The translations under genes were made by a program, and so were the position numbers. A stretch of DNA of 60,130 nucleotides from the NCBI GenBank assembly GCA_016748015.1, contig JAAOMT010000198.1:46797-106926 (forward strand), read 5' to 3'. Within the stretch, counting starts at the first letter, position 1, and each line of letters begins with the position of its first letter. Shown piece after piece: positions 1 through 60,130 of the stretch. The notes beneath the pieces are model-generated. The model was not told the origin of the DNA. It worked only from the letters and a program-made list of their open reading frames with translations, and did no database searches. Source of the DNA: Geosiphon pyriformis. Lineage: Eukaryota; Glomeromycota; Glomeromycetes; Archaeosporales; Geosiphonaceae.

Positions 1-450
1 CATTAAACTAGATACAGAGGGAGTATACATTTTATATCGCACAATTGACAGGCATTTGAAATTATTTTCAATACTTACGAAATTTCAAAAGCAGAAACGT
101 ATTAAATAGCCCAAGTTTCATCTTAATAATGGCTGAAAAAAACTTTATTTTTTGATGAAACAACATTTCAACTGTTCCCAAACACAATTCAACATTGGTA
201 CAAGGAAGAAGTAGCGCTTTTAACAAGATAACGATCCCAAGCATGCCAGTTGAGTAGCTAAGGGATTTCTTGCAAAAAATATATCCCAAAATTAATGACT
301 GGCCGTTCTGCAGTCTAGATCTAAATCCTATTAAAAATCCGTTGGCCGCCTAAATATTGATGATTCGGAACGATATATAATTTAAGTAACGGCGTTGCGA
401 GTTGATTATCGAGATATATTTATTTAAATTGATTGTAGGGCCTGAAATCT
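1..450 (+). pseudogene. Tc1/mariner transposase relic
   Basis: A decayed DDE transposase can be followed by eye in broken plus-strand frames. Around 166-210 a frame reads FDETTFQLF.NTIQHWYKEE, the usual segment at the second catalytic Asp. Around 230-280 comes a DNAxxHxAK-like segment with one stop. After a frame change, 285-345 reads PKINDWPFCSLDLNPIKN, the Tc1 signature WPxxSPDLNPIEN. Stops fall where Trp is expected (TGG to TAG/TGA), and at least two frameshifts are present. The 5' end is probably cut by the window edge, and no terminal inverted repeat was found. Family assignment is secure; element boundaries are not. Confidence 0.8.
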
Positions 451-1467
451 CAAAAAAAGAACCCAATTTGAACTTTCAAAAATCAGTATTATAAGGTTGA
501 AAAATGAAAGTGGCAGGTTCGTCACGTAAATTTTATTCACCAATTTTTCCTTATAAAAAGGAAGAAAAAAAGAAATATTTATTTTCTATTCAAATATATA
601 TATATATACATATATCTTTTACGAATAAAAGAAATCTAAGTCTATTCTTTTTTCCTTTTTCCTTTTTCCTTTTTCCTTCCCTACTTATTTGGACTGAAAA
701 ATCCATTCGCATCTTAATGTATTTTTCCTTTTTTCAAGATTCACGATATAAATAATTAGGACATGATTTTTTTTAAACTAAAAAAATTTCAATTAGTAAT
801 TAGCGCAACTACAATCAAAGTTATTTTTGAACTCCAATTCAATTGCAAATTATTATTAAGAATCTTTGAAATCGTTTGATGTTTGACACAAGAAAAACTT
901 TTTTTTATCAAACGAAACTTTTTTTTTCTAAATTAGAAAAGATTTCACAAACAATTTAGTGCATTACGAATTTACATATTAGAATTTTTAACTTATTTAC
1001 ATATTAAAATCTTCCTTAGGGTGGTAATATAATTTAAGAAACGAAAATATTTTTCAAAAAATAGAATGTACGAAAATGGGTGATTGTAATCGAAATTTTT
1101 AAAAATCATGCAAGGAATAGAACGCGAAAACGAAAAAAAAAAGAACGTTAGACAGACAGAACAGAACAGAACAGAATATGAATTAAAAAGGTTAGAATAA
1201 AGAAAGGGACTTTGAATAAAAAAACTTAAAAATTTTTTTAAAGCTTATGGGATATTTACAAGTGGCTTTATATCTTAATTACTTAGATTATCTACAAAGT
1301 TCCTATGGTTGATTTTTAAAAAGGGTGTTTGGAAGGGGCTGAAAACCATGTTTTGACCGATTAAACGGGTATATCTTGGGATTTAAATTATTATTATTAT
1401 TATTATTATCATTCCCCATTTGAATGATTATTGCTCTCTTTAGATTATAGAATAATGGGTCGATGAA
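451..1467. other. AT-rich intergenic spacer
   Basis: No open frame with recognisable protein content. The stretch holds poly-A/T runs, a short run of the 5-mer acaga near 1150-1175 and an (ATT)n run near 1390-1410. It lies 3' of the minus-strand gene that ends at 1468. Confidence 0.5.
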
Positions 1468-3007
1468 TCAAAATTTGCCAATAGACCATCCAATTCCGAC
1501 CGCACACAAATATTTAAAAATAGTCACGATACATTTGAGTGATTTGTTTGTCTTTGTTTTTCGTGTAGCAAACCCATTAGCTGTGTCATTTGATCGATTT
1601 GCTTTGATGATTTGAGCAATTCCCATTACAAATCCAGCCAACACCAAAGCACGTTTCCAGTTACAGCATAAATTAGCTCTAATGTGTGATTGGTCTTCTC
1701 CATGTTCATTTTTGGACTCTTGCTTTTCAATAAACGCCTGTTGCTTATTTTGGCGTTTTTTAGGAATTTCCAAGTTCCAATTTGACAGATTCACATTGTT
1801 TTGCGTAATGTTCTGCCAAATACAAGTTTTTTCATAATCAACAATCTCTACGGCATCATTTGATTCTAAAGCGGTGCATAAAAATCGTCGAAACTCATTC
1901 TCGAGATTTTCACAACTTCTTCTATATGCAATTTCAAGTTTTGGTGACATTGTTGGAGGATTTGAGAATTCTTGGTCATTCTCAAATATTTCATCTTTCA
2001 CTTGAAGCTTCTTTGAACAAAGTTTTGAAAGGGCACATTTTGGACATGTCCCACAAGAGCAAGGAGAACTTAGTGTTTCGTCAGAATAAACTGTTTCGCC
2101 TGAATCACTTGATGATGATGATGATGATGATGCTAAACTTCCAGAGCGAGCCCGAGATCCTTTAATTAAGATAATTTGTTTATCTCTATCTTCTATAATT
2201 GGTGTATGTAGAGCTTCTTGGGCTTGATTTAAAAGGCTTTGTAATTTGTTGCAGATTCGATCCAAAGATGGGTCATTTTCTTCCATGTTTTCTGAATCAT
2301 TAATTAATGAAGGTTTCGAAAAGTCTTTAACCGAATCAAATTTTGTTAATTGATTTTCTGGTAAAAAAAATTTCTTATCTTCATCCGTAAAGTTTAACAT
2401 TGTTTGATTATATTTTATATTGTTATTTTTTGTTTGGTCATAGGGTTTGCTGATACAATGAAGTAAAAAGTGACAAAAATGGATTTAACTTATTATTAAT
2501 ATTATAATTATTATAATTATTATTATTATTATTATTATTATTATCATTATTATTTTTATTTTTATTTTTATTTTTATTTTTATCAATTTTTATCAATCAA
2601 ATACGTGAAGAAAAATTAAGCAAACAATTGAACATACCTTTGTTCTTTTACATAAGATTTCACCCTACCAAAGCTTTGCGCTCTAAATGAAAGAAAAGTA
2701 TTAGTGTTATTATTTTTTGAGAATTCGGGCTTTCTTTTTTTCAAAAACTTGAAGAAAAAGGTAAGATTTTAACATACGAAAACAAACGATATTCTAATTC
2801 GGCTGCCAATGCTCTCGTTTTGCGAGATTCCATTTGTAAATTTTCCAATAAATTTTCAGTAGATATCTAACATTCATAATTATTAAAGTGAATTTTGAAA
2901 ATAATAATTTGAAAAAATATTTCTTGCAACGTTTTTCTTACCATTTGTCTAGTTTTTGATTTTCTCTGTTTTATTTTGGTAGTCTCAATTTTTTCCATAA
3001 AAATAAT

Positions 3008-3047
<40 letters not shown>

Positions 3048-3175
3048 GTAAATTCTTCTTCTTCTTCCAAATCATAATCTTGGATCCAAGGTAAAAAGAT
3101 GTCCTCTTGAAGAAAATTTAAATCAATGTTTAATGGAAATTCCATTAAGCTATCACAATCAAAGTTTGTAAACAT
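1468..3175 (-). CDS. unrecognised four-exon gene, 449 aa, C-terminal hydrophobic
   Basis: Exons are 3175-2942, 2866-2778, 2682-2638 and 2449-1468, with introns of 75, 95 and 188 nt. Donors are gtaaga, gtatgt and gtatgt, and phases match throughout, giving one 449-codon frame. The start is the first ATG of exon 1. Visible features: an acidic N-terminus with a Glu run, a 12-Asn run from an (ATT)n repeat, a basic segment (KQRKSKTRQ) followed by a Leu/Glu-rich helix (about residues 80-107), an 8-Ser run, a Cys cluster CSCGTCPKC, and two hydrophobic stretches in the last 70 residues (ALVLAGFVMGIAQII and CIVTIFKYLCAVGIGW). This could be a tail-anchored membrane protein. I do not recognise the family. 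The gene model is well supported by splicing; the function is unknown. Confidence 0.7.
3000..3048. repeat. (ATT)n microsatellite coding for poly-Asn
   Basis: A trinucleotide run inside exon 1 of the minus-strand gene. It gives 12 consecutive Asn codons, so its length probably varies between strains. Confidence 0.8.
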
Positions 3176-5595
3176 TTTCCTAAATTTTCCTTTTTCCTTT
3201 TTTTTTTTTGAAAATTCTCTGGTATTTTATTTAGATTTTTGACTACGTCATAAAAGTTTTCAATGATCCCATTTTGGAAGGAGCATTATGTGATGGCCAC
3301 ATGTGTTTAATGCTGTGCAAAGTTTTACGTCCTTATTGAAATGTGTCATCACAAATGTAGAACAAATCGAGAAAAAGAGTTGAAATTCATTTAGTTTCAT
3401 TATCATTAAGTATGGTTAATTATTGATTGAAAGCTTCTTTTTCAATAATTATGATTATTATTCTGCATTATTATTATTATTATTATTATTATTGATGATA
3501 TTAAGGATTCTCTTTTTTGCTGTTAAAATTAAACTTAATACAAACGAAACGATTGTTTTGAAAGAGATTTTCAAATAGAGCCATTCAAATAATGAATTAG
3601 TTAAAAATATATATATATATATGTTAGTGATACATTTAGTTGTATATATTTTTTTTCTTTTTTCCGAATTCTTGAAATTTTTATCGTTTTTCCCATCTTT
3701 TTTACGTAAATTTAATATTCGTTTTTAATAATAATAAACGCTTTATAATTCTAATTTCTCCTGTTAAATAATACTCTTTTTTTTTGATAAGCATTATTCA
3801 GATCTATTTAACTCATTCTCTATCACATGTCACCTGAAATTTTCATTTGGCGATTAGGGGAAGGGGTGTAAAAACAACCAGTATATTTAAAAAAGACCTC
3901 CGTTTCAAACATGTGATATCCTTTTAGCATTAAATGACGTATTGGTATACTAAAATCAAATTTCTTAAAATGATGCAATCAAAAATCTTGAGATGATTTT
4001 ACAACTTTTTTTAGAATTTAAAGAAAAAAAACTTTGTTCTCAAAGATTTTTGTTAAAAATTAAATAAAATAAAATAAATTAAATTTAAAGTAAAATGAAG
4101 ATCTCACAATTTATCATTTATTTAATTCTTGTGAATTTAAAAAACCTTTCAAATTGAGATGAAAATTTGAGATCGGTTTCAGTTTTTTTAACGAATACAA
4201 AATTTCATTTGAAAAAATATTTATATATATTCAAAGTACAAAAATTTTGATATGAGTCATATGATTTAACAAGTGAAACAAATAATCAGAATATTCGAAA
4301 AAAGAACATAGGATATTATTATTATAAGATTATTTACCAAAAACGTTTTTATTTATTTACTTATTTACTTATTTACTTATTTTTAACTTATAATTTGTGG
4401 CTAAAAAGTTACATATTATTAGATTTAAATCTTTTTTGTTTTGTGCATTGCCATTTGTATCACACGTTTTTTATCTTGTCAAGAAAAAAGTTTTTGTGTT
4501 TCTGATGTAACTTGTTTCGTTTATTTGCGTAAAAAAGAAAATTTAATCGAGCTTGAAATCAATTAGATTAGATTATTGATAAATGACTAATGCAAATTTT
4601 GAAATTTTATCTGGTTAATCCAATTAACCTAAAACATGAATTGAATTGAATTGAATTAAATTAAATTAAATAATGTTAAAAATTTTGGCTTTGCATTACT
4701 GTGGGTAAATTTGAAAAAAAATTTTACACTGCTGACAAAATAAAATAAAAAGCCCTATCAGTTACAGAGATACTTTTAAAAATTCCTCATATTTAAAATA
4801 AAATAAAAAAAGATTTACGCTTCTAGCCTTTTTTCCATGTGCTTTTCATGTGATTTTTATCAATTCCGCTTACCAAAAAGTTTTATTTCAATTGGTTTTT
4901 TTTTCACAAAAAAAAAGTTATCATTTACCAGGGTTGCACGTTATTTATCTTTTATGCAACAAATTTTGATTTTCTATAAATTTGTGTTTATCAGGTGTCT
5001 CACTTGTGCCCAAATCTGTTCTTTTATTACATTATCGCATCATTGCATTTACCTTTAATTGTAATACTTTTTTTATTTTTTTTTGAGATTGTGATGACCA
5101 ATTATGATAAAAAACCTTTCATTGATTATTATATACATTCTTGTACCTCTATTTTTTTCGGAATCTTGATAATTTTTTTCCCACTCAATAAAGACTCAAT
5201 TTCAGGAAACCCTAATAAATTTGGGGATATATTTAACAAAAGTGGTATGTCAAGTAAAGGTTCCAATGTAAAAGAAAGCAAAGCAATATTCACTCTAAAT
5301 TCTATAAAGACACGACGGAAACTTTGTTTTACGTATTTGGTGCAATATTTGAAGTTTTGGGTTTCAAGAATTTTCGAGTCTTTTGGATATACCCTTTGTT
5401 ATTTCAAGTATATGAAAAACAAAATAATATTGATAAAGCAAGCAAAAAAAAAAAAAAAAAATTTTTCATAACCAATAAAATTGGCTAGTTTAAATATAAA
5501 ATGTTCAAATTTTATTCATGCCATTTAAATTTTTAAAGAAAAACCTCTCAATTTAAAAGTACCCGACACTTGAACCATTCAATCATTTTAATACC
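3176..5595. other. AT-rich spacer between two minus-strand genes
   Basis: It holds simple repeats: (ATT)n near 3470-3495, (AT)n near 3610, a TTTACTTA-type run near 4350-4385 and an 18-A run near 5444. Plus-strand open frames at 4837-5471 are Phe/Ile/Lys-rich, lack homology I can see and look like chance frames. It should contain the promoter of the 1468-3175 gene. No reliable promoter element was identified. Confidence 0.45.
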
Positions 5596-6254
5596 TCAAA
5601 TTTTATACATGACATCAGTTCTAATAACATATTTTCTTCCTTGTCGAACGACAGAACCTTCATTTAACAAAGAATGTTCAAAAATTAAAATCATTCCTGT
5701 TCTTGGCACAACTTTAACCACTTTTGAATGGAATCCAAAACTCATAAACGAAGTTTCCCCACCTTCAAAACTTTCATTCAAGTACAATTCTACACTCACA
5801 CAACTTCTTTCCGATCCATCAGGCCTTTCATAAGATCCATCATAATGCGCTCCAAATTTCTCTCCGGGATCATATCTTAGAAATCTCAGACATTCACTTA
5901 ACCCTGACACCGATTTACCTTCCCAAATTGCGGGTACAAAGGGTTTAATTCGGCGCCAAATTTCAAAGATAATTCAGAGTCATCCCGAATATATCGAGAA
6001 CTATCTCGGACGTCGGTCATTAATTTTTGTTGACCATGACCAATGTTGACTAGTGCTGGTTCGTATTTACTTTTTTCTGAAAGGTTAATTAGTTGTTGAC
6101 ATTCTTCTGGAGTGAATACTTTTTCAATGGTCAAAGCTGATGGTATTTTGCTATTCTTGCGGCTAGATAGATCTTCAGCGTTTAATAGACTTAGATCCAA
6201 TGGTTCAGGGAATAAATCAATTTTTAATGGATTCTTGCAAAGAAATTCTGCCAT
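5596..6254 (-). pseudogene. 2OG-Fe(II) oxygenase (prolyl-4-hydroxylase-like), one-base frameshift
   Basis: A single-exon gene from ATG at 6254 to a stop at 5596. The N-terminal half contains EKVFTPEECQQLINLSE, typical of the start of the P4H-like fold. The C-terminal half carries the iron-binding HxD in AHYDGSY, the distal His in FEHSLLNEG and the 2-oxoglutarate-binding Arg/Lys region GRKYVIRTD. Family members expect an IWxRIKPFxPxIWEGK segment between them, and it is present, but in another frame. One base is missing in an A run near 5961-5967 (minus strand TTGAAATTT where TTGAAAATTT restores the frame). With that base the product would be about 219 aa with all catalytic residues. It is either a very recent pseudogene or an assembly error in a homopolymer. 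Such enzymes use Fe(II), 2-oxoglutarate and O2; the substrate here is unknown. Confidence 0.85.
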
Positions 6255-6296
6255 TTATGTTTTTCTTAAGGAATAAAAAAGTTGCAAAATTTTAAA

Positions 6297-6370
6297 ATGT
6301 GAGAATTGTTCCATTTTTATATGAGAATTGTTTGATTTTTTATATATGAGAATTACTCCATTTTCTATAC
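6297..6370. repeat. three tandem 24-25 bp repeats upstream of the oxygenase gene
   Basis: Three imperfect copies of a unit that starts atgtgagaattgtt and ends in a T-rich tail lie 40-115 bp upstream of the ATG at 6254. The third copy runs into an ACGCGT hexamer at 6369. The repeats may carry regulatory sites, but that is inference. Confidence 0.6.
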
Positions 6371-6702
6371 GCGTAAAAACAATTTTTGGAAAAGAATTTC
6401 CTGCGTACAATTAGTTTTTATTCTTAAATTTCGTTAATAATCAAGCTTGAAAGCAAGAGTTCGACGGTGTATTATGTTTTAAAAAAAAAACCTGATTTCT
6501 TCTGCAATCATTTATTTTGCTTAGCCTCACAGAATCAAATAAATCACTTTCTTTTTTGGTTCACAAAGTAATTTCAAATGATAGGTGTAACAGTGACACA
6601 ATTATTGTATTTAAAGTTCGAAAAAGAAAGAAATTCTTATGTCCATGTATAGTTTTTTGGGGAACAAATGAAAAATTGATATCGTTCTGTTCTTAATGAT
6701 GT

Positions 6703-6703
<1 letters not shown>

Positions 6704-6770
<67 letters not shown>
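6704..6770. repeat. (AAT)n microsatellite
   Basis: A near-pure AAT trinucleotide run, interrupted once by an extra A, followed by cagcagcag. Confidence 0.9.
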
Positions 6771-6772
<2 letters not shown>

Positions 6773-8100
6773 GCAGCAGATTCCAATGATATAGAGATTT
6801 TCTTATTAATTTCCCACTTTATAATAAGTAAAAATACTAATTTAGCTGTAAAATAATGAAATCATTTTGATTTTTGATAATTTTATCTGTATATTCCTAA
6901 TTGTTAGATATATAAATTCAAATTTATTTAAAACTTTTTGAACATAAAAAATATTCATTTTAAAATATTGTTTGAGAAAATCTTTGATTTCTTTATAATA
7001 TAAAATTTTGATTTTGAAACTTGGAAATGAGTTCATTTAATTTTTGTTTCTACCAATCAAACATTAAATTTTCCATTCAAAAACTATGAAATATATGAAT
7101 GATTCTTCAAATTCTTGGAATTATGGTTCTTAAATGTTTCATCAAAAATAGTTATAGATGGTATATTTTTTGAGCATCTATTTGTTAATTTTTAAAGCTG
7201 ATAATCTCTCCAAATAAAATTTAGCTTTTCACAATCGCCTATTATTGTGAAAGTTGTATCCATTATTTTATTCAGAAAACCCGTCATTTTAAACAAAATT
7301 GAATTTACAATTTATGGTGCTCTTATGATTCTAAATTTTAAAGCAAATAAAAATTTTGCGAAAAATTAAAGTAGGTACATCAAACAGGGATAGCTTCGTT
7401 TATGGGTTAGCTGGATTTCAGGATCTTGTAGAATCCCAAAGCTATTTTTTTCTTCAGTAGAGGGAAATTTGATATAAAATAATACAGAATTTAATACTGA
7501 ATACAAAAATCTAATTTAATTCAAGTTTCCAAAAGCTTTTTTTTCGGAATTTCCATAATTTATTAAAAGTATCATGAGAATAGCCCCATAATTGAATCCT
7601 GCAGCTTATTCAGTCGATAGAAAATTCTGTTGAATAAAAATTTAGAAACTTGAATATTATTAGTCACATTTTATTCGGTCTGAATTATTTCAGATAATAA
7701 TCTTTATAAAAGAATCACCTTGGAGCTGAAATGGCTGAAATGGCTGAAATTTAAACGTTCTTTCTTTTTTTCTACTATGAGAACAAAAAAAAATATCTAA
7801 TGAAACTAGAGAATAAAGTTATACTTACAAAAACAACATTATTAACTATAGGATATTAAAGAATTACAGCAATTTAATATTGTTTAATTTTAATCATTAT
7901 GATTGCGATCTGGGCAATACGGAAAAAAAAATTCTTCGGAATAAACTACATGTTTTACGGTTTTGATTGTTTTTAATATTAATAAAACTTCCAATTTAAG
8001 AACAATATTTTGGTCATTTCTTAAAAAAAAAAAAAAAAATATTCTATTATCCCATATTCATTATCACTTTTTTATGTAAATTTTCTCTTCAATTTTAAAA
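6771..8100. other. AT-rich intergenic spacer
   Basis: No supported gene. It lies between two divergent genes and probably holds the lipase promoter near its 3' end. A 15-A run sits near 8025, about 75 bp upstream of the lipase ATG. A short tandem duplication of gaaatggct is at 7728-7750. Confidence 0.4.
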
Positions 8101-9553
8101 ATGAAAAATCATAAATCTTTCTTTGCCCTAATACTATTACTTAATCTATCCTTGGGAATCTTTCTTCTTCATATTTACTTTAAAATTTCAAAAAATTTAC
8201 TTAATTCAGTAAATGAAATTACTCTCAAGTCTTTATCACGATTTAACTCTTCAAATTCTCCAAACATGAGGCAAAAAGATTTCTCAGATTTCTTCCAGAA
8301 ACATTCTATATCTAATGCTCAAACTTATTCCAAACCAGAATCTTCCTTAAGAAATGAAAAGAGGATTATGGTGCCGGTCAAATATAAAATAAAAAGTCCT
8401 GAATATTTAAATTTTTTATCAAATATGGCAAAATACGCGCATGGATCATATTGTGTTCCTGAATTGAATGAAAACATTATTGCTCCAGGAGTTTTTGGTG
8501 AGCTATGAATATAAATTTTATTATTATATAGACGAGTCATATATCAAAATTTTTCCTTCTTCTCAAAATCATTCCAAATATGCAGCCTGGATAGGTCCGG
8601 TAAATTCTAAAAAATTTACCCCATTTAAAAGTATCAAAAAAAATTCCCTCCCAAAGTCAAAACCTTTAAAATCAAACAAAAAACAAATAATCTCCGTATT
8701 TCGAGCATTATATATAAACTATGAAAGTCTCATTCTCATTCAATCAAAATCAAAAAGTCTCATCAGACTACAAAATCGGATGGGTTCAGCAATTTTTGAA
8801 CCATTTTATTTAAATTATTGGCTTTTGTCAAATGATCTCATTTTACCGAGATTAAAGCTCTTCGTAGATAAGGCTGAGAATATTAACGAGTATACATTTT
8901 CATTTACTGGACATGGTTATGGTGCTGGTATTTATATTCCTTTTTTGTCTATTTGCTTGTTTGTTTCTTTGTTTTTTTGTTTGATCCAAATTTTGATTTA
9001 AAGAAAAATTTATTAATAAATAATCTTTCTAATTTATTAAATTATATTTTTAAAAGTGCTAGCAATATTCGCGGCTCAATTATTACGTGAAACATATAAA
9101 AACCCATATATAAAAATCACCGTAACAACATTCGGTGCACCACGATTCGGAAACCATGCATATGCTACTTTATATCTTCCAACGTTATTCACAATTGACC
9201 GAGTAACATTCGAAGATGATCACGTTCCATTGTTTTTCTCTGAATTTTTATTTCATGATATGGGTGAGATTTGGATAACTGATCATTGTGATTGTGTAGA
9301 ACCTCACCCTCAGCAACCATATGATGTTACAATGTGTATGTCTAGTCCGGTAATGGTCAATAGGGTAAATAATAAAGTTTCTGTTTTAGGTATTTGAAAG
9401 TTATAATTTTATGTTAAAACTTAATTTTTGAATAATTTTTAGCTGTGTAATCTTCAATATGAACCACAATTTAAGTTACCTCCCAGGAAAAGTTCCAGCG
9501 CCCATTTAGGACCTTATTTCGGATACCGAATGGGAAAAATGGGGTGTTCATAA
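8101..9553 (+). CDS. class-3 (fungal) lipase-like protein, nucleophile Ser replaced by Gly
   Basis: Preferred exons are 8101-8497, 8586-8927, 9057-9364 and 9443-9553, giving 385 aa with consistent phases and introns of 88, 129 and 78 nt. For the first intron an acceptor at 8531 also keeps the frame and adds 18 residues, but the intron would be only 34 nt. The N-terminus has a hydrophobic segment (LILLLNLSLGIFLLHIYF), so the product is probably a signal-anchored or secreted protein. Lipase-3 landmarks are visible: TFGAPRFGN, the acid region EDDHVPLF, the His region FHDMGEIWI, and a Cys-containing tail CNLQYEP. The nucleophile elbow, normally GHSxG, reads GHGYG (codons 241-245; GGT at 8915-8917), so the catalytic Ser is missing while Asp and His remain. 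It is probably a non-hydrolytic homologue or an early pseudogene, as no stop or frameshift is seen. Confidence 0.85.
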
Positions 9554-11395
9554 TGAATTTTCACTAATCATTTAGTTTATGGAAGAAGTTTGTAGGATTA
9601 ACTAAAACCGAATGTGATTTATGAGTGTGAAAAATTTCTATTCAAATTTATTTGTAGATTTCATGGTTTGTCAACTTTCATAAGTATATATTATTGACTT
9701 TTTATAATTCAAATTTCTTATCAGTTCTTTGATTTTGTTGATAATTTTGAGGAGACATACTTTTTTGAAAAAGGCCAAAATGATTATAAAAAAAATACTT
9801 ATTATTATTTAAATTTTAATTCCAATTTTTTTTAAAATTAAAGTTATTGAAATCACTATTCATGGTCAGGTAAGACAGACTACAGATGAATAGACAAATT
9901 TTATATTGTTAAATCTTAAACGCGTAAAGAAAAGACATGAAATTTTTGTAAAGTGGCAAAAAAAAAATTCATGAGACTGTCCTCAGAAGAATATTTTGAT
10001 ATTTTAGAACAATTATCCTATCCTCTCAATATTTTCTATTTTTGAATTAAGTAAATTTTTTATTAAACATACAACAATATATATTTAAATTTAATAATTT
10101 AAATTTACACAAATAACTTTTAATATATTAAATATTTAGTGTTGTTTTACTATTTTTAAAATAATTTTCTCTTTGATAAAATTTTTTTACAAGTATTGTA
10201 ATTATTAAAAATTAAATTTTGTACTTGATTTTTTAAAAAACAAGTTTTTTTTAATAGTTTTATTAAACTTATAATAACAACTATTAATAATATAGAAAAT
10301 TAATCAACAGTTTAAATATATAAAACAGAATCTATAAATTAAAGTTTTGTTATTCATTTTTATTTATTTTTTAATAAATTTATTATTTTGCTAATAAAAC
10401 TAATAAGACTTTATATAAATAAGTCAAAATTGAATTGTTTTTAATTATATATTAAAAATTATTAATTTAGCTTAATTAGTTTTTTTGAATACAACTTCAT
10501 AATTTCGTATTAAAAAGTTTTTAATATCTGTTTTTCTTTTTTTTATTGGGTTTTTTTGTTTACTAACAAAAATTTGATTTTGAACAGTTTTTTTTAAATA
10601 ACTTTTATATTAACTTGATTTTATTATTATTATTAATAGATTTCTAATTTCTGTAGTAAATTAAACAGATTTTGCATTTATTGCTAAGAAAATACAAGAA
10701 TTAATTATAACTAAAAAATAAGTTTTTTATTTATTATTAAATTTTTGTTGTTTGTTTGCATATTTTTTAATAGTTTTTTTATTGTTAAAAGTTATAAAAC
10801 TAATTCAGTTTTTTATTGTTTTTTTTTATTTTTATTTTCAGTATTATCAAAATGTTTCGAATCTTTATTATTAATGTTGTTTTTGAATTTTTATTACTAT
10901 TAAACTATTTTTAAAAGCATTATTTAATATTAATACTTAACTATAATTAATTTTTTCTATATTTAATTGTAAGTTTACAGAAATTATAATTTAATAAAAC
11001 TTTGGGTTTTTTTAATTATTTATTTTCAATAATAATTATATAATTTTTTTGTTTTTAATATTTTTATATTAATTTTAATGCATATTTTATTAATTTAAAC
11101 TAAAATAGCTTTTTTAATACCTAAACTCTTTTTTTCTATGTATATTGATTATATTGAAAATTTATTTATTTATTTATTTTAATTTTTTTTAAAAAAGAGT
11201 TTAAGTATCATACTAATTAAAAAATTATTATCTAATATAAAATATTTAGCTATTTAAACTTTAGTAAAAGCATTTAATATTTTTTTATAAAATTTTTGAC
11301 TATTAAATAAAACCAAATTTTTGAACTATTTCAAAAAATTTTAGCTTTGGTAAATTCTTAAATGTTTTTATTTTCAATGTTTTATTCTTGTTGTA

Positions 11396-11450
<55 letters not shown>

Positions 11451-12854
11451 AAAGTTAAAATTAAAAAAAGTTTTTTCTTGTTTGTATTTTTATTTTCAAA
11501 AAGTTTGCTTATTAGTTTAAAGACTAATATTTAATTGGTTTAATTAAAAAATTCTCTTTAAAAAAATTTATATAAGTCTGATTAAATCTTTAATTAAAAA
11601 CACAATTATTATTTCTAAAATTTAAAATAAGTATTGAAAAATTATCACAATTTTATAATATATATTTTGTTGTTTACATTTATAATATATTAAAAAGTTT
11701 TGGTTTTATTATACTAAAATTTTTGTTTTTAATTAAAATAAAATTAATATTAAGATTTTTGAAGTTTTTAATTTTTTTGAATAGTTTAAGCTAATAGTTT
11801 CAAAAGTTATGTAAATTTTACAATCAGTTTATCTATTAAATGTTTTTTAAATTTTTAATATAAATAATAAATAAAGTAGCTATTTATAAAGCAAAAACAA
11901 ATACAAAAAGAGTTATTAAACAAAACATGTTTAAATATATTTTTTGATTATTTTCAATTTTTTGGGGTAATTTTATTGTTATTAAAATATTTTATAAAAC
12001 AAAAAAAAACAATAAAGCATATAAGAGATTAATTTTAATCTTTTTACAAAAAAATGAATTTTTTGTTTTTTTATCTAATTTTTTTCAAAATTTATTTTAT
12101 AAATTAACTTTTAAATTGTTTTTATATATTTAATAACTGTTTTTAAATTTTAGATTTATTATTTCAATTCTATTTTCTATTTTAATTTTAGAATAAAAGT
12201 TTTAAATTTTTTTTTAAATTAAGTTGTAAGAAATATATTATTGTGATTTGTATTTTTGAAAAATTATTAACCAAATTATTAAGCTGTATTAATAATTATT
12301 TTTTGTGTAAATTATATAAAAAAATATTTTTGAAAATATTTTTTAACTATTTAAAATCTATAATTAATATTATTATATTAACTAATTATTATTGTCTTTT
12401 CAAAAATTTTTATCTGTTTAATTAATTTAGTTTATTTTTTTAAAATAAAGATGTTTTATTAACTAAAATAACTTAAAATATTATTTAATTAATATTGTCA
12501 TTTTTGTTTTTAAAATCTTTTTTAAAACAAGTTTAATTGAAAAAATGGATAATATAAATTAAATAGATTTTGGTAAAATAATTAATAAAAAATCAATTCC
12601 AGAAATTTTGAAACTATCAATTAAACTGAATTTTAATTAAAAAACAAATTAAATAAGAAAATTAAATTTAAAATAATTTAAATTATTTTGGTTATAAACA
12701 ATAAAATAATCTTGATGTTTTGTTTATACAATAATAAATAAATTAAAAATTTTAATAACTTTACAAAAAGCTTTACTTTTGTGTTATAAGTTAAAGTAAT
12801 ATGTTAATAAATAATAATAATAATAAAATATATTAATATATATTAATATATAAT
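9554..12854. other. AT-rich island, left part
   Basis: No gene is visible. From about 10,020 the base composition drops to almost pure A/T with few G or C, as in the LINE relics downstream. It contains an (ATT)n run at 11400-11449 and a segment at 10168-10290 that is repeated at 20575-20700. It is probably relic retroelement DNA too decayed to identify. Confidence 0.5.
10168..10290 (+). repeat. decayed dispersed repeat, copy 1
   Basis: A direct copy of the segment at 20575-20700. Both share ttttttacaagtattgtaat, then a T/A-rich stretch, then aacaagttttttttaatag and an AT-rich end. The family is unknown; it may be LINE sequence. Confidence 0.65.
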
Positions 12855-14309
12855 CTGAAGGACCCTGTTCCTCATTGGTTTACTTTGGTTTGTGACTTTT
12901 TGGATCAATCTTCTATTTCTGGTAATTTGCATGTTGAAAGTTTGCAGGCTATAAATGTTTGTAGCTTGGATGTGGTCTCCAGATTAAACCAGTGTCTCTT
13001 TTTTGCAAATATAAGAGTTGTAAGTGTTTATACTGATGGATTGTTAAAAAATTTAGGTTCATGTGAAATGAAGTGCAGTGCTGCTGCTTACTTCTCGAAT
13101 CTGGATCTAAATATTGGTGCTAATATTAATGGATTGGTATTTTTGACTATGGTGAAACTGCAGGCAATTGCTTTGGCTTTAGAGTGTGTTCCCCCTGACA
13201 GTTCAGTGGTGGTTTATTCAGACAGTCAGGCTGCCTTGGATGCGTGTATGGCTGAATTTGCTCTGGTGTCTTTGGATTTCCACAACTGTTACTGGATGGA
13301 GCAGTATGACATTATCAATTTAATTAGAGAAAAGCAGCTTGATGTTTCTTGGCATAAGGTAAAAGGACATTCGGGTGTTATAAGTAATGAGCATGCTAAT
13401 AAGTTAGCCAGTCTGGCTGCAAACTCTTCTTTGGCACTTTCTGTTTTGGTTAAAGAGAGATTTATCAAGGCTAGCAGGGTGGTGGTGTCTGAGAACGTTT
13501 GTCATTTTACTTATGAGATTTTTAGGTCTGTTAATTATACTTGCTGGGAAGTTGGTCCTGGTTTTAAAGTTATTGATAATAGTTTATTTGGTGATGTGGA
13601 CTGGTTTTGTACTGCTTCAGTATGGCATTTTGACTCTCATATGACAACTGGCTTTACCAGTAAATTTACGACTAGTTTGTACTCTTATTTTTTAAAGGCT
13701 CTCTACTACTGTCTCCTGGTTGCTGTACAGAAGCATTTGTATAGTAAAGTCTACCTGAGTGTCTCATGTTTGCACTGTGGTGAAATGGAAAGTTCTGACC
13801 ACTCCTTTGTTTGTATGTTTGACTTTAATGTTCATAAAAGCATTCTTAGATCTCATCTGGCCAAGTGGTATTGTGTTTCTGAATTGGGCTTACATTCATC
13901 TCGTGTTTTACAGATGCTCTTTTTGTGTACATCTGATAATGTGTTGTATACCACTGTGGACAAAGACTTTGTGTTCAGAGATTGGGTTCAGGAAGCTTTG
14001 TTTATTCTGGGTGATGCCAAGGTTGCAGAAAAATTTATTGTTGATTTTTTTCAAGAATTGGGTGCTGCTCACCACATGGATATTTGGTTGATTAGAGCTA
14101 AATATAAGGCTTTAATAAAAAAAGATGGTTTAATTCCACTTGATGGTTCTGTATATTCTGTGACTTGTGATTTGTTATATATGTTTTCTGCTGGAGTAAT
14201 TAGATTGTTTGAGATTGCTGAAGCAGTTGGTGTCTGCTTTGGTTTTTGTAAACATTGCTGCTTTTTTTCTGGTATAGATGATGTGGTTTCTGTTCTGATA
14301 GATTTGTAG
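12855..14309 (+). pseudogene. LINE ORF2 C-terminal part: RNase H and CCHC region (5'-truncated copy A)
   Basis: A 484-codon frame is open from the very start of the non-AT segment, without its own start codon, and stops at 14309. This is the pattern of a 5'-truncated LINE insertion. RNase H landmarks: VYTDG (first Asp), a KLQAIALALE helix where the catalytic Glu would lie but Lys is found, VYSDSQAALD (third acidic position), and WHKVKGHSGVISNEHANKLA, where the last catalytic Asp reads Asn. Downstream lies CLHCGEMESSDHSFVC, a C-X2-C-X7-H-X3-C zinc-binding motif. CpG is very rare (about 7 in 1.45 kb by eye), and many Cys/His codons stand where Arg would be plausible. There are no stops, but the catalytic site is damaged, so it is treated as a pseudogene. 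Confidence 0.88.
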
Positions 14310-14440
14310 TGTTGCTCTGATCAGTCCGAGTGACTGGTCACATGTAGAAAGTGCATAATTAGCACCTAGTTTAGATCACTTAGTTTGATGTATTGTACTA
14401 GATGGCTTTTGGATCTCACTCATTAAAAGTTAATAAAAAA
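14310..14440 (+). repeat. LINE 3' tail with hairpin, copy A
   Basis: It begins one base after the stop codon. A perfect hairpin spans 14318-14340: arm TGATCAGTC, loop CGAGT, arm GACTGGTCA. The conserved block acatgtagaaagtgcataat follows, then cacctagtttagatcactta, and the tail ends in an A-rich stretch near 14430-14440. The same tail closes the elements ending near 49831 and 53250 and, more decayed, those near 19570, 21240 and 23400. Confidence 0.85.
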
Positions 14441-15119
14441 AAAATATATAACAAAAAAATAATTAAAGAAAAATTCAATATGCAAAATTAATTTTATAAA
14501 TAATTGAGTTATTATTTTTTATATTAATGATTTTATAATTTAATAATTGATATTATTTTTATTTTTTATTCAATATTTATTCAATATTTTTACAAAGATT
14601 AATAATATACAAATCAAAAAAAATAGTAATTGAAAATATAAGTAAATTAAAATTATTATATTAATCTTGTAATTAATTATATAATTTAAATAAAGATAAT
14701 TTAATTTTAGTAAAAAATAATTTTTATAGTTTTAAAAATCTTGTTTATCTATTTTCAAAAAAATTAATAATTAGATTAATAATTATATCATTAATTTAGT
14801 TAATAATCAAATTAATAATTAAGTTAATAACCAAGTTAAGTTATTAATTAAGTTAATAATTACATTAATAATTAATTTTAAAAATAAAATAATTAATATA
14901 TATAATATTAATAGTTAATACATATAACTAAATATAAATAAATAAATAAAAACTAAGATATTTAATCATAATAATAGTATAACTTTTGAAAATACTTAAT
15001 TAAAAGTTTTTTAAATCTTAAAATTATAATAACATATTTTTAACAATAATAAAAATCAGTTAGTTTTACAATAAAACAAGTTTAATTATAATTTTTAAAA
15101 ATATTTTTTTAAAATAAAT
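14441..15119. other. AT-rich stretch between LINE copies
   Basis: Almost pure A/T. At 14755-14880 it holds imperfect tandem copies of a roughly 13-bp unit like attaataattaag. A related array in the opposite orientation is at 53715-53850. Confidence 0.5.
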
Positions 15120-18100
15120 AGTGGTCTCAATTTTGGATTTATACACTAATACAACTTTGAAAAAAAGACTGGTTTAGTCTTATAAGATTAATTTAATAGT
15201 GGCTAACATTTATAATACCAATATATTTATGATTCTAAAAGATAACTTCAATAAAAATAATTCTAATTACAGTATTAGTTTTAGGAAATTTCTAAATCTG
15301 AGTCTGTTTAATTTTTCAGTGGCTTTTTTTTACACAAATTTCTTATATAGTTTAATTCTAAAAAAGTTAAAAAATACATAGACTTTGTTTTGGTTAATAA
15401 TAGTCTTTGTAATTTATGTTTTAATCAACAAGTTTACTGTTTGGAGAAGTTTTTTAACACTAATTACTTGGTTATTTCAGTGGATATTAGCTTAAAAAAG
15501 CTAATTAACTCTTAGCTTAATTCTGTATACAAAATAGTCATCAAAAAAAGATGAAAATTTAAAGTCAGTAATGTCAATAAAAAAAGTCTGAAAAAAGTTT
15601 AAAAACATATTATTGGCTATTGCTTTGGCTGCTACTAATGACTTTAACAAGTGTAAAGAAAAACTTAATTTTAATAAAATGTAACATTTATTCTATCAGA
15701 TGGTTTGCTTTATTGCTGAAACTATTCTTTTAAAAACATGATACTGAGATAATAAAATAATCAAATATGCTGTCTTTTCAAAATCTTATAAGTTTGAATT
15801 ATTGGTATTAAAGATCTTGAAAGTATACAAATCAAAAGATTTAAAGATGTTTCAAATGTTGCTTAACAAATGAGTTTGTTTGAATTCTGTTTAGACAACA
15901 AAACTCAGAAATTTTTTTGATGTTAATAGTAGTAAAGTTTTGATTAAACAATTGTTAACTTATTTTAGAAAGGCTTATAAGTTTTATAAAATATCAGAAG
16001 CTAAAACTACTAAGAATTTTTATATTAAAACTGTTATTGTCAAATATATGGAAGCTTTTGCTAATAATAAAAGTCAAATAATAAGTAGTATACTAAAAAA
16101 ATCTTTCAAAAAGGTCATGTTAAACTATTTGGTATACAATAATAAATTAATTTTGGACTTCAATACAGTTATATACAAAGTTAATTTAATAATAGAAAAT
16201 TAGATGAAGAAATATATAGTTAATTTTAATATTTTTTTTATTAACAAAAACAATATTTACTTTTAAGTTATATAGCAGATAATGTATTTTCTAATATAAT
16301 ATTTCATATAAGTTTTAATGAATTTTTATTGGTGATTAGAAATTTTTCTAATAGCAAAACTGCTAAAATATTTAGTATTTCCAATAAGCTATAGAAACAC
16401 TATAACAAAATTGTTTTGAAGCTTCTCTTGTGTTTACTTAATTTGTGCTTAGTAACTAAATTGGTTTCTGATGTTTGAAAAAAAGCTTGAATATTCATGA
16501 TTCTAAAGTCTTATAATTAGAAAAACATCTTAATAAACATAAAACTTATTGTTTTTATCAAAATAGCAAGAAAAATTTTCTTAAAAATCTTGTCTGATTG
16601 TATTTCTGTAGCTTGCAATAAACATAATGTTTTGTGTAAAGACAACTTTTTGGTTTTAAAAAGCATTTCAATTTAATTTTCCATTTTTGCAATTGGGTCA
16701 GTAATTAAAAATGTTTTAAAAAAAAAAATAATCTGACTGGTGCTTTAAAACATGTAAAAAGCATATAATTCAGTAAATTAACTACATTTGAAAAACAGCT
16801 TAATTCAAATTAAAATGTGTGATAAATTTATTAAGTTTTTTGGTTATATTTATAATGGCTGTATAAATAGAGTTATAATAGATTTTAGGTTATTTAAAAG
16901 TTACAAAATTCATAACAGGCTAAATTAAAAGAAGATTTTTTTACCTCTTTTTTGGAAAATCTTTTACAACTTTTTTTTATGTGAAATAAAAAGGCAGAAG
17001 TTTTTGTTTGAATACTGTATTGATTTCAAGTTTGTTATTAAGACAGACAGAATTAAATCAAATACAGATCTGATCTTCTATTTGGCAGTTAATATTTTTG
17101 TGAATAATACAATTTGGGTTAGTAATTATTATATAATAATACAAAATATATTGAATATTGCTAATAAATACAGACAAAACAATAATTATTTCAATCAATC
17201 TAAGAACTAGCAATATTTTTTTAAACATAAACAGGCTACTTATTTTGATTGCAAAAGCAAACAGAACTTATTGATACTTGAGTATTTTTTTGTTAATTAA
17301 GAGCTTTTTTGGTCTAAGTTTAAGAATAATAAATTTAAATATGAAGTTTTTTTTGTTCATGGTTTTGTATAAAGTTATTTTGAATAAACAGTTTTTTTAT
17401 TTGATTTTAACTGTTTTACAACCTATTATTGAATACAGAATTCAGTTCAGTTTTATTAGCAAAAATTTATGTAAAAAATAAGACTGTTTAATCAAGAAAA
17501 AGTTAAAATCCAAAACTGGTTTATTTAGAGATTTTTTTGGTAAAGCTGTTTACTATTTGTTTTTGTATAATTTAAGATCTTTTAATCAGATGCAGATAAA
17601 AAAAAGTGGCATCAATAATGAATTTTGTTAATAAGGATGATATTTTTGGCTGGTTCTTTTAATATAAATTGCTAAATTTATAGATTTTGGATTAGATCCC
17701 TTAGAATTTTTTCAATTCTTTATTAAGTTAAAGATTAATTTAATAAACAATTTTTTGGCTAGTGTTATTAAATATTTTTGACCAATAGCATATCTATGGC
17801 CAATGGTATATTTAGCACTTTTTGTTTTAAGTATAACACTTCTGTTATAAATATTTTGGGTCAAATAGAATACTTTTGGGTTTATAAGTTTTTGAAACAT
17901 TTTGGTATTATTTTTACTGACCAGTTTTTAAATAATTATAAAGAGTACTTTGCTTAAAAAAAATTTTATTGGTAAAAACATTTGAACTCTAAAGATTTGA
18001 TTTTTTTTAGTTTATACAAGTTTTAGAATTTGTTAAGAATGGCAGTCTAGTCTAATGTTTTTTTTTTACTTCTAAAAATTCTTTTAACACAAGTATAACA

Positions 18101-19430
18101 GATATGTACAGTTTTGATATTGTTTATTCTGAGTTAAAAAATGCATCTTTGTTTGAGATCTTAATCTATACTAATAGTTTTATTAGGAACTTTAGATCTT
18201 TTAATGCTGTAGATAGCACAACCACTTACTTTTTTGATCTAAACTTGTCTATAAAAATAAAAATTTATGAATTGTTATTTTTAATGTTGGCTAAATTACA
18301 GACTATTGTTCTAGCTCTTGAGTGTATTTTAGCTTACTTCAAAATAAAAAATTTTTCTGATAGTTAGATCTTTTTAGATATATATTAAACTGAATTAAAA
18401 CTAGTAGTTCCTAATTTTTACAACAGATGTTAGATTGAATGTCACTGAATCAACAACATGGTCAGAAATAAAAATATTTTGGTGTTATGAATTAAGATGA
18501 AAGATTATTCTAAAGTGTTAAACAATAAGTATGTTAATAAGTTGATAGATTAGATTATGTTTTTAGAAGTTGTTTTTCTGGTTAACATTAAAAAAAATTT
18601 TAATGGCTGATAACAAAGTAGTATTTGGCAATGTTTGTTATTTTATAAGGAATATGAATAATACTGTAAGATGTTTTTAATAAAAAACTGAATCTGGTTT
18701 TGGTGTTGTAGATTTTTTCTGTATTAACAACTTTAATTGAAAACACACAGCTTCTGTTTAATATTTTGACTTTTATATAGCTGTTAAATACACAAATAGA
18801 ACCACTTCTGATTTGTAAACATACTTGATAAAAGCTTTACATAAAAAATTGTCAATGGCTGTTTAAAAGTTTTTATATAATTATAGATATTCAAGTGTGT
18901 TGTATGTATATTATAATAAGGTGAAATTTTTAGATCATAGTTTTACTTACAGCTTAAATCTTTCTATTTATCAAGAAATATTAAATAAACACTATTTGCT
19001 GTAAAGATCTATAACTGGTGCAAATTTTGCTTTATTTATAGTTTTTTGGTTGTTGGCTAAATATATATTGGATATTGGCAAATATATAGTTTTGTACAAA
19101 AACTTTATTTTAGAGAATTGGTTGTTAGAGACTAAAGCTTATTTCAATAATGTTAAGTTTGTCACATCCAAATTAATTGAGTTTGTTTGAAATTTGATTG
19201 TTGACTATAGAAAGTGAATTTGGGTTCCTAATCTAAAACTTTAGGCTAATATAAATTATAAAGAGTTGTTAATTAAAGATAGCTTTATATTTAATGCTAT
19301 TTATGATCTATCAGCTGGGATTTTAGATGATATTGTTTATTTGTTAAGAATTAAGAAAGATATTGCTGTTGATTTTGGCTTAAAAATTGGTTATTTGTTT
19401 TTACTAAGACAATTAAAGATATTTTAATTA
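15120..19430 (+). pseudogene. LINE ORF2 relic with RT and RNase H (copy D)
   Basis: A long, heavily decayed ORF2, readable in pieces with many in-frame TAA/TAG and frameshifts. Near 17085-17150 a frame reads FVNNTIWVSN, the RT palm box F-V-D-D with both Asp codons (17103-17108) turned to AAT. Further on, 18104-18370 reads YTNSFIRNF, then FLMLAKLQTIVLALEC and a final FSDS. This matches the RNase H segment of the copy at 12855-14309 nearly residue by residue, again with Asp to Asn at the first catalytic position. Segments at 15199-15380 and 15940-16200 are open and could belong to the region before the RT, but this is not proven. G and C have been lost almost everywhere. Confidence 0.8.
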
Positions 19431-19570
19431 ACATAGTTATATAATATTGTTTTAATTAATTAAGTGGTTAATTATATATAGCAAATATGTAAATTATATT
19501 TAATTTAGAACTCTAAATAGTTGTATTGTATTAAATAGTAATTAAGTTTCACTTATAACAAAAAATAAAT
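19431..19570 (+). repeat. LINE 3' tail, copy D
   Basis: A decayed version of the 14310-14440 tail. The hairpin position is 19453-19474, with arms TAATTAAT and GTTAATTA and loop TAAGTG, then a degraded gcaaatatgtaaatta block. Every G:C pair but one of the better copy's stem is now A:T here. Confidence 0.65.
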
Positions 19571-20889
19571 AAATAAATAAATAATAATATATTAATATAA
19601 ATTAATTAATATTAAAATTTATATAAATAAATAAAAACAATGCTTTATTTAACTAAAAAAGTTATTTTGAATAAAATTTTAATAATAAAACATAAAAATT
19701 AATGTGAATTTTATAATGTATAAAAAGTTTTAATTTATTAAGTTTTTTTTAATTTAGTTTGTTATAAGCCTTTATTGTTTTAATATTTTTTATAAAAATT
19801 ATTTTTTATTGTATATTTTAAATTTTAATGTTTTTTGTATTGTTTAATACTATTTTTAAATTTTAAAATTAAATTTTTTTAATTTAATAATATGTTTTTT
19901 AATAGCAAAATTAATATTTTTTAAGATTAGCAATAAAAAATATTGTTTTAATTAAGTTTAAAAAATATTATTATATGTAAATTTTTATTAATAACAATAA
20001 TTTAAATTAATTATTTTGTTGGTAGTTTATAAAACATTATAAATATTGTTTTAAAACATAATAAATAGAATTATATATTAAAATAATATGTTAATAAATA
20101 GCAAAAATAAATATTATACAATAAAAATGTAAAATTAGTTATATAAATATTTTAGCTATTATATTTTTAAAAAAAATCAAAAAAAATTTGAATATAAAAA
20201 AATAATCTATATTGTTAACAAAAAATAATATAATTACTATAATAATGTGTTTTATAATAACATTTTTATAATTTAATAACAAATATTTTTTGTATTTTTT
20301 AATTAATATTTATTATAAAACTAACAATATATAAATTAAGAAAAAAAATAAAAAAAAATAATGAAAAAAAAATAAATTAATTTAAGTATAAATACTTTTT
20401 TATAACTTAAAAAATTTTGTTTATATATTTTTAAAAGAAATTAATTAAAATTATTTTAAAATAAATATTACTTTAATATAAATATTTGTTTTAAAGCTTT
20501 TGAAATTTTTGAATATTTTAATAAAATTATTATTACTTAAAATAATATTTAATATTATTGTTAAAATATTTTTGATTTTTAAATAAAATTTTTTACAAGT
20601 ATTGTAATTATTAAAACCAGTATTTTGTATTTAAATTTTTAAAAAAAAACAAGTTTTTTAATAGTTTTAATAAATTTTATAATAATAATTATTAAGAATA
20701 TAACTAATTTAATTATAAAACAAAAATAATTTATTAGTTTAAATAATATATTTTGGTGATATAATTTTTAAAAATATTTTATTAAAAGCTTTTTAAATAT
20801 TATAAGTTACAATTGCATATTTTTAACAATAGTAAAAATTATATACATAAAAAAAATCAACCAATTTGTTTTAATTTAAAAAAATTCTT
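19571..20889. other. AT-rich relic DNA
   Basis: No readable protein. It contains the second copy (20575-20700) of the repeat at 10168-10290. The segment 20800-20880 resembles 15020-15075 (shared catatttttaacaata), probably another shared retroelement segment. Confidence 0.45.
20575..20700 (+). repeat. decayed dispersed repeat, copy 2
   Basis: Direct repeat of 10168-10290; see there for shared blocks. Confidence 0.65.
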
Positions 20890-21240
20890 ACAAAATTGGT
20901 TGCTTTAATTATAATTGAGTTTGTAAAAAATTTTATTATTAATCACAAAATTAGTATTTGGTCTTATAAAACTAAGTTTAGAATTAATAAAGAAAAAAAT
21001 AACTTGATTAGATTAAATAATTCTATATTGTTTCTGATTTATAGTCTGTTAAACATTTTATCTGCTAATATAATAAGATTATTTAGTATTAATAAAGCTT
21101 GTAATATTAGTTTTAATTTACTTAATCTAGTTTTAATTGATCCAAATAACTAGTTATATGTAAAAAGTATGTAAATTACATTTAGTTTAGAATATTTAGT
21201 TGTTATATAATACTAGATAGTAATTAAGTCTTATTTATTA
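20890..21240 (+). pseudogene. LINE ORF2 C-terminal fragment plus 3' tail (copy E)
   Basis: The frame 20896-21153 is open and aligns by eye to the last 85 residues of the 12855-14309 copy: the pair EFVKNF..NHKISIW versus DFFQELG.AHHMDIW, then LSANIIRLFSI versus FSAGVIRLFEI. The 3' tail follows, with arms TAATTGATC and AACTAGTTA, loop CAAAT and a conserved tatgtaaaaagtatgtaaat block. It is a severely 5'-truncated insertion. Confidence 0.75.
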
Positions 21241-23054
21241 ATTAATTAATTAAAAAATTCTAATATTATTTTTTTATATTAAAATAAATCAATATGTTAA
21301 AATTAAATTTTTAAAATAAATAATAACATATTATTATAAACTAGTTGGTTTTAGTTTAATCTTAATAATTTTATTAAATAGAAAATTTTTTCTATAAATA
21401 TATATCTTTAAAACTATTTATATTTATAAAAAAATATTTACTTAAAAAATATTAATATAAAAAAATAAATATTGTTTTTATATATATTTAATTATCAAAT
21501 CGATTAAAATTATTTTCACTCTTATTATAAATTAAACCATATTTTTTAAGCTTAATTTTATTAGCTATTATTAATAACCAGATTTTTTTTTATGTTTTTT
21601 GATTATATTATCTTTTTTTTTATTTTAAATTAAATAATAAGTTTTTTTATGTTTTTTGATTATTTTATATGTTTTTCTATTTTAAAGTTATTTTTTAAAC
21701 ATCAAGTTTTTAACCAAAAAAATATTATTAAAAATATTATTAAATAAATCCAATTTGCTTTTATAAATAAATATTATACAGAATTTTAAAAATATAATTT
21801 AATATTAAAAAAGTTTTTGCTATATTTGAAAATTTTTTTATTAATCTTTAATTAATATTTTTAATATTTTTATTAATTATTTAACAATTAAAGAAATAAA
21901 ATGTTTGTAATTAAGATAGTTGTTTTTTTGTTATAAATTTTTAATTTTGGTTTTAAAACATAAAAAAATAAAAACTTTATAAACATTGTTTTTTTAATAA
22001 AATATTTTAAACTTATATTGTTTATTGTTGTAAATTTATTTTATATTTTAGAGAATTTATAATTTGTTATAAATAAAACTACAAAAATTATGCATATTAA
22101 ATCCAAAAAATTTAAACTTTGTTAATTATAATAAATTGGATAAACAATTATAATAACTTAAAACATATTGTATTTAAACTTAATAATATTAAAAGTATTA
22201 TTATAGTTATTAAAAAAAAATCGCAAAAAATTGTGTATTTTAAAATTGATAAATTAATTAAAAATTTTGGCATTATAATATTAATCATGAAACCAAATTA
22301 TATTTTAATAATTTAAGTAAAATTTTAAGTATTTGCTTTAACAGAATTGGTTTTTTTACAAAAGTTTAAGCTTAAAACTGTAATTTTGGTATTTTTAAAT
22401 TTATTTATTAATTTAGATTATATAATTTAAAATATAAAAATATTTTAAAAATTTGGTTCAACTTAAAAATACTTTTTAGTATATAAATAATATAAAAATT
22501 ATTTTAAATTTAAATTGATGTATTATAATATTATTTTTTACTAGTAAATATAAATTAAAAATTAAGTATTAAAATATATATTAATATTAGTTTCTTATAA
22601 TAAGTTTTGTTTTTTAATTTTAATAAATTTTTAATTTTTATATATATTTTATATTGTTTTACTAAAAAAAATGTATATATAATTTATAAACAATATTTTT
22701 TTTAAAAATATTAAAAAATTTCTTACTTGTATTAAATTTGGAAAATTAAAAACTTAAAATACATTTGCCAAATTATTAAGTATTAAATTTTCAGATTTAT
22801 TAACAAATTAACTATAATTTAAAAAAAAAACAATTTTAATTTTATACTTATTTTTTATTTAATTAATTTTATGTGAATAAATTTTTTAGTTTAATAAATA
22901 TAAATACTTATAAATAAAGTATTAAAATTATTAATTATTAATAAAAAGTTAATTTATTTAATAAAAATTAAAAATAAAAGTCATTTATTTTGCAATATTA
23001 TAAGTACTTTTTTTGTTTGGTTGGTAAAAACAAATTTAATACAAAAATAAAGTA

Positions 23055-23083
23055 CTGGGTTTTTTTTTAAAAAAAAAGCCCAG
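23055..23083. repeat. poly-T/poly-A hairpin
   Basis: CTGGG plus nine T is followed directly by nine A plus GCCCAG. It forms an almost perfect hairpin with a single unpaired C. Confidence 0.75.
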
Positions 23084-23122
23084 ATTAAAACTTTTAGCAA
23101 ATTGGTAATTAATTTATGTAGA

Positions 23123-23207
23123 AATATTGTTAAAGTTAAATAAAAATAAAATAAAATACCAAAAATAGATTTTTGGTATTTTTTAAAAATTGTTTAACTT
23201 TAATATT
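23123..23207. repeat. nested inverted repeat
   Basis: The outer arms contain ttaaagttaaa and tttaactttaa, both flanked by aatatt. Inside, ATACCAAAAA (23156-23165) and TTTTTGGTAT (23170-23179) form a perfect 10-bp stem with a 4-nt loop. It may be a tiny MITE-like insertion or a relic structured RNA; there is no coding content. Confidence 0.65.
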
Positions 23208-23229
23208 AAGTTTATTATAAAAAAAAACA

Positions 23230-23440
23230 CCAAACTTTGGATAAGTGAGTTTATTTTGACATAAATTAGAGTGGCTGCTTATATGTAGAAAGTACATAAT
23301 TCATATTTAATATTATATATTAAATTAATAGACAGTTTAAATAGTGGTTGGATTACAGTTTGTTAAAACAATAAAAAAAAGATTAAATGTTTAAAGTTAT
23401 TCAATAAAAAAAAGATTAAATGTTTAAAGTTATTCAATAA
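23230..23440 (+). repeat. LINE 3' tail relic (copy F) ending in a 33-bp tandem duplication
   Basis: It contains the tail block atatgtagaaagtacataat (23280-23299). The hairpin region is poorly conserved. It ends with two exact copies of a 33-bp unit starting caataaaaaaaagattaaat (23369-23401 and 23402-23434) and the start of a third. No ORF2 sequence is readable in front of it. Confidence 0.6.
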
Positions 23441-23582
23441 AAAAAATAATTTTCATTTAAATAACATAATTAAAATAGTTAATATTAAAAATAAAAAAGC
23501 CAATTAAATAATTATTAGATTATATATATATAAAATAATTAAATGTAAGCAAAAATTAAAATAATTATATTTTATTTTTTAG

Positions 23583-23990
23583 AATATCTTAATATTTTGT
23601 CGTCTTTCTATTCACATTTAAAACTTTTTTAATTTTTTCTGGCATTGAGTCTACAACTTCCCAAAGAATTAAAGTATTAAATTTAGATAACTTTTTTTCT
23701 AAAACATCTACAGTTTTCAGAAATCTTTCAAATTTCCGAATATTATATTTCACTAGTTTCCAGATTTTTTCTATGGGATTTAGATCGGGAGCAGTTGCTA
23801 GCCAATTCATAGTTTTAATTTTTTTTGCAACCCATTTCACAACATCATTTGCAATATGAATCGATGCATTATCTTATTGAAACACCAAATTTTCACTTGC
23901 CAATGAACATAATATTTTGTAAAATGGTAAAAAAATATTTATTGATTTTCTTTCTTTGTACTCGTCAAAAAATATTGACAGACTTTTGAT
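23583..23990 (-). pseudogene. Tc1/mariner transposase C-terminal relic
   Basis: On the minus strand, one frame reads FFDEYKERKS (near 23970), then VFQ-stop-DNASIHIANDVVKWV, then MNWLATAPDLNPIEKIWKLV, with a stop at 23589. The DNA.xHxA and WxxxPDLNPIEKIW motifs are diagnostic of the Tc1/mariner DDE/D catalytic core. One in-frame stop (TAA where QQDNA is expected, near 23876) and no readable N-terminal half make it a pseudogene. Host orientation is opposite to the first relic at 1-450, and the sequence differs enough to be another subfamily. Confidence 0.85.
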
Positions 23991-24599
23991 TTTCTCTTAC
24001 AAACATTTTATAACCATTACCGAGCTTGAAAGTTAGTGTTACACATTTTACATTATATTTTTTGCAGCTAAATGGAATCAAATTTTGTATTATTAAGCAA
24101 CCTTTTCAAAGAATACTTGAGCTCTAAATTGTTAACAATATCACAAAGTGGTTTGCATCGTTTTATTATAGCTTTTCGTAAAAGTGCATTTTTTTTGTTT
24201 GTTTTTTTTTTTTTGAAATATGCAATCTTTTCAGGCTGTGATAAAATTTTTCATTTATCTATGAACTGTTGTATTGTTGTAAAGTCACCACAAATAATTT
24301 AAATGGGGAAATTTTTACGTTTTATTTACTGGATTGGTTACGTGTGTATATCACAGACGTTATTTTCCAAGAAGACTTATTGAGCTAAAAAAAATTGAAA
24401 TTAATACATGTGTGTAATTGTTGTTGTTGTTTTTTTTTTAATTTAATGTATTGTTTTATTTTTAATTGCTCAAGTTTTTAATATATATTTTGATTTTTAA
24501 ATTATTTAGTTTGAAATAATTTATTAAATTTTTAAATGAATTTATGTTATTAAAATAAAAATTGGTTAAAAAAAATAAAATTTCAAAAAACAAAAATTT

Positions 24600-24700
24600 G
24601 AACTGTGATCCATTCAAGCATTATCATAAAAGTAGATCATGCACTTTTTACATGTGATCATATGCCGCGATCCCAAAAGTTCATAAATCCTAAATGTTCT
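24600..24700 (-). repeat. LINE-type 3' tail block, inverted copy
   Basis: The minus strand reads tgatcacatgtaaaaagtgc followed by atgatctac. This matches the tail of the 53146-53250 copy (gatcacatatagaaaataca then tgatttac) at most positions. It is the only tail copy on the minus strand. Its surroundings (24600-24840) are less AT-rich than the island and contain CpG, so it may be younger or of different origin. Confidence 0.55.
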
Positions 24701-26150
24701 AGCGTATAACCACATTTCTCAACAAATTTCCTCAAAACTTTGCGTTATAGATAGGATGTGGCGTCATTCCTAGTCAGATCGACTTTCTCAAAGGGACCCA
24801 GATACGCTCAACTATTTTTTGTGCGATACAGTTTTATGACATAATTAACAAAATATAAGATATTAAATAATAAAAAATAATAATAAAATTAAAAATTTTC
24901 ATATTTTATAAAACATATTAATCATTTATACAAATCAAATTTAATTAATTGAAACTTATTTTTTTGTAAGAATTTTGAAAAAAATATTGCTTAAAATTAA
25001 TTATAATGATATCAAGAAACTTAAATATAAAACAATTTTAAATTACATACATTTAAAAATAGTTGATTTATGTTTGATTCAAAGTAAAAATTAATTTCAA
25101 GTTGGTATAGATTAAAAAATCAAAAGAATTTTGTTTGAATTTTATTTGTGTATATAAACAGATTTGTAACACAAATAATATTAGTTAAATAAGATTATTA
25201 GTTTATTTACTTTTAAATAATTTTTTACCAATTTTTTGATTAAAATTTAATATATAACAGTTTCAAATTATAAAACTAATAGGGATATATTAATTTATGA
25301 AATCGATCAAATTTATATTAAATTTACGGAGAATCAAGAAACAAAGTTTCATTAAATGCAATTTATTAAAACTCCTTTAAAAAGATAAACAATTAATTAA
25401 TACGTCAAATCATTAATAAATTATTATTATTATTATTATTATTTCAATCGAAATGCCAAGCGTAAAAAACTTTTTAGAAAAAGAAATTAAACCTTTTTCA
25501 TTTCAATAAATTCTTAAGCTAGCTTATAAATAATTTTATGAACTGGATTTATGAGTCTCATTGAGGTTATTCCTTAGCAGAATGTGACAAAAAAATTTAT
25601 TCAAAACAATTAGTAACTAATTTAATTAAAGGTAAACAAACAAATCTAAAAAAGCCAACAATCTTTAATCAATATTCATAAAAAATACTAGTCTTCTTTT
25701 GATCAACTAGAACTTTTGTAACCTTTCATAGATTTCCAAAGATTTGATATTTTTCATTCTCAGAAATGAGCGTTCTTAAAGTAATTTATCATTACAATCA
25801 TCCTGATCAATGATTAAAAAGTTTTTTCATTATATGATCGATTGATCCGTATATTTACATTATTTTTATTTTTCTTTACCTTTTTTAATTCTGATTATCT
25901 TTACCTTTTAATGAATACCGATCACAGATCTAATAAATTTCTATGAAGGAAATTAAAATTATCATTTGATCTAATTTTTTGAACAAGAAACTCAAATCTT
26001 CAAGCAAAATGCTAATAAGAAGGAAAATGAAGAATCTTTGAAAATCATCATTAGTGAATAAAATTAAAAAGAAGATCAATTGAAACAGAAATCTCGAACT
26101 TTTTCATGGAAATCATGGAAAGCATACGGTTCAGTAGTGTGTATGTAGAT

Positions 26151-26181
<31 letters not shown>

Positions 26182-26580
26182 AAGAAGAAGAAGAAGAAGA
26201 AGACGAAGAAGGAGGTTAAAATAATGATTTAATACTCAGGAGGAAATATTTAGAAAATAAATTCGAGTAAGAAACTAATTACATAGGCTAACTCGAAATA
26301 GGGAGGATAACAGATAAGAATGATTTTCATTAAAAAGAAAGCTCTAAATTGAATGGTGAATTTTCGGTTACACATTTTTTATTATCAACAAATATTAATA
26401 CTGAAAAAGGAAAATAAAAAAGATTAAATATTGAGGAGAGCCGAAAATTTATTATCAAATATTTGTTCTTAATTTTGACTTTGAAATGAAAAAAAAAAAA
26501 AACATCAACTAGATTTTTTTGGGTTGTTTAACTCGGTACCTGACAAAAAATTAATTAAGAGGCTTGGCAGAAAGAAAATA
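24701..26580. other. AT-rich spacer, right edge of the first island
   Basis: No gene is recognised. Composition returns gradually to that of ordinary spacer after about 25,400. It contains (ATT)n near 25424-25442 and (AAG)n at 26152-26202. Confidence 0.45.
26152..26202. repeat. (AAG)n microsatellite
   Basis: About 16 AAG units, purine-only on the plus strand, 0.5 kb upstream of the mucin-like gene. Confidence 0.9.
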
Positions 26581-26582
26581 TG

Positions 26583-26591
26583 TATAAAAAA
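26583..26591 (+). promoter_or_regulatory. TATA-like box of the mucin-like gene
   Basis: TATAAAAAA, 105 bp upstream of the start codon at 26696, followed by a less AT-rich stretch. It fits a core promoter, but AT richness makes chance matches common. Confidence 0.4.
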
Positions 26592-26695
26592 GCAAGGCGA
26601 AACCGAAATTTTTATCGTTTAAACTTTATAAACTTTTGCCAGAGACTCCAAAGATAAGATCACAATTAATAAATTTTACTCAAAATTTGGAGAAA

Positions 26696-27890
26696 ATGTT
26701 AAAAATATCAAGAATCAATATACATCCATTTCCAATTTTTACTAGTTTTACTAGTTTTTTCTACTTAGTAGCATTCCTTTTGCTACTCTCTTTTCCATTC
26801 TTATTAGCACAAAATTCGGCCCCAATTTCAACCCTAACCCAAGCTGATATACAAAGGATATTCCTAGAAGCAATCCCTGGCGCTACACAAGAGCAAATTA
26901 ACCAAGTACTGTCCTCAATACAACCATTTATCGCTTCGACACCAATTCCCCAACAACCCGTTGAAGCTCCACCTCAAACTCAGGATGCTCCACCTCAAAC
27001 TCAGGATGCTCCACCTCAAACTCAGGATGCTCCACCTCAAACTCAGGATGCTCCAACTCAAACTCAGGCTGCCCCAGTTCAGACAGGTAATTTTCCCGGT
27101 ACTCACAATTTTTTGATTGTTTCTTTAGCTCGCGGCATGATTGTATCATCAATGATGCATATCAGCTGCTGAAAATATCGAACAATCTGAATTACAAATA
27201 GAAACCCCTGAATCACCAGCCCCACCCCCAATTGAAACTCCTGTTGAACAACAACCAGCCCCGCAACCACCACCAACTGAAACACCTGTTGAACAACAAT
27301 CAGCCCCGCAACCACCACCAACTGAAACACCTGTTGAACAACAATCAGCCCCGCAACCACCACCAACTGAAACACCTGTTGAACAACAGCCAGCCCCGCT
27401 ACTAACAGACACCCCAGTGCCTGAAACGAGTGCTTCTCAAAATTCTGCTAATGCTGTATTTTCAACTTCTACAGATTCAATTACTGCTACTTCTACACCA
27501 ATTGATGGATCAACGCCAACACCAAACGATACATCAATGCCAACACCAACTGATACTTCTACACCAACCGATGCATTAAGCGATACATCAACGCCGACAT
27601 CAACTGATACTTCTACTTCAACCGATACTACATCAACCGATGATACTACCTCAACAGATTCTACATCATCAACAGATTCTACATCATCAACAGACTCTAC
27701 ATCATCAACAGACTCTACATCATCAACGGACTCTACACCAACAGAAACATCAAGTGCTCAACGTCGAGTTTCATTGGAGGTTCTCGGATCCACCGGTCTA
27801 TTTGGAATCATTGGATCAAGTGGTTTGGCAATTTGGGTGATAAATTTTTTGATTGGATTTGTTAGCTTTTCTGCTATCGTTTCTGTTTAA
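26696..27890 (+). CDS. secreted mucin-like, probably GPI-anchored cell-wall protein
   Basis: Two exons, 26696-27086 and 27166-27890; the intron is 79 nt, gtaatt..atcag, and joins a single frame of 371 aa. The N-terminal signal peptide ends near LLAQ. Then follow about 60 ordinary residues (DIQRIFLEAIPGATQEQINQ) and three tandem arrays: a 7-residue unit APPQTQD repeated about five times, a 15-residue Pro-rich unit containing PAPQPPPTETPVEQQ repeated about four times, and Ser/Thr/Asp units such as TDSTSS repeated about five times. The C-terminus is hydrophobic after a small-residue stretch, as for a GPI signal. The Ser/Thr-rich part should be heavily O-glycosylated. A likely role is the cell surface or the host interface; no enzyme domain is present. 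A start 60 bp upstream is not ATG, so 26696 was chosen. Confidence 0.88.
26971..27060 (+). repeat. 21-bp coding minisatellite
   Basis: About four to five tandem copies of a unit that starts gctccacctcaaactcag, coding for APPQTQD. The copies are nearly identical at nucleotide level, so the array is young or kept homogeneous. Confidence 0.85.
27223..27400 (+). repeat. 45-bp coding minisatellite
   Basis: About four tandem copies of a 45-bp unit containing ccagccccgcaaccaccacc, coding for PAPQPPPTETPVEQQ. The two middle copies are almost identical. Confidence 0.85.
27651..27745 (+). repeat. 18-bp coding minisatellite
   Basis: About five tandem copies of a unit like gattctacatcatcaaca coding for DSTSST. 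Confidence 0.85.
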
Positions 27891-27909
27891 GTTTTTTTTT
27901 TTTTCGAGA

Positions 27910-27915
27910 AATAAA
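27910..27915 (+). terminator. AATAAA polyadenylation-type signal
   Basis: 20 bp after the stop codon of the mucin-like gene. Not tested further. Confidence 0.35.
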
Positions 27916-28884
27916 ACTTTCCGTGTACAATCAAAGGACAAGAATTCAAGATTCGAATGCCTAGTAAAAAGCTTTAGTTATTGAAAATTCAATTTAGATA
28001 ATGTAATATTATATTTTAGATTTATCAATTTCGTTGTATCGTCTAGTTTAGATTCTTTTGTTCAATACACTCATATTATTGGCCGTTGATAAGAACTCCC
28101 GAAAATTTGATAATCAATGGCAAGTTTTTAAGATGATTTTTAACCTAATTAAATTAAATTAAATTCGCACCTCAGATCTCGTATCCAAAGTGTTTAGTAT
28201 AAGAGCTCTAATCACATTTTCTTAATTTCAAATTATCTCTTGCCAAGACATCTTTTGAAAAAAAATCTATTGGTTTTTGGGGAAAAGGTTTAGAAAAATA
28301 TATATATATGCCAAGTAAATTAAAATCTCATGATTCTCCAATATTTTTTGTTACGAACCCCGTTATTTGAATAGTCGAGAATTTAAGTTGTTTAGTCTAA
28401 ACCAGAAGCTTATTCTTGAATCCCCGAAAAAATTTCACGAATATGTGTTTTCTTAATAAATCTGACGTATGAGACTATCGCGATCTCAAAATTTTTAGTT
28501 GGCTTATACAATTGACTAATCACAAGCAGATTTTAATTAAACCATTGTTCATTGATTCCTTTTATTTATGCTAGTCGAAACTTCCCATTAACAATTTCTT
28601 GTTTGCTTATTAATTTATTTATTTGTTTATTTGTTTGTTTGTTTGTTTGTTTGTTTGTTTATTTGTTTTTTTGTTACTTTTAATATACCCAAACTCCTAA
28701 ATTAGTACAAGTGATAATACCAATGATGTGAAGACAAATTTAGAATTTCCAAGATTTCTAAATCTATGAATATATTGTTTATCTTCATCTCCTAAACAAG
28801 CATTTAAAAATACGGCACCATGATTACATTTTCAATATTTTTATTCAGAAAAAATTTAGCTCTCTATTCATATTATACATATTT
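27916..28884. other. spacer between convergent genes
   Basis: No gene found. It contains a (TTTG)n run near 28611-28670 and short poly-A/T runs. It separates the 3' ends of the mucin-like gene and VPS13. Confidence 0.5.
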
Positions 28885-29413
28885 TTAGTCAACTGCTCTT
28901 TTATCCATGTTATATTCGTTGATTACTTCTTCGACCTGTTTTTCGAACCAAGACTTTTTCGAGTTTTCAGATATGGGAATGAATGGTCCAGGAAGGTTTT
29001 CACGAACTATTAATAAAATTCCTGCTGGTTGAAGAGATATTGTTTGAAGATCTAGAATAGTAATAGAAATGTGAAGAAAAATTTTTATTATAAATGGCTA
29101 TAGATATCCAAGGGAATTGGCATAATACCAGAACATCGTTAACAAACCTTTGAATAAGACCTCCCATTCAACTTTTAATTTTTTAGTACGAATTTGCATT
29201 ATTCGCGTCCGAGTAAGCATTACCACCATATCATCTCTCAATTCTGAGTTTAAAAAAAATTAGGAAAATCAAGGGAGAATAACAAAATGTGACAAATCAT
29301 TACATAATAACAAGATCATACCAAGATGTGCCAAGTACTCTTCATGGAAATATTTTCCATTTTCGAGTTCTTTCAACCAATATTGTCCCTGAGCTTCTCG
29401 CTCTTGGTATGGC

Positions 29414-29455
<42 letters not shown>

Positions 29456-32400
29456 CATGAAAATCCAAGTCGGGAAATTTGATTTTAAGGAAAAATCTTA
29501 AAAATACTGAATACCCGTAAAATTCCATCACGTCCAACGTATCTTGGAAGCCGAGCAGGGATAATATCATTATCATCAAAAACGGTAGTCGTATTGCGTA
29601 TGCCTGTTTTCAGCAAAAAAAAACCACAAATGAGATTTGGTGTGAGTCATGATATTAAGATGTAATTTAATTCATACCTTCTGTGACATTGCTTGCCAGA
29701 TCAAATACACCAACAACGGGTTTTGTAACAAACCTATTTTTTTGGTTTTAAGGTTAGGTATTAATATTAGAACGGATATCTATATTCACAGCGAAGTCAA
29801 AACATACCCCACAAGGCCTTTTCCGAAACCTTTGACCAAACCAGCTGCCCCTTCTCTTCCAGCACCTTCGATTGGTTTCCGCTATTCATTCATAGGTCAA
29901 GATTCTCAATTAAGAAACCCACAAAAAAAGAAGAAGGAATAACTCCTAAGAAAAGGATGTTGCCTACCACTAATCCTTCAATACCACTTGTTATGCTGGT
30001 TACTAAGGAACTTGCTCCTTGCGTAACACCATAAAATGCATGTTTTGGACGGTTACGAAATTGTGCCATTCTTCGTCGATCTTGGAATGATTTGTCAAGC
30101 GTTGCAGCAGATAAACCTGAGGAGCATGGGATAAACGAGATTAATTAACCAAAGAAGCGATTTTAAGGTGATTGCAAACTTTGTAATGTCCTTGGCATAA
30201 AAACCTTTGCCGATGCTTCCAGTGAATTTAGAAACACTATCACTAAATCCATAGACAGTTTTCTTGAAGAAACTAACAGTTCCCTGAAATAAATAAAATT
30301 TTAAGATTCGACTGAATGTCGATTAAATCTTTCCAAATCTTTATCTTACTCTGGCAAGACCAATACCAAGATCCTGTGGCCCACTCATAATAAAACCTTG
30401 ATAAGGCTCGTAGAAAATTGCAGCAACTCCAGAACCGAGGTTATTGAAGAGGCCAACAGGATTTCCCAAAAAATCCGCTGAACCTACAATTTTATGAACC
30501 TTATAATTGACGATTAAAAAGGTAAATTATTCTTAAAATCGTGAAATAATTAAAAGGCGCAACCATGCTATTTATCACCTGATAAAAGAATTCTTGCCCA
30601 TAATGCTGACGAATACGATCAATCAAAACAGGTCCACTCACTCGCATGTTTTCCGTAAGTAAAGCATTTAACTTGATTGGAGCATCCTTTTACGAACGAT
30701 TAATAAGTACTAAAAACAAATTCCCTAATCAAAAAATTAATAAATAGCGTTTGAATAATTACATTGATATTTCCAATTGCCATAGTTAAGACGTTGAAGA
30801 AAAACATGATTGGATTCCGGGGTGCTGGTCTTTAGAGAAAGCATTGTTCAGGATTATAATTTAAGTCAAGTTTCGAAGGTTTTGTAAAGACTATCAAAAG
30901 TAATTCAGAAATAAATGGTACTTGTCTTCCACGTTGATTCTTTCGGTTCTCACAAATGATATATTGATCTTCATTGGCTGAATATGCAAAAACTCAAAGT
31001 ATAGTTGATTATCCCCTTCAGCTGATTTTGACTCTGGAATATCAAGGCTCCCATCGAAGAGTCGTCTACCCGGGATAATCATTATGAACAGAAATTTGAT
31101 TAGAAAATTAAATCTTCAAGTGGGGAACATTTGATTGAAAATTGAACGTACAATTCCTTCTCAGTGTCATCAGTGGTGAGACCCCGTAATTTCATAAAGT
31201 CAAGCAAGGCAAACAAAAAATCTTCATCCATCTCAAAGCTCATCTCTTGCAGCAGCATAGAAAAGTATTTTATGTATATAACACCATGGGCTATAAAAAC
31301 CTGAATTAGTTTATTTGTGTAAAGATGGAATTCAATATATTCTCCCAACAAGAAAATACTTGCAATCGTCCTTTGCCTTAATCAATGTAGCGTGGAAACT
31401 TGGAAGGCTTTCTTTCTCTTTGGTGTCTTTTGGAATAACAGTTGGATACAATATGATAGGATAGAGCCCCCCATAAAGTTGATTGTCAATCTGAAATAAG
31501 AAATAAAGAATTGAATTAATTCATCTAAATTATAAATCAATTACTAGTCCCAAGACAAAACCTGTAGCCATCGGACTATAAAGTTGATTGATTGATAAAG
31601 CGTAGAATCACTGTATTTCAGCTCCATGCTTCGCATAGATGCGTAAGCCAATTCCTGTTAATAATAAATATGCAATATAAATGACAATGTCAGGTAAATC
31701 AAAATACTTGAACATTTATATACCTGCATCCGTTTGTTAATAATAGAGATCCCAATTCCTTCAAGTTTTATATGGACACTAATCGTTGTAACTGAATCTA
31801 TGTCAATCTGCAAGAAAAAAAATTTATTGCGCACATTTTCCGAGTAATAAACGGCAAATGAAAAATAAATCAAAGACAAACCGCTTCGAAGCCATCTTCC
31901 CTTGTAATATCAGACTTAATCGAGGAAGTAATTGAAGGAGCCAGTGGCCGAAAAATACTTTCTGCTGGCTTATAATTTGATAGGTACACAACTTGCGTGG
32001 GCCCATCAGCTACTACCTCAATAGCCATTACACAATGTCCGCCTTCCTTCGACTATTTTTGATTGATCAAATTAATAAAGGACGAGCATACTGGTTCAAA
32101 ATAGCATTGATGAAGAGTATCTTATGGTAATTACCGGATATTTGAAAGGTACAAGTGATCCTATTTCCTGTATATTAATTACCCTCTCACGATCATTCAC
32201 ATTTACAACTAAACGTTTGTCTTTGCTAGCCGGGAAATCCCAGGAGTAATACTGAATATCCCCAGGAGCCAGGCTATATCTTGTAACGGTAGGTCTTGAG
32301 CCAGGAGCCTCACGTCGGTGCGGATCCTTGAAATATCCAATCATCATGATTATTTAAAAATTCTGTCCAAATTTATAAAAAAAAAGTGACAAGAATTATA

Positions 32401-35400
32401 CCTGTTGGTAAAACACAACAGTGTCATCAGAGAAATTTTCAATGCGGAACGGCCATTTTCCTTCTTCCTTACTAAAAATGATGAATATTGTGGCTTCCTC
32501 TAATAAAAATTCAGTCCGTATCAACTCGGGCTCTTGGTCTTTTTTACTCAATTTCACATGTACCCGGCCCAGTTCATTAATATTAAAGGGAGCAGACCTT
32601 ATTCAATAATTAATAAAGTTAATATATAAGTAATAAAGTTAATATATAAGTAATAATGTGAATTTGGGGCAGGAAATCGTTTTTTACCATGAATTACTGT
32701 GTCCCGGATAACAGATCGTTAACTGTTTAACATCGCCTTGTTTTAAAAAATGGAGAGCAGCACGATCTTTTGATTTTAAAAGAGTAAATTTTGACGATCC
32801 TGGTTCGCGAAAATTCAAATTCTCGTTCAGATTGTTTTTTAGTATAAATCGGGGAGTGAATATAACTATCTTGATGAGTTTATACTGCAATTGAAAAGGA
32901 GGTTTGTAATTAATGACGAAAAATTTGCACACTCGAAAATATGCATGAGAATTATAATAATTCTTTTTTACTTTCTGATGCCCTTCTTGTATGCTGACAC
33001 CGATGTGAATTTCTTCTGATCTTGCCGCTGATGGTATAACTACCTCCATAAAACTCCCAACAGCTTCGAAGCTTAAAGGCTGTGATGGAATCAAATTTCT
33101 TAGAATCTACAAAAAAAAGATATTCATAGATAGAAATCTAAAATTATTGTACCCTGCTCCAATTAGAATCTCCAACTTTCAACAAAGCTCTATTTCGAAT
33201 TTCATCATTAGGGTATGAGAACATGTATGGAGCGACCTGAAAAATAATTTCTAATTATAATAAACTTCGCTGGTGCATAATCCATTTTCAAAAAAAACTA
33301 TAGCTTACATGACGGCTGTGTTGTCGCCACCCTATATTATTTAATTAATAAATATTTAGAAAATGAGATATAAAGAAAATCAACACAATTTTAAAGGTTA
33401 CTTAAGATAACCTTGTCCTGCGGCAATCTTGGCTGACTGTAAAAGCGATTGAGATTTGAATACCATGTCAAGGCCCGTCTTGTTTATCATTACGTAAGGA
33501 CTATAAATTGTGAATTTGAATGCTCCACCCGAATCCGGAATTTCGCTTTAAGTGGTAAAGATTGATTAGATTCATATTTATTTAAAGAACTAAAGCCGTG
33601 CACGAATAATTGAGAAATAATTAATAGCATTACTAATAAAGTATTCGCAGGTTCAATTTCAATCCTTCAGGATCCGTGAGCGTCAAAGTATTATCGACCT
33701 TGAAATCTTCGTTAGGAGTGCTAATGATTGCCCAATCACTTGGTCTGAAATCTAAATTTGATTATATGAGAAATATAGTTACGAATCCTCGGAAGGATAG
33801 TTTTATTTAAGTATTAATACCTGTTTCTAAAACTTCGACGCTGAGCAACAACAAATGGCCCAATTCAACCAAATGCAAAGCAGTAACACCCCCCTTCTGC
33901 AGTTGATTATTAGGCCAATCTTGTTTGGTACTTTTGTCAAATACGCGAAATTTGCAGTCGTACGGTAGCAGATTCTCGACTTGGACAGGTGCGCTTAGAC
34001 GAATATTCATACATGGATACTCTCTAGTTGAAAGAAGAGCGTAAAAATAAATCGAGTATGAACGTTTGTGTGATGAAAAAATTTTATCCAAGGTAATTTT
34101 GAATGAATCTTGACACACTTGACAAGTGGATCATTTCTTTTATACAGAGCAAAAACTTGGAATCTAAACGGGACTGCCTTTTGATAGGATTTGCATCCGA
34201 TTGATTTTATAGGATCTCTCTTTGTAAAATCTTGCCAGTATAAACTGGTCGCACTCCAATTATAACCAAAGCCACCTGTGATTGAATAAGATGAAATAAA
34301 AATAACCATGAAGTATAGCTAATCTCAATTACTTTTATATGGGATATTACCTTCGGGTCGAAATTTCAGTCGATTATGAAAGACGGATTCGATAGGAACG
34401 GGGCAGTCTTCACCCGGAGCTTATAAAATCTCGAGTTACCAATCATGTTTCTTTACTCTTATTCAAAAAGATATCTTTTTCACATACCTATCTGGTGAAT
34501 CCTCGAGACATTTTCCTCTTGAGAATCAACTATCATCATTTCAATATTCAATAGTGTACGATTCTCAACCACAAGAGACGAGCGGAATGTCACATATTTT
34601 ATATTGTCTATCAATTTAATGTCACAAACAAGTCTATGCGAAACTTTTTTTAACTTGGGGCGCAGTATATACAATGTTTCACCCTCCCGATCAACAGAAA
34701 TGTTTTTGATACTTTCCCAGCTGGCTCCTTCAAATTGAAGCCCCAGCAAATTTTTTGTGACAGCCATATTCTGAGGGGAAATATTTTAACATAGTTTGTG
34801 AACCACAATATTCTGCTCCGAAAATTAAAACTTTGAATCATACCTCACGTGTTTTGCGCCAATCATCAAATCGCCAATTTGTGTCCTCACCATCCGCCAA
34901 TTTTTGAATGACAGTGTCCATGTTATCACTTGGCGACACTGCCCAAACATGCATATCGCAACCTGTTCTGTTCCTCAATATATAGGGTGTTTTTGACCCT
35001 CTAGCAGTATTCAATACGTGCTAAATTGAAACATAAATCTCAGTTTAGATAAGGCAATCACTTCACAAAACAATTGATTAAAAATCTGGAACCGACCTCT
35101 CCTTCTTGGTCAAAAATCGAAAGGCTGGTCAACATTGTCTCTAAAAATATGTGCGTAATATTGATCTCCAATCTTTGTTGAGAAGATATATCAACAACCA
35201 AGCATTCGCTATTCAAAGCTTTGGAGGCCTAATATTTATTACATCAACGAATATTAATGAGGAAAATCTCCAACATCCAGAATCAAGTTTATTCTTATAT
35301 ACATGTAGAGTGTATTGCCATGGTTCGATTAACGGTTCCCAATGAGAGTTTGTCAAGTTGAAATAGTTCACATAGGAGGTGAAGGCGGTTTCTACACTTA

Positions 35401-38400
35401 TCTGTTAAAGAATAGTTAAAATTTTTCTTCAGATTAGATGGAAAAAGAATGAGTAAATTTAAATTTTACTTGAGATGACCAATCAGCAACATCAATTGTA
35501 AATTTATCTGCATTCATGTCAACCATTGGAATGTTATGTTCATCAACTATCATGATAAGCTGAAGACCATCGAACTTGGCGGTCAACTAAGCGATAAAAT
35601 GTGAGCCAAATGAAAATATATTTAAAAAATTTGTAAACTCAAGTTCACCTATCGGAAATAACCTAACCTTTTCCCGCGTAGCAGATTGTTCCTCATTTAA
35701 ACTCAAATTGATTGCAGCTGGATCTTTTCTAGTAGCGTTATAATTACTATAATCAAACGATCTCGAAAGTGTCCCGGGATTTCCAGTCTCAGAAGCTTTA
35801 TCTTCGACAATGGAAAATGCAGCAGACTGCGAGGATAGTTCAGAAAGCTTGTTCAAAATGGACATGATCAGCATGACATCACGATATGATACTCTTAATA
35901 TCATATTTCCAACATCGACATTAATTTCCGTAAGTTGTGGGGTTCGAGTATCCATAGACATTGCAATATCGAAGTTATCGATCCATCTCAATTGAGTAGC
36001 CACCCTTTTATCCATTCGACACAAGAACATGCCTAACTTCGCCAGTGTCAATGCCATGATGCCTTGCTGTGTTGCAACGATTTGTTCTGCTGATAAAACT
36101 ATCGCTTCTGTAGTAGCCTGTTGAGGATTTGCCAAAAGAATTATTTCGGCATGATCAATGGTTACACGATAATTTAGAGAATAGATTGGCGCTTCTGAGG
36201 CTTCCTGAATCGGTGTCGACATGGGCGATGCTGTCAATAATCGTTGTTGAAGGCTTGTCGATGGTTGGAGAACAGAAGGTCCAACTGGAAGAGTCGATAA
36301 ACGAGCAGGTTTAAAAGGTTTGGGGGGAGGAATAGGATATGGTTCAGTCGCAGTACGTCTCAAAACCATGATCTGCTTGGACTTGGGAGATGCAATTTCA
36401 GTAGAAGGGGAAGTCTCAAACGCACTCATAAAGAAATCTCTAACGGCAAATATGTGATCAAGAGCAAATATTATTTTTGGACTGTCTAACGTTACAATCA
36501 CTACAATGTAACGGTCAGGGCCACCAGACTGTTGGAAATTAACCAAAAGTTGTGGATTGTCTTTCTTGACGGCGGGCATCAGTTCTCTGAACACGTTAGA
36601 AATATTTGGTCTAGTGTCGTTGAGAGTGAAGGACTGAAGTTTTAGCTCTGCTTCCATCGCGCCATCAGTAAACATTTTGAATTTAGCATCAGTTTGATTG
36701 AGCGAGAATGTTGATAAACTCTTTTCAGGTAATTTGTGTGCTTGAGAAACATCCCCGGAAAATATCTCTAGATAAATTTGATTGACGTTAAATGTTAAAT
36801 CAATTGATGTCCAAATTTTAGCTTCACTATCATTGGAGTTGGATTGCGTAGTGGCTTTGAGAGTTTGAGAAGGGCTTTGAGGGGGGTTGGAATATAGGTT
36901 TGCCTGAGTTTGGGTCTTGCTACCAACGTTTTCACCAGTGCCACCACCTAACACTCGAAGAACAGAATTCGATACTTCCATCAATGACCTATATTGTTTT
37001 TCTGTTAAATTCATCCGAACATCGGACATTTTCCCCGCAATCTGAAAAATAGGAAAATTTTAAATAATAGTAATGGCCAAAATATAACAGAAAAATTAAT
37101 TCGGCATACCTCCATATCAGGTCTAGATGAACCATCAACATGTTCAGCGGAAGAAATTTTGAAATTAATATCGACATTCTTAATAATTTGCAACTCTTGG
37201 AGCCCTTTTTTTGAATAGAATTCTGATGTCATATGAATAGACTTCAATTCTGCTTTAATCTCTGTCAAAAATCCACTGCCATCATCATTCGGCAGGAAGC
37301 GGTTGAAGGCTGAGAATTCACCTAAATTGGCAACCACCTGGTCTTTTGATTCTGCACTCACTGGGAATTGAACAATTGGTGTAGGTATAACAATGTCAAA
37401 ATGAAACTTTTCTACTTTTTCTTGAAATTGTGCAGCCTGTTCGTATGCAGCTATGCGAGCAGCATCGTACAAGCCCTTCATTTGGGCAAATTTACTACCA
37501 AACTCCATAAGGAGTCGAATAGGCTCTTCAAGGAATGTCAATCTTGCGGAGCCAGTACGCAAGTATATCATTGAATCAAAACCTGGATAGGTAGGTTCTT
37601 TCTCATCATATGTTTCATACTTGAATACCGCAAATTCTTCGCCTTCAATTGTAAGTAATTTCCGATGAGAACTATTGGTTACGTGTTCTGAGATATCATC
37701 TTTTAGAGAAAAATCCCCGATCCTAGCCACTACTCGCATAGTATTTTGTCTCATAAGGACTGCTACATCGGCTCTAGATAATTTTCCGGTCGCAAGCCTT
37801 ATACCATCATTGTTCAAAATGAAAACTATACTATTCAATTTGACCTTTACCCGCATTGTATCTGACTTTGATGGGTGAGGCTTATGGACTTGTTGGGAAT
37901 CTTGCGACGAGTCAATTTGCAGATTTTGATCGGAGGAAGTTGGGGTAGCAGTAGCATCAGGAGGTGCAGTGAATGTGTCAAGTATAAAATTATAAAGGGT
38001 CAGAATGCTCCTACGAGTTATGATAACGTTTATTGTTGAAAGTTCGATATCGACACTTTGATTGATCCCTTCAAATTTCGACATATATTCTGGAGATAGA
38101 ACATTAACACTAGTATACTTGACATGCACAAGATTACTGGAATCTCCTTGGGTAGTACCATAACCCTCAGAAGAAGCTAGATGCTTGAATTCGGATCCAG
38201 AATAGGACATCTTATCTTCAACGTTGAGTGATTTGAGAACAACTTCCGCTGACATATCAAATGGTCGAAGAACAAAATGCAAACCAAAATGCTCCAAGAC
38301 CATGTCAACCAAAAGCGTCTCCGATTTATTTCGATCATGGTTTGCTTTTTTCACTGTGGTCGAAAGTTTATCGATCTGAAACTTAAACTCGAATATTTTC

Positions 38401-41400
38401 TGATTGACTTTTGCAGTGTTTGGAATCTAAATTCAAAAATAAAATGATATATTTTGACAAAATAAAGAAAAGGACATTAGCCATGATATTATATTTGAGC
38501 TTACCTCAGATTCTTCTGCATCATAAAATTCATTTTCTTCTGTGTCCTCTCCCTCGCTCTCGCTATCAATATAATAATCAGCGTAGCCCTTGCCAAGGCC
38601 AAGCCTTTCACGTATCACCATAGAATCTCGTTGGTTCAATTCCCAACTATTTGGCTTTGGGCTTTGCAGAGTCAATTTCGCCACATTAGGCATTTCAGGC
38701 TCGAGTTTGATTTCCTCGGAAGTCTCACTTTGCGGTGTTAATAAATCGACAATTCCCATTAAAATTTTATACTTTCGATTCGAGAAATTAACTTTTAAAA
38801 GTGGTAAATGTCCAGATATTCGGAATTTTGTTAAATTAGAGGCTTGAGGTAATATAGACATTTCAAATAAGAATTGTAAATTCATTCGATCGATAAGATG
38901 GAGATCATGTTGGGCATCAGGATTGCGTATTTGCTCGAGGCAACGGTCAACAGACTCCCCAACCAAGAGCTTTTTAAAATGGTAAAACCACTAGATCAGA
39001 TATTTCATAAATGCACAAGTTTTAGAAACGAGATAAAAATATTACCTGAGTGGAAGATAAATCTACAGAGAACCGATCATACATTAAAGACTCGAGATGC
39101 TTATGGTCTTCCTCACTATAATTAGCGTTCGCTTTAGATTGTATGTCTTCTTTGACAGACTTGCTTACTAAATTACTGGCTACCCTGATATGACCAGAAT
39201 CCAAAACGACAACATGAGCATCCTTTCGTGTGCAGCTTTCAGGTATAATTATTATTGGCGCCTTCATATCAATCTTTACGTCGATGGTTTTGTGCTCCTC
39301 CAATGCATACTCTAAACCTGCTCTAGTTTGAGCCCTTATCCCTTCAATTGTGTCACCAGCTGCTTCCTGCAAAAGATATGAAATTATAGGCATGAACATT
39401 TTGATACTATTTTAATCTAAAAGACTACCATGAAAAAATGGAAATAACCTACAATTAGAGTAGAGATCGATTCCAGCTGTTGTTCAGGGGGCTTAAAAAA
39501 TTCTATTACCGAATCGATTGCATTCTGATTGTACACAATTTCCAAAGGTCGCATCCTCATCGATAATGCATTGTCGGCACGACCATCAAGTGGATTGCTT
39601 TCAAATATTAGTTGAAAAAAAGGATTTTTGTTATTTTGGTCGATTCCAACTTTACTGGCAGGATTTGTTTCTGAATCGCCAAAATTTCCATAATTTTCGT
39701 TTTCTTTCTCAGGATTGTATTCTTTCTTGACTCGAACGATCTGAGGGAAGAAAGTTCCTTTCGTCGTTCCATCATCGACTATTAAACTTCCAAGAGCACT
39801 TTCAGCTTGAAATGAATCCAAACGTTGAATGAAATTAGTAGTCACAATATCAAATGTCAAACACAAAATATTGACATTTTTTCCTCGGGGATCTTTTTTT
39901 AGTGTAAAAGATCCGGTTTTAAGTTTTGTTTTTAGTGAAAGTTTTACCGCCTAGGCGTAAGAATACAAAATGAGTGAATAATTCATGCAAAAAAAAAGAT
40001 GTCTTGGTTTACCTCTCTCGGAATATCAATTGCACTTGTCACTGCTGCTTTCTCATCAAAATCGATTGCATTATACAATTCTTGTCTCTGTTCTTCAGTT
40101 AATACCGAATCTACATCTTCGGCAGTCTAAATGATTGGAAATCAGGCTTAAAACCGATAGTTCGGTGAAAAACATGATTTAAGCTAATAAAATCTAGGAT
40201 ATGACTGAACTCACATTTGTATCCGTTTGAGAGCCATACCACCAACCACCCAACCAAGAACTTTTTGGCTGTTGTTTTTGTTCTTCTCTTCGGATTTTTG
40301 CTAAAGGAAAATATAAGATATGAAACAATTTTGTAAAAAAAAAAAGATCATAAACACGATAAAATACCAGTTAGTGTTTTTTCTTTCCGTAATTGTGATC
40401 GCGCAATCGATCTGTAGAATCTAATATCCTCGAAGCTGAGCTTTCTCTCAAGGGCAGCTAACTTGGGATAGTCCTATATCAGAAATTGAAAAATCAGCAA
40501 CGAGATAATATATAAGATGAACCTCAAGCATATATACGAAATTATCCAAATTCAATATACATCAGCTGGCAATCGTCCAAGCAACTTATTTTTGTAATAT
40601 TCAATATAATTGATTCGATCATTACGACGTTCGGCAAAGTAAGGCCACGTTAGCTTACGGTTACGCTCGCGGATTTCAGATAAAATGCATGTTATAGCGA
40701 ATTTTAACCATGCCCTTGGATCTTTTTTAGGGGTCACTTCTTTTGGTGGTCGGAATTTTCGATACTTGGTCGAACAATACATGAAATTAATTTTTGATTG
40801 TGTATGACTGAGAAGTAGCAAACCCATAATTGAATGCCAACCTGTTGTTGCCTCAGGTAGAAATGAAATAGCCCGATCATCAACAAACCATCTCTATATT
40901 GCTCGTCATCCAGTACAAATCCTAATTCATCAAACATAAGTGTTGCAGAAGTTTTAGGAGTTGTCACATCGGCATTCTTATTCATGGTTACCTAAGAAAT
41001 TGAGATTTGAATATTTGATATCCTAACATATGATTAAACTCAGAAAATAATTGACACTAACGCGACCGGTGCCAGAAACGGGTTTGAGAATATATTGATG
41101 TTCGGTTGGGATATTTTTCTCGGATGCAATCTGTTAAAAAGATTAATAAGTAGCTGTTATGGTAAGATTTTCGGCCACCAGATGAAATAGGATATTAATA
41201 CTCTACCAGCTCAGTGAAAAGTTGAATAGCCTCTACAAGGGTCTTCCCCGAGAGAGACCTTGAATCTGTGTTCCAATAGATGGCCAATGAGCCCAAAGTA
41301 ACTAACTAATAAAATGAGTGATAATTTCACGTAAGTCCTATTTTTAACTAAAATTGAATATTTTCAAATAGATCAAGTACTTTATGGATTGATTGAGTCT

Positions 41401-42496
41401 CATTTTCAATAAATGTAGGATTCCAGTTTTTATCAGTGGATAACGCTGAAAATTCTGAAAGCGTCAATCCAACAGCAAATGGATGCTAAATATAAAATTA
41501 GTATGAGTATCAATAAATTTTTCGTAATGTTGATTAAATGAACTGAAAAGCGAATTCGCACCCCAGGGTCACTAAGTTTATCCTCATAACGGAGATGAAT
41601 ATTGTTGATTGAAATTTGAAGATTATCAATTATCTTGGTTATGAGCTGATTTATAAAAGACTGGTTTTTTTGATCGTCCTCTAGTTGAGTCCAATCCACC
41701 ATTGGAAATAAAATTGTGCAAAAAAATCTCATTTAGATAAATATTATCATTTGTAGATCCGACCTACTGCAAGAAAAATCAAACCTTCTGTGATTTCGGA
41801 TTGAGGTCTTGTCTGAAGTAATTCAGCGTGAGCCAATTTTTCTTCTTTTACTTGCTGAGCACGTCGCTCATCCTCTTCAGGATCATACTGGTTTTCAGAG
41901 TAGGTTATGTTTAAGCATGAAGATCAACATGAGAGACAAATTTGATCAATAATCAATTTCAATATATGATTTTAGGGGAACATGACAGGCAAGATAAAAA
42001 AGGCTAAACCTCTGATTCCCCTCTGGGAACTGCGAGGAGGTAGACATTGTTTATAAAGACTTTTACAGGTTTATTCTTCAGATTAGACCACGGGATGTTT
42101 AAGGTCAACTCTCCCAGGTATCCTGTATAATTGATTTGATTAACATAGGGAATATCGGGAATTTTTATTGATTTGATTTCAAATAGGTTTACATGATTTT
42201 TTAAGAAAAATTTTTTGTAACAAATAAAATAATACCCCACACCTTCCAATATGTCAATAGGCAAATTAAATTTATCGAGGGCCTCTTTCTTTAGTTGTAG
42301 ATTTCTTAAAACAACATCACCTTTAAATATTTTAAAGCAAGGACAAGCTAAGAAACAGAAACATATTTCGTTCTCGTGGGTTAAACACAAAAAACCTGCC
42401 TGTCCAGATTGCAATATTAAGTTGGTTATATTCAAGATTTGAAACATAAGCTCCTAAAATACGATTTAATACATTTGCTACCAATGATTCAAGCAT
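28885..42496 (-). CDS. VPS13: VPS13 bridge-like lipid transfer protein
   Basis: A complete gene of 3213 codons, close to the length of yeast Vps13. My exon model (high to low): 42496-42400, 42320-42243, 42122-42010, 41887-41785, 41680-41562, 41485-41381, 41305-41207, 41130-41062, 40991-40842, 40764-40561, 40473-40368, 40300-40215, 40126-40013, 39950-39453, 39366-39046, 38969-38505, 38426-37110, 37041-35668, 35586-35470, 35401-35303, 35228-35097, 35020-34844, 34770-34488, 34419-34351, 34275-34119, 34023-33821, 33751-33634, 33545-33412, 33331-33309, 33236-33153, 33106-32972, 32884-32688, 32597-32402, 32326-32135, 32052-31882, 31807-31724, 31654-31562, 31490-31350, 31300-31152, 31065-30922, 30829-30763, 30686-30579, 30499-30350, 30283-30205, 30116-29968, 29881-29808, 29733-29678, 29603-29515, 29412-29322, 29243-29148, 29051-28885. 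Phases agree throughout. The N-terminus [15 protein letters not shown].. with [17 protein letters not shown] is the chorein domain; the middle third includes the beta-rich adaptor (VAB) region, for example GGFGYNWSA and [11 protein letters not shown]; the end holds the conserved [13 protein letters not shown] and FYEPYQGF region and a PH-like tail. VPS13 forms a groove that carries phospholipids at membrane contact sites. The least certain splice is 31349-31301 (gttggg donor, 49 nt). Confidence 0.96.
29415..29453. repeat. (AAT)n microsatellite at a VPS13 3' splice site
   Basis: On the gene strand the (TTA)n run ends in tattatag, the acceptor of the exon starting at 29412. The microsatellite therefore takes the place of the usual pyrimidine tract. 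Confidence 0.75.
32611..32650. repeat. 20-bp tandem duplication in a VPS13 intron
   Basis: Two exact copies of taataaagttaatatataag lie in the intron between exons 33 and 32 as numbered along the gene. Confidence 0.8.
42321..42399 (-). other. VPS13: GC-AG intron (first intron of VPS13)
   Basis: Only a gcaggt donor after TGG ACA G restores the conserved reading W-T-G-D-V-V-L-R-N across the chorein domain. The nearest GT donor leads to a stop in the following exon. This is a non-canonical GC-AG intron of 79 nt. Confidence 0.75.
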
Positions 42497-42935
42497 TTTG
42501 AGCTATGGTAGAACTCGCCAAGTAAAAACCCAACCTAAAACCCTTCTTTATAATATACCTTCAAGAAATGAAAATGATCTAACGTGATGAATCAGTGACA
42601 GTAGAATATCATTGCGCAAAGATGACACTTTATTTCAGCCACAGTTCAATGTATTACTTGACAATTTATCGTTCTATAATCTTCCAAGGCAATTACAAAT
42701 ATATATTTAAAAAACGTCATAATTTTGAAGTAATTGATTTAGCGATAAATCAAAGTTTTGTCTTTTCCAAAATGAAATAAGCAAAATTTTTTTTTGCATT
42801 TAAAAGTTAACAAAATCAGATATAACATTACAAGCTGTGGCTTGTATTTGGAAAATACATGATTCGCAATAAATTCCACTTTCATCATATCTACTAGCAA
42901 TACTCATAAGACTTTTTTCCAGACTGAATAATAAA
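42497..42935. other. VPS13 upstream region
   Basis: No gene supported. Open frames here are short and AT-rich. The VPS13 promoter must lie in this stretch; no confident element was seen. Confidence 0.4.
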
Positions 42936-43390
42936 ATGGATTTCGACCATTATGTTGCCGATTATCAATTGACCTCTGATCCAAAAAATTGGAGCGCTCT
43001 AGATTGTCTAAGTTATCTCAAAGAACACGTAGATTTTAGCTCTGATAGCAAAAATGACATCCTTAAGGCGTTTAGAAGAAGACTTAAGACGGCCAGTCAA
43101 TCTACAGCAATACTAGCTGGACCCAAAAAGTAGGCAGGAAGATTACATGCGACCGCCAAAGAAAGTTTCGAGAGAAGGGAAATCATTGACTTTTTTGAAA
43201 AACAGGACCAAGTATTCGCGATGGTGTGTAATTGTCCGTTTGCAGGATTGGTTTGTTACACTATATTTCAATAACTATTATTTATAGCGAAAAAATGATA
43301 GAGATGTTTTCCAAGCCGTTGATGGCGCAAAAGCAGCGGTCGCAAAATCTGCAAAAACGCAACTTGAGAGTGAGCACCACCTCGTTTTTG
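42936..43390 (+). pseudogene. unrecognised gene fragment, arm 1 of a large inverted repeat
   Basis: ATG at 42936 opens a frame containing DPKNWSALDCLSYLKEHVDF, then RRRLKTASQSTAILAGPKK. The frame stops at TAG 43129-43131, where the inverted copy has AAG. It continues in frame with AGRLHATAKESFERREIIDFF and QDQVFAM up to a plausible donor (gtgtgtaatt). A phase-0 acceptor ending ttatttatag leads to RKNDRDVFQAVDGAKAAVA. So this is a spliced gene copy with one nonsense change. I do not recognise the family. The region 42976-43390 is repeated in inverted orientation at 43546-43951. Confidence 0.65.
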
Positions 43391-43545
43391 TTTTTCAGCA
43401 GGATATATGTACTTTAGCTTTTCATATCGATATTGACATGATTTAAGACGTTAGATGGGCCTATAACAGAAGGCCATATCAGTGTTGTTGGGCATAAGCG
43501 TGTAAGTCAATCGTTCTCATTAATTCATTTGTTTCTATGAAATGG

Positions 43546-43951
43546 TAAAAATGAAGTGGTGCTCATTCTCATAAGTTGTGTTTTTGCAGATTTTGCGACC
43601 GCTGCTTTTGCGCTATTAACGGCTTGGAAAACATCTCTATCATTTTTTCGCTATAAACAATAGTTTTTATTGAAAAATAGTGTAACAAACCAATCCTGCA
43701 AACGGACAATTACACACCATCGTGAATACTTGGTTCTGCTTTTCAAATAAGTCGATGATTTCCCTTCTCTCGAAACTTTCTTTGGTGGTCGCAAGTAATC
43801 TTCCTGCCTTCTTTTTGGGTCTAGCTAGTATTGCTGTAGATTGACTGGCCGTCTTAAATCTTCTTCTAAACAAGGATGTCATTTTTGCTAAAATCTACGT
43901 GTTCTTTGAGATAACGTAGACAATCTAGAGCGCTCCAATTTTTTGGATCAG
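43546..43951 (-). pseudogene. unrecognised gene fragment, arm 2 of the inverted repeat
   Basis: On the minus strand it repeats arm 1 with well over 90 percent identity by eye: the same ALDCL.YLKEHVDF, TASQSTAIL and ESFERREIIDLF segments and the same intron. It lacks 9 nt and, a little further on, 5 nt relative to arm 1, and the 5-nt loss shifts the frame to a TAG. Upstream sequence differs from arm 1 but keeps an open frame beginning MVSYARMVSPDPKNW. Both arms are therefore broken, in different ways. Confidence 0.65.
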
Positions 43952-44560
43952 GGCTAACCATACGAGCGTAGGATACCATAAATGCTAGTAAAAGCATAAA
44001 CTAGAAGAGCACTCAACTCAAGAAATGCCTAATATTTAAAAATGGTGCGGGCAACCAGGCAAACTGTAAATTGTCAGCAAATGAGCAAAGTTTCACCAAG
44101 AGGTAATCAACGCGGCCTATGTCGAACTTACGTGTAGAATGTAGAGAACTTTTGCGATGTGAAGAGAAGAGTAGAATGGACCAAAGAAACTGATAATGGA
44201 CAACTTGCGTTTATATAACACGGGTTGGAGAAGACGCGTTGTTGAAACATTTCATGATACATCACCCACGCCAGCCACGTTTACGAGTTATCTTAAAAGG
44301 GGAGAGTACCTTTCACGTGATGTTGATCGCCGGTGTGTAATCACATTACGAGGGGGGGGGGTATATGGTTATGAGAACACCTCAGAGCTAAAAATATTAT
44401 GATTGCCATTACGGAATTAGTCACAGGATCAGTTAGTTTGATTTGAGTTGATCGGCAGGCTTCCTTTTTCTTTAAACTTAATCGAAAATCAATGTAAGAT
44501 TTGATTTTTTCGGTATTATGGGCTAGTTATTGGCAAAGGTAAGTTATTTCTTAATTTTTG
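43952..44560. other. unassigned sequence of ordinary composition
   Basis: Normal host-like base composition with CpG present, a 10-G run near 44352-44361, and a plus-strand open frame at 44196-44402 without recognisable motifs. At 44387-44407 there is a 21-nt block that recurs inverted at 54669-54689. Confidence 0.4.
44387..44407 (+). repeat. inverted flank of the second AT-rich island, left copy
   Basis: A 21-nt block beginning gctaaaaata and ending atgattgcc, identical to the reverse complement of 54669-54689. Together they bracket about 10.3 kb containing the LINE island and the gene fragment. Confidence 0.55.
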
Positions 44561-45639
44561 ATTATTGTATATGTTTATGTACTTTTTCTCAAAGACTGGA
44601 CTAAAATCTATTTACTGTTTAAGAGTCTTTTTTAATATTATTTTTACAATTACTTAATGTATTTTTCTAATTTAGAAATACAATATGTTAATAGTCTTTA
44701 GTGTTTTTCTTGATTTTTACAATAAAGCTTTTATCAATTAATAATAATATAAATAATTTTAATCAAAAATTATTTTTCCAAAAAATTTAGCTAATAAATA
44801 ATAGTTTATTTAGTAAATAACATAAGTAAATTTCTTAATATTTTTAATTATAATAATTTAATTTTTAATATTATTTTTAATTTTTTTTAATTTAAAAGTT
44901 TCTTTGAATATTTATTAAAAGTAAAGGCTAAAAGATAATTAAAATAAAAGTTTGAATTGTTAGAATTAATTATTAAATTGTTGTTCTTCTTAATATTAAA
45001 ATTACAATATATATATATATATGTTTGTAGTTTTATAAAAAACATATTATAATATTTTTTTGATATTTCAACATAATATTTGTTATTATTATGAGATAAT
45101 ACTTATTACTATTATAAAATAGTGCTTTTTACTATTATAAAATAATGCTTGCTGTTACTTAAGTAGAAAAACCAAACCAAAAAGCTATAAAAATATGATT
45201 AAAAATATAATAACATAAAATAACACAAAATAACACAAAATAATATATAATAACTTGAAATAATACAAAATAACATAAAATAATATATTATAATATAAGA
45301 TAACTAGTTATAACATAAAAAAATATAACAAAAATAAAAATAGTAAGTGATAATTAAAAATAATAAATAATTAAAAGTAATTTTGTAAAACTAAAAAATA
45401 GATATAAAAATAACAGTTTTAATAAATAAAAAAAAGACAAACAAATAGTTAAAAATTTAACTTTATAATTAATCTTATTCTTTTACTTATCTTTTAAAAA
45501 ATAGTTTTCTATAAATTAAAATAAAATTATTAATTATTAATAAAAGTATTATTATTATAATTCCAACTCTATAAAAGATATTAATTAAACTTAATTATTA
45601 TCAACTCTTTTATCAACTATTTATGTTAATACTTATTGA

Positions 45640-45962
45640 GACTTAAACTGTACTGAACCAATAGTTCTTAATCTTGACTATTGACAGAATACTAATTTTA
45701 TTATTTTTTTATTATTATTATTTCTTTGCTTATAAATTTTTATTGTTACTAATTAATTAAAAGATTAAACATGAAAATTTTGACATCAAAAATAGTCTGA
45801 TAAAAAATCTGTGAAACAAGAATAAAAACTAAAGAATAGTTTATCAAAAAAACATAATTGCTAAATTAAATTGGTCTTTATACTAAAAAAAAAATTGTGA
45901 AAAATTACTATTGAAATCTCTGTTTATTATACAAAAAACTCAACTCAAAAATCTTTAAAACA
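45640..45962 (+). repeat. decayed direct repeat, copy 1
   Basis: It shares with 47150-47490 a colinear series of blocks, for example agaatactaat then an ATT run, actaattaatta, gtctg.taaaaaat, and at the end gtttattata then aaaatctttaaaa. Confidence 0.65.
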
Positions 45963-47149
45963 TAAAAATTTTTAGAAATTTTTGACAAAAATTAATTATT
46001 AAGTATCAAGTTATAGATTTATTATTTATTTTAATTCTCAAATAATTACTTATAATATTGCTATTATATTAATCATTATTTTTCTAAAATTATTACTATA
46101 TTATATTATAATTAGTTAATTTATTATTTTATAATTTTAATTAAATTTTTGAATCATAACATTATTTATTATTTTAAATATAACTGAAATTTTTAACAAA
46201 AGTTTATTAATAATTATATTTAAATTAAAATTAAAATTTTGTAGGTATATTTTTATAATACTTAATAATAATAAAAATTTACAAAAATAATTTAACTTGT
46301 ATAAAATTTTAATAACTTAGTTCATAAAGAATTTTAAAAAATATTTTAGAATTTTTAAATAAAAATTTAAAATTAATACTATAAAATTATAATCAAAAAT
46401 ATTAATAATTTTTTGTTAATAAAAAACTATAAATAAAAACAAAAAAATATTGTTAACATACTACTAATAATTAATGTCTATATTTTATCATAAAAAAAAC
46501 CAAATAAGAAATAAAAACCTATTTTTTAATATATATATATAAAATATTGTTTATTAAACTTAAAAAAGTTATTAAATTTTTTAATACAACTTATTAGCTT
46601 ATTATTAAATATATAATTATTTAAAATATAATTATTTTATTTGTATTTAATACATAAAAGCAATATTAAACTAGTTTAGCACAAATTTAAATCTTTAAAG
46701 ACTGAAATTAAATAAATAAATGTTTTTTTAAAAACAGCAAATTCAAAATAAACTATAATATAATATATTTACATATTGTTATTAATAAAAAAAACAAAAA
46801 TTATAATAAATAAAAAATAGCCAATAACAAAATTAAAAATTATTAAAAGCATATAATATTAAAAATTTTAGAAATTTTAGTAGAAATTTTAGAAATATTA
46901 GTAAAAATACCAGAAATTTTAATAATAACTTAAAATAATTTAAGAATTTTATATTACAGAAATTTATAAATATATAGCAAAAATATTAAAAATTAAAAAA
47001 TATTAGAAAAAAACAGATAGGATTATTTTAAAATCAGTTTAGTTACTTTTATTTTAATTAAATTTTATCTTATTTATTAATTAATAAGTTTCAGAATATT
47101 TTATTAAAATTTATATTATAATTATATTAATGTTATTAATATTTACTAT

Positions 47150-47490
47150 AATTACTTAATAATACTAAAACAATAGCTTTTAATTATAACTATTAATAGA
47201 ATACTAATTATTATTTTATTATTTTATTATTATTATTATTGTATTAATTAAATTTACTAATTAATTATAAAAAAAACATTGAAATTATAATATTAAAAAC
47301 TGTCTGGTAAAAAATACCAAAAAAAACATAAATATAATCAAAAAATTAAGATTGTTTACCAAAAAAATATGAATATTAGAATAAATTAGTTATTATACTA
47401 AGAAAACTTTAAATTAATTATTAATTATTATTTATTAAATTTTTGTTTATTATAAAAAAAACTTTAAACCAAAATCTTTAAAAAATTTTC
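47150..47490 (+). repeat. decayed direct repeat, copy 2
   Basis: Copy 2 ends about 85 bp before the conserved start of the ORF1 element at 47575. It might be part of a 5' untranslated region; the second ORF1 element (50988) does not have it, so that is not certain. Confidence 0.55.
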
Positions 47491-47574
47491 TAGAATATAT
47501 TACAACTAATTAAAACATTAAACTATGAAATTATTACACTAATCTAAAAATTATTTATAATAATATATATAACT

Positions 47575-49664
47575 AAATAAAAAAACTTTTTGTTTTCTTA
47601 ATTTTATAATCATGACCAGAACAAAGAATAAAAAAGCTATACCTAATATTTTTCCTAAGATATCTAATAAAATTTCAATCAGAGGAGCTCTTTCTGTTGT
47701 AGAAACAACTAGGCAAAACATTTTAAAAGCCTTTTGTTTACTTAGTAATTGTAAAAAGCTGCTTTTGATAACTACTAAAGCAATTTTCTCTTCTTTGACT
47801 GGTTTTTTACCAGTCAAAATTCCCTTAAAAAACACACTTGGATTAGTTCCAATGTTGCCTTCACCTCTACTAAAAACCCAAAAGTATTTAATAATAGACC
47901 AGTTAATAAGTTGGTATTCTCTTCTATAGCTTTAACATCTGGTGCTTTTAACATCTTCTTTTCAAAGAAAATAGTCAAAAAGACCAAAAGTTCAGAAAAG
48001 TGAAGGCAGTTACTTGTCTCTACTATTGTTATACCAAACCTCTTTATGATTCCAAATGAGATTTCAAATAAGATTTTTGTTATATTATCTGGTATATCAT
48101 CCAAAATAGGCCAAGATCAACCATTGGTTGTGTTGCCAAATGTGGTGTTTTCTGGCAGATTATTGCCAGTTTTAGAAGCAAAACAACCATCTCCTGTGAT
48201 GTCACCTGTTCTTGAAAACTGGGCTGACCAAATAGAAACTAAATCATCTTTTTTTTTGGTTTTTGGTGCTGTTACTAGTAGTGCTTGGGAAATTATTACT
48301 AGTTGTCAAAGGTTTGCTGAATGAATGGCCTTTATTTTGGTGTCTAGTACTATTTTTAAGATCAAATTGGCTTATGTTAAGGCTGCTTTTCAGTTAATAC
48401 ATGGTTTTTTGGGTGCAAAGTCAGTATTAAAAGACAATATAAAGCTGTTTTATGTGGAGTTTACTTTTTAAATGTCTTTGGAAGCTGTATTTTTGGTTGA
48501 ACTTACAAGCTTTGTATATTTGGCCACCCTCAAAATTGCCAAGTTTTTGGTGGTTTCTGAGTCTGGTTCCTCTTCTGCTACTGTTGTACTGTATGATGCT
48601 TTTGGGTGTATCTGCTGCTAATATTAAGACAGCTCTCAGTGTATTTGGTGGTATTACTTGTGTTGTGCTGAAGTTTGCTGGCATTTGATAATATATGGTG
48701 GTTTATTTTGAGAAGCTGGACTCTGCTGTGTCTGCTTTAAATCATTGGTTAGTCTTGGTAGGCAAGAATAGTATTAGAATTCTCCCTTTGATAAATCAAA
48801 ATGAGACTATTTTGTTTTGTAATAGATTTAAGACCAAGTTGGTCAATCTTCCTTCTGAATGTACAGCTTTTGAAATTAGTAATATGATTTTTTAAGTTGG
48901 TCATCAGTTCTCAAGCTGATTTGAATTCTGTTATTGTCAAAACTGGTACACTGAAAAAACGCTGTATTTGATGAGAAACTCCTGGTTGTTAGTGTTGTTT
49001 CAAGTATTAAGAGTTAGATCATCTGGTTGCAGACTGTAAGATTTTTTTATCTTTTCCTTCCAAGTTTTCCAAGGTGTTTACATCATACTTTATTAGTCTT
49101 AAGTTTTATGCCAAGGCTTCTGCTTTCTTGAACTTCTCTGGATTTCTATCTTTGTTATCTCTTGTCTCTTTTCCAGTTATTGCTGGTGATCTTTTGGTGC
49201 TGTCCTGATTATCTTCTTTGAAATTTGATTTAACTAAGCTTTTTGTTTTAGTTGAGTCTATTGTTAAGCTTATTGACTTTTTGGTTACAACTTTTGAACA
49301 GTTTATTAATAATGATTTGGTTTTAAGTAGTATTCTTGGTCTTAGAATTAATAAAGTTTTGGTGCATATAAGTTGCTTTAATAAGACTGTTAATAAGTTG
49401 AGAAGAGATGATCTTTTTGAAAAAAGAGTGCTATATGAAAAATATTAATATGTCTGGTAATTTAGAGTATTTAATTGGTATGAATGATAATATATTTTCT
49501 AACTTAATGTCTCTTTGGGCTCATAAACCTATTCATATTAAAACTGATTTTTTGAAAACAGTTGAATGGCTGGTTGAATTGGTTTTTAATAGTGTTACTT
49601 TGTTTAGTATTATTCAGAAGATATTTTTTTTAGATAAGTTTTTTTTTAAGATTTCAATATAATG
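47575..49664 (+). pseudogene. LINE-type ORF1 relic (copy B)
   Basis: Colinear with the 51012-53137 ORF1 copy from the leader (ttaattttat before the ATG) to the last codons, about 80 percent identical by eye. Most differences show A or T here where copy C has G or C. Open pieces are 47612-47929, 48046-48324, 48452-48688, 48695-48895 and 49218-49662, separated by stops (often TGG to TGA) and indels; part of the zinc-knuckle region is missing. It reads through the A-run where copy C is frameshifted, so the ancestral ORF1 was continuous there. Confidence 0.8.
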
Positions 49665-49782
49665 TGTCCTTGATTGGTCTGAATAATTAATTACGTGTAG
49701 AAAACACATAATTAGCACCTAGTTTAGATCACTTAATTTAATGTATTGTACTAGATAGCTTTTGGACTGCACTTATTAAGCA

Positions 49783-49831
<49 letters not shown>
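49665..49831 (+). repeat. LINE 3' tail with 47-nt poly(A), copy B
   Basis: Hairpin at 49671-49693, arms TGATTGGTC and AATTAATTA, loop TGAAT. The tail then follows the 14310-14440 copy closely (cacctagtttagatcactta and gtattgtactagat), ending in 47 uninterrupted A (49785-49831). It follows ORF1 directly with no ORF2. Confidence 0.85.
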
Positions 49832-49833
<2 letters not shown>

Positions 49834-50987
49834 AAATTGCATAAAATAATACAAGTTTTTTTATATAAAATTTGAAAGATTATAAACTATAATACTAATT
49901 AAAAGCATATATAAAAGAATATAATATTAGTTTTTTAAATTTTATATTTGTTTATTAATATTAACTTTAATAATAAATATAAAGTTTTTTTATAAAAATT
50001 AACTATTTAAAGATAATTAGATTAGTAGTTTTAATACTTTTAAACTTTATTAATATTTTTTGTTAAAGACTAATTAATTGTATTTGATTATTTTATCTTA
50101 TTAAATTTAGCTAATATTAATTTTAATACTAATTTAAAAAAATTAATTAAAATTTTTTTAATAATAAATTTTTAATTAAATTTAATATTAACTTGTTTTA
50201 AATTAGTATTTATTAAAATTTTCTTATCAATAACCAATTTTTTAGTTTGATTAAGATTAAATTCAAAAATAAATATTAATTAAATAATTTTATAAAATTT
50301 TAAGAAAATAAAAATCTTTTTAAACTTATTTATTTGGTAAAATAATTTTTTAATAATTCTTAACTTTTTATTCAAATTTTTATTAAAAACAATTAATATA
50401 TTAATATTTAACATAAATAATTTTACAAATTCAAAATTTTTTTTTAATTAACAAAAATTATGATATTTGTATTAACAGAAATTGAAAAAAAAATCTGATA
50501 TTTTATTATTATTTATATTATTAATAACAAAAAAATATAGATATTTTAACAGATTAAAAATTATAATATAAGTTTAATATAGTATTATATTATTCATATT
50601 TTATCTAAATTTTCAATGTTTAAAGTTTTATTGATTTTTTTTATCTTATTTTCTATTTTATTTTTTTATAACTTATATAAAACTTGATTTAAGATATTTA
50701 AAATATTTAAAGCCAAAAAATTTGCAAATAAATCAATTATAATAACAAAATTATTAAGCTTTTTAGCTTTTTTGTTAATATTTCTATAAATAAAGTTAGT
50801 AAAACTAATTTTTTTGGATATTTGAATAGGTATTTCTATTAATTTTATCTGTATTCAAGATTTTAACAGAAAAAATCACTAGTTTTATTACTTAAAAAAA
50901 TTAGTATTGGCAAAAATAATTATAATTTAGTTTTAAAAATAAAAAACTTTTTTATATTTATTTATAATTATATTATTTAAAAATTAA
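49832..50987. other. AT-rich relic DNA between two ORF1 elements
   Basis: No readable protein and no similarity found to the upstream repeats at 45640 or 47150. Probably older retroelement DNA. Confidence 0.45.
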
Positions 50988-53137
50988 AAAACTCTTTGTC
51001 TCCTTAATTTTATGACCACAACCAGAGCAAAGAGTAAAAAGGCTGCACCTGATATCTGTCCTAAGATATCTAATAAAATTTCAATCAGAGAAGCTCTTTC
51101 TGTTGTAGAAGCAACTAGGCAAAACGTTTTAGAAGCCTTCCTCTTACCCAGTAATCATGAAAAGCTGCCTTTGGTAGCCACTGAATCAACTTCCTTATCT
51201 TTGGCTGGTTTTTCACCAGTCAAAGTTTCTTCAAAGAGACACATTTGGGTTAGTTCCAGTGTTGCCTCCACCCCGACTAAAAGCCCAAAAGTTTTTAATA
51301 ATAGACCAGTAAATAAGCTGGTCTTCCCTTCTATAGACTCAATACTTGGTGCTTCTGGTACTACCTCTTCAAAAAAATAGTCAAAAAGACCAAAAGTTCA
51401 GAAAAGTGGGGGCAGTCGCTTGCCTCTGCTATTGTTACACTGAACCCCTTTGTGGTTCCCAATGAGATCTTAGATGAGATCTCAGTAGTATCATCTGGCA
51501 CGTTATCCAAGATAGGCCAAGATCAACCACTGGCTGTGTTGTCAAATGTGGTGTTTTCTGGTAGATCATCGCCAGTTTTAGAAGCAAAACAATCTTCTCC
51601 TGTTGGGTCATCTGTTCTTGGGAACTGGGCTGATCAAATGGAAACTGATTTATCATCTCCTTTAGTTTCTGGTGCTACTTCTGGTAGTGCTTGGGAAACT
51701 ATTACTAATCATCAAAGGTTTGCTGGGTGGGTGGCCTCCACTCTGGTGCCTGGTGCTACTTTTAAGATCAAATTGGCTCATGTTAAGACTGTTTTTCAGT
51801 CTGTGCATGGTTTCTTGGGTGCTAAATCTGTTTCAAAAAACAATGTGAAGCTTTTCTGTATGGAGTTTGCTTCTCAACAGTCTTTGGAAGCTGCGTTTCT
51901 GATTGAGCTTACAAGCTCTGTTTGTTTGGTCACTCTCAAAATTGCCAAGTCTTTGGTGGTTTCTGAATTTGGTTCCTCTTCTGCTGCTGTTGCACTGCAT
52001 GATATACCTTTGGGTGTGTCTGCTGCTGACATTAAGTTGGCTCTCAGTGTGTTTGGTAGTGTTACTCGTGTTGTACTGAAGCCTGCTGGCATTTGGCAGT
52101 ATATGGTGGTTTATTTTGAAAAGTTGGACTCTGCTGTGTTTGTCTTGAAGCATTGGTCAGTTTTGGTGGGCAAAAATAGTGTTAGAATCCTCTCTTTAGT
52201 GAATCAAAATGAGACTATTTTGTTTCATGATAAGTTTAAAACCAAATTGGTCAACCTTCTCTCTGGCTGTACTGTTTTTGAAATCAGTGATATGATTTCT
52301 CAGATTGGTGGTCGAACATGTTTCATCCCTTGTTCTACTAATTTTGGTCATTGTTCCCAGTTTGCTTTGGTTACATTTGACTCTCAAAGTGATTTGGATT
52401 CTGTTGTAGTCAAGACTGGTACTCTAAGGAAATACTATATCTGGTGAGAAACTTCTGGCTGCTGGTGCTGTTTTAGGTGTCAAGAAATGAGCCATCTGGC
52501 TGTAGATTGCAAGATTTTCCCACCTTCCACTTTCAAGGTTCTCAAGGTTTTCAAGTCTTGTTTTGTGGGTTCTGCTTCATATGCCAAGACTGCTGTTTCT
52601 TCTGGTCTTTCTGAGTTTCCTCCTTTAGTGGCTTCTTCAGCTGCTTCTGCTGCTAATCCTGCTGTTAGTTCCAGGTTGGACTCTTTGAAAAAGCAGATTT
52701 CGGATTTGGCTGCTCTGGTTAAGTCTATTGTTGAGCCTGTTGGTTCTTTGGTTGCTTTGGTGTCTTGTCTTCTTGATGATAATGCCATTAAGACTGTTCA
52801 AGTCGAGAAAGATATCATTTTCATGAAGAGTGCTGCTAACAATTTTTCTAATCTCATGGTTGGAGTTTCCAAGAACATTGCTTGTCTTAGATCTGAGGTT
52901 GACTTTGGTGATATGGATTATGATGGTGTTCTGGCTGCTAAGCCTTCTTTTTTAAGTGAGAACACTATTGAGCGTGTCATTGCTTTGTGGCGAATATCTG
53001 GTGCTGAAACCAAGGACAATATTGAGTCTACTAGATTGTTTCTTAGTGAGTTTATTTTTGACTCTAGAAATCTAAATGGTATCATTGAAAGAATTTGTGG
53101 GTTGGAGTTATTCTTACCTATTTTTGATTCAGTGTAG
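50988..53137 (+). pseudogene. LINE-type ORF1 (RRM-like plus CCHC), copy C
   Basis: ATG at 51012; the reading frame originally ran to the stop at 53135-53137 (about 708 codons). It is broken twice. One base is lost before the 7-A run at 51371-51377 (copy B keeps the frame), and one Trp codon is TGA at 52445-52447. Predicted features: a basic N-terminus, two RRM-like segments (FKIKLAHVKTVFQ.. and HDIPLGVSAADIKLALSVFG..VTRVVL.. to MVVYFEKLDSA), then a C-X2-C-X4-H-X4-C zinc knuckle CFRCQEMSHLAVDC (52469-52510), and a helical C-terminal part. RRM followed by CCHC is the layout of type I LINE ORF1 proteins, which bind element RNA as chaperones. CpG is very rare here (about a dozen in 2.1 kb by eye). 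No reverse transcriptase follows. Confidence 0.85.
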
Positions 53138-53255
53138 TGAGTCCTTGATTGGGCCGAGTGTCTGATCACATATAGAAAATACATGATTTACACCTATAAT
53201 GTAATCCCTTTTATGGTATCATAGTTTAGGTAGTATTTGGGTCTTGCTTGTTAAA
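53138..53255 (+). repeat. LINE 3' tail with hairpin, copy C
   Basis: Hairpin at 53146-53168: arms TGATTGGGC and GTCTGATCA, loop CGAGT, nine pairs including three G-U. It is followed by the degraded block catatagaaaatacatgatt and an AT-rich end without a long poly(A). It begins right after the ORF1 stop, and tgtagtg around the stop is also shared with the 14309 copy. Confidence 0.8.
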
Positions 53256-54006
53256 ATATAATAATATTATTTATTATATATATATTTTTTATGTACAGTT
53301 TATTTATTTTTGTAAAATTTTAATAATATTATATTTATTATGTATTATATATAAAAATATTTATATATATAAGATTAAAAATATCTAAAATTAGATTTAT
53401 TATAAAACCCAAAAACTATAATATTTTATGCTTTTTTAAAAACAAAAACAAAATAAAAAAATTGTGTTATATATTTTAAAATATATAAAAATAAAATTAT
53501 TATTTAAACAAAAAAAAATTTATTATAAAATTTATTAAAAAAAGCTCTTAAACAGAAATTAATAAATTTTTTTTTAAAAAACTAGCAAAAAATAAAAATA
53601 AAAATAAATAATTAAATATTATGTAAAAATAATTATATATATATATATTACCATTATAATTAAACTTTTATTTTTTATTTTTATTTATTAACTAGTTATA
53701 AATAATTATAAATATTAATTATTAATATTATTTAGTTATTTTATTTTTAAACTAGTTATTAATATAATTGATTAATAATCTGATTATTAATTTAATTATT
53801 AATTTGGTATTAACTTAATTATTAATCAAATTATTAATGTAATCACTAACTAATTGTTAATAATATATAAGAAAAACCTTTTAAAATTGACGCTGCGCTT
53901 TGGACTATATCAAGTGTCAACTATGTATTGTAAGTGGTCTTGCATTTTCTGATTGCCTTCAATTTATTTGTTGATTCATCGTTGATTGATTGCTTATGTA
54001 TTCCAG
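53256..54006. other. right edge of the second AT-rich island
   Basis: AT-rich to about 53885, including the 13-bp-type array at 53715-53850 that is inverted relative to 14755-14880. It then returns abruptly to host-like composition (gacgctgcgctttgg). No gene is visible before the fragment at 54007. Confidence 0.5.
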
Positions 54007-54541
54007 TGGCGAGATACCGGTGCTCTGGCCAAGGCAGTTCAGGCAGATGGTGTTGGATTTTTAAACGACATCAACAATTATGCTATCGTTTGTTGTGAGG
54101 GCGCAAGACCCGGTGCTTCAGCAAAAAAGGCATTTGATGATGATGTAAAAAATGCTAGAAGCTTGGTGGGTCTTTTCAATCACATTGTCCTATTTGAAGC
54201 AAACACCAGGAGACAGCTTTTTCCAGATCTGAAGACATACGGTGCTGCCACGTTTAAGACAAAGATGTCTCTGATTATGCTGGACTACCGTGGTATATGT
54301 AACGCATGAATTTTGTAAATGTCACCTTCCTATAAATATTTATATTCGACTTTTTGAAGTGGATCTTTTTACATTGCCCAGGGACTGGGTAGACATGCCG
54401 GACTTCGTCTTCTTATACGAAGCCGTAGTTAAATGGACAGTAGGTATATTTGCGTATTATGATCTGTATTTGAGCATGTTAATAACAAATAAGCAGTTAT
54501 GTATTAAATTTGATGCTCAAGGGTTTGATCGCAAACTGTAA
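54007..54541 (+). pseudogene. unrecognised gene fragment lacking its 5' end
   Basis: Proposed exons 54007-54292, 54360-54439 and 54494-54541 (introns 67 and 54 nt), each with plausible GT..AG ends and matching phase. The protein starts inside a domain without an ATG: WRDTGALAKAVQADG, then FLNDINNYAIVCCEGARPG, FNHIVLFEANTRRQLFPDL, LDYR joined to VDLFTLPRDWVDMPDF and EAVVKW. The conserved-looking Cys-Cys-Glu-Gly and the regular codon use suggest a real family. I cannot name it. The 5' exons should lie where the AT-rich island now is, so the gene may have been cut by it. Confidence 0.5.
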
Positions 54542-54668
54542 GAAGAGGAGAATGGGCAGATATTTGGAAGTTTGAATAGCAAGAAATCTAGAATGATTAC
54601 ATTTGGGAGTAATAAGATTGAATTGGTGTCAAGTTTTGATGACATGGCACTATAGTTTATGGTATAAC

Positions 54669-54689
54669 GGCAATCATAATATTTTTAGC
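54669..54689 (-). repeat. inverted flank of the second AT-rich island, right copy
   Basis: Reverse complement of the 21-nt block at 44387-44407; the next three to four bases also nearly match. It lies 130 bp after the stop of the 54007-54541 fragment. Confidence 0.55.
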
Positions 54690-54922
54690 ACTTTGTTGTA
54701 GTACGCTCCAAATTATAAACAAACAATTAATTTTAAAATTAATATGTAGTACAAAAGCTAACTTTACTCATTTCTGTATTACAATTTGTATTGGTGACGT
54801 ATATGATAGGATAAACAAAACTATTATATCGTAACTCATTGTCCCATAAATAAATAATGGTGGTAAGATACAAAATAAGAGGTATTTCAAAATTTATTGC
54901 AGAATTGAAATCGTCGGAATGA

Positions 54923-56567
54923 TCAAAATTGAGGACCGGTTGTAACCCCACCTGCTGGGCTATGATTTTGATTCCAAGAAAGGTATGTGTGATCCCCAAG
55001 TTTTCTGTGGTTTCAAAAGATAATATGAGTGAAAATTGGCATCACGCTCGCAAGTACAAAAGCTAATCATATATTTCATTCAAAGATATAACTAACCTTG
55101 GCTTATATAAATGTCTAGCTGTAAAGAGGGATCCGAGAACCACACAGACAATACCAACTGTAATATACGCAATACCCAGGAATGGATTTTTGCCACCGAG
55201 AAAAGAAACAGTAGAAATTACAATAGATTTAGTACCACCGTATTTTATCACAGGGAACCCTTAATTTTGAAGAGGTAGGTTAATTAGAAATTTTTTTTAA
55301 AAAAGCTTGTTGACTCTGGAATAGCAACTTACAATAGTCTATTTCAATTTGATATAATCCAGCTTTCATTGGTTGGGTCTTATTTTTTCCATATAATTTT
55401 CTAAAATCAGGTAATCCAGCAGTGCGCATCCAAACCTGGAAATGCTCATCAGTTTTAAGCTGAGGTTTAGTTGTTTCATTATATCGACCATCTACATATC
55501 TTTGACTCCAATTGGGAGGTGGTTGAATGTCTTTCACGTCGTATTTTGTGACCTCGTATTTTTGCTTATCCGAAGGCCATGCGATATTTTGGTAAGAGAA
55601 TTCATAGGGCTCACTTGCAGCAGTCGGGTTGGCTGCATTCAGAAGCTGGGGATTGTAGATTGTATCTGTGATATTTTAATTATCAATTAATAAGCATGAA
55701 ACTTTTTATAGTTGAAAGGTTGATAATTCAATGATTTTCTTACCGTTAAACATAGAATTAGCAATCAACCCACAAGGATAGTAAATAATTCCGTCACTTT
55801 CCGCTAAAGGCTTACAATTTCCTGATTTCAAAGTATTAATGCTTACAGCTTCACCTTTTAATTGCTTGGCATCAAAACTCTTTACATATCTTCGGTGGTT
55901 TTGATAAAAATTGGTCAAGCGGTAATAAAGAAAAACAGTATTTTTCAACTCGGATGGTATGGTAAATTTAATAACACATGTTATAGCGTTAACAAAATTC
56001 CCGTCAATACCCCCGTCAAGTTTATATGGAATGGTTCGGTTATATTTAGCCCAACTTGGACTAGCGTTCAATGTTGTATTGCTTTGGGCAAAATTAGTTT
56101 CCACCGTACCTTCAGGCATTTGGGTGAAGTGTAAGGAGTTATTATTGAAACTATACTGAGCCTTTTCTAAACAACTCGTGTAGTCTATGTTCAACTCCGA
56201 AACCTTTAGTGGTGCAAATTAGAGAAGTTTCAAATTGTTATGTTTTGTAATCAAATTGTTGCCAGTAAAAAATTAAATCAGTCAAGAAGTCTGAGTACTT
56301 ACACTATCGCTAGCGTACAACAGAAGCCCTCCTAACGGAGCAAATATGATGCCAACAATAAAAAAAGTTGGCAGCACGGTTTTTGGAGTGAGGATTGGTT
56401 GCCATGCCTTTAAACGCTGTTGTTTAAAAGCTGTATCTTTGAATATGTGAGGAGATAAAACTTATTTTAGCTCAAGAACTTGGAATAGATTAACAAAAAG
56501 AAAGCTTATGTTTCAAGATAGAGAACATACTGGTTGGTTTACGGCTTTTTGGTTCTTTTGGAGCCAT
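54923..56567 (-). CDS. CDC50/LEM3-family flippase beta subunit
   Basis: Six exons: 56567-56531, 56436-56303, 56203-55744, 55665-55333, 55259-55097 and 55004-54923, total 402 aa, all phases consistent. The N-terminal [18 protein letters not shown] leads into the first membrane segment ([21 protein letters not shown]). A large lumenal domain has several N-x-S/T sites and Cys residues, including [32 protein letters not shown] then leads into the second membrane segment, and the cytosolic tail includes YLSWNQ. These are the landmarks of Cdc50/Lem3/Ros3. Such subunits are needed for exit from the ER and activity of P4-ATPases that move phospholipids to the cytosolic leaflet. Which paralogue cannot be told from this window. 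It is divergent from the ORC6-like gene with 307 bp between start codons. Confidence 0.95.
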
Positions 56568-56778
56568 TTAAAAACCAAGTTGTTGATGCGGTAGTCAAAG
56601 GCCAACTCTTCTTAAAATTGACTTGTTTAAAGAAGGCTGTCACTTTGGATGAAAGAATTCTTTGAGGCTTTGATAGAGGCGAAAGGCCAAAATGTTTTGA
56701 TTGCTTGTTTTTCAGATCACAAGCTCATGATCTAAAAATAGATTTTAATTGAACTTCCTCAATGGAATCAAATGAAGA

Positions 56779-56784
56779 ACGCGT
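56779..56784. promoter_or_regulatory. ACGCGT (MCB-type) box 1
   Basis: A palindromic hexamer in the shared CDC50/ORC6 promoter, 91 bp upstream of the ORC6-like ATG. Confidence 0.5.
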
Positions 56785-56854
56785 TTCATAATCTCCAGGT
56801 ATCATAAACTATCTACTGCTTAAAAGAATCAAACGTTTACTTGAACTCCTCATA

Positions 56855-56860
56855 ACGCGT
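56855..56860. promoter_or_regulatory. ACGCGT (MCB-type) box 2
   Basis: Second copy, 15 bp upstream of the ORC6-like ATG and 70 bp from box 1. In yeasts ACGCGT binds MBF (Mbp1/Swi6-type) and drives G1/S genes. Use here is inferred. Confidence 0.5.
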
Positions 56861-56874
56861 CAGCGCAAAAGAAA

Positions 56875-58083
56875 ATGTCAGAAAAACACCAACTTTATCA
56901 TCTAATAAAATCTTTAAATCTTGAGCACGAAGATTCAGCTCTTCCTAAAAAGGCCTGCCAGTTTTTTCAAGAAATTAACGCCAAAAATCCTCACAGCACT
57001 CTTACCAGTAGTTTGACATGCAAGCTATTGATTTGCATCCAACTTGCTTGCGAAAGGTAGAGATTCCCGAGCTCCATTTATAACTTATTTGTCATAAGAA
57101 GCCTCGAGTAGATTTATTCACAAATTTGCGATATGTAAAGCCTCGGCATATCATATAACAGGAAAAATCTCCTTAATTTGTCTCAAATTACTCCTTCAAA
57201 ATATAATGCTACTTTGGATGCTGTAAAATCCTTTTTCAAATTGGGTTCTTTAACATTTGAAGCATTGGGAGTACAATTTGGATGTCAAATGGTAGTTGAA
57301 CATGCTGAAGTTATGTTTGAATTCTTTCAAACCGAATGGGTAAAGTCCCTATCGGCTGGACAGAGAGAGAAAGTGGACTGGAACAAGAATGTTCACAAAA
57401 TGGCCGTCTTTTGGTGTTGCTGTAAGGCTTTAGGGGTGGGTGATTCTTTCCTTTCGGCTTTTAAAGTCTTTTCTTTCTCAAACTTAATATCATTCCAAAT
57501 TGCAATCAGATACGAATATCCAAAGATGAATTACTTGCCTGTCAAAACTCATGTTCAAACTCAGATTTGAATACACATATAAAGTTTGTCGAATCGAATT
57601 GTAAGTCTTTAATAGAAGATTTGCGAAGCCAAAATAAAGGTACTCCAATCAAAAGTCCCAGCAAGAAAAGCTCTTTGGCTCAAAAAGCTTCTCCTAAAAC
57701 TCCGACTAAACGTTCAAGGAAAAGCCATAGTCCACAAACTTCAGGAAGCACAAATAAGATCCTGGTAGAAAGAAAAAACAATCAAATTTATGAGGAAGAA
57801 TATCAAAAAGAAAGTTATTATATGAGGAAAAGGAAATATAATCCATTTTCTTTTGGCGAAATGGTAATACTTGAAACTAGCAAATCTTTATCATCTAATA
57901 AATCATCATTAAATTACCATTCTAACCAAATAGATAGCCAACGACAAGCTTACAAGAGAGTATCAGGACTACTTAAATTGGCGAAAAGAAATCTTGATGC
58001 AACTAGAATATGTTCCTTATTCAAAAGATTTAGAACATTCCGCCACGAATACGAATGAAGAATTTTTCTTATCCCAGTCTTGA
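56875..58083 (+). CDS. ORC6: origin recognition complex subunit 6-like protein
   Basis: Exons 56875-57056, 57162-57435, 57510-57863 and 57934-58083 (introns 105, 74 and 70 nt) give 319 aa. The N-terminal two thirds show the repeated helical pattern of ORC6 cyclin/TFIIB-like folds (KACQFFQEINAKNP, LLICIQLACER, then ITPSKYNATLDAVKSF and KMAVFWCCCKALG). A basic Lys/Ser/Pro-rich linker with TP and SP sites follows, and the end SFGEMIANDKLTREYQDYLNW is the C-terminal element that binds the rest of ORC. About ten residues expected between ACER and NLLNLS are missing in this model, so a small exon in 57057-57161 may have been missed. Function in other fungi: DNA replication licensing. The basic S/TP region could be a CDK target. 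Confidence 0.85.
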
Positions 58084-58296
58084 TTAAGGCCATCAGATGT
58101 GAAAAACATAAAGGGAAAAAATTGGGGAGCTAATTTTGACGAAATTATTTGAAAAAAAGCCTACAGCCAGTAGTGCGTAATGCAATAAAATCTACATGGA
58201 CACTATCAATTACTGTAGGGAATTAAATATGACCACTTTACAAAGCTTCAGAGAATCCTTTTTTTAATTTGTACTTCTAATAGTGGAATGCCCATA
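58084..58296. terminator. shared 3' region of convergent ORC6 and adenylate kinase genes
   Basis: 213 bp between the two stop codons, so both transcripts end in a short convergent spacer. No clear single polyadenylation signal could be singled out. Confidence 0.4.
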
Positions 58297-59354
<1,058 letters not shown>

Positions 59355-59973
59355 TTTTAGACACTTTGGAAAGTAGATGGCACAAGTTTACCCAAGGACA
59401 GAGGTGATATCTCGTTCGTACTGAGACTTTGTTTTGAGTTTGTGCTGAAAGGTCAAAGAAGGGATGAAATGAGCCTAAACAAGTTTATCACCTCTGCTTT
59501 TGGGTACGAATTGCAACCGACTATATACAAATCAAAAATAATTAACAAAGAAACAATGTAAATTATTTTGGTAGGGAATCCGAAACCAAAATATGAGTTC
59601 AATTTTTTTTTTTAAATTAAATTGATTGTCGCGTATAACATTTATGGAAAAGATTTTCTAGCAATATATTTTCGTGTCACATTTGACTGGCTTGAAATTT
59701 TAAGAAGTCATTAAAAGGAGTTTTTCAAGCCTCAAGCTAAGCCTTTTCACTATCATGTGTTTGAAATTAATAATATTAAATGGGGTATGACGTCATATAA
59801 ATCAAATTATACAATCTACAATAATCGACCAATCCCCAACAGCACTATTAAAAATTCAATAATTTTTGACTGTTGTTACGGTTTAAGAATTTAGCAAAAA
59901 GAATCATAAAAATAATACAAACTATTCAATCATAATATAGCACAGTAATAATCTTAGAAAGGTAATGATTAAC
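59355..59973. other. adenylate kinase upstream region
   Basis: No further gene seen. It contains the promoter of the adenylate kinase gene and AT-rich sequence with a 10-T run near 59606-59615. Confidence 0.4.
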
Positions 59974-60065
59974 ATAGTAGCAAACACCATCTCGCGATAG
60001 TGGCAAGCACCAGTTCACAATAGCAGCCAACACCAACTGGTGATAGCAGCAAACACCAGGTTGAA
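59974..60065. repeat. 23-bp minisatellite, four copies
   Basis: Four consecutive 23-bp units, each starting atag and containing gcaaacacca or a close variant; the last 6-7 bases of each unit vary (tctcgcg, gttcaca, actggtg, ggttgaa). No coding frame is evident. Confidence 0.85.
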
Positions 60066-60130
60066 ATATCAAAAAGAAAGTATTTTCTCGTAGAACTACA
60101 AACATGTATATATACAGTAGTTTTAATATT

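Follow-up and report, generated by a model that had tools for sequence, protein, structure and literature searches.

ORF1-only elements sharing a folded 3' tail with complete LINEs in the fungus Geosiphon pyriformis: a probable nonautonomous LINE family

ORF1-only LINEs are known mainly from mammals (HAL1) and from Drosophila telomeres (HeT-A). HAL1 (half-L1) is described as a nonautonomous derivative that encodes the ORF1 protein only (PMC5753468). HeT-A, a Gag/ORF1-only non-LTR element and the most abundant of its group, is thought to use the reverse transcriptase (RT) of TART or TAHRE, and the conservation of its gag suggests negative selection (PMC5537684). In LINE/SINE pairs of the stringent-tail kind, the nonautonomous element and its partner LINE are described as having one 3' stem-loop in common (PMC3747384). 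In powdery mildew, numerous copies of a LINE ORF1 that lack ORF2 have been described as EKA/Kryze, with an RT-RNase H downstream in 1 of 34, and were interpreted as truncated copies and effector genes (PMC4641428). This paper was the nearest match in a literature search by title and start of abstract, with subscription journals mostly outside its scope; among the matches listed, none described ORF1-only LINEs in fungi.

We analyzed a window, that is, the whole stretch of DNA under study, of 60,130 nt from Geosiphon pyriformis (GCA_016748015.1, contig JAAOMT010000198.1, 46,797 to 106,926, forward strand). In copies A (47584-49831) and B (50990-53255), a leader is followed by an ORF1 with RRM and CCHC-like regions and then by a LINE tail (Table 1). 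This layout, with neither endonuclease nor RT, had been predicted from the sequence and was found at both places. We propose, with a probability of roughly 0.86, that the copies belong to an old, diversified nonautonomous LINE family of the HAL1/HeT-A kind, which has its own ORF1 protein and would borrow its RT. Like HAL1, the elements encode only an ORF1 protein, and like HeT-A, they are gag-only non-LTR elements. Since the host is a fungus, they are not mammalian L1 itself. Unlike HAL1, they have a specific folded tail in common with a LINE, their ORF1 proteins are only 25-33% identical to those of the complete elements compared, and they are three times as numerous as ORF2 copies in a sample of tails; moreover, their ORF1 has RRM and CCHC-like regions, whereas that of mammalian L1 is of the coiled-coil type. 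HeT-A stands head to tail at chromosome ends, whereas the Geosiphon elements are dispersed, with unrelated flanks and target-site duplications in part of the copies. The 3' tail in common with a LINE recalls LINE/SINE pairs, but here the passenger encodes a protein under selection. Such a common tail goes unmentioned in the excerpt of the EKA/Kryze account on which we draw (PMC4641428).

Both window ORF1s have the full length claimed for them, but neither is intact. In copy A, there is a small internal deletion near 48905, and the longest stop-free stretch is 118 codons. Copy A was placed in subfamily B2 by a tree of the 3' ~450 nt of ORF1, and its tail is 82% identical to 14340-14473 over 134 nt, the A-run counted in. 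When the window was compared with itself, the 81% identity of A and B ended at 48901 and 52309, respectively; with further copies of A's type, the alignment to copy B extends as far as about 52753. Over the final ~385 nt, the two ORF1s are different in kind, and the two tails are of different types, so that the copies have a layout in common and not a base-by-base junction. The shared ORF1-to-tail junction that had been claimed thus holds for genome copies within one subfamily and not for A versus B. Because the subfamilies differ (B2 versus A1), neither copy arose locally from the other, and a local duplication was rejected. A target-site duplication is not clear at copy A and is at best a weak A/T one at copy B.

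The CCHC spacing in the copy B ORF1 was judged by eye. An AlphaFold2 model of ORF1 was of low confidence (mean pLDDT, 41.8); its top three PDB matches were tandem-RRM proteins (E 0.011-0.016, TM <0.3), with zero matches at E 0.001, and the ORF1 sequence gave a single match among solved structures (E 0.026). The combination of RRM_1 and a CCHC-like knuckle in ORF1 with an RNase H in the related ORF2 (Pfam) corresponds to ORF1 type I, which is listed for I, Jockey, R1, Tad1, and plant L1 and L2 (PMC4120745).

The same tail had also been said to close three ORF2-derived copies in the window. For 12855-14440, both the RNase H and the tail were recovered, and the ORF2 part is 84-85% identical to loci L030-L033, of which three carry both ORF1 and ORF2 in full. 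For 15120-19570, two inner stretches (16104-17804 and 18756-18932) align to other ORF2s at 64-72% nucleotide identity, the tail match is weak, and the outer limits are those of the original prediction. At 20890-21240, the tail was recovered and the ORF2 was not.

Table 1. Coordinates of ORF1-only copies, ORF2-derived copies, and tails in the window
Feature	Position	Strand	Evidence or state
Copy A 5' leader, element start	47584..47611	+	common to 18/20 fetched genome loci, preceding sequence unrelated
Copy A ORF1, subfamily B2	47612..49662	+	decayed, many stops; 81% identity to copy B up to 48901
Copy A LINE tail	49668..49779	+	tail profile 84.6 bits; fold
Copy A closing A-run	49785..49831	+	direct reading
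Copy B 5' leader	50990..51011	+	direct reading and alignment of loci
Copy B ORF1, subfamily A1	51012..53137	+	frame change near 51375, TGA at 52445, rest open
RRM-like region, copy B ORF1	52253..52411	+	Pfam RRM_1 E 3e-4, 21.0 bits (cut-off 20.7)
CCHC-like zinc knuckle, copy B ORF1	52469..52513	+	Pfam zf-CCHC E 0.027, 15 bits (below cut-off 20.8)
Copy B LINE tail, A1 type	53143..53255	+	tail profile 77.8 bits
5'-truncated ORF2 (RNase H and C-terminus), complete LINE family	12855..14312	+	Pfam RNase_H E 3.7e-10
Tail closing ORF2 copy 12855..14312	14318..14427	+	tail profile 88.5 bits
Heavily decayed ORF2 copy, different subfamily	15120..19440	+	outer limits from the original prediction
Decayed tail	19461..19555	+	tail profile 24.2 bits, E 6e-6
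Decayed tail	21133..21240	+	tail profile 38.4 bits; tail alone recognised
Additional decayed tail	23269..23365	+	tail profile 28.1 bits; tail alone recognised

Across the genome, pattern counts gave 663 element 5' starts (0 with the reversed control pattern) and 438 ORF1 3' ends. Among 20 loci picked by ORF1 similarity alone, ORF1 ran directly into the tail in 16 and reached it after an insertion at the junction in one, while in the remaining three ORF1 was interrupted by LTR-like elements. ORF2 followed ORF1 in none of the 17 loci readable through to the tail, nor was it seen in the other three; these 17 thus lack the endonuclease and RT of an autonomous LINE. The original prediction had proposed to count ORF1-tail against ORF2-tail structures. 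In the first 40 zero-mismatch tail places, taken regardless of what precedes them, the tail was preceded by ORF1 in 30 and by ORF2 in 10. The junction was constant: with 52600-53255 as the query, all 40 scored places (the top 40 of 393 candidates, the window among them) matched positions 1-656 end to end at 90-100% identity, the 39 places other than copy B at 90-93%. ORF1 end and tail core were 41 nt apart in 21 of 22 pairs (28 ORF1 ends examined), and the start lay 1950-2250 nt from the ORF1 end or tail in 34 of 39 pairs (100 starts). A longer variant was suspected from the other 5 distances, near 3.0-3.1 kb; the one case read was a ~1-kb insert, solo-LTR-like, at ORF1 position ~1010. The flanks of aligned loci were unrelated by eye, and the elements were dispersed across many contigs. 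Neither a majority of ORF1-ORF2-tail copies nor a local duplication was encountered in these samples, in line with a propagating structure and not an accident.

The copies also bear marks of retrotransposition. Target-site duplications scored above a level reached by 2.9% of mismatched flanks in 7 of 18 copies (rank test, p 4e-6) in a test that tolerated extra bases between duplication and element start; a stricter test, in which the duplication had to abut the start, failed (2 of 18 at ≥8 nt versus 11% in the null). The 3' ends have A-runs, and a 5'-truncated copy is represented by L040 and L068. Target-site duplications, A-rich 3' ends, and 5' truncation place the elements among LINEs that insert by target-primed reverse transcription. 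Two side observations concern single loci: L040 and L068, both in the tail sample, are duplicates, flank included, and at L025 a second element begins 27 nt past the first.

We then compared the tails with those of complete LINEs. Twenty aligned tails of ORF1-only and complete elements fold into 2 helices with 17 pairs in all, with 92.4% of the cells paired, versus 21-47% in slid controls, and compensatory change at 10 of the 17 pairs, in a structure derived from the very alignment used to score it. Two of five measures did not exceed shuffles, namely both-side changes (63 of 500 shuffles as high) and pair types (433 of 500). In four subfamilies, the ORF1-only tails have 78-91% identity to tails of complete LINEs. 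The tails of A1, A3, and B3 reach only 62-69% with any complete-LINE tail compared, and five further ORF1-only tails without a subfamily assignment reach 68-76%; given these differences, partners were not found for either set. Tails have been exchanged between ORF1-only subfamilies. Of the elements fetched, 3 of 4 were complete LINEs with ORF1, ORF2, and this tail, and by a count of coordinates at least 19 of 40 were, their ORF1 lying 3.75-5.5 kb upstream. The ORF1 of one complete family (L012) is 28-35% identical to that of other complete ones, so that low ORF1 identity alone cannot set the ORF1-only lineage apart.

Could the copies be repeated, independent deletion derivatives of complete LINEs, without a self-sustaining ORF1-only lineage? 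The existence of several subfamilies that differ in ORF1 C-terminus and in tail would fit such a history, as would the several origins described for HAL1 (PMC5753468) and the depth of ORF1 divergence among complete families. In a limited sample, no complete element had an ORF1 close to theirs. However, the ORF1 front is common to the six subfamilies read there (not C) at 76-83% nucleotide identity, the leader recurs in 18 of 20 loci, complete LINEs reach only 25-33% protein identity in ORF1, and ORF2 followed in 0 of 17 ORF1 loci. We consider repeated deletion unlikely. The original prediction had offered another alternative, a split LINE, in which ORF1 and ORF2 would ordinarily belong to different elements. 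As considered here, such a LINE would require the two together. The 30-to-10 partition of the tail sample and the absence of ORF2 after the ORF1 of ORF1-only elements (0 of 17) are what such a LINE would give, but ORF2 elements with the same tail have an ORF1 of their own, and a split LINE is therefore rejected as very improbable.

We then investigated selection on ORF1. Raw pairwise ratios between copies had medians of 0.77-1.10, most copies being dead, and in a raw-column codon-position test, shared variants fell at third positions less than singletons did, opposite to expectation, which we attribute to recurrent C-to-T change. These raw tests were unclear on selection and were replaced by group-level states with wrong-frame controls. 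Between subfamilies, all 9 pairs gave ratios of 0.31-0.61 (z 2.6-5.8), compared to 0.87-2.64 in wrong frames. The signal was weaker with majority-rule group states (0.36-0.94, z 0.3-5.0), which contained one stop in group B3 and one in group C. ORF1 has evolved under purifying selection between ORF1-only subfamilies. It is also open in the inferred subfamily states, and the elements are thus not SINEs, which have no protein-coding capacity.

Purifying selection would also be expected of a host-kept, domesticated gene family derived from a LINE ORF1, comparable to what has been proposed for the EKA effectors of powdery mildew, for which a fungal precedent of ORF1-derived genes has been described (PMC4641428). 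Yet the LINE tail is retained in 17 of 17 copies, the copies begin with the same leader amid unrelated flanks, part of the copies have target-site duplications, one is 5' truncated, and most are decayed, which makes domestication hardly credible. An origin from a few accidental deletions multiplied by segmental or tandem duplication, which would suit the L040/L068 pair with its flank and the closely spaced elements at L025, is refuted as a general explanation by the unrelated flanks, target-site duplications, and spread across many contigs, and its probability is negligible.

The HAL1-like element originally predicted, with an RNA-binding ORF1 protein of its own and an RT that would be borrowed by way of a shared 3' hairpin, is supported by how the copies are built, by their constant junction, by target-site duplications, by selection on ORF1, and by the covarying tail. 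According to the mechanism that we propose, RNA of the element would be translated into the RRM/CCHC-like ORF1 protein, which may package its own RNA. The genome also contains complete LINEs with the same tail, which would stand at the end of their RNAs, and the ORF2 protein (endonuclease/RT) of these LINEs would recognise the folded 3' tail; target-primed reverse transcription would then place a copy of the RNA in the chromosome. Indirect evidence for use of the partner's ORF2 protein in trans comes from the covarying tail common to both kinds of element. The ORF1-only elements may have been active recently or may still be so.

We give even odds to a long-lived gag-only lineage that evolves independently, its ORF1 having split anciently from that of complete LINEs and then diversified into at least seven groups under selection, which swap ORF1 C-termini and 3' tails to go on matching whatever family of complete LINEs provides RT. 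If so, it would be a protein-coding satellite parasite of LINEs, more numerous than its helper. The fungal case, which has copies in the hundreds, several subfamilies, and partners that can be identified, allows two questions to be put to the test: what need a passenger has of an ORF1 protein of its own when RT can be borrowed (cis-packaging of RNA), and how passengers track a helper once the helper's tail changes. It also suggests that ORF1-rich, ORF2-poor fungal repeats such as Kryze be reread as possible half-LINEs, as might some of the repeats described as unclassified in Rhizophagus (PMC11075540).

The original prediction described two LINE copies in the window, A and B, in which a short leader, ORF1 and a LINE tail follow one another. 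We saw this layout in both: the tail, a folded 3' end of about 110 nt, lay directly past the stop of an ORF1 that was full-length yet decayed. A fungal origin of the assembly (124.7 Mb, 406 contigs) is indicated by two matches to the chitin synthase family PF01644, against none in 14 control genomes; base composition and size may fit an arbuscular mycorrhizal fungus. In a search of this assembly with ORF1 as query, 40 of 1175 first-look candidates were scored, and we read the best 20 of the 39 scored places outside the window. ORF1 passed at once into the tail in 16 of these 20 loci. At one locus an insertion occupied the junction, with the tail present after it, and in three an insert that by eye resembled an LTR retrotransposon lay within ORF1, the end of which was out of view. 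No ORF2 was seen in the 20 loci read, these three included. The leader was found in 18, and the DNA preceding it was unrelated between loci. Because choice by ORF1 was to be avoided, we also sampled tails of the commonest type, taking the first 40 of 100 listed places in contig order (zero mismatches, at most 480 nt of upstream DNA). Upstream we found the ORF1 of the ORF1-only family in 30 cases and ORF2 in 10, and none had neither. Among the 30, L038 was assigned by a weak translated match next to the end of its contig, and L040 and L068 are duplicates of one 5'-truncated copy, flank included.

Compared base by base, the junction was constant among genome copies of one subfamily; copies A and B have the layout in common, not the exact junction. 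With the ORF1 end and tail of copy B as query, the best 40 of 393 candidates, a choice that favours full matches, all matched over the whole length at 90-100% identity, window included. In type B elements, the ORF1-end pattern lay 41 nt from the tail core in 21 of 22 pairs, drawn from the 28 of 43 zero-mismatch ORF1 ends that were on contigs in the tail list. For 39 of 100 listed starts a partner was present within 6 kb among those listed ORF1 ends and tails that were covered; the distance from start to ORF1 end or tail was 1950-2250 nt in 34 pairs and 3.0-3.1 kb in 5, perhaps through an insert of the kind found in L074 (see the table). What look like LTR retrotransposons were observed inside the ORF1-only elements L009, L014 and L016. 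Among 18 copies with both ends known, target-site duplications exceeded those of mismatched flanks (rank test, p 4e-6), with 7 copies versus 2.9% of mismatched flanks at score 11 and 11 copies versus 14% at score 9; a stricter test, requiring contact with the element start, failed. Across the genome, patterns with Y in place of C and R in place of G, allowing up to 2 mismatches, matched 1922 tail cores, 663 ORF1-only starts, 273 type B and 165 type A ORF1-only 3' ends, and 42 ORF2 3' ends of the family of the window's ORF2 copy; reversed patterns matched 0 to 1 times. Most tails were not covered by the end patterns, which overlook decayed copies and further subfamilies. The figures 438 and 42, the latter from one family, do not give the proportion of ORF1-only elements to all complete LINEs.

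Coordinates of elements and neighbouring features (window positions unless a genome locus is named)
Feature	Positions	Remarks
Copy A	47584-49831	subfamily B2 by ORF1 end
Copy B	50990-53255	subfamily A1 by ORF1 end
ORF1 end of copy B past the knuckle	~52753-53137	unrelated in subfamilies A and B
ORF2 copy with tail	12855-14430	5'-truncated; member of a family with complete LINEs
Inverted repeat	42976-43951	~410 nt, 91% identity; arms 42976-43389 and 43547-43951
Repeat-bearing ORF	26636-27172	proline/threonine-rich protein, tandem DAPPQT-type repeats
DNA repeats	26963-27084, 27222-27402	
Insert in ORF1-only element L074	L074 1-1501	~1 kb; TGTTAC start, GTAACA end; probably a solo LTR
Tandem insertion in L025	L025 2842-2869	second ORF1-only element begins 27 nt past the tail of the first

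Copies A and B were 81% identical as far as 48901/52309 in the window self-comparison. Other A-type copies from the genome could be aligned to copy B until about 52753, so the difference in kind is confined to roughly the final 385 nt of ORF1. The front parts of subfamilies A and B were 76-83% identical, and the unrelated ends behind them amount to a C-terminal swap. We then examined selection in the last ~450 nt of ORF1 in 42 copies from seven groups (A1 2, A2 10, A3 2, B1 19, B2 4, B3 2, C 3). From the tail sample, 23 of its 30 ORF1 places entered this set; L038, L040, L049, L057, L059, L068 and L072 were excluded because they were weak, truncated, divergent or duplicates. Amino-acid changes were below the expectation from their own mutation spectrum in all nine group-state pairs (ratio 0.31-0.61, z 2.6-5.8), and a shifted-frame control showed no deficit (0.87-2.64). 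Majority-rule group states gave ratios of 0.36-0.94 (z 0.3-5.0). Raw copies carried little signal (medians 0.77-1.10), as dead copies would. Because an ORF2-linked form of the ORF1-only protein was never seen, ORF1-only masters are the most likely site of this selection; an unseen complete ancestor of each subfamily could instead have been its target. In the same stretch of the A2 and B1 copies, C-to-T and G-to-A transitions dominated the departures from the group majority, at 0.12-0.18 per C or G site, compared with 0.01-0.03 for A-to-G and T-to-C and 0.001-0.007 for transversions; CpG was changed at 18 of 60 sites in A2. The C-to-T and G-to-A changes of these copies showed no CpA preference, and canonical RIP was therefore rejected.

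From 458 candidates for the ORF2 family of the window copy, 40 were scored. Four loci were fetched with upstream DNA; three (L030-L032) were ~7 kb elements with ORF1, ORF2 (recognised by alignment, not Pfam) and tail, all with stops, and the fourth was 5'-truncated. By coordinates, at least 19 of the 40 ORF2 places had a complete-LINE ORF1 in the same orientation, at a distance of 3.75-5.5 kb on the upstream side, the ORF1 search likewise covering 40 scored places. The alternative of a split LINE, with ORF1 and ORF2 on separate elements, thus falls, because ORF2 elements with the tail carry, at these places, an ORF1 as well. Pfam detected RVT_1 in the related element L012 (E 1.4e-14), below the cut-off in L028, and RNase_H in L012 and the window ORF2 copy. 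The L028 stretch searched had no Pfam match for an endonuclease; it contains, by eye, what we take to be endonuclease motifs. ORF1 proteins of ORF1-only elements and complete LINEs were 25-33% identical where alignable, and that of L028 was 50-61% identical to those of L030-L032. The C-terminal part of the L012 ORF1 showed only 28-35% identity to other complete LINEs, indicating that complete families can also lie far apart.

The alignment of 20 tails from both element types contained two helices of 17 pairs, with 92.4% of cells paired versus 21-47% with the partner slid, and compensatory change at 10 pairs. Against 500 shuffles, three of five measures stood out (0/500 as high) and two did not (63/500 and 433/500 as high). 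In the tail tree, tails of A2, B1, B2 and C were interspersed among those of complete LINEs, sharing 78-91% identity with the nearest one. A1, A3 and B3 had tail types of their own (62-69%), and 68-76% was reached by five ORF1-only tails lacking a subfamily assignment. Some tails had been exchanged, in cases chosen after the tail tree was seen. Three of ten A2 copies (L037, L047, L066) joined an A2 ORF1 (0.86-0.88 to A2, 0.48-0.49 to B1) to a B1-like tail (0.71-0.76 to A2, 0.83-0.84 to B1). Conversely, L064 carried a B1 ORF1 (0.50 to A2, 0.86 to B1) and an A2-like tail (0.89 to A2, 0.76 to B1), L034 being a second, weaker case; the tails of L064 and L070 were 96% identical, their ORF1 ends unrelated. 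Such exchange could result from gene conversion or from a switch of template from one RNA to another.

Comparable elements are known. HAL1 has ORF1 only, with several origins from L1 (PMC5753468), and HeT-A, gag only and the most abundant telomeric element, is thought to rely on the RT of TART or TAHRE (PMC5537684). SINEs with the tail of a partner LINE are a model for tail recognition (PMC3747384), and an ORF1 that combines RRM with CCHC belongs to type I, in which modules are known to be exchanged (PMC4120745). In powdery mildew, ORF2 domains were reported downstream in 1 of 34 ORF1 repeats examined (PMC4641428); these repeats, mostly without ORF2 like the elements here, are perhaps an unrecognised parallel. 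Unclassified repeats and LINEs are mentioned in two papers on TEs of Rhizophagus, neither of which uses "ORF1" in its main text (PMC8647823, PMC11075540). In the mechanism we propose, ORF1 protein translated from the ORF1-only RNA would bind that same RNA, the folded tail would recruit the ORF2 protein of a complete LINE, and the copy would be inserted by target-primed reverse transcription. The retention of ORF1 under selection suggests an ORF2 protein that elements can share and an ORF1 protein that must come largely from translation of the RNA itself.
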